Positions 1-44,926 of a stretch of DNA of 44,926 nt are shown here, piece after piece. The notes under the pieces were generated by a model, which saw only the letters and a list, made by a program, of their open reading frames with translations, made no database searches and was not told the origin of the DNA. The translations under genes and the position numbers were made by a program. Origin of the DNA: a virus; the IMG/VR virus record IMGVR_UViG_3300028590_000004, positions 1 to 44,926 of that record, one strand, 5' to 3'. Positions within the stretch are counted from its first letter, which is position 1; every line of letters begins with the position of its first letter.

Positions 1-2
1 CC

Positions 3-77
3 GGTAGGAGTTTTGGAGTCAGCAACAGCGTAACCCGCTACATCCTTAACGGCACCACCTACAAAGACGTTGTGTGA
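3..77 (+). CDS. HNH endonuclease, 3' fragment (duplicate of the end of 44481-44876)
   Basis: Partial reading frame that begins inside the window and ends at a TGA. Its 24 residues equal the C-terminus of the HNH endonuclease at the other end of the window. It is not an independent gene: once the 127-bp overlap is collapsed, the full gene is the one at 44481. The part present here is the C-terminal DNA-recognition segment, helix-turn-helix-like (GRSFGVSNSVTRYILNG), after the nuclease motif. Confidence 0.9.
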   Translation, partial: GRSFGVSNSVTRYILNGTTYKDVV

Positions 78-84
78 TTTCAGC

Positions 85-120
85 GAGTAGCCCAAGGGTT
101 ACTCAGTGCAATCCGCACTG
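85..120 (+). other. Two adjacent hairpins after the HNH gene
   Basis: An 8-bp stem (85-92 with 97-104, loop CAAG, one G-T pair) is followed immediately by a 6-bp stem (104-109 with 115-120, loop AATCC). They lie between the HNH stop and the next start and have no T-run, so they are not a classic terminator. An RNase III site or the end of a mobile-endonuclease insertion is possible. The same hairpins recur in the right-hand copy of the repeat. Confidence 0.45.
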
Positions 121-134
121 CTACAGAGACAGTC

Positions 135-287
135 ATGTCCCAACCCAAATTCAACGGCCGGTTCACCGGTCCCCGTTTCGTGCTGAAGTTCACGAACGGC
201 ACCTGGATCATCTTCGACCGCCTGCGCTGGGAAGCCTGCGAGGCTGTCAGCCGCCGCGTGGACGGCGAGAAGCTCCTCAAGGGCTGA
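135..287 (+). CDS. Small hypothetical protein (50 aa)
   Basis: ATG at 135 opens a 50-residue frame beginning MSQPKFNGRF, with a basic, aromatic-rich middle (VLKFTNGTWIIFDRLRWEACEAV). No membrane helix or known motif is seen. It is the first of a long run of tiny genes that follow each other with almost no gaps. The Shine-Dalgarno match is weak (GAGAC), so the start is less certain than for its neighbours. Function unknown; an early host-takeover protein is a guess from position only. Confidence 0.55.
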   Translation: MSQPKFNGRFTGPRFVLKFTNGTWIIFDRLRWEACEAVSRRVDGEKLLKG

Positions 288-289
288 TC

Positions 290-469
290 GTGTTCGGCTC
301 GTTCAAGTCCATGGTGGCCTACCGCACTGGTCCGCGACACCCCAAGCTTCGGCTGTGGGTGAAGCCCCAGGGCGAGAAGGCCCGCCTTTACGAGACCACC
401 GACATGACCCTGGCCCAAGCGCTCCGCGAGGGGCGCACGATGGGTCGTGCCATGGTGGAAGTGAAATGA
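290..469 (+). CDS. Small hypothetical protein (59 aa, GTG start)
   Basis: The GTG at 290 is chosen because AAGGG lies six bases before it and it begins just after the previous stop; an in-frame ATG at 311 would give a shorter product. The protein is basic and soluble-looking (VAYRTGPRHPKLRLWVKPQGEK in the first half, a short helical tail ending MVEVK). It overlaps the next gene by 4 bases (ATGA), implying translational coupling. No family recognised. Confidence 0.6.
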   Translation: MFGSFKSMVAYRTGPRHPKLRLWVKPQGEKARLYETTDMTLAQALREGRTMGRAMVEVK

Positions 470-573
470 CCGCCATCTACGGGGACGTGATCCTCATCCT
501 GAACCCATGGGTAGCGGGCTTCATTGCCTGCTGCTACGTGGGCGTGGCCTTCTTCAAGTACGGGAGCCGGTGA
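466..573 (+). CDS. Single-helix membrane micro-protein (35 aa)
   Basis: ATG overlaps the previous stop by 4 bases and the TGA overlaps the next ATG. The 35-residue product is almost entirely one hydrophobic segment (residues about 6-30, including VILILNPWVAGFIACCYVGV) followed by a short basic tail (KYGSR). This is the form of a one-pass inner-membrane peptide. Its role is unknown; T7-like phages often carry such early peptides. Confidence 0.55.
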   Translation: MTAIYGDVILILNPWVAGFIACCYVGVAFFKYGSR

Positions 574-737
574 TGTACGAAACGCTCATCAAGTACCACG
601 GTCGTCAAGGTGCCCGCAAGCTGCTGATGCAAAGCGCTGTCGGTGACGCCTACGTCAAGCGCATGGTGCGCCTCGCCACGGACGATGCCTACAAGGCGGG
701 CCGTGCGATGACCCTGCGTCCGGTGGAGGCGATGTGA
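573..737 (+). CDS. Small basic hypothetical protein (54 aa)
   Basis: Starts within the TGATG junction of the preceding gene. The sequence is rich in Lys and Arg with Ala-rich helices (KYHGRQGARKLLMQSAVGDAY). It has no transmembrane segment. Coupling on both sides (the TGA at 735-737 shares a base with the next ATG) places it in the early micro-gene operon. A nucleic-acid-binding role would fit its charge but is inference only. Confidence 0.55.
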   Translation: MYETLIKYHGRQGARKLLMQSAVGDAYVKRMVRLATDDAYKAGRAMTLRPVEAM

Positions 738-1054
738 TGGCCTCCGATCTCGAAATGCTCAAGGCCGTGCAGGTGCAGTTCTTCCGCTACGCTGTGCAGC
801 ATCCGGAGGGAATCAACTACATCTGCAACCGAGCCAGCATGGCTGACATGCTCCGTCTGGGCTATCCGGAAGACCTGGGCACCTTCCGTGATCGCATCGG
901 GGCGATGCTCAAGGCCGACGGAATTCGTCTGGATGGCGAGGGCTTCGGCAGGATGCGCGGTCGTCACGGCCTCGTCGCCCTCACCGGCCGTTGGGCCATC
1001 CCCAATGAACGCCGCCGCCTGTGGCTGGCTCGCAAGATCGAGGAGTTGTCGTGA
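737..1054 (+). CDS. Hypothetical protein (105 aa)
   Basis: ATG at 737 overlaps the upstream stop by one base; an in-frame GTG lies one codon earlier. The protein starts MASDLEMLKAVQVQFFRYAVQ and looks helical and soluble, with an Arg-rich second half (RMRGRHGLVALTGRWAIPNERRRLWLARKIEEL). The pattern, including a segment like a small winged-helix fold, is not diagnostic. It ends in GTGA overlap with the next gene. Function unknown. Confidence 0.6.
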   Translation: MASDLEMLKAVQVQFFRYAVQHPEGINYICNRASMADMLRLGYPEDLGTFRDRIGAMLKADGIRLDGEGFGRMRGRHGLVALTGRWAIPNERRRLWLARKIEELS

Positions 1055-1161
1055 AGTTCGCCCTCGCCCTCCTCCTGATCGGCCTGGGCTACGTGGCCTA
1101 CGAGGTGGTCCAAGTCTTCCGGTGGAAGCAGAAACGGAAGAAGTGGAACATCTACAACTGA
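1051..1161 (+). CDS. Single-helix membrane micro-protein (36 aa, GTG start)
   Basis: GTG overlaps the preceding stop (GTGA), and the upstream gene supplies GAGG. Residues about 3-23 form a hydrophobic helix (FALALLLIGLGYVAYEVVQVF), followed by a strongly basic tail (RWKQKRKKW). That predicts an N-out, C-in one-pass protein. The gene is too short for most gene finders, but its exact coupling and membrane-protein layout support it. Confidence 0.5.
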   Translation: MKFALALLLIGLGYVAYEVVQVFRWKQKRKKWNIYN

Positions 1162-1316
1162 TCCTTCAAGACCCGAAAGCCACTCACGATGAGCGTACCG
1201 CAGCGCGTGAAGCGCAGCGTGTCCTGCGCCATGGTGGGTGGCTCCCTTCGGCTTACCAACAAGTGCTGATGCAGTACCTCGCACGGCAGCAGCAACAGGA
1301 CAAGTACGGGAAGTGA
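1122..1316 (+). CDS. Small acidic/helical hypothetical protein (64 aa, start uncertain)
   Basis: The frame closes at 1316. No ATG is available, so it must begin at GTG 1122 or GTG 1143; neither has an ideal ribosome site, and both overlap the membrane peptide at 1051. The protein opens with acidic heptad-like residues (EAETEEVEHLQLILQD) and ends with a Gln-rich helix (RQQQQDKYGK). A coiled-coil partner protein is possible. Function unknown. Confidence 0.4.
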   Translation: MEAETEEVEHLQLILQDPKATHDERTAAREAQRVLRHGGWLPSAYQQVLMQYLARQQQQDKYGK

Positions 1317-1321
1317 GCATC

Positions 1322-1675
1322 ATGAACCGAACCCCTCCAGCCCACAAGCACGTGGGCGATACCGGCAAGCCCGGTCAGATCATTCATCAGCATCCCTCGG
1401 GCCGTCCCGTGTACGATGCGAAGCCCTTCAACACGGACATCATGGACGACATGGGCAAGTACGCTTCGCCGATGCCTTACAACCCACACGGAAGCTCGGC
1501 ACCGCACCTTCTCACCCGGCGCGGCAACCCCAACGGCACCTCGGCGCTGGACCTCGCCAAGCGTGTGACGTGGGAAGATTTCGAGCGCCTGAACCTCGTA
1601 ACCACCGCAGTGTGCGCCATCAAGCATGCGCTCGCCAAGGGCGCGCGGCTCGAAGAGATCACGAGGCTGCTCTGA
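1322..1675 (+). CDS. Hypothetical protein (117 aa)
   Basis: ATG at 1322 is preceded by GGAAGTGAG and begins 6 bases after the previous stop. The first half is Pro/His/Gly-rich and probably extended (NRTPPAHKHVGDTGKPGQI). The second half is helical (SALDLAKRVTWEDFERLNLVTTAVCAIKHAL). No recognisable domain. It is the last member of the first micro-gene block before a short gap of 68 bases. Confidence 0.6.
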   Translation: MNRTPPAHKHVGDTGKPGQIIHQHPSGRPVYDAKPFNTDIMDDMGKYASPMPYNPHGSSAPHLLTRRGNPNGTSALDLAKRVTWEDFERLNLVTTAVCAIKHALAKGARLEEITRLL

Positions 1676-1743
1676 TTCCAGCCGGTTGCCCATGCTGTGG
1701 GCTTCCGGGTGCAATCTCGCACCTTCATCAACTGAAAGATACC

Positions 1744-2112
1744 ATGGCCAAAACCATCCGCCAGCAAGTCGCCGACATCGATGCCAAGATCACCGAACTG
1801 ACCGTCAAGCGCACCGCCCTGCAAGCGCAGGCCGATGCCGAAGTGAACTTCGACCACGTGGTCCCCGAAGCTGTCGTGGAGTTCAAGTACGGCAAGGGTG
1901 AGACCGCCAAGACCTTCAGCGGCTTCGTCGTCGCCGTCAAGCTGGCCGATCCCGCCGTGCCCAAGAGCGCGCCGCAGGCCCGCGTGTCCTTCGGCGAAGG
2001 CTTCGAGGCCCAGGTCGTGACGGTGTACTTCGCCGCCATCACCAAGGTGGTGTCGAGCCCGGCCTCGCCGGTCGAAGCCGCCCCGGTCGCCGAACCCGAA
2101 GCGGCCGAGTAA
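1744..2112 (+). CDS. Hypothetical protein with N-terminal coiled coil (122 aa)
   Basis: ATG at 1744 follows a GAAAG site. Residues 5-35 form a coiled coil (DIDAKITELTVKRTALQAQ). A beta-rich core follows (residues about 45-100), and the tail is Ala/Pro/Glu-rich and disordered (EAAPVAEPEAAE). This two-part shape is common in small phage proteins of unknown role. Independent promoter elements are not evident, so it is probably read from the early host promoters. Confidence 0.65.
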   Translation: MAKTIRQQVADIDAKITELTVKRTALQAQADAEVNFDHVVPEAVVEFKYGKGETAKTFSGFVVAVKLADPAVPKSAPQARVSFGEGFEAQVVTVYFAAITKVVSSPASPVEAAPVAEPEAAE

Positions 2113-2127
2113 GCCGAGGAGGGTCAG

Positions 2128-2421
2128 ATGTACGCCGCTGCCCTTCGCCGCCTCGCTCTGGCCCTCAAGCCTCGGCGGGCTTTCCTGCCCGTGATCTATC
2201 CATTCGTTGCTCACAAGGCTGTCGCCGCCCGCAACGAGGAGATGCACCTTGCCGAGTTGGAACTCGAAGAGGAGATCGACAAGCTGGGTGACCCGAAGTG
2301 GGGATGCCCTCAACTCCAGGCCATGTACGAGCATGCACACATCCGCATGGGGATCGCACATGACCAGGAACTTCTCGACCTTGCCGATGAACTCGGCGTG
2401 AACTACGAGGTGCTGCAATGA
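2128..2421 (+). CDS. Hypothetical helical protein (97 aa)
   Basis: A strong ribosome site (GAGGAGGG) precedes ATG 2128. The N-terminus is basic (RRLALALKPRRAF). The rest is acidic and helical (NEEMHLAELELEEEIDKLGD, then HDQELLDLADELGVNYEVL). It overlaps the next gene by ATGA. No domain recognised. Confidence 0.65.
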   Translation: MYAAALRRLALALKPRRAFLPVIYPFVAHKAVAARNEEMHLAELELEEEIDKLGDPKWGCPQLQAMYEHAHIRMGIAHDQELLDLADELGVNYEVLQ

Positions 2422-3002
2422 GTCCGAACGTCTCCGCCGAATACTTCATCCGCAAGCTCAAGCTGGGCAGCTGTACCGCAGGCTTGCGTCATGACTCCCC
2501 AGGCATGTCACGAGCCGCTGCCGAAAAGATCGGCTTGAGTCGCGGCCAGTGGCTCGAATTCAACCGCTCTGCCACACGCCTTGTTGCCACGCCGGGAGAA
2601 TTCTTCGCCCATTACGGCTCGACCAGCACCGTTACCGGGCGCCACCGCGCCGACAACCAGAACATCCCCAAGGAACCCACCATGTCCAACACCGAACGCG
2701 CCCAACAGATCGTCAAGAACGCCGAGATCGCTCTCGCCGCTGCCCAATCCCACCTCGCCGAGCAAGAGCGCATCACGGCCCTCCGTGACCGCTTCAACCG
2801 CGATCACCAACTCGCCCTCGCCACGGCCAGCCTGACCACGGCGGCTCGATCGCTGGTCCTGAAGGATACCCTTCCCCAGCATTCGCAGGCACCGGAATTC
2901 TTCGCCACCTTCCGCAAGGAACTCCAGCCCCTCGCCGCCGAGTACGGCGTCAAGATCGTGCTGATCGGTGACAAGACCACGGCCACGGTGGTGCTGGCCT
3001 GA
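2418..3002 (+). CDS. Hypothetical protein (194 aa) with a probable internal start
   Basis: The frame begins in an ATGA overlap and runs 194 codons. At codon 89 (ATG 2682) there is a second, well-placed start with AAGGAA seven bases before it, giving a 106-residue product that starts MSNTERAQQIVKNAEIALAA. The N-terminal part carries a helix-turn-helix-like stretch (SRAAAEKIGLSRGQWLEFNR). The C-terminal part is helical and then beta-like. Either one gene makes two products, or two genes have become fused in frame. Function unknown. Confidence 0.6.
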   Translation: MSPNVSAEYFIRKLKLGSCTAGLRHDSPGMSRAAAEKIGLSRGQWLEFNRSATRLVATPGEFFAHYGSTSTVTGRHRADNQNIPKEPTMSNTERAQQIVKNAEIALAAAQSHLAEQERITALRDRFNRDHQLALATASLTTAARSLVLKDTLPQHSQAPEFFATFRKELQPLAAEYGVKIVLIGDKTTATVVLA

Positions 3003-3193
3003 TGGGCAAGCAGAAAGCGTGGCGCGGCAAGGCCGCTGACCTCAACGTGGCCGCTGGCATGCGCATCGGCCGTCGCATGAAGAACATCATGCAGGTGCAG
3101 GCCAAGTTCGTGGCAGCACCGAGCACCCTGGTGCAGCAGATGCTCATCAAGTCCGGCAACTGGCCGACCAACGAAGAAGGCGCACAACCATGA
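3002..3193 (+). CDS. Small basic hypothetical protein (63 aa)
   Basis: Starts on the shared base of a TGATG junction and ends in an ATGA overlap, so it is coupled on both sides. The product is basic (KQKAWRGKAADLNVAAGMRI, RRMKNIMQVQAK) with no membrane segment. No known family; its position just before a membrane peptide and the primase is the only context. Confidence 0.55.
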   Translation: MGKQKAWRGKAADLNVAAGMRIGRRMKNIMQVQAKFVAAPSTLVQQMLIKSGNWPTNEEGAQP

Positions 3194-3351
3194 AGTTCTT
3201 CTGGCCCGCCCTGGGTATCCTGTTCATCGCGTTCAAGCTCACCGCTGTCATCTCGTGGCCCTGGTGGGCTGTGCTGGCCCCGCTGTGGGGCCCGGTCGCC
3301 GTCGTCTTCCTGGTGATGGCGCTCATCGTCTCCGGGGCCCGCAAGCGCTGA
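3190..3351 (+). CDS. Two-segment membrane peptide (53 aa)
   Basis: ATG overlaps the previous stop by 4 bases. The sequence is very hydrophobic: one helix at residues 3-21 (FFWPALGILFIAFKLTAVI), a Trp/Pro-rich turn (SWPWWAVLAPLWGP), a second helix at about 35-49, and a basic end (ARKR). Similar Trp-rich membrane peptides are widespread in phages, without an assigned role. The primase start follows directly after its stop. Confidence 0.6.
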   Translation: MKFFWPALGILFIAFKLTAVISWPWWAVLAPLWGPVAVVFLVMALIVSGARKR

Positions 3352-4179
3352 GTGCTCGACAAGGGGACGTGGTGGCCCCAGGCCAGCGCCCTCAAGCTGG
3401 GGCAGAAAAAGCGCGTCTCTCACTTCTGTGGTGAGGGCCGCACCTTAACCATTTCCCGTGACGAGAAGGGCTATCATGCTTGGTGCTTCCGATGCTCCCC
3501 GGGTGAGGGAGCAGGTTTTGCTCCGCCCCCCGCCGAGTCAATCGAGGAGCGCTTGGCCCGGATCGCTCGACTGCGACATGGCGACGGCACTGTTGAGGGA
3601 GCTTGGTCCGGTGCACTGCCGATGCCTCAAGTGCGCGAGGTATCTGAATGGCCTGACGGCACTGCGGTATGGCTTTACAAAGCCGGGCTATCGCGGTACG
3701 ACATCGGTCGTTTGGGGATCTACTATCACCCACCCAGTGATCGCGTTGTGCTCCCGGTATATCGAGGGGCTGAAGCCGTTTTCTTCCAAGCAAGGGCAAC
3801 TCAGCCTGGACGCTTCCCGAAGTACCTGGGACCCACCCCGAGGCCACGGAATCTCTTACCGGTATGGGGACGAGGCGGGGTTCCGACGCTAACGGAAGAC
3901 ATCCTCTCGGCGATGAAGATTGGCATGGTCGGCGAAGGCTGGGCCGTGCTGGGCACCAGTGTGTCCGACCACATGGTGGCCGAGCTTATGAAGCGCGGGG
4001 CACCTGTGAACGTTTGGCTCGATCCCGATGGCGCAGGGCGCAGGGGTGCGGCCAAGATCGTAAAGCAACTGCGGGCCTACGGCTTGCAGGTCCGGGACAT
4101 CGTGTCCCTTCGTGATCCCAAGCTGCACAGTTGCAGCGACATCAAGGAGATTCTTAATGAGCAACTTCAAATCCGGTGA
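3352..4179 (+). CDS. DNA primase (zinc-binding and TOPRIM domains)
   Basis: Makes RNA primers for lagging-strand synthesis. The N-terminal zinc site is visible as H24, C26, C45 and C48 (VSHFC ... HAWCFRC). A TOPRIM fold follows, with a catalytic Glu in LTEDILSAMKIG (E182) and the acidic pair in VWLDPDGAG (D224, D226). At 275 residues it matches the primase half of T7 gp4. Here, as in phiKMV-like phages, primase and helicase are separate genes. Start is GTG 3352; a later in-frame start would lose part of the zinc domain. It overlaps the next gene by 23 bases. Confidence 0.88.
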   Translation: MLDKGTWWPQASALKLGQKKRVSHFCGEGRTLTISRDEKGYHAWCFRCSPGEGAGFAPPPAESIEERLARIARLRHGDGTVEGAWSGALPMPQVREVSEWPDGTAVWLYKAGLSRYDIGRLGIYYHPPSDRVVLPVYRGAEAVFFQARATQPGRFPKYLGPTPRPRNLLPVWGRGGVPTLTEDILSAMKIGMVGEGWAVLGTSVSDHMVAELMKRGAPVNVWLDPDGAGRRGAAKIVKQLRAYGLQVRDIVSLRDPKLHSCSDIKEILNEQLQIR

Positions 4180-4579
4180 CAAGCTGCGTGTGGTTGACAG
4201 CAGCTACTCCAATTTCACCATCGATCAGATCGTGACGTTCGACCGGGACCGCAATGACGGATGCGGCGACATCTACGTCAAGGAGTGCGGCATGTCATGG
4301 AAACCCGAGCGATTCGTGCTGCATGTCGAACCGGCCGCTGCCGTCAAGGTCCGCACCCTCAAGGGTGACGTGAAGCTGGTGTTCGAGAAGCTGGTGGACG
4401 GTGCCGAGCACAGCGTGCAGGACATCGCCTACTACCTCAAGGTGTGGGGCGAGCGGAGTGGCGTCACCACCGCCACCATCACGGCCCGCATCCGTGACCT
4501 GCGCAAGCCGCACTTCGGTGGCTTCAACATCCAGCGCCGCCAGGAAGGCAAGAAGCACTTCTACCGGTTGGTGAAGTAA
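4157..4579 (+). CDS. Hypothetical protein with C-terminal winged-helix-like domain (140 aa)
   Basis: The ATG at 4157 lies inside the primase gene with a perfect AAGGAG before it. The N-terminal half (residues 1-65) is a small beta domain (KSGDKLRVVDSSYSN, SH3/KOW-like pattern). Residues about 70-140 read like a winged helix (VFEKLVDGAEHSVQDIAYYL, then ATITARIRDLRKPHFGG, ending FYRLVK). It probably binds nucleic acid, perhaps with the replication proteins beside it. No exact family is assigned. Confidence 0.65.
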   Translation: MSNFKSGDKLRVVDSSYSNFTIDQIVTFDRDRNDGCGDIYVKECGMSWKPERFVLHVEPAAAVKVRTLKGDVKLVFEKLVDGAEHSVQDIAYYLKVWGERSGVTTATITARIRDLRKPHFGGFNIQRRQEGKKHFYRLVK

Positions 4580-4896
4580 TGGGCTGGCTCCAGCGTTGGT
4601 TGGACAGCGAGGCTGCACTTCACGCTGGAACCCCTCGTGAACAACCCAAGGACACCATGAAAATTCTCAGTCTCAAGGCGTACGACACGCCCGCGAGTGA
4701 AAGAGTCCCGTACTTCCCTCACGATGCGTTCAGTGCAGAGGCCAAGATCGAGGTCAACGGTGTGGTTTATTCCTGCGTTGGCCGTGGCACGAGCCCAGGT
4801 GATGCGATCAGAGTCGCCGTGAACCGGTGCGTTGCCTCGGTCACGGAAGAACTCGTCAAGAAAGTCAAACTCTCGTACGAGGTCCGGCTGACATGA
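4579..4896 (+). CDS. Hypothetical protein (105 aa) with a probable internal start
   Basis: Opens at a TAATG junction with the previous gene. A second in-frame ATG at 4657 (codon 27) has AAGGA eight bases upstream and would give a 79-residue protein beginning MKILSLKAYDTPASERVP. The later form looks like the conserved unit: an alpha/beta protein ending in an amphipathic helix and strand. Which start is used cannot be settled by eye. It overlaps the next gene by ATGA. Confidence 0.55.
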   Translation: MGWLQRWLDSEAALHAGTPREQPKDTMKILSLKAYDTPASERVPYFPHDAFSAEAKIEVNGVVYSCVGRGTSPGDAIRVAVNRCVASVTEELVKKVKLSYEVRLT

Positions 4897-4991
4897 TCGG
4901 CGCCATCCTCACGGCGTTGGTCTGTGCCAGCCCGCTGCTCGCCATCGTCGTGATCTGTGCGGTGGACTTCATCCGGGGGCTGCGAGGATGA
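4893..4991 (+). CDS. Single-helix membrane micro-protein (32 aa)
   Basis: Starts and ends in 4-base ATGA overlaps. The 32 residues are a single hydrophobic helix (residues 2-24, IGAILTALVCASPLLAIVV and onward) with a basic end (FIRGLRG). It is too short for standard gene calling, but its coupling on both sides to real frames supports translation. Confidence 0.45.
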   Translation: MIGAILTALVCASPLLAIVVICAVDFIRGLRG

Positions 4992-5107
4992 ACGAGCGCG
5001 ACCACACGGCAATGGAACTCGCGGTGACCGCCGCTGTTACGGTGGTCGCCATCATCGGCTACTTCGCCAGCGTGTGGTGGGAACACCTCGGCTGGCTCGT
5101 CAACTAG
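4988..5107 (+). CDS. Single-helix membrane micro-protein (39 aa)
   Basis: ATGA overlap with the preceding peptide. A short charged head (MNERDHTAME) is followed by a membrane helix (residues 11-29, LAVTAAVTVVAIIGYFASV) and a Trp-rich tail (WWEHLGWLVN). It stops 7 bases before the helicase start, and its TAG overlaps the helicase ribosome site. Function unknown. Confidence 0.45.
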   Translation: MNERDHTAMELAVTAAVTVVAIIGYFASVWWEHLGWLVN

Positions 5108-5114
5108 GAGGGCC

Positions 5115-6401
5115 ATGAGCCTCGACCTCACAACGCTGCGCCTGCTGCGCAAGCGCAAGCACTACGAGCGCATCGCTGGTGCGGTGCCTCAACGTGGCAT
5201 GGACGTTCGCACCAAGATCGTCCTCGACGACATGGGCCGGTTCTTCCGCGAGTTCCCCGATGTGCAGGAGTGCCCTGCCGAGGGGTTCACCATCTTCTTC
5301 CACTCCATCCACCCGAAGCTCGCGGAGGATGAAGTGGCTGTGTACCAGCAACTCCTGCGCCTCGCGTTCAAGGAGGAGGAGGACGAGGGCCTGCTCGACG
5401 GGCTGCTTGCCCGGCTGTACCAAGTGGACGCCAGCACCCGCATGCTGGATGTCATCGAGAAGTTCAACCAGGGTGGCGAGATCGACCTGATCCAAGGGAT
5501 CGGTGCCATCCAGGACAACTACAACGCCATCGTCCAGCGCAAGGTGAAGAACCCGCAGGTGCTGGACCGCATCGAAGACCTGTTGCTGGCCGAGCAGAAC
5601 GAGACCGGCATGGCATGGCGGCTGGCCTGCCTCCGGGAGTTCATCAAGCCCGTGGTGCCCGGGGACTTCATCGTGGTGGCAGCACGCCCTGACAAGGGCA
5701 AGACCACGTGGTGCGCCAGCGAGTTGACGCACATGGCTGCGCAACTGGACACCATCTGGCCGAACGAGGGCCGCGAGATCATGTGGCTCAACAACGAGGG
5801 GCCGGGCCGTCGCATCGTGACCCGCACGTTCCAAGCTGCGCTGAACTACACGACCGAGCAACTCATCGAGCAGAGCGCAAAGGGTGTGCTGCGTGACCAG
5901 TACCGCGCCGCCCTCGGCGGGCGTGGTGGTGCGCTGCGCATCTACGACATCCACGGCTGGACCAACGTGCAGGTGGAAGACCTCATCAAGTCCCGCCGCC
6001 CGGCGCTGGTGCTGTTCGACATGATCGACAACATCAACTTCGTGGGCATGGCGAGCAACAACGGGCAGCGTACTGACCAGCTTCTCGAAGCACAGTACCA
6101 GTGGGCTCGTGTGCTGGGTGTGAAGTACGACTGCGCCACGATGGCGACCAGCCAGATCAGCGCGGACGGTGACGGCCTGCAGTTCCCCACGCTGCCGATG
6201 CTGAAGGACAGCAAGACCGGCAAGCAGGGTGCTGCCGATGTCATCATCACGCTGGGCACGGTCAACGACCCGATGCTCATCAAGTCCCGGTACATCGGGT
6301 GTACCAAGAACAAGAAGGTGCGGACCGGTAAGGGCCAGTCACCTATGACCGAAGTCCTGTTCGACGGGGACCGTGGTCGCTTCGTGGAGATCACCGCATG
6401 A
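5115..6401 (+). CDS. Replicative DNA helicase (DnaB/gp4-like)
   Basis: Hexameric ring helicase that unwinds DNA ahead of the polymerase and works with the separate primase at 3352. ATG 5115 follows TAGGAGGG. The N-terminal 180 residues are a helical region; the RecA-like core follows, with Walker A ARPDKGKTT (residues 190-198) and Walker B ALVLFDMIDNI (D302). A later TSQISADGDG segment fits the Gln/sensor motif. At 428 residues it equals the helicase half of T7 gp4 plus an N-terminal extension. It overlaps the next gene by ATGA. Confidence 0.87.
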   Translation: MSLDLTTLRLLRKRKHYERIAGAVPQRGMDVRTKIVLDDMGRFFREFPDVQECPAEGFTIFFHSIHPKLAEDEVAVYQQLLRLAFKEEEDEGLLDGLLARLYQVDASTRMLDVIEKFNQGGEIDLIQGIGAIQDNYNAIVQRKVKNPQVLDRIEDLLLAEQNETGMAWRLACLREFIKPVVPGDFIVVAARPDKGKTTWCASELTHMAAQLDTIWPNEGREIMWLNNEGPGRRIVTRTFQAALNYTTEQLIEQSAKGVLRDQYRAALGGRGGALRIYDIHGWTNVQVEDLIKSRRPALVLFDMIDNINFVGMASNNGQRTDQLLEAQYQWARVLGVKYDCATMATSQISADGDGLQFPTLPMLKDSKTGKQGAADVIITLGTVNDPMLIKSRYIGCTKNKKVRTGKGQSPMTEVLFDGDRGRFVEITA

Positions 6402-7000
6402 CGCAACGGATCATCTTCATCAATGGGATGGGGTACAATAAGCACCCGGAGGAGAACGGCTGTACCGGATGTGCCTTCGAGTCACCTAATGGCTGTGTGT
6501 CCCCCGAAGCGGATACTGACTGCTACCAGGAAATCTACAAGCTGGCCCCGTTCTTCACCGCACCCGAGAACCCCGCCGCTGTGCGGAACGTGTACATCAT
6601 CGGCTCCCTGCGCAACGAGGCCGTGCCGCTGGTGGCGAAGACGCTCCGCAACCACGGTCACACCGTGTTCGACGACTGGTACAGCGCTGGTCCCGAGGCC
6701 GACGACTACTGGCAGAAGCACGAGAAGCTGAAGGGGCACACCTTCGTCGAGGCCCTGGCCGGGCACGCCGCACAGAACGTGTACCAGTTCGACAAGCGTC
6801 ACCTGGATGCGGCGGACACCGTGGTGATGGTGATGCCCGCTGGCAAGAGCGGTCACCTGGAACTCGGGTACTGTGCAGGCAAGGGCAAGCGCACGTACAT
6901 CCTGATGGACGGTGAGCCCGAACGCTTCGACGTGATGTACAACTTCGCCACCAAGGTGGTGACCTCGGTCGATGAACTGGTGCAGGAGTTGAAGACGTGA
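6398..7000 (+). CDS. Nucleoside 2-deoxyribosyltransferase-like protein with N-terminal Cys cluster
   Basis: Residues from about 62 match the nucleoside deoxyribosyltransferase fold: VYIIGSLRN, an acidic stretch (FDDWYSAGPEADDYW), a conserved Asp region (DKRHLDAADTVVMVM) and the SGHLELGYCAGKGKRTYIL signature with its Glu. Such enzymes move deoxyribose between bases or cleave nucleotides, so a role in nucleotide salvage is inferred. The first 45 residues hold four cysteines (C22, C25, C33, C42), a likely zinc knuckle not usual for this family. It is coupled to the helicase (ATGA) and to the next gene (GTGA). Confidence 0.7.
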   Translation: MTQRIIFINGMGYNKHPEENGCTGCAFESPNGCVSPEADTDCYQEIYKLAPFFTAPENPAAVRNVYIIGSLRNEAVPLVAKTLRNHGHTVFDDWYSAGPEADDYWQKHEKLKGHTFVEALAGHAAQNVYQFDKRHLDAADTVVMVMPAGKSGHLELGYCAGKGKRTYILMDGEPERFDVMYNFATKVVTSVDELVQELKT

Positions 7001-7191
7001 AGTTCATCCTCATCATCCTGGTGTTCTCGTACAACGCACAGACACCGCCGCCCGTGGTCGTCGGCACGTTCGACACCCCACAGGAGTGCCACGCTGCCGC
7101 GCAAGAAGTGAAGAACGGCCTGACTGACAATCGCCTCGTCACGTACTTTCGCGCCGCCTGCATCAGCCAACGAACCAACAAGGGGACGTGA
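6997..7191 (+). CDS. Small secreted or membrane-anchored protein (64 aa, GTG start)
   Basis: GTG overlaps the previous stop. Residues 1-14 look like a short signal or anchor (KFILIILVFSYNAQ). A small domain with two cysteines follows (FDTPQECHAAAQEV ... FRAACISQ), a spacing seen in tiny exported phage and bacterial proteins. Export to the periplasm is inferred. It is coupled to the next gene by TGATG. Confidence 0.55.
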   Translation: MKFILIILVFSYNAQTPPPVVVGTFDTPQECHAAAQEVKNGLTDNRLVTYFRAACISQRTNKGT

Positions 7192-7346
7192 TGCCCGCAT
7201 GGACTTTCACGCACTCACCAACCAGCAACGGCGCGCGAAGCCTGTGCATCCTGCAAGTGGGCAGGACGTGGCGTGTCGTCAGTTGCAACCCAGGCCATGA
7301 GCAAGCGGCCCTGACTGTGCTGCTCGAAAGGGAGAACCTGTTGTGA
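7191..7346 (+). CDS. Small hypothetical protein (51 aa)
   Basis: ATG shares a base with the upstream TGA, and the TGA overlaps the next GTG. The product is short and mixed alpha/beta (MPAWTFTHSPTSNG, then CILQVGRTWRVVSC, then a helix AALTVLLEREN). No family recognised. Perfect coupling on both sides is the main support for it being real. Confidence 0.5.
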   Translation: MPAWTFTHSPTSNGARSLCILQVGRTWRVVSCNPGHEQAALTVLLERENLL

Positions 7347-7792
7347 ACGTACTGGAGAATGTGCTACAAGGCACGGAGTACCTGAGCAAGTGCGCCGCTG
7401 TCAAGGAGTTCTGCCTTGTCGGATCGGCGATCTACCACCCCGAGCCGAAGGACGTGGACTTCCTCGTCTACATCGAGCAGACCCCCGACCCCGACCTCGG
7501 GTACGACGCGCTGGCCGCACGGTTCCTTCTTGACGGTCCCTACTGGTACACACTCGCCAACGAGTACGACGACCAGACTGGACAATGGTGCGCACTGCGG
7601 TCCAGTACGTTCAAGGACATCAACCTGATCCTCACCGTGGACAAGGGATGGTACGACCGAGCCAAGCTGGCGAACGAGGTGTGTCACGCCCTCAAGTTGA
7701 TGGACAAGGGAGACCGTGTGGTGGTGTACCGTGTGGTGCGTGACGGGGATAACGCAGAGATGGCGAACACGAAGCGGGACGGTTCACGATGA
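7343..7792 (+). CDS. Nucleotidyltransferase-fold protein (149 aa)
   Basis: The N-terminal motif FCLVGSAIYHPEPKDVDFLV fits the polymerase-beta superfamily: G27-S28 followed by D37-x-D39, the metal-binding pair. The place where a third acidic residue is expected reads FKDINLIL, so the third ligand may be D in KD or absent. It could be a small nucleotidyltransferase of the MNT/aminoglycoside type; substrate unknown. GTG start in overlap with the preceding gene. It overlaps the DNA polymerase start by 4 bases, so it may be made together with it. Confidence 0.65.
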   Translation: MNVLENVLQGTEYLSKCAAVKEFCLVGSAIYHPEPKDVDFLVYIEQTPDPDLGYDALAARFLLDGPYWYTLANEYDDQTGQWCALRSSTFKDINLILTVDKGWYDRAKLANEVCHALKLMDKGDRVVVYRVVRDGDNAEMANTKRDGSR

Positions 7793-10188
7793 GCCTCGTA
7801 CCGTGGGACATCGAAACCACCGTCCACCAGCACATGAAGCGCAAGGCCAGCCCGTTCACTCCGGTGAACTGGGTGGTCACGCACGGCTTCAAGAAGGACG
7901 GCAAGGTCATCGAGCATCGCTTCGGCAAGCAGCGCCCTGGTGGCGGCTGGCTTAAGCCTGTGCTCGTGGGGGCCAAGGTCATCGCCGGGTTCAACATCAA
8001 GTTCGACTTGCTGCATGCGCTACAAGACCCCGAGAACCTGGACGCCTGGATGGAGTACGTGGCCGAGGGCGGCATGGTGTGGGACTGCCAGTTGGCAGAG
8101 TACCTGCTGTGTGGCATGGGGCCCCGGCACCAGATGCTGTCGCTCGACGAGGTGGCCCCGCGCTACGGCGGGAACATCAAGGTGGACGAGGTCAAGGCCC
8201 TGTGGGCTGCGGGTGTGATGACCGAGGACATCGAGCCCGCCCTGCTGTCCCGCTACCTGTGCGGCGGCAAGGACGAACACGGGGTCGAGCAACTCGGGGA
8301 CGTGGAGAACACCGAGAAGATCGCCTTCGCTCAGATCAAGCGAGCCCGGGACTGCGGTCAACTGAACTCCATCCTCCTCAACATGGGGAGCCTGCTGTGC
8401 ACCATCGAGATGGAGCGCAACGGGATGTACGTGGACAAGGCGCTCGGGCTCAAGCTCGCGGCCGAGTTGAAGGCCGAGGTGGACCGGCTGCACGCCGCGT
8501 TGCAGATGTACCTGCCGCTCGATCTGCCGTTCAAGTTCAACTGGAACAGCACGCGACAGAAGTCCGCGCTGATCTTCGGCGGCACGGTGGGGTACGAGGC
8601 TTACGAGTACGACCTTGCCGATGGCACCACCATGTTGAAGGCCGCGTGGGACAAACAGCCCTTCGACCTCGCGCCTCGTCGAGTCTACGCACAGATGGAC
8701 GAGGTTCACTTCGTCATGCAGGACGGGACGACCCGGCCCAAGGTGGACGGGGAGTTCGACCCGGACGGTGTGGTGCGGTACGCCAGCGGCAAGAACGCCG
8801 GGGAGGCCAAGACCAAGAAGGTCAAGGTGGACAACCTTGACAAGCCCAAGGGGCGCATGGTCACGGTGCCGTACACCTTCCCCCGCATCACGGACCCCAA
8901 GCCTCAGTGGGCAGGCGAGACCGAGGGTGTGTGGTCCACATCCAGCGAGGTGATCGAGGAACTCGGCAACCGGAACATCCCGTTCCTCAAGGCGCTGTCC
9001 GAACTGGCCGCAGCCACGAAGGATCTCGGCACGTACTTCATCGTCACGGACGAGGAGAGCGGGGAGTCCAAGGGCATGCTGACCCTGGTCGATGAGCACG
9101 GCATCATCCACCACAGCATCAACCACACCAGCACGGTGACGGGGCGCTTCTCTTCCAGCAACCCGAACTTGCAGAACATCCCGAAGGGGAACAAGAGCAA
9201 GGTCAAGTACGTGTTCGTGTCCCGCTTCGGGCCGGACGGCAAGATCATCCAGTCGGACTTCACCGCGCTGGAAATCTACGTGCAGGCCATCCTCACGAAG
9301 TGCAAGCAACTGATCCTGGACCTGAAGGCTGGCCTGGACATGCACGTCCTGCGCCTGTCGAACAGCCCGGCCGGTGCGGGCAAGACGTACGAAGAACTCC
9401 TGCTGCTGTGCAAGGGCAAGGGCGAAGTCGAGCCCGTCAAGGAGTGGGAGTACAAGCGCACGGACTCCAAGGTCTACAGCTTCCAGGCTGCGTACGGTGC
9501 GGGCGATGCGAAGATCGCCGACACCACCGGCATGGACATCAACCTCGTGGCGCAACTGCGCGAGGCGGATGACAAGCGATACCCCGAGATCAAGAAGTAT
9601 TTCGAGGCGCGTACCGAAGAGATCAAGCGGAACCGGAAGCCCTTCACCACTATTCCCCACCCCTGGGTCCGTGGCGTGATGTGCAACCTCGGCAGCAGCA
9701 GTGTGCGTACGCCTGACGGCAAGCTCTACAGCTACACCGAGGAGCCGAGCCCCGAGTACCTCATCAAGCGCGGGGTGTTCTCCAGCTTCTCGCCCACGCA
9801 GATCAAGAACTACGAGGTGCAGGGCGAGGGTGGCGAGTGGGCCAAGGCCGCGATGTGGCTGGCGGTCCGTGCGTTCTACAAGCGCAAGAACTTCGGTGGC
9901 CTCGCGCTGCTGGTCAACCAAGTGCACGATGCACTGTACTCCGATGCCCACGCTTCCGTGGCTGACGAGGCAGCGGCTGTGTTGCATGCCTGCATGGAGA
10001 GCGCGAGCGACTTCATGGAGTACCAGTTCGGTTGGACTGTCCCCGTCCCGGTTCCGACCGAGACAAAGTACGGTCCCAACATGATGGAAGAAGTGAACGT
10101 CCAAGGCGTTCGTGAACGTGCACAGCCTGTGCGAGTGGAGCTTCGCAAGCTCTACATGAAAGATTACCAACCCTCGTTCCTCAACTAA
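7789..10188 (+). CDS. DNA polymerase, family A (T7 gp5-like)
   Basis: Replicates the phage genome. The N-terminal 3'-5' exonuclease shows PWDIETT (D7, E9). The polymerase domain has motif A SDFTALE (D490), motif B as an exact RxxxKxxxFxxxYG (R557, K561, F565, Y569) and motif C QVHDALY (H713, D714). Phe at 565 is the residue that, in E. coli Pol I, disfavours dideoxynucleotides, while T7 has Tyr. Motif C reads HDA instead of the usual HDE. Length 799 compares with 704 for T7; an insertion lies between exonuclease and motif A. Start overlaps the upstream gene by ATGA. Confidence 0.93.
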   Translation: MSLVPWDIETTVHQHMKRKASPFTPVNWVVTHGFKKDGKVIEHRFGKQRPGGGWLKPVLVGAKVIAGFNIKFDLLHALQDPENLDAWMEYVAEGGMVWDCQLAEYLLCGMGPRHQMLSLDEVAPRYGGNIKVDEVKALWAAGVMTEDIEPALLSRYLCGGKDEHGVEQLGDVENTEKIAFAQIKRARDCGQLNSILLNMGSLLCTIEMERNGMYVDKALGLKLAAELKAEVDRLHAALQMYLPLDLPFKFNWNSTRQKSALIFGGTVGYEAYEYDLADGTTMLKAAWDKQPFDLAPRRVYAQMDEVHFVMQDGTTRPKVDGEFDPDGVVRYASGKNAGEAKTKKVKVDNLDKPKGRMVTVPYTFPRITDPKPQWAGETEGVWSTSSEVIEELGNRNIPFLKALSELAAATKDLGTYFIVTDEESGESKGMLTLVDEHGIIHHSINHTSTVTGRFSSSNPNLQNIPKGNKSKVKYVFVSRFGPDGKIIQSDFTALEIYVQAILTKCKQLILDLKAGLDMHVLRLSNSPAGAGKTYEELLLLCKGKGEVEPVKEWEYKRTDSKVYSFQAAYGAGDAKIADTTGMDINLVAQLREADDKRYPEIKKYFEARTEEIKRNRKPFTTIPHPWVRGVMCNLGSSSVRTPDGKLYSYTEEPSPEYLIKRGVFSSFSPTQIKNYEVQGEGGEWAKAAMWLAVRAFYKRKNFGGLALLVNQVHDALYSDAHASVADEAAAVLHACMESASDFMEYQFGWTVPVPVPTETKYGPNMMEEVNVQGVRERAQPVRVELRKLYMKDYQPSFLN

Positions 10189-10197
10189 AGGACACGC

Positions 10198-11100
10198 ATG
10201 TCTCTCGACCTTTCCAAGATCCAAGCCGCCGCAGCCCAAGCCGTCAAGGAGGGCGCGGACCAGACGGTCGCCAAGACCGGTGGTGGTGACTACACCCCGC
10301 CGCCCGAGGGCACCGTGGCCCTGCGCTTCTTCGGGTACATCGAACTCGGCAAGCAACCCGGCACCTACCAGGGCAAGCCCACCGTCAAGGAAGAGGTGGC
10401 CCTGCTGTTCGAGGCGGCGGGCAAGAAGTACCTCACCGGCGAGAACAACGACAAGCCCACGATCTTCGCTGTCGTGCTGCCCTTCAGCCTGAACGAGAAG
10501 TCCCACTACTTCAAGCTGTTCACCCGCATGAACCACGCTGGCAAGGCGCAGCACATGGCGCAGCTTCTCGGCGAGGGCTTCAAGGCCACGGTGGTGCACG
10601 ACAAGTGGACCAGCAAGAAGGATGGCAAGGAGCGCATCACCGCCGAGCTGCGGGACGCCTCGGGCTACACCATCGGCCCCGCCCGTGTGGACATCATGAA
10701 CGCTGACGGCGAGCCCGAAACCGTGCCGATGCCGGTGCCCGCACTGCAGGCCCCGCTCAAAGTCCTGTTCTGGAACAACCCGGACATGGAACAGTGGGCC
10801 AGCCTGTTCATCGACGGGGAGTACCCGGAGCGCAAGGACAAGGACGGCAAGGTCACTGCCCCGGCGAAGTCCAAGAACGTGTGGCAGAACAAGGTCAAGC
10901 AGGCGAAGAACTTCAAGGAGTCCCCGCTGTACCTGCTGCTCGCCAACAACGGCCAGCCGCTGGACATCCCGGAGCCCGGTGAAGATCCGGACGACCACGA
11001 CAGCACGGCCGACATCCCCGAGGGTGACACCCCGGTGGCTGCTGCCGTCACGCCGACCGGCGCTGCTGCCGATGACGCCCTCGCAGGGATCGGCGGCTGA
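10198..11100 (+). CDS. Single-stranded DNA-binding protein (phiKMV-type)
   Basis: Coats unwound DNA and organises the replisome. The 300-residue protein lies directly after the polymerase, with AAAGGA before its ATG. It has a beta-rich core (VALRFFGYIELGKQ ... VDIMNADGEPETV) and ends in an acidic, disordered tail (EPGEDPDDHDSTADIPEGD, then Ala-rich), the hallmark by which phage SSBs bind partner proteins. An extra hydrophobic AGIGG end follows the acidic patch. The stop overlaps the next ATG by one base. Confidence 0.75.
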   Translation: MSLDLSKIQAAAAQAVKEGADQTVAKTGGGDYTPPPEGTVALRFFGYIELGKQPGTYQGKPTVKEEVALLFEAAGKKYLTGENNDKPTIFAVVLPFSLNEKSHYFKLFTRMNHAGKAQHMAQLLGEGFKATVVHDKWTSKKDGKERITAELRDASGYTIGPARVDIMNADGEPETVPMPVPALQAPLKVLFWNNPDMEQWASLFIDGEYPERKDKDGKVTAPAKSKNVWQNKVKQAKNFKESPLYLLLANNGQPLDIPEPGEDPDDHDSTADIPEGDTPVAAAVTPTGAAADDALAGIGG

Positions 11101-12341
11101 TGGTCCCGGCCGCTCTCGCAGCGGCCATTGCCAAGCAGGCTGAGACCAGCCCGCAGAACACGCAGTCCGAGGGCATTGTCCCCGGTCGGCTCCTCCTCGC
11201 TGACGGGGACGGGCTGTGCTACTACTGCGCAGGCAATGACGAGACCGCACCGGGACAGGCCCGGATCAACCTGCTGGACAAGCTGCGCAGCGCGGCCCGC
11301 TCCTGCGGCGCAGAGCGCATCAAAGTCCTGGTTACGGGGGCAGGTAGCCACAAGGGCTATCGGTACGCTGTGGCCCGTGTGAAGCCCTACCAGGGGCATC
11401 GTACGGGGAACCACCGTCCCAAGAACTGGCAGTTCCTCCGGGAGTTGCTGGAGCAGGGAGACTTGCCCCCGGACATCGAGATCGAGTTCACGCACACCGC
11501 CGAGGCCGACGACCTGTTCAGCCGGTATGCCGAGATGCACCCGGACTGTGTGATCTTCACGCAGGACAAGGACATGCGGATGGTGCCGGGCAAGCACCTG
11601 GAGTGGAAGACGCACATCCTCACGGACGTGCCTCCATGCTGGGTGCTGACGGCGCACGACCTCGTGTACGGGCGGCAGTGGTTCTGGATGCAGATGCTGC
11701 ACGGGGACGCGGCCGACAACATCCCGGGCCTGCCGTGGTACACGGATGGCAGCATCAACAAGTCCGGCCTGAACAAGGGCAAGGTCAAGGAGATCCGCTG
11801 TGGCGAGGCGAGCAGCGCAGTCAAGGGCCTGGACAAGGTGTCCTCGGACATGGGTGCCTGCATCTACCTGCAAGGTCTGTACCGTACCTGCTACGGCGAG
11901 CGCTGGCTCGTGAACATGCTGGAGCAGGGCATCCTGCTGTGGATGCGCACGGACATGGAGAGCAACCCGTTCGACGTGACCAAGCCCGGGCACCCGCTGC
12001 ACCCGCTGACCTCGCATGCTGACTGGCCTGCCGCGCGGCAAGAGATCCTGATCCGAATCGCTGAAGGGCAGATCAATGAGAAAACTGAAGACCACGGAAG
12101 TGGCACCGACCAGGACAGCGATGCTGCTGGCGCAGGGGAACCGCTGCAATCTGTGCAGTCTGCCGTGTGCACCGAGCCAAGCGGTGCTGGACCACGATCA
12201 CCTGACGGGTGTGGTGCGGGCAGTGCTGCACCGGGGATGCAACGCCCTGCTGGGCAAGGTGGAGAACAACCACAAGCGGTACGGGGTGCAGTCCCTGGCA
12301 GCGTTCCTCAATGGATGCGCCGGTTATCTGCAAAAGCATGA
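11100..12341 (+). CDS. 5'-3' exonuclease (T7 gp6-like / FEN family), C-terminal tail doubtful
   Basis: The FEN-type acidic residues are seen in LLLADGDGL, AEADDLFSRYAE, VIFTQDKDMRMV and MLHGDAADNIPG, which bind the two metal ions. In T7 this enzyme removes primers and degrades host DNA. The recognisable enzyme ends near residue 325 (base 12075). The frame has no stop there and continues 88 codons as Gly/Ala/Pro-rich sequence wholly overlapping the endonuclease VII gene in another frame. The tail may be a read-on extension or reflect a frameshift. ATG 11100 overlaps the SSB stop. Confidence 0.83.
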   Translation: MVPAALAAAIAKQAETSPQNTQSEGIVPGRLLLADGDGLCYYCAGNDETAPGQARINLLDKLRSAARSCGAERIKVLVTGAGSHKGYRYAVARVKPYQGHRTGNHRPKNWQFLRELLEQGDLPPDIEIEFTHTAEADDLFSRYAEMHPDCVIFTQDKDMRMVPGKHLEWKTHILTDVPPCWVLTAHDLVYGRQWFWMQMLHGDAADNIPGLPWYTDGSINKSGLNKGKVKEIRCGEASSAVKGLDKVSSDMGACIYLQGLYRTCYGERWLVNMLEQGILLWMRTDMESNPFDVTKPGHPLHPLTSHADWPAARQEILIRIAEGQINEKTEDHGSGTDQDSDAAGAGEPLQSVQSAVCTEPSGAGPRSPDGCGAGSAAPGMQRPAGQGGEQPQAVRGAVPGSVPQWMRRLSAKA

Positions 12342-12453
12342 GACGGACCGCACTGGTCTGCTCCATCCCACGCACCTGACTGAAGACGAGAAGCGTCTGA
12401 AGCGAAACACCAAGGCCCGGAAGTTGCGGGCCAAGAAGAAGGATACTGCATGA
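12076..12453 (+). CDS. Endonuclease VII (Holliday junction resolvase, T4 gp49/His-Me type)
   Basis: Resolves branched DNA before packaging. The signature is visible: C24 and C27 (NRCNLC), the DHDHLTGVVRAVLH core (residues 39-52) with the catalytic His, and GCNALLGKVENN. It is short (125 aa) and has a Lys/Arg-rich tail (RNTKARKLRAKKK). The start ATG 12076 has AAGGG upstream, inside the exonuclease frame, giving a 266-base overlap. Codon use in this frame is normal, so this is the functional frame there. It overlaps the next gene by ATGA. Confidence 0.87.
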   Translation: MRKLKTTEVAPTRTAMLLAQGNRCNLCSLPCAPSQAVLDHDHLTGVVRAVLHRGCNALLGKVENNHKRYGVQSLAAFLNGCAGYLQKHETDRTGLLHPTHLTEDEKRLKRNTKARKLRAKKKDTA

Positions 12454-12758
12454 GCACCTACAATCGCAAACTTCTGGCCCAGGCATTGGCCGGTGGGCTC
12501 GACACCGGTCATCTGGTAGGTCGTTGCACGGGCCGCACTACCGCCGCCTGCCTCGGTGCGATCGCTGCGGCCATGCTGAACCCCGGCAAAGCCATCGTGG
12601 TGGTGGACAAGAGTATCGTGGACAGCACGGTCACTACCCGCAAGTATCTCGCAGATCGCGGCAACAAGCTGGTGGAGACACTGGGTCTGGAGAACACCGT
12701 GTTCGTGGCGGACCACCAGAACGTCAAGTGCACCAGCACGTGGGCGGTGGAACTGTGA
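12450..12758 (+). CDS. Small P-loop-like protein (102 aa)
   Basis: The N-terminal segment LVGRCTGRTTAACLGAIAAA (residues 22-41) resembles a Walker A loop in which the usual Lys is Arg (GRCTGRTT). It is followed by a strand (AIVVVDKS). The rest looks like the start of a Rossmann-type fold cut short; no Walker B is clear. Small GRxTGRTT proteins occur in other phages without assigned function. Nucleotide binding is inferred and may be lost. Coupled on both sides (ATGA, GTGA). Confidence 0.6.
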   Translation: MSTYNRKLLAQALAGGLDTGHLVGRCTGRTTAACLGAIAAAMLNPGKAIVVVDKSIVDSTVTTRKYLADRGNKLVETLGLENTVFVADHQNVKCTSTWAVEL

Positions 12759-13546
12759 GCGGACCCAAGATCGGCCTCATCGACATCGAGACCGCGCCAA
12801 TCGAGGGCCGCGTGTGGGGGCTGTTCGACCAGAACGTGGGGCTCAACCAGATCACCACGGAGTGGGCGATCATCTCCTTCTGCTTCATGCCATTGCACGG
12901 CAAGCGCAAGGACATCGAGTACCTGGACACGAGCAAGAAGGCTGACCCCCGCGACGACCAGGAACTGTGCGCCCGCCTGTGGGAGATCCTGCACGAATAC
13001 GACATCCTCATCGCGCAGAACGGCAAGCGGTTCGACATGCGAAAGATCCGTGCGCGACTCATCATGCACGGCTTCCCGCCACCGAGCCCGTGCAAGATCG
13101 AGGACACGATGCTCATGGCCCGTCAGGTCGCAGCCTTCACCAGCAACAAGCTGGAGTGGCTCACGACCTACCTGTCCAAGCAGCAGAAGTCCAAGCACAA
13201 GGACTTCCCGGGCTTCGAGTTGTGGGCGGAGTGTCTCGCCGGGAACCCGAAGGCGTGGGCTGCAATGCGGAAGTACAACATCCCGGACGTGACCACCATG
13301 CGTGACGTGTACCTGCGGCTGCGGCCCTGGGTGCGTGGGCACAGTAACGTGGCCGTGTACACGGACGACGAGCGTCCGGCCTGCCCGGTGTGTGGTGGGC
13401 TGAAGCTCAAGGCGGATGGCTTCCAGTACACGAACGTTGGCAAGTACCAGCGGTACCAGTGCGGATCGCCGAAGTGCGGCGCGTGGTCCCGGTCTCGTCA
13501 TACCCTCAACACCCTGGAGAAGCGGCGAGCGCTGCTGTCAAACTGA
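12755..13546 (+). CDS. DnaQ/RNase H-fold 3'-5' exonuclease with zinc ribbon
   Basis: GTG 12755 overlaps the previous stop. The exonuclease motifs are IGLIDIETAP (D10, E12), LIAQNGKRFDMRKI (second Asp) and YNIPDVTTM (last Asp), matching the RNase H-like predicted exonuclease family found in phages. The C-terminal 60 residues carry a zinc ribbon (CPVCGG and YQCGSPKCGAW), suggesting a separate DNA- or RNA-binding end. It would act in DNA degradation or repair beside endonuclease VII. Length 263. Its stop abuts the next ATG by TGATG. Confidence 0.75.
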   Translation: MSGPKIGLIDIETAPIEGRVWGLFDQNVGLNQITTEWAIISFCFMPLHGKRKDIEYLDTSKKADPRDDQELCARLWEILHEYDILIAQNGKRFDMRKIRARLIMHGFPPPSPCKIEDTMLMARQVAAFTSNKLEWLTTYLSKQQKSKHKDFPGFELWAECLAGNPKAWAAMRKYNIPDVTTMRDVYLRLRPWVRGHSNVAVYTDDERPACPVCGGLKLKADGFQYTNVGKYQRYQCGSPKCGAWSRSRHTLNTLEKRRALLSN

Positions 13547-13971
13547 TGCCCATTACGGATCACATCCCAGTCATTCACAACTACCCCGCCAAGGTGGTCG
13601 AACCCGGTGGTGGCATGAAGTTCGACGGCGACAAGCCGGACTACCGCGATCTCCTCGATAGCCTGCTCCTGGGCTGCATCGACGGTATTCGTGGCGTGGT
13701 CGCCGTGCTGCGCTTCGGGGCCAAGAAGTACAAGGCGAACTCCTGGCAGGTGTTGCAGGACGCCGAGGCCCGGTACACCAAGGCCCTGCTGCGCCACCTC
13801 GTGGACATCCAGGAGCATGGCCTGCTGCATCGTGACCTCAACGAGAAGGGCGAGGCCGATGCCAACCACAGCGGCCTGCTGTCCATCTACCACGTGTGCT
13901 GTGACGCACTGTTCCTGGCGTACTTCGCCACCAAGAAAGCCAAGGCGCAAGCCGAGAAGGAAACGCATTGA
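13546..13971 (+). CDS. dATP/dGTP pyrophosphohydrolase-like protein (DUF5664)
   Basis: The sequence GGGMKFDGDKPDYRDLLDSL, GAKKYKANSWQ and HLVDIQEHGLLHRDLNEKG with NHSGLLSIYHVCCDALFL matches the DUF5664 family, all-alpha NTP pyrophosphohydrolase relatives. Members convert dNTPs to dNMPs and are carried by many phages to adjust nucleotide pools. The start is the ATG overlapping the previous stop. It ends where a TTG-start gene begins. Confidence 0.75.
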   Translation: MPITDHIPVIHNYPAKVVEPGGGMKFDGDKPDYRDLLDSLLLGCIDGIRGVVAVLRFGAKKYKANSWQVLQDAEARYTKALLRHLVDIQEHGLLHRDLNEKGEADANHSGLLSIYHVCCDALFLAYFATKKAKAQAEKETH

Positions 13972-14219
13972 CGCACCGCCTCACCACCACGCTGTCCCTG
14001 CTGCTGTGTGCAGCGCAGGCATGCAAGCCCGAGCGATTCGAGTACCGCACGGCCGAGGTCATCGAGCACCTCGTGGACCTGCACGGCTGGTCCGACGAAC
14101 GCAAGGCTGACCTGTACGCCCTGCTCGTGGAGTCCATCGAGGTGGACGACAAGATGCTGGTCATCGAGCGCAAGGTGAACGATGCGCTCATCAAGAACGA
14201 GGCTCGCTTCCGTGGCTGA
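13968..14219 (+). CDS. Small hypothetical protein (83 aa, TTG start)
   Basis: No ATG or GTG precedes the conserved-looking body, so the TTG that overlaps the previous stop (TTGA) is taken as start. The N-terminus is hydrophobic (TTLSLLLCAAQACKP), perhaps a weak signal sequence. The rest is helical and charged (VIEHLVDLHGWSDERKADLYALLVESIEVDD). It overlaps the ligase start by 8 bases. Function unknown. Confidence 0.55.
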   Translation: MTHRLTTTLSLLLCAAQACKPERFEYRTAEVIEHLVDLHGWSDERKADLYALLVESIEVDDKMLVIERKVNDALIKNEARFRG

Positions 14220-15156
14220 CTACAACATCCTGAAGGCTGTCGAGTACAGCAAGACCTCGGCGGCGTGGCGCAAGACCCACGCCTTCGATGAACTGCTGAC
14301 GCTGGGCTGGTGGCTGCAACCCAAGTACGACGGGTGCTTCGGCATGGCCGTCATCAAGCCGGACCACACGGAGAGCCGCATGCTGTCCCGTACTGGCGAG
14401 GACTACACCAAGTCCTGCCAGCACATCCTGGACGAGATCCGGCAGTGCTGCGAGGAGACCGGCACGTGGCCCATGGACGATGGCTTCGTGGTGCTGGGCG
14501 AGGTGTGGCACCCCACGGACAAGTTCCCCAAGATCAGCGGGGACTTCCGCCGCCAACGCCCCAGCCCGCACCTGTGCTTCGTGGCGAACGACCTGCTTCC
14601 GCTGAAGCTGGTGACGCCTATCGTGTACTTCCAGCGGTGGGACGACCTCTTCGAACTGGTTGGAGCCCGCGTGGATCAACTCGACGAGGTGACGAAGGTA
14701 TGTGTCGTGGATGTCACCCGGTTCAACGAAAGCCCCACGGGTTACGCACAATGGCTCAAGGAGCAGGGCGGCTACGACGGTGCGATCCTCCGGGACCCTG
14801 GGGCCAGCTACACCATCGGCGATGCGAAGCTCGGGCAGATCATCAAGGTCAAGCCCGTGCTGTCGCTGGACCTGCGGTGCAACGGGGTCATTGCTGGTGA
14901 GGGTAAGCACGAAGGCCGGCTCGGAGCCATCACCGTGTCCTACAACGGGGTTGCATCAGCGGTGGGCACGGGCTTCACGGACGAGGATCGGAACTTCATG
15001 TGGCAGGGAGCCACGCGTTCCTCGACCGGCCTGTTCGCACCGCACAACCCCATCGGCAAGATCGTCGAGATCGAGTGCATGGGCCTGACCGAAGACGGCA
15101 AACTGCGCGAGCCCCGCTTCAAGGGGATTCGCCACGACAAACTGAAAGCGGACTGA
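14212..15156 (+). CDS. ATP-dependent DNA ligase
   Basis: Seals nicks left by lagging-strand synthesis. Motif I with the AMP-accepting lysine is QPKYDGCFG (K38). Motif III-like VVLGEVWHP, motif IV GGYDGAILRDP and motif V QIIKVKP follow. A C-terminal OB-fold (residues about 225-314) completes the T7-type two-domain enzyme; length 314 is near that of T7 ligase (359). The GTG at 14212 overlaps the upstream stop and is chosen over an earlier ATG that would lie deeper in the previous gene. Confidence 0.88.
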   Translation: MADYNILKAVEYSKTSAAWRKTHAFDELLTLGWWLQPKYDGCFGMAVIKPDHTESRMLSRTGEDYTKSCQHILDEIRQCCEETGTWPMDDGFVVLGEVWHPTDKFPKISGDFRRQRPSPHLCFVANDLLPLKLVTPIVYFQRWDDLFELVGARVDQLDEVTKVCVVDVTRFNESPTGYAQWLKEQGGYDGAILRDPGASYTIGDAKLGQIIKVKPVLSLDLRCNGVIAGEGKHEGRLGAITVSYNGVASAVGTGFTDEDRNFMWQGATRSSTGLFAPHNPIGKIVEIECMGLTEDGKLREPRFKGIRHDKLKAD

Positions 15157-15392
15157 TGAACAAGTACCTGACGACGAAGCTTGCCGAGGAGGCGGCGGAG
15201 GTCGCACAAGCAGCCTGCAAAGTGCTGCTTCACCAAGACAAGCAGAGCCGTCAGGTGCTGCTGTCCGAAATGGCCGATGTGCAGGCGATGTTGCACCTCT
15301 GCATGCAGCGCCTTGGCACGAAGCAGCGCTTGCAGATGGCCCACATGGTGGGTGCGCGTATCGACCGTGAAGTGAAGAAGGGCAAGGCATGA
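15156..15392 (+). CDS. MazG-like nucleotide pyrophosphohydrolase (78 aa)
   Basis: The pattern KLAEEAAEVAQAACKVLL then LLSEMADVQAMLHLCMQRL is the EExxE(12-28)ExxD arrangement of MazG-type all-alpha pyrophosphohydrolases, which hydrolyse non-canonical or excess (d)NTPs. At 78 residues it is a minimal, one-domain form. It begins in a TGATG overlap with ligase and ends overlapping the HNH gene by ATGA. It is the second such enzyme in this block. Confidence 0.7.
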   Translation: MNKYLTTKLAEEAAEVAQAACKVLLHQDKQSRQVLLSEMADVQAMLHLCMQRLGTKQRLQMAHMVGARIDREVKKGKA

Positions 15393-15769
15393 CGTGTGAG
15401 GACCATGGCGGCAAAGCGCCTCGGTACGCCGCCTGTAGGCACAATGGGCGGTACATCGGCAAGCATGTCAGGGCCCTCATGCAGAAAACCGGCGAGTCAC
15501 CTAACGGTCGCTACGCCCTTCACGTCTGCCACAACTGTCGGTGTATTAATCCTGACCACCTGTACTGGGGAGACCAGAGGCGGAACATAAAGGACGCCGT
15601 TGAGGCCGGGCGCCACGACCCTAGCCGCAAGTTGACAGAGCAGCAAGTTAGCTATGTCCTTGAGAACTACAAACCGTACGATCGCCATACAGGCGGCGCA
15701 GCCCTAGGTATCCAACTCAACGTATGCGAACAGACGATCACCAAACTAGTTCGGAACGGCGGCTACTGA
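15389..15769 (+). CDS. HNH homing-type endonuclease
   Basis: The HNH_3-type motif is LHVCHNCRCINPDHLYWG (residues 44-61), giving H45, N54 and H57 as core residues with C47/C52 as possible metal ligands. A DNA-recognition tail follows (KLTEQQVSYVLENY, then LGIQLNVCEQTITKLVRNGG, a helix-turn-helix pattern). It is free-standing, inserted between MazG and the RNA polymerase. Its AT-ending codons (ACTAGT, TTAATCC) differ from its neighbours, as expected of a mobile gene. It resembles the HNH protein at 44481 in layout. Confidence 0.85.
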   Translation: MTCEDHGGKAPRYAACRHNGRYIGKHVRALMQKTGESPNGRYALHVCHNCRCINPDHLYWGDQRRNIKDAVEAGRHDPSRKLTEQQVSYVLENYKPYDRHTGGAALGIQLNVCEQTITKLVRNGGY

Positions 15770-15792
15770 CGCAGTGTGAGGTGGAGAGCACC

Positions 15793-18213
15793 ATGTACCA
15801 CGGCGGCATCAAGCGCGCCGAGGGCATGATGCAGAAGGCCGAGGACAAGGGGCGGGCGGTGCAGAACCCCTACGCCAAGGAGATCCTCGGGGAGTACGTT
15901 CTTCCACTGGCCCAAGCCCTGCGCACGGAGCTTGACGAAACCCGAGCAGGTATCCGGCGTGCACATGCCAAGCTCCTCAAGGGCCTCGACCCCGAGACCG
16001 TGGCGTACCTCGCTGTGCGCAGCACGGTCAACACCGTCCTCACCGGTGGCAGCAGTACGCTGCGTGCCCTGGCGTACGATGTGGGTCGCACGATCCACAA
16101 CGAGTTGGTCCTGATCCAGATCGAGGACTACGCCCCTGACCTGTACCACACCCTGGCCCGTGACCTGGGTCGCCGACTGTCCAAGGACGAACGGCACCGC
16201 ATGACGGTGTTCAAGATGCAGGCGGCGAAGAAGGGGATGTACATCCAGGAGTGGCCCATTGGTGCGCGGGATCAGGTGGGGATGTACATCCTCGGCCTGC
16301 TGGAGGCGATGGGTCTCATCATCATCGAGCCTGCCCGGCCTGCGATGACCGGCAAGAGCCCGCCTCGCACCATCATCCTGGCGCATGAGGTGATGCAGCG
16401 CATCGACCAGATCAAAGCCCACGTGTCCATCACCATGCCGGTGTACGGTCCGTGCGTGGAGCCGCCCAAGGATTGGGTCACACCTAGCGACGGAGGGTTC
16501 CATACCAAGGAGCTTCGCCGTACGCACAGTACCCTGGTCCGGCACCGGCTGGCCCGCACGGCGTTGTATCGGGACGCACAGATGCCTGTGGTACTGTCAG
16601 CAGTGAACGCCTTACAGCGCACCGCGTGGTCCGTGAACACCCGGGTGCTGGACACGGTGTTGGAGATTGCCAAGTCATTCAGCGTGGGTGAGATCACCAG
16701 CCTCGCGGATGTGCCCAAGCCCGCCCGGCCCGAGTGCATCCCGGAGGGGGCTGCGCGTGAGGCGAAGGACGGCTGGCCTGAGGAGGTGAAGGTTGCCTTC
16801 AAAGCGTGGAAGCGGGCCATGGCCGAGTGGCACACGGAGCGCAAGCTCATGGCTGTGAAGTACGGGCGGTTCTACAGCGCCACCCGTGCAGCCGCGATGT
16901 TCCGGGACTATCCTGCTATCCACTTCGTGTACTTCGCCGACAGCCGTGGGCGCCTGTACCCGATGACCTACGGGATCAACCCGCAGGGCAGCGACCTGCA
17001 GAAGGCGCTCATCAAGTTCAGCAAGGGCATGCCGGTGGACACGCCTGACGCCATCAAGTGGTTCCACGTTCAGGGCGCGAATAAGTGGGGCTTCGACAAG
17101 GCAACTCTAGAGGAGCGGCAAGCATGGGTGGTGGAGCGGCAAGACATCCTTGTTTCATTTGCGGAGGATCCGGTGAACAACCGGGGATGGACGGAAGCTG
17201 GGGACCCTTTGCAGTTCCTGGCGTGGTGTTTCGAGTACCGGGAGTGGGTCAACGACAGCACTGGAACATTCCTCTCGCACCTACCGATCAGCATGGACGG
17301 GAGTTGCAACGGCCTGCAGAACCTGAGCGCCCTGTTGCGGGACGAGATTGGGGGTGCAGCTACGAACCTCACCGCGAATGCCGAGATGCAGGACATCTAC
17401 AAGCGGGTGGCGACAGCGACAACTGGACGGTTAACCTCGGCCGTGTACTCCGACGACCCTGTGAAGGAGTCCTGCCGTACACGCTGGCTGACCTTTGGCG
17501 TGGCGCGGAGCCACGTGAAGCGTAGCGTCATGACTACGCCGTACGGCGTGACCAAGCGCAGTGCCATCGACTATGTGATCGAGGACACCCTGAAGAAGGG
17601 AGAGGTTCCGTGCTTCGAGAAGACGGAGTTCATGAAGGCTGCTCAAGTCCTCATGGATCATGCGTGGCCCGCCATCGGGGACGTGGTGGTCAAGGGTCGG
17701 GAGTGCATGGACTGGCTTCAGAAGTCCGCTCGTGTCATCGCTCGTTCTTTCAAGGAGGATGAGGAGCCGTGCATCACATGGCTGAGTCCTTCGGGCTTCC
17801 CCGCATCTCAAGCTTACTTCGAGCTTCAGGTCCATCGTATCAACTCTCACCTTGCTGGTCCTATCAAGCTTCGTGTGATGTCGGAGACTGACGACCCTTC
17901 CGTCACCCGCCATGCTTCGGGGCTTGCTCCGAACTTCGTGCACTCGATGGATGCTGCGCACCTGCACTTGACGACTGCCGCGTCCGCTCGTCGTGGAATA
18001 GATGCACTGGCGATGATTCACGACGACTACGGTACCCATGCGGCTAACGCAGAGGAGTTGTTCCAGATCATCAGAGAGGAGTTTGTCAAGATGTACGAGA
18101 CGAACGATCCGATCCAACAGTTCAAGGACAAGTACCCGATGATCCCCAAGCCGCCCGAGAAGGGGAACTTGGATATCCGAGAAGTCTTGCAGTCCGCTTA
18201 CTTCTTCAGTTGA
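15793..18213 (+). CDS. Single-subunit DNA-directed RNA polymerase (T7 type)
   Basis: Transcribes the late genes from phage promoters. Catalytic residues are seen at D502 (SMDGSCNGLQ), K576 (HVKRSVM), Y584 (TTPYGVTKR) and D744 (MIHDDYGTH), equal to T7 D537, K631, Y639 and D812. The C-terminus ends in an aromatic foot (SAYFFS), like T7's FAFA. The start is ATG 15793 with GGTGGAGAG before it, giving 806 residues; an upstream in-frame ATG at 15724 lies inside the HNH gene and adds a sequence not typical of the family. The position before the structural genes is phiKMV-like. Confidence 0.95.
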   Translation: MYHGGIKRAEGMMQKAEDKGRAVQNPYAKEILGEYVLPLAQALRTELDETRAGIRRAHAKLLKGLDPETVAYLAVRSTVNTVLTGGSSTLRALAYDVGRTIHNELVLIQIEDYAPDLYHTLARDLGRRLSKDERHRMTVFKMQAAKKGMYIQEWPIGARDQVGMYILGLLEAMGLIIIEPARPAMTGKSPPRTIILAHEVMQRIDQIKAHVSITMPVYGPCVEPPKDWVTPSDGGFHTKELRRTHSTLVRHRLARTALYRDAQMPVVLSAVNALQRTAWSVNTRVLDTVLEIAKSFSVGEITSLADVPKPARPECIPEGAAREAKDGWPEEVKVAFKAWKRAMAEWHTERKLMAVKYGRFYSATRAAAMFRDYPAIHFVYFADSRGRLYPMTYGINPQGSDLQKALIKFSKGMPVDTPDAIKWFHVQGANKWGFDKATLEERQAWVVERQDILVSFAEDPVNNRGWTEAGDPLQFLAWCFEYREWVNDSTGTFLSHLPISMDGSCNGLQNLSALLRDEIGGAATNLTANAEMQDIYKRVATATTGRLTSAVYSDDPVKESCRTRWLTFGVARSHVKRSVMTTPYGVTKRSAIDYVIEDTLKKGEVPCFEKTEFMKAAQVLMDHAWPAIGDVVVKGRECMDWLQKSARVIARSFKEDEEPCITWLSPSGFPASQAYFELQVHRINSHLAGPIKLRVMSETDDPSVTRHASGLAPNFVHSMDAAHLHLTTAASARRGIDALAMIHDDYGTHAANAEELFQIIREEFVKMYETNDPIQQFKDKYPMIPKPPEKGNLDIREVLQSAYFFS

Positions 18214-18222
18214 GTTATCGTA

Positions 18223-18250
18223 TAGGGGTACTGGATCGCTGGTACCCCTA
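18223..18250. terminator. Hairpin formed by inverted half-promoter and promoter
   Basis: TAGGGGTAC (18223-18231) pairs exactly with GTACCCCTA (18242-18250) across a 10-base loop, just after the RNA polymerase stop. The left arm reads on the minus strand as AGTACCCCTA, the first ten bases of the phage promoter, then diverges. It may stop or slow transcription leaving the polymerase gene, or be the remains of a divergent promoter. There is no T-run, so the terminator role is inferred. Confidence 0.45.
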
Positions 18251-18257
18251 GTACACA
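18241..18257 (+). promoter_or_regulatory. Phage RNA polymerase promoter, copy 1
   Basis: GGTACCCCTAGTACACA, one of four near-identical copies in the genome, all in intergenic gaps and in the direction of the genes. It lies between RNA polymerase and the first virion gene and would drive the head block. The ribosome site AAGGAG begins directly after it, so the leader is very short. Confidence 0.85.
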
Positions 18258-18271
18258 AGGAGTCATGTCCC

Positions 18272-18745
18272 ATGTTTTCTGAAATTCTTTTGTTCGTGTT
18301 CGGTCGCTGGCTCTACCCCAAGATGCAGAGCAACTACGACGAGGGTGTTGTGGTGGGCGCAAAGCGGGGTTACGAGCGAGGACACCGCGAGTTTCACGAG
18401 AAGATCACATCCCTGACGAACCGACTGCACTCGGCCCGTGAGGAGGCCGCGCACAGCGTCAAGTCCGCTAACTCGCTTCGCTCCCAACTCGCCGTCATCA
18501 AGACCGAACGTGATGTGGCGTACAACTCCGGGCACCGTGCCGGGATGGCCGAGGGGCTCGCCGCCCGGGAGCAAGTCACCACCGTGACCGATGTCGAACG
18601 TACCGTGTTCCAGCGGGACCAGTACCTCAAGCTGCAAGCCAAGTTCCCGCTGACGATCCCGAGTGACCCGATCCAAGCTGCCACGTTCGTGGGCATCCAG
18701 ATGGTGCTCAAGGAACTGCGGCACGGGTGGGTCCAGGGTCTGTGA
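18272..18745 (+). CDS. Coiled-coil protein at the start of the structural operon (157 aa)
   Basis: First gene after phage promoter 1. The N-terminus has a short hydrophobic stretch (MFSEILLFVFGRWLYP), then a long coiled coil (residues about 35-85, FHEKITSLTNRLHSAREEAA). The C-terminal part is folded (VFQRDQYLKLQAKFPL onward). An ATG eight bases earlier gives only a six-codon frame, so 18272 is used. Phages of this group have an unassigned gene here; a minor virion or membrane-linked role is possible. Confidence 0.65.
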   Translation: MFSEILLFVFGRWLYPKMQSNYDEGVVVGAKRGYERGHREFHEKITSLTNRLHSAREEAAHSVKSANSLRSQLAVIKTERDVAYNSGHRAGMAEGLAAREQVTTVTDVERTVFQRDQYLKLQAKFPLTIPSDPIQAATFVGIQMVLKELRHGWVQGL

Positions 18746-19218
18746 AGCTGACCCAGGCCGACCGCTTCGACCTGGACTTCATCATGCAGCATCTGCTCGC
18801 CCTGCGCGAGTACAGCCCCGCTGCACAGATGAAGTACACGGACCCGGAGTACGCTCGGACCAACCTCGACCAGATGCTGCGCGCTGGGTCGGGGTGGTGG
18901 TGCGGGAACTACTTCATCCTCGTGAGTGTCGGTGGACCCTGGCACTCGCCTACCAAATTCCTGATCGAGGAGATCATCCTGAAGTGCGGCCCAGGCCCCA
19001 CCAAGGTGACAGACGCCATTGCGTCCCTCGACGAACTCGCCACGATGCACGGCTGTGAAGCCACGATTGTTGGCGATACCCAAATTGGTTACATGACTCC
19101 TCTCTATCACGCTGCTGGGTACACGACCCTCGGCACTCAACTGATGAAGGAGCACCATTATGGGCGCAGTACGGAAGTGGACCGGGGTCAACAAGCAGAT
19201 CGAAGCGAGCGAGCGTAA
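18742..19218 (+). CDS. Acetyltransferase-like (GNAT-like) protein (158 aa)
   Basis: GTG 18742 overlaps the previous stop. A GNAT-like layout is suggested by the beta hairpin (GWWCGNYFILVSVGG), a central helix (VTDAIASLDELATMHGC) and the typical ending YHAAGYTTLGTQLMK. The acetyl-CoA-binding P-loop (Q/RxxGxG/A) is not clear, so the assignment is tentative. The last 20 residues overlap the next gene by 59 bases and may be dispensable. It lies just before the portal-linked gene. Confidence 0.5.
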   Translation: MKLTQADRFDLDFIMQHLLALREYSPAAQMKYTDPEYARTNLDQMLRAGSGWWCGNYFILVSVGGPWHSPTKFLIEEIILKCGPGPTKVTDAIASLDELATMHGCEATIVGDTQIGYMTPLYHAAGYTTLGTQLMKEHHYGRSTEVDRGQQADRSERA

Positions 19219-19486
19219 CGCCTCCGCGCAAGAAGCTGCCACCATCGAATCCACCCGCCTGCAACAGCAGGCCCTGATGCAGCAGGCTCAAGCCGCTGCC
19301 GACAATCAATCGCAGATGGCCGCTCGCAACGCGGCCGAGGAACGTGCGGCCGAGGTGTCATCCGCCCCGCTGGAAAGCGCGACGGTACAACTCGATGCCG
19401 ACCCCACGGAATCCTCCGCTGCCACTCGCCGCTCCCGCCGCGAGAAATTTGGCCGTTCCTACTCGGGCGGCGGTGTCAGCATCTAA
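19160..19486 (+). CDS. Small virion-associated protein before portal (108 aa)
   Basis: ATG 19160 has AAGGAG eight bases before it, inside the upstream gene. The protein is a long Ala/Gln-rich helix (residues 12-65, NASAQEAATIESTRLQQQAL) followed by a disordered, basic, Gly-rich tail (RRSRREKFGRSYSGGGVSI). phiKMV-like phages carry a comparable small protein in this slot. A role in head assembly or the head-tail joint is inferred from place only. Confidence 0.6.
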   Translation: MGAVRKWTGVNKQIEASERNASAQEAATIESTRLQQQALMQQAQAAADNQSQMAARNAAEERAAEVSSAPLESATVQLDADPTESSAATRRSRREKFGRSYSGGGVSI

Positions 19487-19495
19487 GGAGGATCA

Positions 19496-21031
19496 ATGAC
19501 CTCCTCTGTGCACACTGCTGCCCAAGCCTGGGACGAACTCCACGGGGACAAGGATACCTTCCTCACCCGCTGCGAGCGATACGCCAGCCTCACAATCCCC
19601 AAGCTTTGCCTTCCTGACGGTTTCGATGTCGAGTCCACGGACCAGACGCACGACTACCAGAGCATCGGAGCCCAAGCCGTCAATGCGTTGACGAACAAGT
19701 TCATGCTCGCCCTCTTCGCACCCTCGCGCCCGTTCTTCCGCGTCGAACCCGGCGAGAAGACCCGGGCCAAGATGGCGGTCAACGGGATGGACGAGAAGGT
19801 GGTAGCCGCTGCCCTCGGACAGATGGAACGCTCGGCTGTCAAGGAACTCGACCGGCGCGGCCAGCGGCCCAAGCTGTACGCCGTCATCAAGAACCTGATC
19901 GTTCTCGGCAACGTCCTGCTGGTGCTGGAGAAGGACACCATGCGCGTCATGGGCATCCGGTACTTCTGCGTCAAGCGTTGTGCCGATGGCTCGCTGCATT
20001 CCCTTGTCATCAAGGAGTGCGTCAAGTTCAACGAGCTTGACGAGAAGGCTCGCAAGGCGCTGCCCAACCTGTACCAGGATGACACCGAAGTCTCGCACTA
20101 CCGCTGGATCAAGCGGCAGGACAACGGCGGTAAGGAACCTGACTACGTGATGACGCAGTGGGTGGACATGCACCAACTTCCACAGGAGGAGTTCGGCGGC
20201 AAATGGCCCGAGTCCAAGTTGCCTTACCGCGTCCTGACCTGGGACCTCACCGACGAAGCGGACTACGGTACCGGCCTCGTCGAGGAATACTCCGGCGACC
20301 TGGAAGCCCTGAGCACCCTGTCCGAAGCCATCGTCAACGGTGCCGTTCTCGGTGCCGAGTTCCGCTGGACCGTGGACCCCACGTCCATGATGTCCGTCGA
20401 GGATGTCCGGGACAGCGTGAACGGTGACGTTCTCGCGGGCAAGAAGGACGACCTCCAGATGGTCACCGGCGGTAACCCGTCGAGCATCGAGACTGCTGCC
20501 AAGGTGTCCGAGCGCTACGAGCGCCGGGTGTCCCTGGGCTTCCTGATGCAAGGTGCTACCACCCGGGATGCGGAACGCGTCACTGCGGAAGAGATCCGCA
20601 TGCAGGCGAACGAACTGGAGACCAGCTTCGGTGGCACGTACTCCGTGCTGGCGAACAACATCCAGAAGCCCATCGCCGAGTGGCTGCTCAAGACCATCAA
20701 GGTTCCCGAAGGCATGGACCTGGAGCTTTCCATCATCACCGGACTGGACGCCCTGTCCCGCAATGGTGACCTGGAAGCCCTGCGCCTGTGCCTGATGGAT
20801 CTCGCGCAGATCACCGCGCTGCCCGAAGACCTCCAAGGGCGCATCAAGTACCAAACCATCGTGGACTTCATCGGTAATGGCCGAGGCATCGACTTCGCCA
20901 GCTTCCTCAAGACCGAGGACGAATACCAAGCGTGGCTTGACCAACAAGCTGCTGCCCGTGTCCAAGAATCCAACGCAGTCGAAGCCGGTGCTGCCGGTGC
21001 GCAAGCTGCTGTTCAACCTCAAGGAGTTTAA
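19496..21031 (+). CDS. Portal (head-tail connector) protein
   Basis: Forms the dodecameric ring through which DNA is packed and ejected. Starts after a strong AAGGAGG site. At 511 residues it matches T7 gp8 (536) and shares its order: an N-terminal clamp (AAQAWDELHGDKDTFLTRC), a long wing, the GATTRDAERVTAEEIR stretch characteristic of T7-type portals (bases about 20550-20600), and a Gln/Ala-rich end. It is followed at once by scaffold. Confidence 0.92.
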   Translation: MTSSVHTAAQAWDELHGDKDTFLTRCERYASLTIPKLCLPDGFDVESTDQTHDYQSIGAQAVNALTNKFMLALFAPSRPFFRVEPGEKTRAKMAVNGMDEKVVAAALGQMERSAVKELDRRGQRPKLYAVIKNLIVLGNVLLVLEKDTMRVMGIRYFCVKRCADGSLHSLVIKECVKFNELDEKARKALPNLYQDDTEVSHYRWIKRQDNGGKEPDYVMTQWVDMHQLPQEEFGGKWPESKLPYRVLTWDLTDEADYGTGLVEEYSGDLEALSTLSEAIVNGAVLGAEFRWTVDPTSMMSVEDVRDSVNGDVLAGKKDDLQMVTGGNPSSIETAAKVSERYERRVSLGFLMQGATTRDAERVTAEEIRMQANELETSFGGTYSVLANNIQKPIAEWLLKTIKVPEGMDLELSIITGLDALSRNGDLEALRLCLMDLAQITALPEDLQGRIKYQTIVDFIGNGRGIDFASFLKTEDEYQAWLDQQAAARVQESNAVEAGAAGAQAAVQPQGV

Positions 21032-21034
21032 TCC

Positions 21035-21877
21035 ATGCTCGTTCTGACCCGTCGCAATCGTTACCGTCTGATGGATGAAGCTGCTGGCGCGGATGCCGGT
21101 GGCGCAGGTGGCCCGGTTGCCGCCGCTGCCCCTCCGGGTGGCCCTGCCGGTGCCCCGCCTGCACCCGCCGTCGCGGCCCCGCTGCCGGGTACCATCGACG
21201 CTCCTGAAGCTGCCGCTCCTGCGGTCCCCGCTGCGCCCGCTGCCGATGCCCCCATCGTCACGTACGACAGTACGGGTGACGTGGGTCTCGACCTCGCGCT
21301 GGACTTCGTTGGCAAGCTGGGCTTCGGTCCGGAGCATGCTGCCATGGTAGCTGCCGAGTCCGGGGACTTCGGTCCCCTGAAGGCCGCGCTCGGCGCTCTC
21401 GGCGAAAAGGCCAAGGGCTTCGAGAAGTTCCTGGCCCTGGCCGAGAAGGCATCGGGTGACCGCAAGGCCGCTGCCGAGACCAAGGTCAAGGCGGACCAGG
21501 AAGCCATCAACAAGGTGGTGGGCGGGCAGGAGGAGTGGAACAAGATCGCTGCGTGGGCGCGTGAGAACGCCGAGCCTGCCGAGAAGGCAGAGATCAACGC
21601 GGCCCTCAAGGCTGGTGGTCTCGCTGCCAAGGCGGTCGCCGCGTACCTCAAGGGCTGCTATGCTGGTGCCCCGAACACCGTCGTGACCCCGGCTGCTGCC
21701 GTGGTTCCGGGTGGCGGCTCGACTCCGCCCGCTGGCGCTGGCCCGCTCTCCGCTGGTGACTACTCCAAGGAGGTTGCCAAGCTGAGTGCCTCCATGGGTT
21801 ACGGCTTCGAGGGCAGCAAGGAGTACCAAGCCCTGCAAGCTCGCCGTATCGCCACCGTTCGTGCGGGCGGCCGTTAA
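21035..21877 (+). CDS. Capsid assembly scaffolding protein
   Basis: Guides procapsid assembly and is later lost. The N-terminal 80 residues are low-complexity Ala/Pro/Gly. The middle is helical and acidic (VGLDLALDFVGKLGFGPEH, EKFLALAEKASGDRKAAAE), and the C-terminus is a basic helix that would contact capsid protein (KEYQALQARRIATVRAGGR). This layout and position between portal and major capsid match T7 gp9. Length 280. RBS AAGGAG precedes ATG 21035. Confidence 0.85.
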   Translation: MLVLTRRNRYRLMDEAAGADAGGAGGPVAAAAPPGGPAGAPPAPAVAAPLPGTIDAPEAAAPAVPAAPAADAPIVTYDSTGDVGLDLALDFVGKLGFGPEHAAMVAAESGDFGPLKAALGALGEKAKGFEKFLALAEKASGDRKAAAETKVKADQEAINKVVGGQEEWNKIAAWARENAEPAEKAEINAALKAGGLAAKAVAAYLKGCYAGAPNTVVTPAAAVVPGGGSTPPAGAGPLSAGDYSKEVAKLSASMGYGFEGSKEYQALQARRIATVRAGGR

Positions 21878-21880
21878 ACC

Positions 21881-21897
21881 GGTACCCCTAGTACACA
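21881..21897 (+). promoter_or_regulatory. Phage RNA polymerase promoter, copy 2
   Basis: GGTACCCCTAGTACACA again, four bases after the scaffold stop and 75 bases before the capsid gene. Like T7 phi10, it gives the capsid gene its own strong promoter. TAAACC upstream is shared with copy 3. Confidence 0.88.
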
Positions 21898-21915
21898 GCC
21901 ATCGAGCGTCCCCAA

Positions 21916-21948
21916 TGTGGCGGGCGTTCGGCTGCTAATCCCGCCACA
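21916..21948 (+). other. 5' leader hairpin of capsid mRNA
   Basis: TGTGGCGGG (21916-21924) pairs exactly with CCCGCCACA (21940-21948) across a 15-base loop, about 20 bases into the transcript from promoter 2 and before the capsid ribosome site AAAGGA. No T-run follows. It probably protects or shapes the capsid mRNA, as the leader hairpin of T7 gene 10 is thought to do. Confidence 0.6.
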
Positions 21949-21971
21949 ACTTTCAATAAAGGAACCATGCA

Positions 21972-22961
21972 ATGGCTCTTGATGACGCATACACCATTAC
22001 CCGACCGGGCCAAGCCAACGGCGCTGGCGCGATCAACGCTCTCCACATCGAGGAATTCACCGGCATCGTCGAGGGCACCATCGCCCGCGTGTCGAAGTGC
22101 GCCCCGTACATCCCGATCCGCCCGGTTCGCGGAACCTCGATCCTGACGAACTACGCCGTGGGCAAGTCCACGCTGCAGAAGATCACCCCGGGCCAGCCGA
22201 TCGACGGCACGGTCTCGAAGTTCGGCAAGGCGCAACTGTCCATCGACACGGTCGTCATCGCACGCGCGGTGCTGCCGCTGCTGGAAACCTTCCAGACGCA
22301 GTACGAAGCCCGCTCGGAGATCGCCACCGAGCACGGCAAGGAAATCGCCAAGCAGCAAGACCAGTCGTTCTTCATCCAGGCCATCAAGGCCGGTTCGCTG
22401 ACCGCCAACAAGTTCGGCCTGACCGCTGCCGGTCACACGGGCGGCACGCAGATCACGATGGGCGGCGCGTCCGACCACCTGGATCCGACCCTGCTGTACC
22501 AGAAGCTGGTGGACCTCATCACCGGTATGCGTCTGAAGGACGTGGACCCCGTGACCGATGGCGTCATCATCGCGCTGGGCGAAACCGAACTCGCCACGCT
22601 GTCGATGAACGAACTGCTCATCAACTCGGAGTACAAGACCTCCGATGGCACCTCGATCCCGTCGCTCCTGCTCAAGGCGCACGGCGTTCGCGTGATCGGC
22701 TCGAACAACTTCCCTGGTGGCCTCAACATCACGGGCAACCTGCTCTCCAACACGGAGAACGGCAACGCCTACGACGGCGACTTCACCAAGACCCTGGCCG
22801 TGGCGTTCGCGCCGAAGGCCCTGCTCGCCGGTGAAACCATCGCCCTGCAGTCCAAGGTCTGGTTCGACGACCGGGACAAGAACTGGTTCGTGGACGCGTG
22901 GCGCTCGTACGGCGTTGCGCCGTCCGTCGCCGCCTTCGCGGGCGTCGTGAACAAGCCGTAA
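21972..22961 (+). CDS. Major capsid protein
   Basis: Builds the icosahedral shell (HK97 fold). It lies between scaffold and tail tubular A, with its own phage promoter and a terminator behind it, as for T7 gene 10. The 329-residue sequence (T7 gp10A 345) shows LHIEEFTGIVEGTIARVS at the start and DVDPVTDGVIIALGETELATL in the middle, typical of the podophage capsid family. ATG 21972 is preferred over ATG 21967, which gives a different frame. No frameshift form is evident. Confidence 0.92.
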   Translation: MALDDAYTITRPGQANGAGAINALHIEEFTGIVEGTIARVSKCAPYIPIRPVRGTSILTNYAVGKSTLQKITPGQPIDGTVSKFGKAQLSIDTVVIARAVLPLLETFQTQYEARSEIATEHGKEIAKQQDQSFFIQAIKAGSLTANKFGLTAAGHTGGTQITMGGASDHLDPTLLYQKLVDLITGMRLKDVDPVTDGVIIALGETELATLSMNELLINSEYKTSDGTSIPSLLLKAHGVRVIGSNNFPGGLNITGNLLSNTENGNAYDGDFTKTLAVAFAPKALLAGETIALQSKVWFDDRDKNWFVDAWRSYGVAPSVAAFAGVVNKP

Positions 22962-22980
22962 TCCACGGCTGAACAAACTT

Positions 22981-23016
22981 CCCCGTATGGCCCACAAGGC
23001 TGTACGGGGATTTTTT
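22981..23016 (+). terminator. Intrinsic terminator after major capsid gene
   Basis: CCCCGTATGGCC (22981-22992) pairs with GGCTGTACGGGG (22998-23009) through 12 pairs (two G-T), loop CACAA, then A and six T. It is a textbook rho-independent terminator and sits where T7 has T-phi. Confidence 0.92.
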
Positions 23017-23035
23017 CGCCTTTCTGGAGGAAGCT

Positions 23036-23611
23036 ATGCAAGTTCTCACCGTATTGAACGACATGCTTGGGACCATGGGGGAATCGCCGCTGGCATCCCT
23101 GGAAGAACCCCACGAATTCAAGGGTGCTGGCCTGTCGAAGCTGGACCAAGAGTCCCGCCTGTGCCAAGCCCGAGGCTGGTGGTTCAACATGGAAACCATC
23201 ACGCTTCAACCTATGGTCAATGGTCGCATCGCCCTGAGCGGGGACACGATCAGCGTGCGCACGGGTGACAGCACCATCACGCAGCGTGGTCGCTACCTGT
23301 ACGACCTGAAGAATGGGACGGACATCTTCACGCAATCTGTGACGGTCGTCCTCATCCGCCTGATCCCCTTCGAGGATCTCCCCGAGAGCATCGCTGGGTA
23401 CATCGCCGCTAAGGCCATCATGTACTTCCAGAACCTCTACGATGCGGACTCGACGAAGATGCGGGAACTGAAGGAGCAGGCTGCGCGTGCTCGCGCGGAC
23501 GCCAACCAAGAAGACATCCGCAACAAGAAGGCTAACCTGATCCTGTCGAACCCCAACCTCATGCGGTTGAAGATGCTGACGAATCAGGCCCGACGCTACA
23601 TCCGCTCGTAA
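23036..23611 (+). CDS. Tail tubular protein A (gatekeeper)
   Basis: Forms the ring below the portal, like T7 gp11 (196 aa); here 191. GGAGGAAG precedes ATG 23036. Family features are the start VLTVLNDMLGTMGESPLASL, ESRLCQARGWWFNME in the middle, and a helical C-terminal half rich in Ala/Arg (EQAARARADANQEDIRNKK). It is followed by tubular B. Confidence 0.9.
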   Translation: MQVLTVLNDMLGTMGESPLASLEEPHEFKGAGLSKLDQESRLCQARGWWFNMETITLQPMVNGRIALSGDTISVRTGDSTITQRGRYLYDLKNGTDIFTQSVTVVLIRLIPFEDLPESIAGYIAAKAIMYFQNLYDADSTKMRELKEQAARARADANQEDIRNKKANLILSNPNLMRLKMLTNQARRYIRS

Positions 23612-23620
23612 GGAGACACC

Positions 23621-26416
23621 ATGAAGACTTCCGGCTCATACGCATCACTGGTGCAGGGCGTGTCCCAGCAAGTGCCCCACGAACGTGGGCCGGGACAGTG
23701 CTCCGAACAGGTCAACCTGATTCCTGATCCCGTGCTCGGCCTCACCCGCCGCCACGGTAGCATCTTCCAGGCTGAAAAGAACCTGGGCTACGGCCCGGAG
23801 ACCGCCGCCGCCATCCTCGCGGACACCGCCAGCTTCCGCACCTTCGAGTACAGCAACGCTGGTTCGGACTACGTGCTGAAGTACCGTACGGGTGAGCGGG
23901 CTGCGGGTTCGCCCTTGCCTCCGCTGCTGATCTACAATCGCACTACCAAGACATACCTCGACTACCTCGCGTCTGCTCCTGGCCTCGACGACCCGGTGGC
24001 CCAGTTCGCAGAGCATGGCATCAGCGCCATCACGGCGGTGGGCAAGTACGTGTTCATGGCGGGCAACGCAGTCCCGGCATCGGTCAGCACGACCAACTTG
24101 TGGGATACCCCGGCGAACAAGCTCGCCTCTGTCGTCTGGATTCGTGGCGGCGCGTACGCGCGCACGTTCACCGTGACCGCGAGCCAGGGTCTGACCACGT
24201 GGACGTTCAGCTACAAGACCCCGACCAGCAGCTACCCCGGCACCCTGGACACCAGTGGTGTGCCTGTGTACGCTGCGGATCCGGCAGGTGGCACCATCCT
24301 CGACACCGAGGCGGCGTACATCACGGCGATCCCAGGTTTCGGTCAGGCCAAACTGGGCTGGGCTGCGTGGAACCCCACAGGCATGACGGTCAAGGACGGT
24401 GCAGCCACGCTCACGAACGTCAGCCCGTCGAACCCCGCCAACGCGGCGCAGTACCGCTGGGATGCGGGCGACCAGTACGTGTACTTCCACTCCTCGCTGG
24501 TCGGGCAGGCGGACGTGACGATGCAGTACACGCACACGAAGACGGTCTCGAATCCGAACTACGTTAAGGCAGTGCAGGATCTTCAAAACGCCTACAACTC
24601 GGCGGTCACGCAATGGATCGGGACGGCGGCGAATGCCATCACACCCGAGGCCATCGCGGAATCCATCCGCCAAGCTGCTGTTGTCGCTGGTCTGTCGACT
24701 GGCACGGTCTACGGGTCCACGCTGGTGTTCCCGAACATCGACAACATCGTGGTGGATGACGGCGGGGACGGCTCGCTGGTCCGTGGCGTAGCGAACGAGG
24801 TCTCGGCTGTGGATCAGGTGTCCAACCTGCACATGGTCGGCAAGATCGTCAAGGTACAGGCTAAGGGTGCGCAGGAGGCGTTCTACCTGAAGGCCATCGC
24901 CAAAGACACCACGGCAGTCGCCGGTGAGTGGAACGAGGTGACCTGGGTCGAAGGTGCCGGTGTTGAGCAGAAGCCTACGCTTGCCCTGATCTACGGGACG
25001 GTGAGTGGCGGCAGCTTTGCTGTGGCATCCACCGCGACGAAGCTCACGGCACTCATCGGGGGCACGCACCCGGACTACGTGGAGAGCACGGTAGGCGACC
25101 TGGAAACGGTGCCCCTGCCGTACTTCAACGGGAAGCGGATCACGTACCTCACGATGTTCCAGGATCGGCTCATCATCGGTTGTGGTGGCGTGAAGCGCTG
25201 CTCGCGTATCGGGGACTACCTGAACTTCTACCGGAGCAGCCTGCTCACGGTACCCGCTGACGATGCCTTCGAGATGCTGTCCCAATCCAGCGACGACGAC
25301 GAGTTGCGGTTCCCCGTGCTCTACGATCAGAACCTCGTCAGCTTCGGGAAGAAGCGCCAGTACGTGGTCAGCGGGCGTCAGCCCCTTACGCCGACCTCGG
25401 CGAACATGGCCGTCCTGTCCAGCCACAAGCATGCGGCGAACCTGCCGCCGCTGGCGGTGGGCGGTGTGATCTTCTACGGCAAGCTGGACCAGGGGTCGTC
25501 CTCGGTGCACCAGATCCAGCCGGGTCTCGTGGCTGACAGCCCGGAATCCTACCCAGCCTCCAGTCAGCTGGACGACTACATGGCAGGATCCGCTATCGAG
25601 ATCACGAACAACGCCAAGCCCTCTGTGGTCTTCGTGCGCACCACCGGCAAGCGGAACTCCCTGTTCCCGTTCCAGTTCCTGGACACGCAGGCGGGGCGCA
25701 AGCAGGACGCGTGGTCGCGCTGGGACTTCGATCCCTCCCTCGGCCCCATCGTGGGCATGCTGGGTGTGGAGGACGGGCTGCTGATGTTCACGATCCGTGA
25801 GGCCCATGGGTCCATGTGGCTCGTGGCTGACCTGTGCCCGCTGCTCTCTGGACTGTCCGCTACGCCCTACCTCGACAGCCAACGCCCGTGGGCCACCGTC
25901 GCCGCCAACACTGGCAGCGTACGCCCAGCGAGTCCCGGCCCCTGGAAGGTGGCCTTCGACAACTCGTCGGAGTTCTTCCTCATCGGCTCGACCCTCAGTG
26001 GTGCCGAGGGCCTGTTCGCTGCGTGGCCTGACGGTACGGGGCCGGTCGTCGGCGCTGACCAAGCTGCGTACGTGGTCCCCACCAACCCGGTGGTTCGTGA
26101 CCGTAACGGGCAGGCCATCACCACGGCTCGCCTCACGGTGAAGAACTTCGTGGTGAGCATGGCGAAGTCCTCGGGCTACGACACCGAGATCATCCGGTCG
26201 TACAAGGTCACGGAGAACACGTTCAATGGGCGCGTGCTAGGTGATCCGAACAACCTGATCGGGCGCATCCCGGTGACGGCATACCAGCATTCGATCCCGG
26301 TGGGGGAGAACACCCTCAAGTTCGACCTGAAGATCAAGGCCCGCACGTGGCTTCCGTTCACCGTGACCGCTCTCGAATGGATCGGCCAGTGGTTCAACCG
26401 CACTCAACGCTTCTAA
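23621..26416 (+). CDS. Tail tubular protein B (nozzle)
   Basis: Six copies form the tail nozzle. The typical N-terminus SYASLVQGVSQQVPHERGPGQ and later segments YLTMFQDRLIIG, QNLVSFGKKRQYVVSG and WSRWDF match T7 gp12. At 931 residues it is longer than T7 gp12 (794). The extra part includes a Thr/Ser/Ala-rich beta region around residues 170-300, which may decorate the tail surface. RBS AAGGAG before ATG 23621. Confidence 0.92.
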   Translation: MKTSGSYASLVQGVSQQVPHERGPGQCSEQVNLIPDPVLGLTRRHGSIFQAEKNLGYGPETAAAILADTASFRTFEYSNAGSDYVLKYRTGERAAGSPLPPLLIYNRTTKTYLDYLASAPGLDDPVAQFAEHGISAITAVGKYVFMAGNAVPASVSTTNLWDTPANKLASVVWIRGGAYARTFTVTASQGLTTWTFSYKTPTSSYPGTLDTSGVPVYAADPAGGTILDTEAAYITAIPGFGQAKLGWAAWNPTGMTVKDGAATLTNVSPSNPANAAQYRWDAGDQYVYFHSSLVGQADVTMQYTHTKTVSNPNYVKAVQDLQNAYNSAVTQWIGTAANAITPEAIAESIRQAAVVAGLSTGTVYGSTLVFPNIDNIVVDDGGDGSLVRGVANEVSAVDQVSNLHMVGKIVKVQAKGAQEAFYLKAIAKDTTAVAGEWNEVTWVEGAGVEQKPTLALIYGTVSGGSFAVASTATKLTALIGGTHPDYVESTVGDLETVPLPYFNGKRITYLTMFQDRLIIGCGGVKRCSRIGDYLNFYRSSLLTVPADDAFEMLSQSSDDDELRFPVLYDQNLVSFGKKRQYVVSGRQPLTPTSANMAVLSSHKHAANLPPLAVGGVIFYGKLDQGSSSVHQIQPGLVADSPESYPASSQLDDYMAGSAIEITNNAKPSVVFVRTTGKRNSLFPFQFLDTQAGRKQDAWSRWDFDPSLGPIVGMLGVEDGLLMFTIREAHGSMWLVADLCPLLSGLSATPYLDSQRPWATVAANTGSVRPASPGPWKVAFDNSSEFFLIGSTLSGAEGLFAAWPDGTGPVVGADQAAYVVPTNPVVRDRNGQAITTARLTVKNFVVSMAKSSGYDTEIIRSYKVTENTFNGRVLGDPNNLIGRIPVTAYQHSIPVGENTLKFDLKIKARTWLPFTVTALEWIGQWFNRTQRF

Positions 26417-26426
26417 GGAGATCATC

Positions 26427-27296
26427 ATGGCAATGGCATGGGACGCGTTCGCGGGTCTGATGCAAGGTGCGATCGGCTCTCGGGCCTTTCGCATCGAGGC
26501 ACAACTCAACAACAAGCTCCGTAAGCTGGCGGCGGACTCCCGCAACACGCTGCGCATGGCCTCCAACGAGGCCGCAGCGGCGAAGGGGTCGCTGGCCCGC
26601 TGGACACAGAGCGTCAACAACAACCGCCGCCTGAAGGCAGGAGGTGAGGCCCTGGAGGCCAACACCGTCAACGCCCTGCGTGGGCAAGACGCCGCCACTT
26701 CCCGCACCTTCGCCGATGGCGTGGCAAACGCGGAGCAAATGGGCCGCATGGCTGCAAGCGCGGCGTTCAACGGGCTGGGTGGGGATGTGGTGGATCAGGT
26801 CAACCTGTCCGTCGATCTCCGCAACGGCATCGTGGGACAGGCGTTTGCGGATCAGCAGGACGTGGCGGCGTATGACACGGCTCGCCGGGCTGGCTCGATC
26901 ATGAGCCAGATGATCGGTGGCCTGGACAACTCCGTGATCATGGACGCCATCGACTACAACATCGACGTTGCCCAAGAGGACGCGGTGTTCAGCACGTGGC
27001 AGAACGCACTGTTCGGCATGATCAAGCACTCGGGCGGGGTGTCATCTGACCCGACACCGAAGGACAACACGTACAACGCTGGCGAGACCCACGGCACGGA
27101 CTTCACCGGTAAGGCGAAGTTCGACTTCACTGACGACCAGTACCTCACCCTGGACTCGGATCGCAGCGCGAACGAGTGGACCGATCGGGCTATCGGCTCG
27201 GAGAAGTCATACACCTTCGGGGACGAGAACACCTGGGGCCAGAACACGGACAACTACGCGAACGCGTGGTCCTCGAACAGCGAGTACAGCTACTAA
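26427..27296 (+). CDS. Internal virion (ejection) protein, T7 gp14-like
   Basis: First of three core proteins that leave the capsid at infection. It has the same place as T7 gp14 but is larger (289 versus 196). The N-terminal 150 residues are Ala/Asn-rich helices (NKLRKLAADSRNTLRMAS ... AEQMGRMAASAAFNGLGG). The C-terminus is a disordered acidic and Tyr/Asn-rich tail (NTDNYANAWSSNSEYSY). By analogy it would cross the outer membrane. RBS AAGGAG precedes ATG 26427. Confidence 0.8.
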   Translation: MAMAWDAFAGLMQGAIGSRAFRIEAQLNNKLRKLAADSRNTLRMASNEAAAAKGSLARWTQSVNNNRRLKAGGEALEANTVNALRGQDAATSRTFADGVANAEQMGRMAASAAFNGLGGDVVDQVNLSVDLRNGIVGQAFADQQDVAAYDTARRAGSIMSQMIGGLDNSVIMDAIDYNIDVAQEDAVFSTWQNALFGMIKHSGGVSSDPTPKDNTYNAGETHGTDFTGKAKFDFTDDQYLTLDSDRSANEWTDRAIGSEKSYTFGDENTWGQNTDNYANAWSSNSEYSY

Positions 27297-27305
27297 GGAG
27301 CACAC

Positions 27306-29618
27306 ATGGCTAACGACAACACACTCGGGGCGCCGACCGAGGGCCTGGGCCAGACCGTCACCTTCGCCTTCGGCACGCCGGGCGGGGTTCCCCAACTGAG
27401 CCTTGCCGACCCCGGCAACATCCGCACGGGCGTGACAGGTGGCCCGGTTAACGTTGGTGGCACCACGCCCACTGGCGTCAGCGGGGCGAAGGAAGATCGG
27501 ACGATGGAGTTCATCTCGGCCATCGCCGATCCTATCGTCAAGGCGCAGATGGAGAAGAAGAAGGCCGAGGCATTCGTCGTCGGTATGCAGCGTGCTGCTG
27601 CTGGTGAGGCTGTGGCTGACATCGCCGCCGAGCAGCCGTGGTACGCCAAGCTGTACGGGGACTCGGATGTGGTGGAAGGTGCCCGCGTGTACGCGAGCCA
27701 GACCATCGCGCAGACTGCCGCTGCCGAGATGGAGGATCAGATGCCCATGCTGCGCGAGCTGAATCCGCAGCAGGCGCAGAAGTTCTTCATTGACAGCGTG
27801 AACTCCAAGCTCACAGGGCACGCTGCCACGGATGCGAGCGTCATGCAGTCCATGTCCCGGGTGCTGCCCGGTGTCATGCGCCGCCAGACGAAGGAGCACT
27901 ACGGCTTCCTCCAGGAGAACGCGACGAAGCAGGAGACTGCTGCGTTCCGATCCGGGGCCAAGAACCTCCAGGCCAAGGCACAAGCGCTCGGCGATGACTA
28001 CCGCACCAGCGACGAGTTCAAGACGGACACGCAGATGTTCCTGGAGTCCGTGATGCCCGCACAGGGCCGCGACCTCGACAGCTACAAGAAGTCCATGACG
28101 GGCAACCTCCGCACCTGGGCACAGGAAGGTTCCTTCCACGCGCTCAACGCTGTGAAGGACTCCGGGTTCTTCGAGGTGCTCGATCCCGATCAGGTCGTGG
28201 CCGTCGAGAAGGCGTGGGAGCAAGGTGAGGCGAACCTCCGCAACAAGTACAGCTTCGACTGGAACGACAAGCTCACCTCGATCCGCATGGCCTCGGACAA
28301 CCCGGTTGTCGGCAGCACGCCCCGCGACATCGCCAAGGAGGTGGACGGGCTGAACAACCAGTACAGCCTCAAGACCGGCTCGCGGCAAGGGCTCATCACG
28401 CCCGAGATGCGCACGGCGCTGATCTCCGGTTCGGCTCGACAGATCCAGTCCGAGATCGAGAAGCAGGCCAACCGCTCTGCGGCTGCTGCCGCGAAGCTGG
28501 ACACCGAAGGCAAGAAGGCCGAGGCCGAGGCGATGAAGACGAACGAGATCATGAACGCGTTCTCTAACGGGAACCTGGCCATCCTCAACACGAACCCGGG
28601 CTACGGCAAGACCGAGATCGACAGCCGCGTGTTCAACCCCTGGAAGTCGATGACGCCTGCCAATCAGGTCAAGGCCCTCGTTGCCAATGACACCCAGGGT
28701 GGTACGTACATCATCGAGCCCGTGCAACGGGTCTTCGAGGCCAGCGTCAATGCGGTCCTTAACAGTGAGACCTTCACGCCACAGGCGCAGGAGACCTTCG
28801 CCCGGTACAAGATGCTGCGCGAGGCGAACCCGCACACGGCGGCTGCGTACTACGGTGAGCACGCCAAGCGCCTGGAGGGGCTGTACAACGACATCCAGAT
28901 GGGTATGGCCCCCGAGGGCGCGTTCCGTGCACGCTTCACTGGCCCGGCTGCTCGCGCGGACTTCACCAAGGACCAGATGGCGCAGTCCCTCAAGGTCATC
29001 GGCGAGAACCAGAACTGGTTCATGCGGCTGTTCACTGGCACGCAGAAGATGGGCCCCGGCCAACAGCGCCGCATCGCCAATGAGATCAGCGAGGAGACCA
29101 AGCAGTGGTACGGCCAGAACGGCGACATGAAGCTTGCGACCGAGTTGGCCCTCAAGGCTGCGAAGCGCAACGGTCTCGAAGTCATGGGCGGCTTCGCGTG
29201 GAAGAACGACAAGAACCAGCAGTCGCTGGAGTCCTTCCTCATGAAGGCTCACCCGACGATCGAATCCGCTGCCCTCGGCACGGACAAGATCAACGAGGAG
29301 TTCTACCACACGGTGAACGACAAGCTCTACGGTAAGTCCGGAGTCCTCACGGACACGGCGTCCGATGTGGGCATCTTCCGCATGGCCGACAAGGCTGGCG
29401 TCCCGCAGTTCCGCGTTCAGGCGGTGAGTTCCGATGGCACGATCACCGACACCACGGTGTCAGGTACGGACGTGTTCATTAACTCGATGAAGCGCAAGCA
29501 AGAAGCTGCGACCAAGACCCTCGGCATTCAGGATTCCAGTCTCCGTGCTGGCCCGGAAAACAAGTTCGCCCCGAAGGATGATGCACCCAGCATCTACAAG
29601 GGCTCAGTATTCGATTGA
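27306..29618 (+). CDS. Internal virion (ejection) protein, T7 gp15-like
   Basis: Second core protein, 770 residues (T7 gp15 747), helical throughout. The N-terminus is disordered and Gly/Pro/Thr-rich. A segment TMEFISAIADPIVKAQMEKK leads into the helical tower region, which includes QQAQKFFIDSVNSKLTG. By analogy it forms the periplasmic tube of the ejection channel with the gp16-like protein. It lies between the gp14- and gp16-like genes, with AAGGAG before its start. Confidence 0.83.
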   Translation: MANDNTLGAPTEGLGQTVTFAFGTPGGVPQLSLADPGNIRTGVTGGPVNVGGTTPTGVSGAKEDRTMEFISAIADPIVKAQMEKKKAEAFVVGMQRAAAGEAVADIAAEQPWYAKLYGDSDVVEGARVYASQTIAQTAAAEMEDQMPMLRELNPQQAQKFFIDSVNSKLTGHAATDASVMQSMSRVLPGVMRRQTKEHYGFLQENATKQETAAFRSGAKNLQAKAQALGDDYRTSDEFKTDTQMFLESVMPAQGRDLDSYKKSMTGNLRTWAQEGSFHALNAVKDSGFFEVLDPDQVVAVEKAWEQGEANLRNKYSFDWNDKLTSIRMASDNPVVGSTPRDIAKEVDGLNNQYSLKTGSRQGLITPEMRTALISGSARQIQSEIEKQANRSAAAAAKLDTEGKKAEAEAMKTNEIMNAFSNGNLAILNTNPGYGKTEIDSRVFNPWKSMTPANQVKALVANDTQGGTYIIEPVQRVFEASVNAVLNSETFTPQAQETFARYKMLREANPHTAAAYYGEHAKRLEGLYNDIQMGMAPEGAFRARFTGPAARADFTKDQMAQSLKVIGENQNWFMRLFTGTQKMGPGQQRRIANEISEETKQWYGQNGDMKLATELALKAAKRNGLEVMGGFAWKNDKNQQSLESFLMKAHPTIESAALGTDKINEEFYHTVNDKLYGKSGVLTDTASDVGIFRMADKAGVPQFRVQAVSSDGTITDTTVSGTDVFINSMKRKQEAATKTLGIQDSSLRAGPENKFAPKDDAPSIYKGSVFD

Positions 29619-29629
29619 AGGAGTAGCAC

Positions 29630-32600
29630 ATGGCAGAAGTTACACGCGAGGCGTTGATCCACGCAATCCACGGACAAGAGTCCGGACACGGCAAGGCTGA
29701 CACCTCGAAGAAGAACTATGCCGGTGCATTCGGCGAGATGCAGATCATCGAGCCGACCTTCGATGGTCTGAAGTCCAAGGGCATCATCCCGACCAACTTC
29801 CAGTTCTCCAACCCGGAGCACGCGAAGAAGGCAGGCGAGGCCCTGGTGGGCCACCTGTTCGACAAGTATCAGGGCGACCCCTCGAAGGTCGCTGCTGCGT
29901 ACTACGCGGGCGAGAAGGCGGTGCGTGCTGACGGTACCATCGCTGACTTCCGCGACAAGAAGAACTCCAAGGCCCCGACCACGCTGCAATACGTGGACTC
30001 GATCATGAAGCGCCTGGGTGACGGTGCGGCCACGCCGGTCGTTGCCCCTGCTGCCAAGACCACGAACGCGATGGAATACTGGGATCAGGCGATGCCGGGT
30101 CCTCAGGACAAGAGCAAGCCCGAGGGCGCGCACGCGAGCACGAAGATGGCCCCGAACCAGACTTACGAGCCCCAGCCCATCGCGTTCCAGACCGAGGAGC
30201 AGAAGCTCGCCGCTGGCACGGCTGTCGCGCAAGCGGCTGCGGCCGAGGTGCAAGACAGTGGCTTCATCGACAAGGCCCAAGCCGCGTTCATGCACAACGG
30301 CGTGGTGGGGCCGCTGGTCAAGCAACTGGTCAAGCCGGACTTCATGCCACAGCCTGGATTCCAGCTGGACCATAACAAGCTCAACGGCCTGTCCTCGGAT
30401 GAGCAGGAGTACCTCCGCGAGGCGGGCTCCCCGGCCGAGGCCGAGTGGATCATGTACGACATCAAGCAGCGCCAGGACGACCTCCGCACGGTCAACCTGA
30501 GCGGTACTGGTGTGGGCGTGGCGGCGACGATCTTCGGTGGCTTGCCCGAGGGGTTCCTCACGGGCCTGGGCGCCGCCAAGGCGCTGCAAGCGGCCCGCGT
30601 GGGCTCGCTGGCCCTGGCCGCTGAAGGCCGCATGGGCGCGGCTGTGGCCTCGTCCGTGGCCGAGAACGTAGGCGGCAACCTCGCCTTCACCGCGATCCAG
30701 GACAAGTTCGACCCGTACGTGGGTGCCACGGACTATGCCATGGCTGCGGGCATGGGCCTTCTGGGCGTGGCGCTCAATGCGCCGGGCACGTACAGCGCGA
30801 ACAAGACCGCCACGGCGAAGGCCGCGCAGCAGCTTGCCGATCAGGCGGGCAACGACATGATGGCGATCCGTCGTCAGGCTGTCGTGAACCTCGGTCCCGA
30901 GGCTGACGCTGCCCTGCTGAACGCGGAGGTCAAGCGCCTGGAGGCCAACGGTCTGCGGCAGACGATGGGTGGTGGGGCTTCCCCGCTGCCCGATGCTCGT
31001 CGCCTGCTGCCCGAGGATGATGGGCTGCGGCTGGACGTGCCCGAGGTGTCCACCAAGGACATGGGGCTGAACGCGGAGGACAAGTTCAACGTCGAGTCCT
31101 ACGGGCGCAGCGTCCTCCCTCAGTGGGATAACCCGGGATTCCTTGCGGATCGTATTCGTGGCATGACGGATAATCCGTTGTGGCAGGAAGGTGTGGCGAA
31201 GGTCACGAAGGGTGAATCAACCTATGCCGCCGCTGCGGCGCTGCCGGACGGTGTCCATGTTCTGCCCCATGCAGACATTGAAGTGTCCCTCAAGCCCGCC
31301 ATCTCCACCGTGCGTGAGTTGGCGGCGCAGTACCTGCCCGACCAGAAGGTGGTTCTCTCGGCCGGTTCCACCAACCCACGAGCAGATGCAGAGATCATCA
31401 GTGCAGGCAACGTGCACTTCATCGGCCTCACCCCGAACCCGTCCAACCCTTCCGCGCTCAGTCGGTCGAGCATGCACGAGTTCGGTCATGCGGTGTTCCA
31501 CGCCAAGGCGAAGGACATCCCGGCGGACCTGCTCAAGCAGATCAAGCGGGAGCACAACGACTTCATCCTGAAACTTGAAGGGATGAACACGAAGGAAGGT
31601 GGGCGAGGGGCGCGGATGTCCATCACGCACCCCGATGCCAACGTGGCGGGTGCTCTTAAGGCCACGCCGTACACTGCTAACTTCGATGAGTATATGGCGG
31701 AACAGTTCGTCAAACACATCGAGAAGCGTGCAATGGCTGGGGATCAACGGCTCTCACCCTCCCTGGTCAAGCGCATCACTGACGCCATCAAGGCTGTGTT
31801 CGCCTTCTTCACCGAGGCGAAGCAGAAGGGCCTGATCGCCACCGACGAAGGTGCGAATGAGTTCTTCACCCGCGTGCTGGACGGAACGCTGAAGCAGGCA
31901 GAGAAGATCGAGTCAGAGTTCCTGGCCCCTGACCTCGTGTTCCCATCGAGCTTCAACCGCACGGTGGAGGCCGAGACCTTCGTCAACGATCCCAATGCTG
32001 TGAAGCACGGGATCTCGCTGATGCCCGTGGACACCCCGAGCCAGCAGGCGGAAGCCAAGGCTGTCCTCGCGCTGTACACCAAGGCGAGCGATCCGCAGTA
32101 CAAGGCCATCGACGAGAAGCGCCTCTCCAAGTTCATGGACACCTCGGTGTTCCGTGGCGCGCAGAGCACGGCGAACACCATGCTGCGGTCGGACAACCCG
32201 GTCGTGCGCATGGTCGCTGCTGAACTGCTGGAGTCCCCCAGCGGGGCTGCTGGTCGTCGCACCAGCGCGGCCATCGCCAAGCACATCAACGAGCGCGCCT
32301 ACCTGGGCAACACGCTCAACGATGTGCAGACGCAGTACACGCAGTGGCGTAACAGCCAGGGCGTGGACATTCGCGATGACTTCTTCGGCGGCAAGATGTG
32401 GGAGCAGTTCAACCGCATGGTCGCGGAGGAGATCGAAGGTCGCGTGTCCGGCCGCAACGGCGTGGTCTCGCCGCCCGCTGTGGTGCAAGCTGCTGACGCG
32501 CTGGAGGGTGCGTACGAGCGGATGCGCGTGGCACAGACGCAGACCCGCACGGTGGGTTGGGCTTCGCTGCCCGCGTCCTCGAAGGGCTACATGCCTCACC

Positions 32601-34375
32601 GCATGAGTCCGGAGAAGATCCGCAACATGACGAACCAGCAAGCCGATGCGCTGCATGGTGCGCTCCGCGATCAGTTCATGAGCATCGAGGGCTTCGATCC
32701 CACGTTCTCGCAGAACCTCGCCAGCAAGTACCTGGATCGCGTGCGCCGCCGTGCGCTCGGTGGCTTCGAGGCCCCGGCTGGCATCCACCAGACTGGTGCT
32801 GCTGACATCGTGCATGATGCACTGGAAGCCATGGGTATGAATCGTGAGCAGGTGACTGCCATGATGAAGAAGTACATGGCTGGTGGCGCGGGGCACACGA
32901 AGCGCCGTCTGCAACTGGACCTGAGCCAAACGTTCGACGCCGGTGACGGCACGAGCTTCCGGCTGATGGACCTCTTCGAGACTGACCAGTTCCGACTGCT
33001 GCGGCAGCAGGCCCAACGCGTGAGCGGTGAGGTGGCACTGGCCCGGCACGGGATCATGGGCAAGGCGGGTCTCAACCTGCTGCGCCGGGCGATGGAGTTC
33101 GGGGCTGATGGTGAGAAGGCACAGCCCAACGAGATCGAAGCGTTCGACCAGATCGCTGCTGAGTTCCTGGGCGATGCCTTCGGGACGCAGAGCAAGCTGG
33201 TGGATCGAGTGATGCAAGTGAACAGCTTGGCTCGCCTTGGCGGGATGGGCTTTACGCAGTTCGCTGAAGCCATCAACGGGATCTTCCACGTTGGTGCTGC
33301 CCGCACGCTCGACAGCGTTGCTTCCATGCCGCGACTCCGCAAGGAGATCAAGGCGCTCGCCAAGGGTGAGAAGGTGGAGAACCCGATCATCGGATCCCTG
33401 GAACGCTTCGGCGGTGCAGAGTTCGGGACGGATTCCTACAAGACCGTCTTCCCCTTCGACAACCAGAGCCTGGAGTACCAGACCTACGGGAAGGAGACAC
33501 TCACCGCTGCCGACCGGCTGCTGCGTGGCGGCGCTCACCTGCAAGGCAAGCTCTCGATGTGGCGCTCGATTCACTCCACGCAACAGCGCGGGATGGCCGA
33601 GCAGATCGTCCGCAAGGCTGCGCAGTACCTGCAAGACGGCGGCAACGATGTGGCGCTGAAGGACATGGGCATCAGCGATGAACTGATGACGCGCCTTCGC
33701 GCGGAGCTTCCGAGCATCGCGCAGTTCGAGGGCGGTAAGCTGACGAACTTCGACATCACGAAGGCCACGGACGTGCAAGCGGCCGAGGAGTTCACGCAGG
33801 CAATCCATCGCGGCGTGAGCCAGATCATCCAGGGCACCTTCATCGGTGAAACTGGCAAGTGGTCGCATGACGGGATGATGCGCCTGATGACTCAGTTCCG
33901 CACCTTCTCGCTGACCTCGGTGGAGAAGCAGTGGGCCCGTCAACGTGGGAACGTTGGCACGGCCAAGACGCTCGGCATGATGCTGGGTGCGATGAGCCTC
34001 GCGGCTCCGATCTACATGGCACGCACCTACCTCTCGTCCGTCGGGCGCGAGGATCAGGAAGCGTACCTGGAGAAGCAACTCGCGCCCGACATGATCGCCC
34101 GCGCCACGCTGAACTACATCGCCATGTCAGGCCTCGCGGGCGACTTCCTCGACGCTACCACGGCGGTGACGGGGATGAAGCAAACGGGCGGGCGCTCGGG
34201 CGCAAGCTCGGAGTTCATCGGTAACGTCGTTGCCCCGGCCGCTGGTTTGGTGGACGACGTTTGGCGTGGTCTGCAAAACACGAAGGAGGGCACGGACCCT
34301 CACGAGCTTATCAAGACCCTTCCGTTCAACCGGTTGCCTTGGATGATCCCGCCGCTCAACGCGCTGGGTGACTAA
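29630..34375 (+). CDS. Giant internal virion protein, T7 gp16-like, with transglycosylase and HExxH peptidase-like motifs
   Basis: At 1581 residues it is larger than T7 gp16 (1318). Residues 1-120 are a lytic transglycosylase domain with catalytic E17 (HAIHGQESGHG) and GAFGEMQIIEP, which opens peptidoglycan during DNA entry. Around residue 616 is SMHEFGHAVFHAKAKDIP, a zincin HExxH motif (H616, E617, H620), with FDEYMAEQFVKHIE about 70 residues later offering a third ligand (E687 or E691). This peptidase-like domain is not part of T7 gp16. The remaining 850 residues are long helices with a hydrophobic stretch near residue 1450 (TLGMMLGAMSLAAPIYMA). RBS AAGGAG. Confidence 0.88.
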   Translation: MAEVTREALIHAIHGQESGHGKADTSKKNYAGAFGEMQIIEPTFDGLKSKGIIPTNFQFSNPEHAKKAGEALVGHLFDKYQGDPSKVAAAYYAGEKAVRADGTIADFRDKKNSKAPTTLQYVDSIMKRLGDGAATPVVAPAAKTTNAMEYWDQAMPGPQDKSKPEGAHASTKMAPNQTYEPQPIAFQTEEQKLAAGTAVAQAAAAEVQDSGFIDKAQAAFMHNGVVGPLVKQLVKPDFMPQPGFQLDHNKLNGLSSDEQEYLREAGSPAEAEWIMYDIKQRQDDLRTVNLSGTGVGVAATIFGGLPEGFLTGLGAAKALQAARVGSLALAAEGRMGAAVASSVAENVGGNLAFTAIQDKFDPYVGATDYAMAAGMGLLGVALNAPGTYSANKTATAKAAQQLADQAGNDMMAIRRQAVVNLGPEADAALLNAEVKRLEANGLRQTMGGGASPLPDARRLLPEDDGLRLDVPEVSTKDMGLNAEDKFNVESYGRSVLPQWDNPGFLADRIRGMTDNPLWQEGVAKVTKGESTYAAAAALPDGVHVLPHADIEVSLKPAISTVRELAAQYLPDQKVVLSAGSTNPRADAEIISAGNVHFIGLTPNPSNPSALSRSSMHEFGHAVFHAKAKDIPADLLKQIKREHNDFILKLEGMNTKEGGRGARMSITHPDANVAGALKATPYTANFDEYMAEQFVKHIEKRAMAGDQRLSPSLVKRITDAIKAVFAFFTEAKQKGLIATDEGANEFFTRVLDGTLKQAEKIESEFLAPDLVFPSSFNRTVEAETFVNDPNAVKHGISLMPVDTPSQQAEAKAVLALYTKASDPQYKAIDEKRLSKFMDTSVFRGAQSTANTMLRSDNPVVRMVAAELLESPSGAAGRRTSAAIAKHINERAYLGNTLNDVQTQYTQWRNSQGVDIRDDFFGGKMWEQFNRMVAEEIEGRVSGRNGVVSPPAVVQAADALEGAYERMRVAQTQTRTVGWASLPASSKGYMPHRMSPEKIRNMTNQQADALHGALRDQFMSIEGFDPTFSQNLASKYLDRVRRRALGGFEAPAGIHQTGAADIVHDALEAMGMNREQVTAMMKKYMAGGAGHTKRRLQLDLSQTFDAGDGTSFRLMDLFETDQFRLLRQQAQRVSGEVALARHGIMGKAGLNLLRRAMEFGADGEKAQPNEIEAFDQIAAEFLGDAFGTQSKLVDRVMQVNSLARLGGMGFTQFAEAINGIFHVGAARTLDSVASMPRLRKEIKALAKGEKVENPIIGSLERFGGAEFGTDSYKTVFPFDNQSLEYQTYGKETLTAADRLLRGGAHLQGKLSMWRSIHSTQQRGMAEQIVRKAAQYLQDGGNDVALKDMGISDELMTRLRAELPSIAQFEGGKLTNFDITKATDVQAAEEFTQAIHRGVSQIIQGTFIGETGKWSHDGMMRLMTQFRTFSLTSVEKQWARQRGNVGTAKTLGMMLGAMSLAAPIYMARTYLSSVGREDQEAYLEKQLAPDMIARATLNYIAMSGLAGDFLDATTAVTGMKQTGGRSGASSEFIGNVVAPAAGLVDDVWRGLQNTKEGTDPHELIKTLPFNRLPWMIPPLNALGD

Positions 34376-34380
34376 ACCTC

Positions 34381-34397
34381 GGTACCCCTAGTACACA
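34381..34397 (+). promoter_or_regulatory. Phage RNA polymerase promoter, copy 3
   Basis: GGTACCCCTAGTACACA between the ejection-protein gene and the tail fibre. It would drive tail fibre, holin, terminase and lysis genes. A terminator-like hairpin begins on the next base. Confidence 0.88.
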
Positions 34398-34421
34398 GCC
34401 CGCTTCGGCGGGCATCTTTTC
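34398..34421 (+). terminator. Terminator-like hairpin directly after promoter 3
   Basis: GCCCGC, loop TTCG, GCGGGC (34398-34413) followed by ATCTTTT. It has the form of an intrinsic terminator but lies at the very start of the promoter 3 transcript, so it would stop read-through from upstream and might tune or protect the new transcript. The fibre ribosome site AAGGAG follows. Confidence 0.7.
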
Positions 34422-34433
34422 TAAGGAGTCCTA

Positions 34434-36002
34434 ATGTCAACCTTGACCATCAAGCTGGACAGCCAGAACCATTGGTTGGCAGACGGCACCCAAACCGTCT
34501 GGAACTTCGAGTTCTCGGATGGCTACATCAATCGTTCGCATGTGCGAGCGTACTACTCGACGCCTGCTGCTGTGCCTGGGGATCCCCCGGTTCGCACGGA
34601 CCTCGTGATCGACCCCAACACTTCGTTTGTCGGCGACTTCCAGCTGCTCATCACCCCAGCAGTGGCAGACGGCGACACCCTCGTGATCTACCGCGCAACC
34701 CCTCGTGACATGCCCCTCGTGGACTTCCAGGATGGTGGAGGTGTCACGGAACTGAACCTCGACACGACCGCACGTCAGGCCGTCTTCCTCGCGCAGGAGG
34801 CCGCTGACTTCGTTGGCGTATCCACGACGGCTGACCTGCAAGACCTCGCCAACACGGCGATCACGGCTGCTGGCTCTGCCGCCGCCTCGGCAGTCAACGC
34901 CGCTGCTGCTGCTTCCTCCGCCGATGCGGATGCGGCCTACGCAGAGAGCAAGGCCACCCAGGCTGAGTCCGCTGCCACCGCTGCTGCTGGCTCCGCTGCC
35001 AACGCATCGTCCGCTGCCACTACCGCCGTGAACGCCTACGCGGCCACCCAGGCTGTGAAGGTCACCACGAAACACGTGGCGGTGGAAGACAACCCACCGG
35101 TCGCAGACCTCGTGGCAGCAGCCTTCCAGTCCAACCGGACGGTCACCCGGCACGGTGGATACTCTGGCCTCGCCAGCGATCGCCTCGACTACACCGGCAA
35201 TGCCCTCGACCCCCTCGTCGGCAGTGCGGGCTTCAACGACAACTCCACGCTGGTTGGTGGTAACCCCACCATCCCCGGCGTGGTAGATCACCGGTACAGC
35301 TTCCAGGCATACCATCACGTTGTCATGAACGTTGGTGGCATCCTGGCCCAGTACTCCGCGTTCTTCTCGCAGTTGGACGTGCAGTCCGGCTCCGTGACCG
35401 CTGCCCGCCTTGTCGACCTGAACAACCCGCTCGGCGCGGGCACGATCGGCTCTCTGGTCGGTGTGAACATCGGCAACCTCACGCGCGCTTCCGTGGCGGC
35501 GAACAACTGGGGCATCCGCTCGCTGACGAAGCAGTCGTTCTTCGCGGAGTACCTGTTCTTCGGCGACACGGCGGGCGCGTCCTACGGCAGCTTCGGGTAC
35601 GACCCGGCCGGGCACATGACGGTGAAGCCCCGGCCCGGCTATGCCTTCCGCATCGCGGGTGCAGCGGGCGACCGCCGCCTGCGGCTCGGCTCGATCGGTG
35701 GCGACTCCGACGACTCGATTCTTGAGCAGCGCGGCGACGGCGTGACGGTGCTCACGCCCCGGCCGGGCTTCGGCACGCTGCTGCAGGGCACGGTCGAGAT
35801 CGGCGGAGCCCTCGCGGCCACGAACCTCCCGGTCATCTTCCGCCCCTACACAGTCGCCACGCTGCCCCCCGCCGCGACCTGGGTGAACTCGCGCTGCTTC
35901 GTGTCGGATGCCAACGCCACCACCTTCAATTCCATCGTCGCCGCCGGTGGCACCAACAAGGTCCCGGTCTTCAGCGACGGGACGAACTGGCGCATCGGCT
36001 GA
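34434..36002 (+). CDS. Tail fibre protein
   Basis: Host recognition. Residues 1-140 match the T7 gp17 tail-attachment domain (FEFSDGYINRSHVRAYY, LVIYRATPRDMPLVDF). Residues about 140-200 are an Ala/Ser-rich trimeric coiled coil (AAASAVNAAAAASSADADAA). The rest is beta-structured. The end carries the motif DANATTFNSIVAAGGTN and SDGTNWRIG, found at the end of many unrelated phage fibres and typical of exchanged modules. Length 522. First gene after promoter 3. Confidence 0.9.
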   Translation: MSTLTIKLDSQNHWLADGTQTVWNFEFSDGYINRSHVRAYYSTPAAVPGDPPVRTDLVIDPNTSFVGDFQLLITPAVADGDTLVIYRATPRDMPLVDFQDGGGVTELNLDTTARQAVFLAQEAADFVGVSTTADLQDLANTAITAAGSAAASAVNAAAAASSADADAAYAESKATQAESAATAAAGSAANASSAATTAVNAYAATQAVKVTTKHVAVEDNPPVADLVAAAFQSNRTVTRHGGYSGLASDRLDYTGNALDPLVGSAGFNDNSTLVGGNPTIPGVVDHRYSFQAYHHVVMNVGGILAQYSAFFSQLDVQSGSVTAARLVDLNNPLGAGTIGSLVGVNIGNLTRASVAANNWGIRSLTKQSFFAEYLFFGDTAGASYGSFGYDPAGHMTVKPRPGYAFRIAGAAGDRRLRLGSIGGDSDDSILEQRGDGVTVLTPRPGFGTLLQGTVEIGGALAATNLPVIFRPYTVATLPPAATWVNSRCFVSDANATTFNSIVAAGGTNKVPVFSDGTNWRIG

Positions 36003-36030
36003 CCTCGAAGCCAAACCCTCGGAGTAACCA

Positions 36031-36246
36031 TTGAAAACTGAAGCCGCCACGGAGTTGGCAAAAGCAATGCCAGTCACTACCGTTGGCGGTCTCAACCTCT
36101 TCGGGGTTCCACTCCCCGAGGTGGTGCTGATCGCCACCCTCATCTACACCGTGTTCCTGTTGCTGGAAAAGCTGCCGGTCGTCATCGAACGCCTCAAGCA
36201 GTTCACCGCATGGGTGAAAGGATTCAAGAATGAGCAAGGCAAGTGA
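36031..36246 (+). CDS. Holin (T7 gp17.5-like, class II), TTG start
   Basis: Makes membrane lesions that time lysis. The position between tail fibre and small terminase and the size (71 aa) match T7 gp17.5 (67 aa). One clear membrane helix is LPEVVLIATLIYTVFLLLEKLP, after a head MKTEAATELAKAMP, with a charged C-terminus (KGFKNEQGK). The TTG is used because GGAG sits 8 bases before it and no ATG or GTG fits. It overlaps the small terminase by 17 bases. Confidence 0.75.
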   Translation: MKTEAATELAKAMPVTTVGGLNLFGVPLPEVVLIATLIYTVFLLLEKLPVVIERLKQFTAWVKGFKNEQGK

Positions 36247-36559
36247 AGACGAACTCGGTGCAATGCACGGCGCGATTGCGCGCGGGCTCACCGAGATCAT
36301 CACCGACGGTGCAGTGATCGGTAAGGACGAGGACACGGGCAAGGTGATTCGCATCACCCCACCGGCCTCGTACTTCGCCGCTGCCATCGCGTTCGCAAAG
36401 AACAACAACATCACCGCCGATCCGACCACGAATACCGAACTGGTTGGCCTCACCGAGGCCCTGGCGCGCCGCACCGCCGCCAAACAGAAGCTCAACCGCA
36501 CCGCCTTCGACGAGGCAGCGGAGCAACTGGACCGTGATCTCGGAGGCATGATGCAATGA
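36230..36559 (+). CDS. terS: Terminase small subunit
   Basis: Recognises the phage DNA end and hands it to the large subunit. It lies directly before terL and overlaps it by ATGA. The sequence (109 aa; T7 gp18 is 89) starts MSKASEDELGAMHGAIARGL, has the region TPPASYFAAAIAFAKNNNIT and ends in a charged helix. These are features of the T7-type DNA maturase A family. The start lies inside the holin gene. Confidence 0.82.
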   Translation: MSKASEDELGAMHGAIARGLTEIITDGAVIGKDEDTGKVIRITPPASYFAAAIAFAKNNNITADPTTNTELVGLTEALARRTAAKQKLNRTAFDEAAEQLDRDLGGMMQ

Positions 36560-38334
36560 AAGAACGAGAGAGTGAGGCCCTAGCGGCCGTCCGCTGGGCC
36601 AAGCTCAAGCTCGTACAGCAGCACTACGAATCCTTCGTCCCGTTCCTTGAGGACGTGATGGAGGAACTCGGCTTCCACACTTCGGAGATCCAGCGAGACA
36701 TCGCAGGGTTCATGGAGTTTGGCCCGCAGTACATCATGGTGCAGGCGCAGCGTGGGCAGGCCAAGACCACCATCGCTGCCGCGTACGCTGTCTGGTGTTT
36801 GATCCACAGCCCTGCTCACCGTGTGCTGGTCGTCAGCGCCGGGGGTACTCAGGCCGTGGAGATCAGCACCCTGATCGTCCGGATCATCATGAACATGGAC
36901 GTGCTGGAGTGCCTGCGCCCCGACAAGCTCGCGGGTGACCGCACCTCGGTCGAAGCGTTCGACGTGCACCACAGCCTGAAGGGCATCGACAAGTCCCCGT
37001 CCGTCGCCTGCGTTGGTATCGACTCCAACCTGCAAGGCAAGCGGGCGGACTTGCTGATCCCCGATGACGTGGAGTCCGGCAAGAACTCGGCCACGGCGGT
37101 GCAGCGGGCGAAGCTCCTGCACATCACGAAGGACTTCACGTCCATCAACAGCACAGGCCGGATCATCTGGCTCGGCACGCCGCAGACGCTGGAGTCCATC
37201 TACAACTCCCTCGCTGCACGTGGTGTGACGATCCGCATCTGGCCGGGGCGTTACCCGACCGAGAAGCAACTCGCCTTCTACGGTGCCAACCTCGCGCCGA
37301 TCTACGCGCGCAAGCTCGCTGACAACCCCGCTCTCGCGGAAGGCGGCGGCTACCTGGGCGATCAGGGACAACCGGTGGACCCGGTGATCCTGCCCGAGGC
37401 TGTGCTCCAGAAGAAGGAGCTTGACCAGGGTGAGGCGTACTTCCAGCTTCAGCACATGCTGAACGTGACGCTCTCGGATGCGATGCGGTTCCCGCTCAAG
37501 CCCTCAAAGCTTGTGGTGTTCCGCCCCGCTGGCGAGCGCTTCCCGATCAGCGTGGTCCGGGGGATGGGTGACACTCACCTCAAGGACTACTCCGTCGCGG
37601 ACTTCGCGTTCAAGCTCACGATCCCGCACGAGGTCTCCACCGAGACCAACAAGCTGCAGAGCATTTGGGCCTACGTGGACCCGGCCCCTGGCGGGGCCAA
37701 TGCTGACGAGACCGCCTACGCGGTGGGTGGATACCTCAACGGTACCATCTTCCTGCTCGCGTGTGGCGGCATCCCCGGCGGCTACGACGACGAGAAGATG
37801 GAGAAGCTCGCGCATATCCTGAAGCTCCACAAGGTCGATGGCGTGACCATCGAGAAGAACATGGGCTACGGTGCCTTCCGGCACATCTTCACCCCCATCC
37901 TCCGCAAGCACCTCCAATGCCAGATCGACGACGACCTCGTCACCGGGCAGAAGGAAGCACGGATCATCAACACGCTCTCTCCCATCATGGGCCGAGGCGC
38001 ACTCGTGGTGAGCGAGGATGTGATCGAAGAGGATCAGGCCACGGTCGCGGGATACACCGCCTCCATGCGTCAGACGTACTCCCTATTCTACCAACTGGCG
38101 AAGATGAACCAGACGGCCAACGCCCTCATCCACGATGACCGGGCTGATGCGCTTGAAGGTCTCTGCCGCCATTTCCAAGAAGCGCTCGCCAAGGACTCCG
38201 AGAAGGGTCTCAAGGCAGCGAAGGAGAAGGCGTGGAAGGAACTGACCAAAGATCCCTGCGGTCACAACCACTGCCACTCCTATGTCCCCGGTCGCAATTC
38301 GCGGCCAAACATGCTGCGCAACAAGCGCCGCTGA
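36556..38334 (+). CDS. terL: Terminase large subunit (packaging ATPase/nuclease)
   Basis: The motor that packs DNA through the portal. Walker A is QAQRGQAKTT (R66-T72). Walker B with its acidic residues is in RADLLIPDDVESGKN. The C-terminal nuclease starts with the metal-binding Asp in WAYVDPAPGGANADE (D375), and later acidic residues include one in IHDDRADALEG. Length 592 is close to T7 gp19 (586). It is the most useful gene here for placing the phage by phylogeny and suggests packaging with direct terminal repeats, as in T7. Confidence 0.95.
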   Translation: MKERESEALAAVRWAKLKLVQQHYESFVPFLEDVMEELGFHTSEIQRDIAGFMEFGPQYIMVQAQRGQAKTTIAAAYAVWCLIHSPAHRVLVVSAGGTQAVEISTLIVRIIMNMDVLECLRPDKLAGDRTSVEAFDVHHSLKGIDKSPSVACVGIDSNLQGKRADLLIPDDVESGKNSATAVQRAKLLHITKDFTSINSTGRIIWLGTPQTLESIYNSLAARGVTIRIWPGRYPTEKQLAFYGANLAPIYARKLADNPALAEGGGYLGDQGQPVDPVILPEAVLQKKELDQGEAYFQLQHMLNVTLSDAMRFPLKPSKLVVFRPAGERFPISVVRGMGDTHLKDYSVADFAFKLTIPHEVSTETNKLQSIWAYVDPAPGGANADETAYAVGGYLNGTIFLLACGGIPGGYDDEKMEKLAHILKLHKVDGVTIEKNMGYGAFRHIFTPILRKHLQCQIDDDLVTGQKEARIINTLSPIMGRGALVVSEDVIEEDQATVAGYTASMRQTYSLFYQLAKMNQTANALIHDDRADALEGLCRHFQEALAKDSEKGLKAAKEKAWKELTKDPCGHNHCHSYVPGRNSRPNMLRNKRR

Positions 38335-38388
38335 TCCGTTCGCCTCACGGCGCCATGCCCTAACGGGCCTCTCGCAAAGGATAATCCC

Positions 38389-38871
38389 ATGCGTCTCGAT
38401 ACCCTCCCCTCCCCCGGTCAAGTCAACGTCTCCCAGCAACTGCGCCTGAAGGCGTGCCAAGCCATCAGCCAGTGCGAGATGCTGGCTCGGAACACCGCTG
38501 GCGCCAAGACCGCGCAGGCTGCGAAGCTGTCCGCGTTCTTCACCGCGTGCGTTGCCGCGCTCGCCGCGTATGTGGAAGTCGTGCTGCCCACCGTGACTAC
38601 GCGCGTGCGCACGGCCACCAACACGGCCACGATCACGTTCACCGAAGCCCTGCAGCCCAGCACCACGGTGCCGCTGACCTCGGTCGTGTTCTCCCCGGCT
38701 CGCACGGTGACCGCCATCGTGGTCACGGGTTCGACGATGGTCGTCACGGCCACCGGCGTGATCGCCACGGACACCATCACGTACACCCCGCCCACCAACG
38801 GCTCGGTGCACCTGGGTGCCAAGGACCTTGCTGGCAACTTCGTGGCGACCTTCACCGGCGTCCTGGCGTAA
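38389..38871 (+). CDS. Protein with C-terminal Ig-like (SwmB-type) beta domain (160 aa)
   Basis: RBS AAAGGA precedes ATG 38389, after a 54-base gap holding only a weak GCCC-TAAC-GGGC stem. Residues 1-65 are helical and Ala-rich (LRLKACQAISQCEMLARN, AAKLSAFFTACVAALAAYV). Residues 70-160 form a Thr/Val-rich beta sandwich (TNTATITFTEALQPSTTV, DTITYTPPTNGS) like bacterial Ig repeats. Such domains decorate phage heads or tails. A surface-binding virion protein is likely but inferred. Confidence 0.6.
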   Translation: MRLDTLPSPGQVNVSQQLRLKACQAISQCEMLARNTAGAKTAQAAKLSAFFTACVAALAAYVEVVLPTVTTRVRTATNTATITFTEALQPSTTVPLTSVVFSPARTVTAIVVTGSTMVVTATGVIATDTITYTPPTNGSVHLGAKDLAGNFVATFTGVLA

Positions 38872-38874
38872 GCC

Positions 38875-39360
38875 ATGAGTGCGCTCGGACCGAAGGTTCG
38901 GGTGCTGGCCGCGACCCTCGTCATCTCCGCTGCTGGCCTCGCTGGCATCAAGCGTGACGAGGGTGACGTTCGCAAGGTGTACCTTGACCCCGTTGGTATC
39001 CCCACCGTTTGCGTGGGGCACACTGCCACCGTGACCCACAAGGATGTGGGGAAGACCTACAGCGCCGAGACCTGTACCTACCTGCTCAAGCAAGACACCC
39101 GTCAAGCTGTGGCAGCGGTGCAGCGGCTGGTCAAGGCACCGCTCACGCAGCAGCAGTTCGATGCTCTCGTGAGCTTCACGTTCAACGTGGGCGTTGCGAA
39201 CTTCCAGTCCAGCACTCTGCTCAAGCAGTTCAATGCCGGGCAATGCCATGCCGCAGCGGATCAGTTCCAGCGATGGAACAAGGCGCGAGGCAAGGTTCTC
39301 CGTGGTCTCACCATCCGCCGGGCTCATGAAGCAGCCGCGCTGCGGGAGGATTGCCCTTGA
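38875..39360 (+). CDS. Endolysin: lysozyme (GH24) with signal-anchor-release N-terminus
   Basis: Cleaves peptidoglycan at lysis. The catalytic E(8)D(5)T triad is exact: E29 in KRDEGD, D38 in YLDP and T44 in IPTVCVGHT. ALVSFTFNVGV is the conserved GH24 core. The N-terminus (VRVLAATLVISAAGLAG) is a weak, Ala/Gly-rich hydrophobic helix after a basic start, as in SAR endolysins such as that of phiKMV, which are exported without the holin. Length 161. Its stop overlaps a TTG-start gene. Confidence 0.88.
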   Translation: MSALGPKVRVLAATLVISAAGLAGIKRDEGDVRKVYLDPVGIPTVCVGHTATVTHKDVGKTYSAETCTYLLKQDTRQAVAAVQRLVKAPLTQQQFDALVSFTFNVGVANFQSSTLLKQFNAGQCHAAADQFQRWNKARGKVLRGLTIRRAHEAAALREDCP

Positions 39361-39668
39361 CGTTCACCCAGCAGGACATGCGCACCGCATGGAAGATGTT
39401 GAACGAGGTGTGCTTCGGTGGCCTGCTGGACGAACCCAAGTTCACCAGTGGGTCATGCGAGTACGAGAACGTGTTCGGTGTATACTACCCGGACCAGGAA
39501 CGCATTCACATCGACGACCTCTGCACCTCGTACACCATGTTCATCAGCACCATGGCACACGAGATGATCCATCAGTGGCAGGACCAGAACGACAAGCCAG
39601 TGAACCACGGGAACCAATTCCGCAGCATGGCTGCGCTCATCAAGCGACGAACAGGATTGATCGTATGA
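39357..39668 (+). CDS. SprT-like zinc metalloprotein in the lysis cassette (103 aa)
   Basis: Starts at TTG 39357, with GGGAGGA six bases before and overlapping the lysozyme stop. It shows a SprT-like pattern: RTAWKMLNEVCFGGLL, then the zinc motif MAHEMIHQWQDQ (H68, E69, H72) and a later His in VNHGNQF (H84). SprT relatives are DNA-protein crosslink or zinc-dependent peptidases. Its place between lysozyme and spanins could mean a role in lysis or simply a late-expressed protease. No signal sequence. Confidence 0.72.
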   Translation: MTFTQQDMRTAWKMLNEVCFGGLLDEPKFTSGSCEYENVFGVYYPDQERIHIDDLCTSYTMFISTMAHEMIHQWQDQNDKPVNHGNQFRSMAALIKRRTGLIV

Positions 39669-39973
39669 CCACCCTCTACGCATGGCTCGCTGCCGCGCTG
39701 CTGGTGTGCGCCCTGTCCCTCGGGCTGGTGCACAGCATCCGCAGCAACGCCGAGATCCGGGCCGAACGCGACGTAGCTGTCGAACAGCGCCAGAAGCTCC
39801 AGGACGCGCTCAAACGCTCCCAAGCCCTCAGCGCCAAGCTGTCCAAAGAAAAGGCCGCCACGGCCCGCGCAGGGGCCTCCACGCGCCTGTCCGTCGAGAA
39901 GTCCCTGGACTCCCAGCGGGCCTGGGCCGACACACCCGTCCCGAAGGAGGTGCAAGATGCGCTTGTGGAATAA
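39665..39973 (+). CDS. Rz: Inner-membrane spanin (Rz-like)
   Basis: ATG overlaps the previous stop. One N-terminal membrane anchor (LYAWLAAALLVCALSLGLVH) is followed by a long periplasmic coiled coil (ERDVAVEQRQKLQDALKRSQ). This is the i-spanin layout, which with the partner at 39957 fuses inner and outer membranes as the last lysis step. Length 102. Its end overlaps the o-spanin gene by 17 bases. Confidence 0.82.
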   Translation: MTTLYAWLAAALLVCALSLGLVHSIRSNAEIRAERDVAVEQRQKLQDALKRSQALSAKLSKEKAATARAGASTRLSVEKSLDSQRAWADTPVPKEVQDALVE

Positions 39974-40220
39974 GCTGCGGGTATTCCTGCGGGGACTGGG
40001 GCCTCATGTGGCCTTCGTCCTGGCGATCACGCTTGGTGGCTGCGCCTCCGTGCCCGCCGTGCCCTACGAGGCCCTGGCTGACTGCCCTGCCCCTCTCGTG
40101 GACAAGACGACCAACGGCGGGCTGGCGAAGGGTGTGGCGGATCTCCGTCTCGCTCTCAAGCTCTGCAACAACGACAAGGCCATCCTCCGGGAGTGGGCCA
40201 CAGGGAAGGACTCACCATGA
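39957..40220 (+). CDS. Rz1: Outer-membrane spanin lipoprotein (Rz1-like)
   Basis: The N-terminus is a lipoprotein signal: basic start (MRLWNKLRVFLRGLG), hydrophobic core (HVAFVLAITL) and lipobox LGGC (cleavage before Cys). The mature part is short and Pro/Ala-rich first (ASVPAVPYEALADCPAPLV), then helical. It is the o-spanin partner of the preceding gene, in the overlapping style of Rz/Rz1 pairs. AAGGAGG lies before its start. Confidence 0.82.
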   Translation: MRLWNKLRVFLRGLGPHVAFVLAITLGGCASVPAVPYEALADCPAPLVDKTTNGGLAKGVADLRLALKLCNNDKAILREWATGKDSP

Positions 40221-40798
40221 GCGCATACGACCGGCTGACGGGCAAGCTCCGAGGACTCAAGACCTCACCGAGCGGCGAACTGCACGTCCGCAATGCTGGT
40301 GTGGTCAACAGCGCCCGGCGCTTCCTCACCGTGGACAACACAGCCGCAGGCCCTCGGGATATGCTCGTCGCAGGAACCTTGGGCGTACCCTTCCGCTTCC
40401 GCATCGGGCCACCTCCCGGGCAGCGCTGGGGCGTGACCACGGTAGTCGCAGCCATCAGCGACAACGCAACGTTCAACCAGGAGGACTTCGGCGGCATCGC
40501 TGGCGGGCTCGTCAATGGCCTTGCCCTCATGCTCCGCAGCAACGGTGTTGACGTGGAACTGTACGGCGGCTTCCGTGTGAAGAAGAACTACGACTGGTTC
40601 GCTGTCCCAGCCCGCGCCACTCTCACCACCTGGGCAGGTACGGCTCAGACCTTGGAGGCAAGCTTCAACATCTTCCAGGACAGCGGGCAGTACGCGATCC
40701 TTGACGGAGACCTCGGCGAAGAACTCGTCGTGATCGTCCAGGACAACCTTACCTCACTCATCGCCATGCGCGCCGTAGCAAGGTACCTCGTCCTCTAA
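40217..40798 (+). CDS. Hypothetical beta-rich protein, last late gene (193 aa)
   Basis: ATG overlaps the o-spanin stop. The sequence is mostly beta (PSGELHVRNAGVVNSARRFL, LGVPFRFRIGPPPGQRWGVT, ELYGGFRVKKNYDW), with a Gly-rich loop and no signal or membrane helix. It looks like a virion or decoration protein but is placed after the lysis genes. It ends at the long non-coding region. No family is recognised. Confidence 0.65.
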   Translation: MSAYDRLTGKLRGLKTSPSGELHVRNAGVVNSARRFLTVDNTAAGPRDMLVAGTLGVPFRFRIGPPPGQRWGVTTVVAAISDNATFNQEDFGGIAGGLVNGLALMLRSNGVDVELYGGFRVKKNYDWFAVPARATLTTWAGTAQTLEASFNIFQDSGQYAILDGDLGEELVVIVQDNLTSLIAMRAVARYLVL

Positions 40799-40847
40799 GG
40801 TTAGGCCTGACCATAGGCTGGGCTCAAATTTTATTAGACAATTGCGA

Positions 40848-40859
40848 GGAGGGCCCTCC
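40848..40859. repeat. Perfect 12-bp palindrome
   Basis: GGAGGGCCCTCC, 50 bases after the last late gene and next to an AT-rich patch (AATTTTATTAGACAATTG, 40828-40843). It could be a weak terminator stem or a protein-binding site near the genome end. Confidence 0.4.
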
Positions 40860-41168
40860 GACCTCCGGTCCCGCGCCTTCCCCCGTACGCCCTCGCGCTC
40901 CGCGCACGTTGACGCGCGTGGTACGCGTGCGGGCTCGCGCCTGTTTGACGCGGGCGGGCCTCGGGCAGGTCTATCAGCCTTGGGCCGAGGGTTAGTGCGC
41001 GCTTCACGCCACAGCCTCGCCACGGGCTTTGTGCTAGCTCAGGCTACATGGGGTGCTACCCTGGTCCGTTAGGCTCGCCACGGGGCGGGTAGAGGGCTCG
41101 CCGGGGCATTGGCGGGTCAGGCCGAGGGCGTGCGAGCCAGCGGCGCCGATCTATCTGCATCATTGTCG

Positions 41169-41210
41169 TTGCCTATCGCCATAGGTTGGTCATAGGGCTT
41201 GCCTATGAGG
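41169..41210. repeat. Cluster of CCTAT / CATAGG repeats
   Basis: TTGCCTAT occurs at 41169 and 41199 exactly 30 bases apart. CATAGG occurs at 41180 and 41191 and again at 40811 after the last gene. The arms are partly complementary (CCTAT with ATAGG). Short repeats of this kind near the end of T7-like genomes may bind terminase, but that is inference. Confidence 0.4.
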
Positions 41211-41229
41211 CCATCAGCGGGCCATTGCC

Positions 41230-41253
41230 TTAACGAATCCTTAACGCCGTTAA
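41230..41253. repeat. TTAACG direct and inverted repeat
   Basis: TTAACG at 41230 and 41241, the second forming a 13-base palindrome TTAACGCCGTTAA (41241-41253). It is AT-rich against its surroundings and lies 40 bases before the phage promoter. It is a candidate protein-binding site. Confidence 0.4.
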
Positions 41254-41292
41254 TGCTCTGTTGGAATCGCGCTCCCTGGTAGCAGAGGGTCC

Positions 41293-41309
41293 AGTACCCC
41301 TAGTACACA
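41293..41309 (+). promoter_or_regulatory. Phage RNA polymerase promoter, copy 4
   Basis: AGTACCCCTAGTACACA, identical to the other three except the first base. It is alone in non-coding DNA, before the host promoters, like T7 phi-OL/phi-OR near the DNA ends. It may serve replication or late transcription through the end region. Confidence 0.82.
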
Positions 41310-41558
41310 GAACACCGGATGGCTGCATCTATTACACGTGCCCGGAGGACACAAGGCTAGCGCCAACCTCCTGAGAGCCCTGCATCCTTCGGGTGCGAAG
41401 ACAGCAGCGAGCCCAGATGGACAGAGACACAGAGCCACTGACCTAGAGACGGAGGGACCGGCCTCCCACACTAGGAGAGAGAGGAGAGCCTAGAGAGGTA
41501 GAGAGCTGCCCGCCTCCTGCAAGCCTTAGAAGGGAGAGCTAGACCAGGAGCTACGTGA

Positions 41559-41587
41559 TTGACTACTAACATAGATAGGAGTACAGT
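41559..41587 (+). promoter_or_regulatory. Host sigma70-type promoter 1
   Basis: TTGACT (41559-41564), 17-base spacer, TACAGT (41582-41587): five of six and four of six matches to consensus. It is the first of three tandem candidates, all with 17-base spacers, upstream of the early genes, like T7 A1-A3. Confidence 0.65.
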
Positions 41588-41678
41588 CCATCTCAGAGGT
41601 TGATAGGAAGCAGGTGAGAACAGCGGCGTGATAGCCGGTTACTGCAAGACTCCTAGAAGCCTTTAGAGAGCTAGGCTC

Positions 41679-41707
41679 TTGACAAGGTTAGATGATTGGC
41701 CTACACT
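41679..41707 (+). promoter_or_regulatory. Host sigma70-type promoter 2
   Basis: TTGACA (41679-41684, perfect), 17-base spacer, TACACT (41702-41707). The -10 region (GCCTACACTACAGGCTG) is partly repeated at about 41866-41881 without a -35, so a degenerate copy lies downstream. Confidence 0.75.
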
Positions 41708-41753
41708 ACAGGCTGAGAGGTTAGAGATAGCGCAAGACCTTCGGTCAAGGCTA

Positions 41754-41782
41754 TTGACAACCTTGAATAGATGTGAGATGAT
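41754..41782 (+). promoter_or_regulatory. Host sigma70-type promoter 3
   Basis: TTGACA (41754-41759, perfect), 17-base spacer, GATGAT (41777-41782, four of six). It is followed by GCATCTGTTCGAT, a 13-mer that recurs at 43239 in the gap before the kinase gene. Confidence 0.6.
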
Positions 41783-42031
41783 TGCATCTGTTCGATTCGT
41801 TCTTTAAGCTTGCCTCATGGCGGCAGGGTGCTTAGGCTTCCTGCGCGTGTGGTGAGAACGGTTAGCCTACCATACAGGCTGTGAGTACAGATGGATGCTT
41901 CATAGCTCCAGGGAATGGCGTATGCTGGAACCCTGGGTAGGCTGTGTGGCTATGTCTGAATCAATCTCACTGTGCGGCGCTAACGTACCCAGCACATTAA
42001 ACCGGGGCACTCAGTGATGAGAGCGTTTAAC

Positions 42032-42178
42032 CTGCATCTATGCGTAATAGCATGGGTGCAGGGATGGTGACACCGAAGGGGCTAGGCTCCCTGTCGCTCT
42101 GATCCTGAGCATAGCTCCACTTCGGTGGTCTACAGGCAACGACATACCCTTCTAACCTGACGTGTCACCATCCCTGCA
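42032..42178 (+). ncRNA. Structured early leader RNA with alternative stems
   Basis: A perfect 17-bp inverted repeat (42057-42073 with 42162-42178) encloses 88 bases and ends 25 bases before the first early gene. Within it CACCGAAG (42071-42078) pairs with CTTCGGTG (42120-42127), GAGC-ATA-GCTC forms a small hairpin, and TGTCG (42092) can meet CGACA (42140). A separate stem, CTGCATCTATGC (42032-42043) with GCATGGGTGCAG (42050-42061), shares bases 42057-42061 with the long repeat, so the two cannot form together. A switch, attenuator or RNase III site is inferred. Confidence 0.55.
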
Positions 42179-42203
42179 TTCCGCAGGCTCAAAGGATTGC
42201 ATC

Positions 42204-42740
42204 ATGAACATCGACACCAAAAAGCTCGCCTCCGACATCAAGTCCATCAAGGTCCGCTCGGCGAGCATCGACAAGGATGTGCAGGACGCGGCGCTCCGCG
42301 CCATCCAGATCGCTGATCGCAAGGAAGGCACCGGGAACCTGCACTTCGTCAATGCGCTGTACAAGGCTCTGGGCAAGGGTGCCCGGCACGTGGCCCTGAC
42401 GGCGTGGTATCAGGCCTTCGGTGGCCTGAAGGCGAACACCGCTGCCAGCAAGGACGACACGCCCTTCGTGCACAACAACGACAAGCTGATGGATCTGGTC
42501 GGGGGCCAAGCCACGCCGTGGTACGACATGAAGCCGAGCCAGAAGCCCGACGAGGTGTTCGACTTCCTGGCCCTGACGCTGGCTGTGATGAAGAAGAAGC
42601 CGAAGGAAGGCCAGGAGTCCGCCCACATGGCTCTGCGTGACAAGCTCACCGGCGTGGTCGAGGAATACCGCAAGACGCTGGAAGCCGATGAAGCGGCACC
42701 GGCTGATGAACCCGCCAAGGAAGCGGAAAAGGTCGAGTAA
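42204..42740 (+). CDS. First early protein, acidic C-terminus (178 aa)
   Basis: First gene after the host promoters and leader, with AAAGGA before ATG 42204. Helical: residues 1-60 (DIKSIKVRSASIDKDVQDAA, FVNALYKALGKGARHVAL), a middle with a YQAFGGLKAN turn, and a disordered acidic tail (EADEAAPADEPAKEAEKVE). The pattern of interval helices with KGARHVAL-type segments is seen in early phage proteins of unknown role. A terminator-like hairpin follows. Host takeover is a guess from position. Confidence 0.72.
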   Translation: MNIDTKKLASDIKSIKVRSASIDKDVQDAALRAIQIADRKEGTGNLHFVNALYKALGKGARHVALTAWYQAFGGLKANTAASKDDTPFVHNNDKLMDLVGGQATPWYDMKPSQKPDEVFDFLALTLAVMKKKPKEGQESAHMALRDKLTGVVEEYRKTLEADEAAPADEPAKEAEKVE

Positions 42741-42754
42741 TCGAGCCCACATCG

Positions 42755-42774
42755 GGAGGCCCTTCGGGGCTTCC
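42755..42774 (+). terminator. Terminator-like hairpin after the first early gene
   Basis: GGAGGCCC (42755-42762), TTCG loop, GGGCTTCC (42767-42774): eight pairs with one G-T. The following TCATTGTGTGTTT is only moderately T-rich, so it may be a partial terminator or RNA-processing site. Confidence 0.6.
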
Positions 42775-42800
42775 TCATTGTGTGTTTGAGCGGAGGTATC

Positions 42801-43139
42801 ATGCTCTGTGCATCATTGGCTGTGGGTTACCACATCGCCACTAGTCATCATGCGAACCATCGGCATGACCTGAACGAGTTCAATCCTGGCCTGTACGTGC
42901 AGTGTGACTCTCTGGTCGCTGGTGGCTTCCTCAATTCCCTCGGCAAGCCCTCGCTCTACGGCGCGAAGGCGGTCGAGGCTTCCCGTGGTCTTGACCTTGT
43001 GCTCGGAGTCGTCACCGGATATGGTGGCGTGTCTCCGTTGCTCATGGTCTCGTACCGCATGAAGGATGGCACGCGGCTGTCCTGGATCCCGACCACACCG
43101 ATGAACGTGGGCGGGCTCCACCTTTCCCAGGAGTTCTGA
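42801..43139 (+). CDS. Hypothetical protein, small beta-barrel-like pattern (112 aa)
   Basis: GGAGG precedes ATG 42801. The sequence has alternating strands and the order NEFNPGLYVQ, GGFLNSLGKPSLYGA, LDLVLGVVTGYGGVSPLLMVSY, ending VGGLHLSQEF. This pattern (NPG, Y/LNS, VTGY) resembles a family of small bacterial and phage envelope proteins of unknown function. The N-terminus (MLCASLAVGYHI) could be a weak signal. Assignment is by memory of the pattern only. Confidence 0.6.
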   Translation: MLCASLAVGYHIATSHHANHRHDLNEFNPGLYVQCDSLVAGGFLNSLGKPSLYGAKAVEASRGLDLVLGVVTGYGGVSPLLMVSYRMKDGTRLSWIPTTPMNVGGLHLSQEF

Positions 43140-43499
43140 CATGCGTTAGATGGTACGGCTTGCCGCCGTGGCTAACCAACTGAGTATTAGGTCGATACGG
43201 GCCGCACACCTACGCTGCATAGTGCCCAGACCGAAAGAGCATCTGTTCGATGCTGTGTGAACCGACATACAAGCCCGGGGCTTCGTTACGGTTCCACGTT
43301 TGCCGTAAGGCCGTCCGCGATGACGTGAAACTCCGAGGTGCAAGCGAACAGCCTAGAGTGTCAGCCGTCGAGCCGTACGTAACGGCCACAGTGGGGGAAA
43401 TCAAGAACCCACTGTCCTGCATCCAATCCGAAGAATCGTGCCCATTAATGATGGCGGGCCGTTGGGTGCAGGACAGTGTGTTCAACTACGGGAGCAATC
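43140..43499. other. Intergenic region before the kinase gene
   Basis: 360 bases without a convincing gene; an 87-codon frame (43250-43513) lacks a ribosome site and typical codon use. It holds a small hairpin AGCATC-TGTTC-GATGCT (43238-43254) and the large inverted repeat at 43410-43478. No clear sigma70 promoter is seen. Confidence 0.55.
43410..43478 (+). other. Long hairpin upstream of the kinase gene
   Basis: CACTGTCCTGCATCCAA (43410-43426) pairs with TTGGGTGCAGGACAGTG (43462-43478) over 17 positions with one G-T pair, loop 35 bases. It ends 21 bases before the kinase start. Long early-mRNA stems of this kind in T7 are cut by RNase III, which would release the kinase message. Confidence 0.6.
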
Positions 43500-44414
43500 A
43501 TGCTTTCGATTGAGGAGGTACGACAGTACCGCAATAACCAGAACGGCTGCAAGTACCTGGGTGGTGGCATCATGGGCACTGCCTACCTGCTGCCCGATGG
43601 CCGCGTCCTGAAGATCGCTCGCAAGTTCGATGGAACCAGCGACTGGATCGAAGCCAACGCCAGCGAGTTCAAGCTCAAAGGCAAGCCCTTGGACTACGGT
43701 CCGAAGGTTTGGCACTTCGAGGCCGACTACGAGACCGGAGGTTGGTGGGCGGTGATGGAGCGTGTGCTTTGCATGCGTAGCCTCTCCGCACATCCGTTCG
43801 TGCTTCACCGGGACTACCGTGACCTGGAACACAGCCCAATGGAACTGGTGCATGCGTTGAAGGCGATGGGCTTTAGCCACAACGACCTGCACCGTGGGAA
43901 TTACGGTCTGACATTGGACGGGCGCTTCGTTGCGTTCGATCCGTCGTCAGCGGATTCCAGACGGCGCAGCAAGCCCGCACAGACCGCCACCCAGATGATG
44001 ATGATGGAAGAACGGGAGGTGATGAACGCTTTCCGTGAGGCTGCTGCCCGAGCGGTGCCCGAGAAGTTCCGGGCGCCGGACGATGACTGGATGGACTGGG
44101 CAGGCGTCGTGGTGCGACACGACAAGCAACGCCTGCAAGACGCGCTGCTCATCAATAAGGCCCACCTCCAGATGGACCGGGCGGTGCCTGAGCAGTTCAA
44201 GGCGCCGCGATGGCACTTTGACACCCCGCCGCACGAGCGGTTGCCGAATGGGCCGCTGGTCGTCAAGAAGGCCCCTCCCAACGACGCCCGCGACGATGCG
44301 CTCTTCGGTCTGGGTGCGCGGCCGATGTTCTTCGACCCGGGGCCGATCAAGCCCAAGAAACGCGCTCAGTGGCTCAAACCGCACCTGGGGCAGCTACCGC
44401 ACGTCCACAAGTAG
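43500..44414 (+). CDS. Protein kinase homologue (T7 gp0.7-like)
   Basis: The kinase fold is visible: Gly-rich loop YLGGGIMGTAYLL (residues 19-31), the ATP-binding Lys in VLKIARK (K38), the catalytic loop FSHNDLHRGNYG (D129, N134) and a DFG-like VAFDPSSAD (D147). T7 gp0.7 phosphorylates host proteins and shuts off host transcription; a like role is inferred. The C-terminal half (residues 170-304) is charged, with repeated segments RAVPEKFRAPDDD and RAVPEQFKAPRWH, an internal duplication. RBS GGGAG before ATG 43500. Length 304. Confidence 0.78.
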   Translation: MLSIEEVRQYRNNQNGCKYLGGGIMGTAYLLPDGRVLKIARKFDGTSDWIEANASEFKLKGKPLDYGPKVWHFEADYETGGWWAVMERVLCMRSLSAHPFVLHRDYRDLEHSPMELVHALKAMGFSHNDLHRGNYGLTLDGRFVAFDPSSADSRRRSKPAQTATQMMMMEEREVMNAFREAAARAVPEKFRAPDDDWMDWAGVVVRHDKQRLQDALLINKAHLQMDRAVPEQFKAPRWHFDTPPHERLPNGPLVVKKAPPNDARDDALFGLGARPMFFDPGPIKPKKRAQWLKPHLGQLPHVHK

Positions 44415-44427
44415 ATCGCAGCCTGTA

Positions 44428-44454
44428 GGGCCTGGGAACCACGTTCCTGGGCCC
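44428..44454 (+). terminator. Terminator-like hairpin after the kinase gene
   Basis: GGGCCTGGGAAC (44428-44439) pairs with GTTCCTGGGCCC (44443-44454) over 12 pairs (two wobble), loop CAC. The following CTCAGATTGTGATTTT has a T-run only 12 bases later, so termination may be partial. Confidence 0.65.
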
Positions 44455-44480
44455 CTCAGATTGTGATTTTAGGGAGAGTA

Positions 44481-44876
44481 ATGACTGAATGTATTGAAGT
44501 AGCAGGAGCCACTGTCAAAGGTGGCTACGTACAAGAGCGGGCTGAAGGGTATAGCACCTTGGCCCACAGAGTCGCCTATGCCCGGGCCCATGGCGTACCT
44601 GTCCGATCCCTGATCGGTACGGTGATTCGTCACACTTGCGACAATCCGCCGTGCATCAACCCTGCACATTTAGTTGCAGGCACCGCCTCCGACAACATGC
44701 GAGACATGGTGGATCGGGGCCGTGACGCAGGGAGGCAGAGGCGCAAGCTTCAAGACTGGCAAGTGAGGAGCATCCGGCAATCGGACCAACCTTACAAGAC
44801 CGGTAGGAGTTTTGGAGTCAGCAACAGCGTAACCCGCTACATCCTTAACGGCACCACCTACAAAGACGTTGTGTGA
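44481..44876 (+). CDS. HNH homing-type endonuclease spanning the contig junction
   Basis: ATG 44481 follows AGGGAGAG; an upstream in-frame alternative lacks a good site. The HNH_3 core is IRHTCDNPPCINPAHLVAG with DNMRDMVDRGRD behind it, and the C-terminal helix-turn-helix tail is GRSFGVSNSVTRYILNG. It shares layout, though not close sequence, with the HNH gene at 15389. It is probably a free-standing mobile endonuclease between the kinase and the micro-gene cluster. The last 77 bases fall in the 127-bp repeat, so the contig was opened inside this gene. Confidence 0.88.
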   Translation: MTECIEVAGATVKGGYVQERAEGYSTLAHRVAYARAHGVPVRSLIGTVIRHTCDNPPCINPAHLVAGTASDNMRDMVDRGRDAGRQRRKLQDWQVRSIRQSDQPYKTGRSFGVSNSVTRYILNGTTYKDVV

Positions 44877-44926
44877 TTTCAGCGAGTAGCCCAAGGGTTA
44901 CTCAGTGCAATCCGCACTGCTACAGA
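44800..44926. repeat. Terminal direct repeat, right copy (contig overlap)
   Basis: Exact copy of bases 1-127. Removing one copy closes the molecule at 44,799 bp and restores a continuous HNH gene followed by the gene at 135. Confidence 0.95.

Follow-up and report, generated by a model that had tools for sequence, protein, structure and literature searches.

An early-leader RNA element with two conserved alternative pairings in Curvibacter phage P26059B and related T7-supergroup phages

Beyond the lambda and T7 models, few phage leader RNAs have, to our knowledge, been described. In phage T7, RNase III cuts the early mRNA before the early genes (at R0.3 and other sites), and the sites at which it does so are single irregular hairpins. 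Reported here is a previously undescribed element that Curvibacter phage P26059B and its relatives, a group within the T7 supergroup, have in the leader of their first early mRNA. It was examined in what is termed here the window, that is, the whole 44,926-base stretch of DNA analysed, which is the genome of a T7-supergroup (autographivirus) virus. The element consists of three helices, termed P1, P2 and P3. Like the T7 RNase III sites, it places a duplex a few tens of nucleotides 5' of an early gene of a T7-supergroup phage, within a transcript made by the host RNA polymerase; unlike those sites, it comprises three helices that abut one another and have an alternative pairing that covaries, and it was seen only before the first early gene.

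A second point of comparison is the put element of phage HK022, which spans ~70 nt of abutting stem-loops--two, of conserved sequence, bound to RNA polymerase--with putR ~270 nt from the start site (PMC9378689). The present element likewise has abutting stem-loops in an early phage transcript (PMC9378689), but it has three helices, its position is tied to the start codon, and its P2 sequence is free, which does not fit put. With riboswitches and attenuators it has in common two competing leader pairings of similar energy; it differs from them in having neither a terminator nor a known ligand, in leaving the window's ribosome-binding site unoccluded, and in its branch-migrating junction, at which two hairpins yield to one longer stem. 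Strong stems directly before the first early gene also characterize the leaders of phiKMV and of the Bifseptviruses; the stems in the leaders of phiKMV, LKA1, P14, SB3, Andromeda, Bf7 and BIM BV-45 are other ones, and P1-P2-P3 with P1-P3 complementarity was not seen in them.

The initial annotation of this DNA knew of no named phage RNA with such a form, and a search of Rfam 15 agrees: over the whole window no family reached its gathering threshold, and at E ≤ 10 over 40800-44926 there were only chance-level matches, none of them over the element. A tRNA search likewise found nothing. No description of the element was found in the literature searched, in which most subscription journals are absent, and the words promoter, noncoding and hairpin do not occur in the paper describing P26059B (PMC5964084).

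The early region of the window and its three helices

The nearest named phage to the window is Curvibacter phage P26059B, whose polymerase is 60% and whose terminase is 66% identical. On the 3' side of the lysis genes lie ~1.4 kb without convincing genes, followed by the early genes (Table 1), the first of which belongs to a family, PHROG 1448, that takes in phiKMV ORF3; the earlier placement of the structured site just before the first early gene was borne out. Since two predicted sigma-70 promoters lie 5' of the element, the leader should be transcribed, with a predicted length of ~410-490 nt. Most relatives have comparable TTGACA-type promoters 400-890 nt 5' of the PHROG 1448 gene.

Table 1. 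Positions of the genes, signals and helices of the window
Feature	Positions	Strand	Basis or remark
Single-subunit RNA polymerase	15724-18213		
Large terminase	36556-38334		
Endolysin	38875-39360		
Predicted early sigma-70 promoter, TTGACA-17-TACACT	41679-41707	+	consensus scan
Second predicted early promoter, TTGACA-17-GATGAT, TG extension	41754-41782	+	consensus scan
P1 hairpin, CCTGCATCTATGC-GTAATA-GCATGGGTGCAGG	42031-42062	+	fold; p=0.005 against shuffles, this leader
P2 extension, 5' side (P1 3' arm), GGGTGCAGG	42054-42062	+	
P2 core, 5' arm, GATGGTGACAC	42063-42073	+	fold, leader comparison
P2 interior, 88 nt, structured	42074-42161	+	fold
P2 core, 3' arm, GTGTCACCATC	42162-42172	+	fold, leader comparison
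P2 extension, 3' side (P3 5' arm and loop), CCTGCATTC	42173-42181	+	
P3 hairpin, CCTGC-ATTCC-GCAGG	42173-42187	+	fold, comparison; directly 5' of ribosome-binding site
Shine-Dalgarno, AAAGGA	42191-42196	+	sequence; outside all element helices
First early gene, 178 aa, PHROG 1448, function unknown	42204-42740	+	start ATG 42204

Several other features of this region were observed. Two leader blocks, 41797-41845 and 41972-42009, are collinear with a relative's contig (G026) at 82-84%, the remaining leader being unalignable; the second of these blocks folds no better than its shuffles. Among the other early genes, 42801-43139 has a weak PagP-type match (PHROG 3600, E 3e-9), and 44481-44876 encodes an HNH endonuclease (PHROG 1872, Pfam HNH_3). 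The protein encoded at 43500-44414, for which there was no Pfam or PHROG match, contains HNDLHRGNYG...FDPSS, which we take to resemble a protein-kinase catalytic loop (compare T7 gp0.7). A 4.9-kb contig (IMGVR_UViG_3300038441_000677, L038) whose terminase is 100% identical to that of the window is apparently the same phage; it stops short of the leader.

The feature from which the analysis started is a perfect 17-bp inverted repeat with an 88-nt interior (TGCAGGGATGGTGACAC/GTGTCACCATCCCTGCA, 42057-42073/42162-42178). It is the sole perfect 17-bp pair within 220 nt anywhere in the window; 60 Markov (dinucleotide) shuffles of the window yielded none, and the RNA fold of 42057-42178 has an energy of -57.8 kcal/mol (z = -5.4), confirming what had been annotated. 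The hairpin reported just upstream is also real, although what had been given as 12 bp becomes 13 pairs with G-U included (arms 42031-42043/42050-42062), sharing with the repeat six nucleotides, 42057-42062, rather than five. The further claim that only one of these two stems can form did not hold: in the minimum-energy fold P1, a P2 of 11 bp and P3--a hairpin that had been missed--stand side by side, and only the outer pairs of the 17-bp stem compete, forming at the expense of P1 and P3 together. When the 3' arm of P1 pairs with the 5' arm of P3, a four-way junction results; in the window the energies of the two states are -75.8 and -73.2 kcal/mol, 2.6 kcal/mol apart.

Along the leader, P1, P2 and P3 abut with almost no linker and are followed by the Shine-Dalgarno sequence and the ATG. 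In the window all the features proposed for the element are found together: P2 abuts P3, P1 abuts P2, and P1 and P3 are complementary in register. Each helix has p=0.005, the extension consists of 9 contiguous pairs, and no other gene in the window has the P1-P2-P3 architecture (score 93, as against 57 for the runner-up). The suggestion that the structure is a switch or an attenuator survives in part: there are indeed two conserved alternative pairings, but within 42031-42203 there is no predicted intrinsic terminator or terminator-like site (terminator plus U-run), so that a transcription attenuator is not supported. As for a translational switch that hides the ribosome-binding site, the Shine-Dalgarno sequence is unpaired, or outside the helices of the element, in either state of the window.

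Conservation of the helices and of a second pairing

A nucleotide search with the leader among named phages gave no match, nor did the early protein of the window, when used by itself as query against viral contigs; relatives were therefore reached through the terminase and then through PHROG 1448. Eighty terminase relatives were obtained from viral contigs, PHROG 1448 was sought in 50 records and was present in 27, the leader 5' of each such gene was read, and P3 could be placed in 24 leaders. (A 15-nt arm pattern had 36 matches in viral contigs, which were not taken as relatives.) A second search yielded new, held-out leaders, which had not been used in forming the idea of an extension. The leader of the window itself turned up no close relatives, so its assessment relies on analogy to leaders further removed. 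In the cultured Curvibacter phage P26059B the element lies on the complement of ~36637-36699 (KY981272.1).

A P2-type stem lies within 0-3 nt of P3 at p<0.05 in 18 of the 24 leaders (combined Fisher 6e-20, with a per-leader floor of 0.005 set by the number of shuffles and with P3 core stems picked by eye); automatic choice of P3 had the same outcome (Fisher 6e-23). The sequence of P2 is free across leaders while its pairing is kept, that is, the relatives retain pairing rather than sequence, which is the opposite of what the initial annotation had said would refute it. P3 is either CCTGC/GCAGG or GCTAG/CTAG, P1 is mostly GATAG/CTATC, and in nearly all leaders P3 lies 16-24 nt 5' of the start codon. 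Among 14 aligned leaders (trimmed sequences with the P2 interior cut out), 97.1% of the cells of P1 and P2 are paired, with a covariation of 0.471. Four leaders (G036, G003, G010 and G005) have short cores, or a P1 or extension that is unconvincing.

Within P2 stems, scored symmetrically, there are 35 G-U (G-T) pairs as against 4 A-C mismatches, from which it follows that the element acts as plus-strand RNA, the mRNA. This imbalance also bears on whether the repeat is instead a DNA palindrome serving as an origin, packaging or recombination site, as its long inverted repeats and its location near the genome-end region might suggest; given the G-U pairs, and given the element's fixed place beside the ribosome-binding site, that explanation is extremely improbable. 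Comparison of the leaders shows three helices and their action as plus-strand RNA, and it is almost certain that the first early mRNA has a conserved cis-acting RNA element in its leader.

The leaders share a further regularity: the 3' side and loop of P1 are complementary to the 5' side and loop of P3, in register with P2, so that P2 can lengthen to ~20 bp, displacing P1 and P3. The summed complementarity score is 282.7, whereas permuting the partners across leaders gives 116 ± 21 (0/5000), and the effect persists within each class of P3 (CCTG, 2/5000; CTAG, 0/5000). Over 28 leaders, positions 1-10 are 79% paired in register and 26-47% paired when slid by 1-3. In the CTAG class the complementarity continues into the P3 loop. 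Of the loop-region positions, 23 of 24 are paired in the held-out leaders alone (permutation 85/10000) and 51 of 56 in 14 nonredundant leaders (permutation 0/10000). In the 14 aligned leaders 93.7% of the cells of the extended pairing are paired, versus 26-43% when slid; 14 pairs have changed on both sides, and covariation is 0.576, versus 0.213 for shuffled and at most 0.127 for slid pairings. Relatedness among the leaders is disregarded in the permutation tests, though not in the slid controls. The extended P2 spans 9-27 pairs (median 21.5; 20 in the window), its core having a median of 13.5.

That P1 and P3 are duplicated hairpins, with duplication the sole source of their complementarity, was considered and rejected: their loops are complementary beyond permutation (1/10000), whereas their identity is not beyond permutation. 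Comparison thus shows a second covarying pairing, P1 with P3, in register with P2, and ~25 related phages keep the same choice of two folds despite differing sequence. Conservation of the two alternative pairings partly supports a switch, for which actual switching in vivo is a candidate behaviour only.

The same complementarity could instead reflect a kissing contact between the loops of P1 and P3 that compacts the leader or joins two RNAs, without switching; such a contact, whether in cis or between two RNAs, would explain the loop covariation equally well. Some details favour it: leaders of the CTAG class invariably have a U-C mismatch at extension position 2 (0/14 paired), for which a duplex able to extend freely should have no need; one leader (L195) has a mispair at extension position 6; and another (L172) keeps its loop complementarity, which overall exceeds permutation, only with a one-base shift in register. 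Against a kiss, P1 and P3 of the window are unequal in length (13 and 5 bp), its loops have only 3 common pairs as compared with 9 contiguous pairs in the extension, and, with zero linkers, two 6-bp hairpins kissing coaxially on one stem would seem strained. Moreover, the extension has 8 or 9 pairs with at most one mismatch in the window and in G002, G046, G026, G044 and G049, and in the window it goes well past what loop pairing requires. A kissing contact by itself is rated unlikely; a kiss maturing into strand exchange would satisfy both kinds of evidence.

Interior modules and possible functions

The tip of P2 varies from 3 to 172 nt across leaders and its variable interior is unalignable; many leaders have no module there, merely a P2 loop of 3-6 nt. 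Motif A (AUCCGAANAAUCGUG..AYUUAUGAUGGCG..CGUU), which contains a short covarying stem, occurs within the P2 of several leaders. Motif B, GTACATGCnGATTGTACTAATCnG, forms a ~35-nt module at the P2 tip of G030 (L161) and is also found in G024; the leader of G029 (L165) is near-identical to that of G030, and only G030 has the module. The interior of the window's first leader shares only a short stretch, TCGGTNNNCTACAGGC, with G002 and lacks motif A, which in the window occurs in a second long stem (43405-43483) before the gene at 43500. There motif A, AATCCGAAGAATCGTGCCCATTAATGATGGCGGGCCGTT at 43425-43463, recurs in leaders from at least six further phage lineages and has an invariant loop, ATGATGG, on a covarying GCCC/GGGC-type stem. 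Rfam had no match to the 43405-43483 stem, and a loose regular expression for motif A returned only noise.

The function preferred here, by analogy with T7 and with a probability of roughly 0.4, is RNase III-type processing of the early mRNA that leaves P3 as a 5' hairpin. During transcription of the leader, the 5' arm and loop of P3 would pair with P1, lengthening P2 to ~20 bp, or two helical turns; RNase III or a similar enzyme would cut this duplex; and the downstream mRNA would refold P3 as a 5'-terminal hairpin just before the ribosome-binding site, where it may protect the mRNA and free it from the leader. The agreement between the 20-bp stem and an RNase III site--a duplex of about two turns 5' of an early gene--is one of length only.

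Exchange between P1+P2+P3 and the extended P2 might instead alter ribosome access to the first early gene, either through a standby site or by insulating the binding site, and it might do so by sensing a module inside P2. Such translational control is possible, if doubtful: the spacing of 16-24 nt between P3 and the start codon in nearly all leaders, the P2 modules (several leaders with motif A, two with motif B, and the single-module difference between G029 and G030) and the long hairpin of the Pseudomonas Bifseptviruses are consistent with it, but no direct occlusion is seen in the window, whose Shine-Dalgarno sequence is outside all helices in both states, and many leaders are module-free. 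In these Bifseptviruses (phages Andromeda, Bf7 and BIM BV-45; L230, L231, L233) the hairpin before the first gene includes the Shine-Dalgarno region, and there it is possibly a translational control.

Sequences resembling boxA (CGTTCTTTAA / TGCTCTTTAACA) occur at 41798-41807 in the window, near -635 in the leader of G003 (L156) and near -374 in that of G026 (L157), in each case 8-15 nt 3' of an early promoter; of the 24 leaders, 9 contain such sequences, as against 1.6 after shuffling, suggesting Nus-type antitermination of the untranslated leader. If antitermination matters here, the element might itself modify RNA polymerase, as an antiterminator working through the polymerase's zinc-binding domain in the manner of put, which also has abutting stem-loops (PMC9378689), and so serve the long early operon from its position in the early transcript. 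Yet put requires defined sequence contacts, whereas the P2 sequence is almost unconserved, and the element is tied to the start codon and not to the promoter, which makes this role very unlikely.

Processing by an RNase III-type enzyme remains the preferred reading. A broader formulation, put forward tentatively and with considerable doubt, is that the element represents a new class of leader RNA, in which a transcription-timed branch-migrating junction would trade two flanking hairpins for a longer stem whose tip is a socket for modules, making processing or translation of the first message conditional; the outer arms would pair as a fourth helix, and different phages would plug in different RNA modules.

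The covariation, including that of the held-out sequences, means that this group of phages preserves two alternative RNA folds, not one, at the start of infection, and the role of the element is probably to shape or control the first mRNA to be made. Because a cultured phage, P26059B, carries the element, its role is directly testable. More generally, these findings suggest a function, as RNA, for the long early leaders that autographiviruses leave untranslated.
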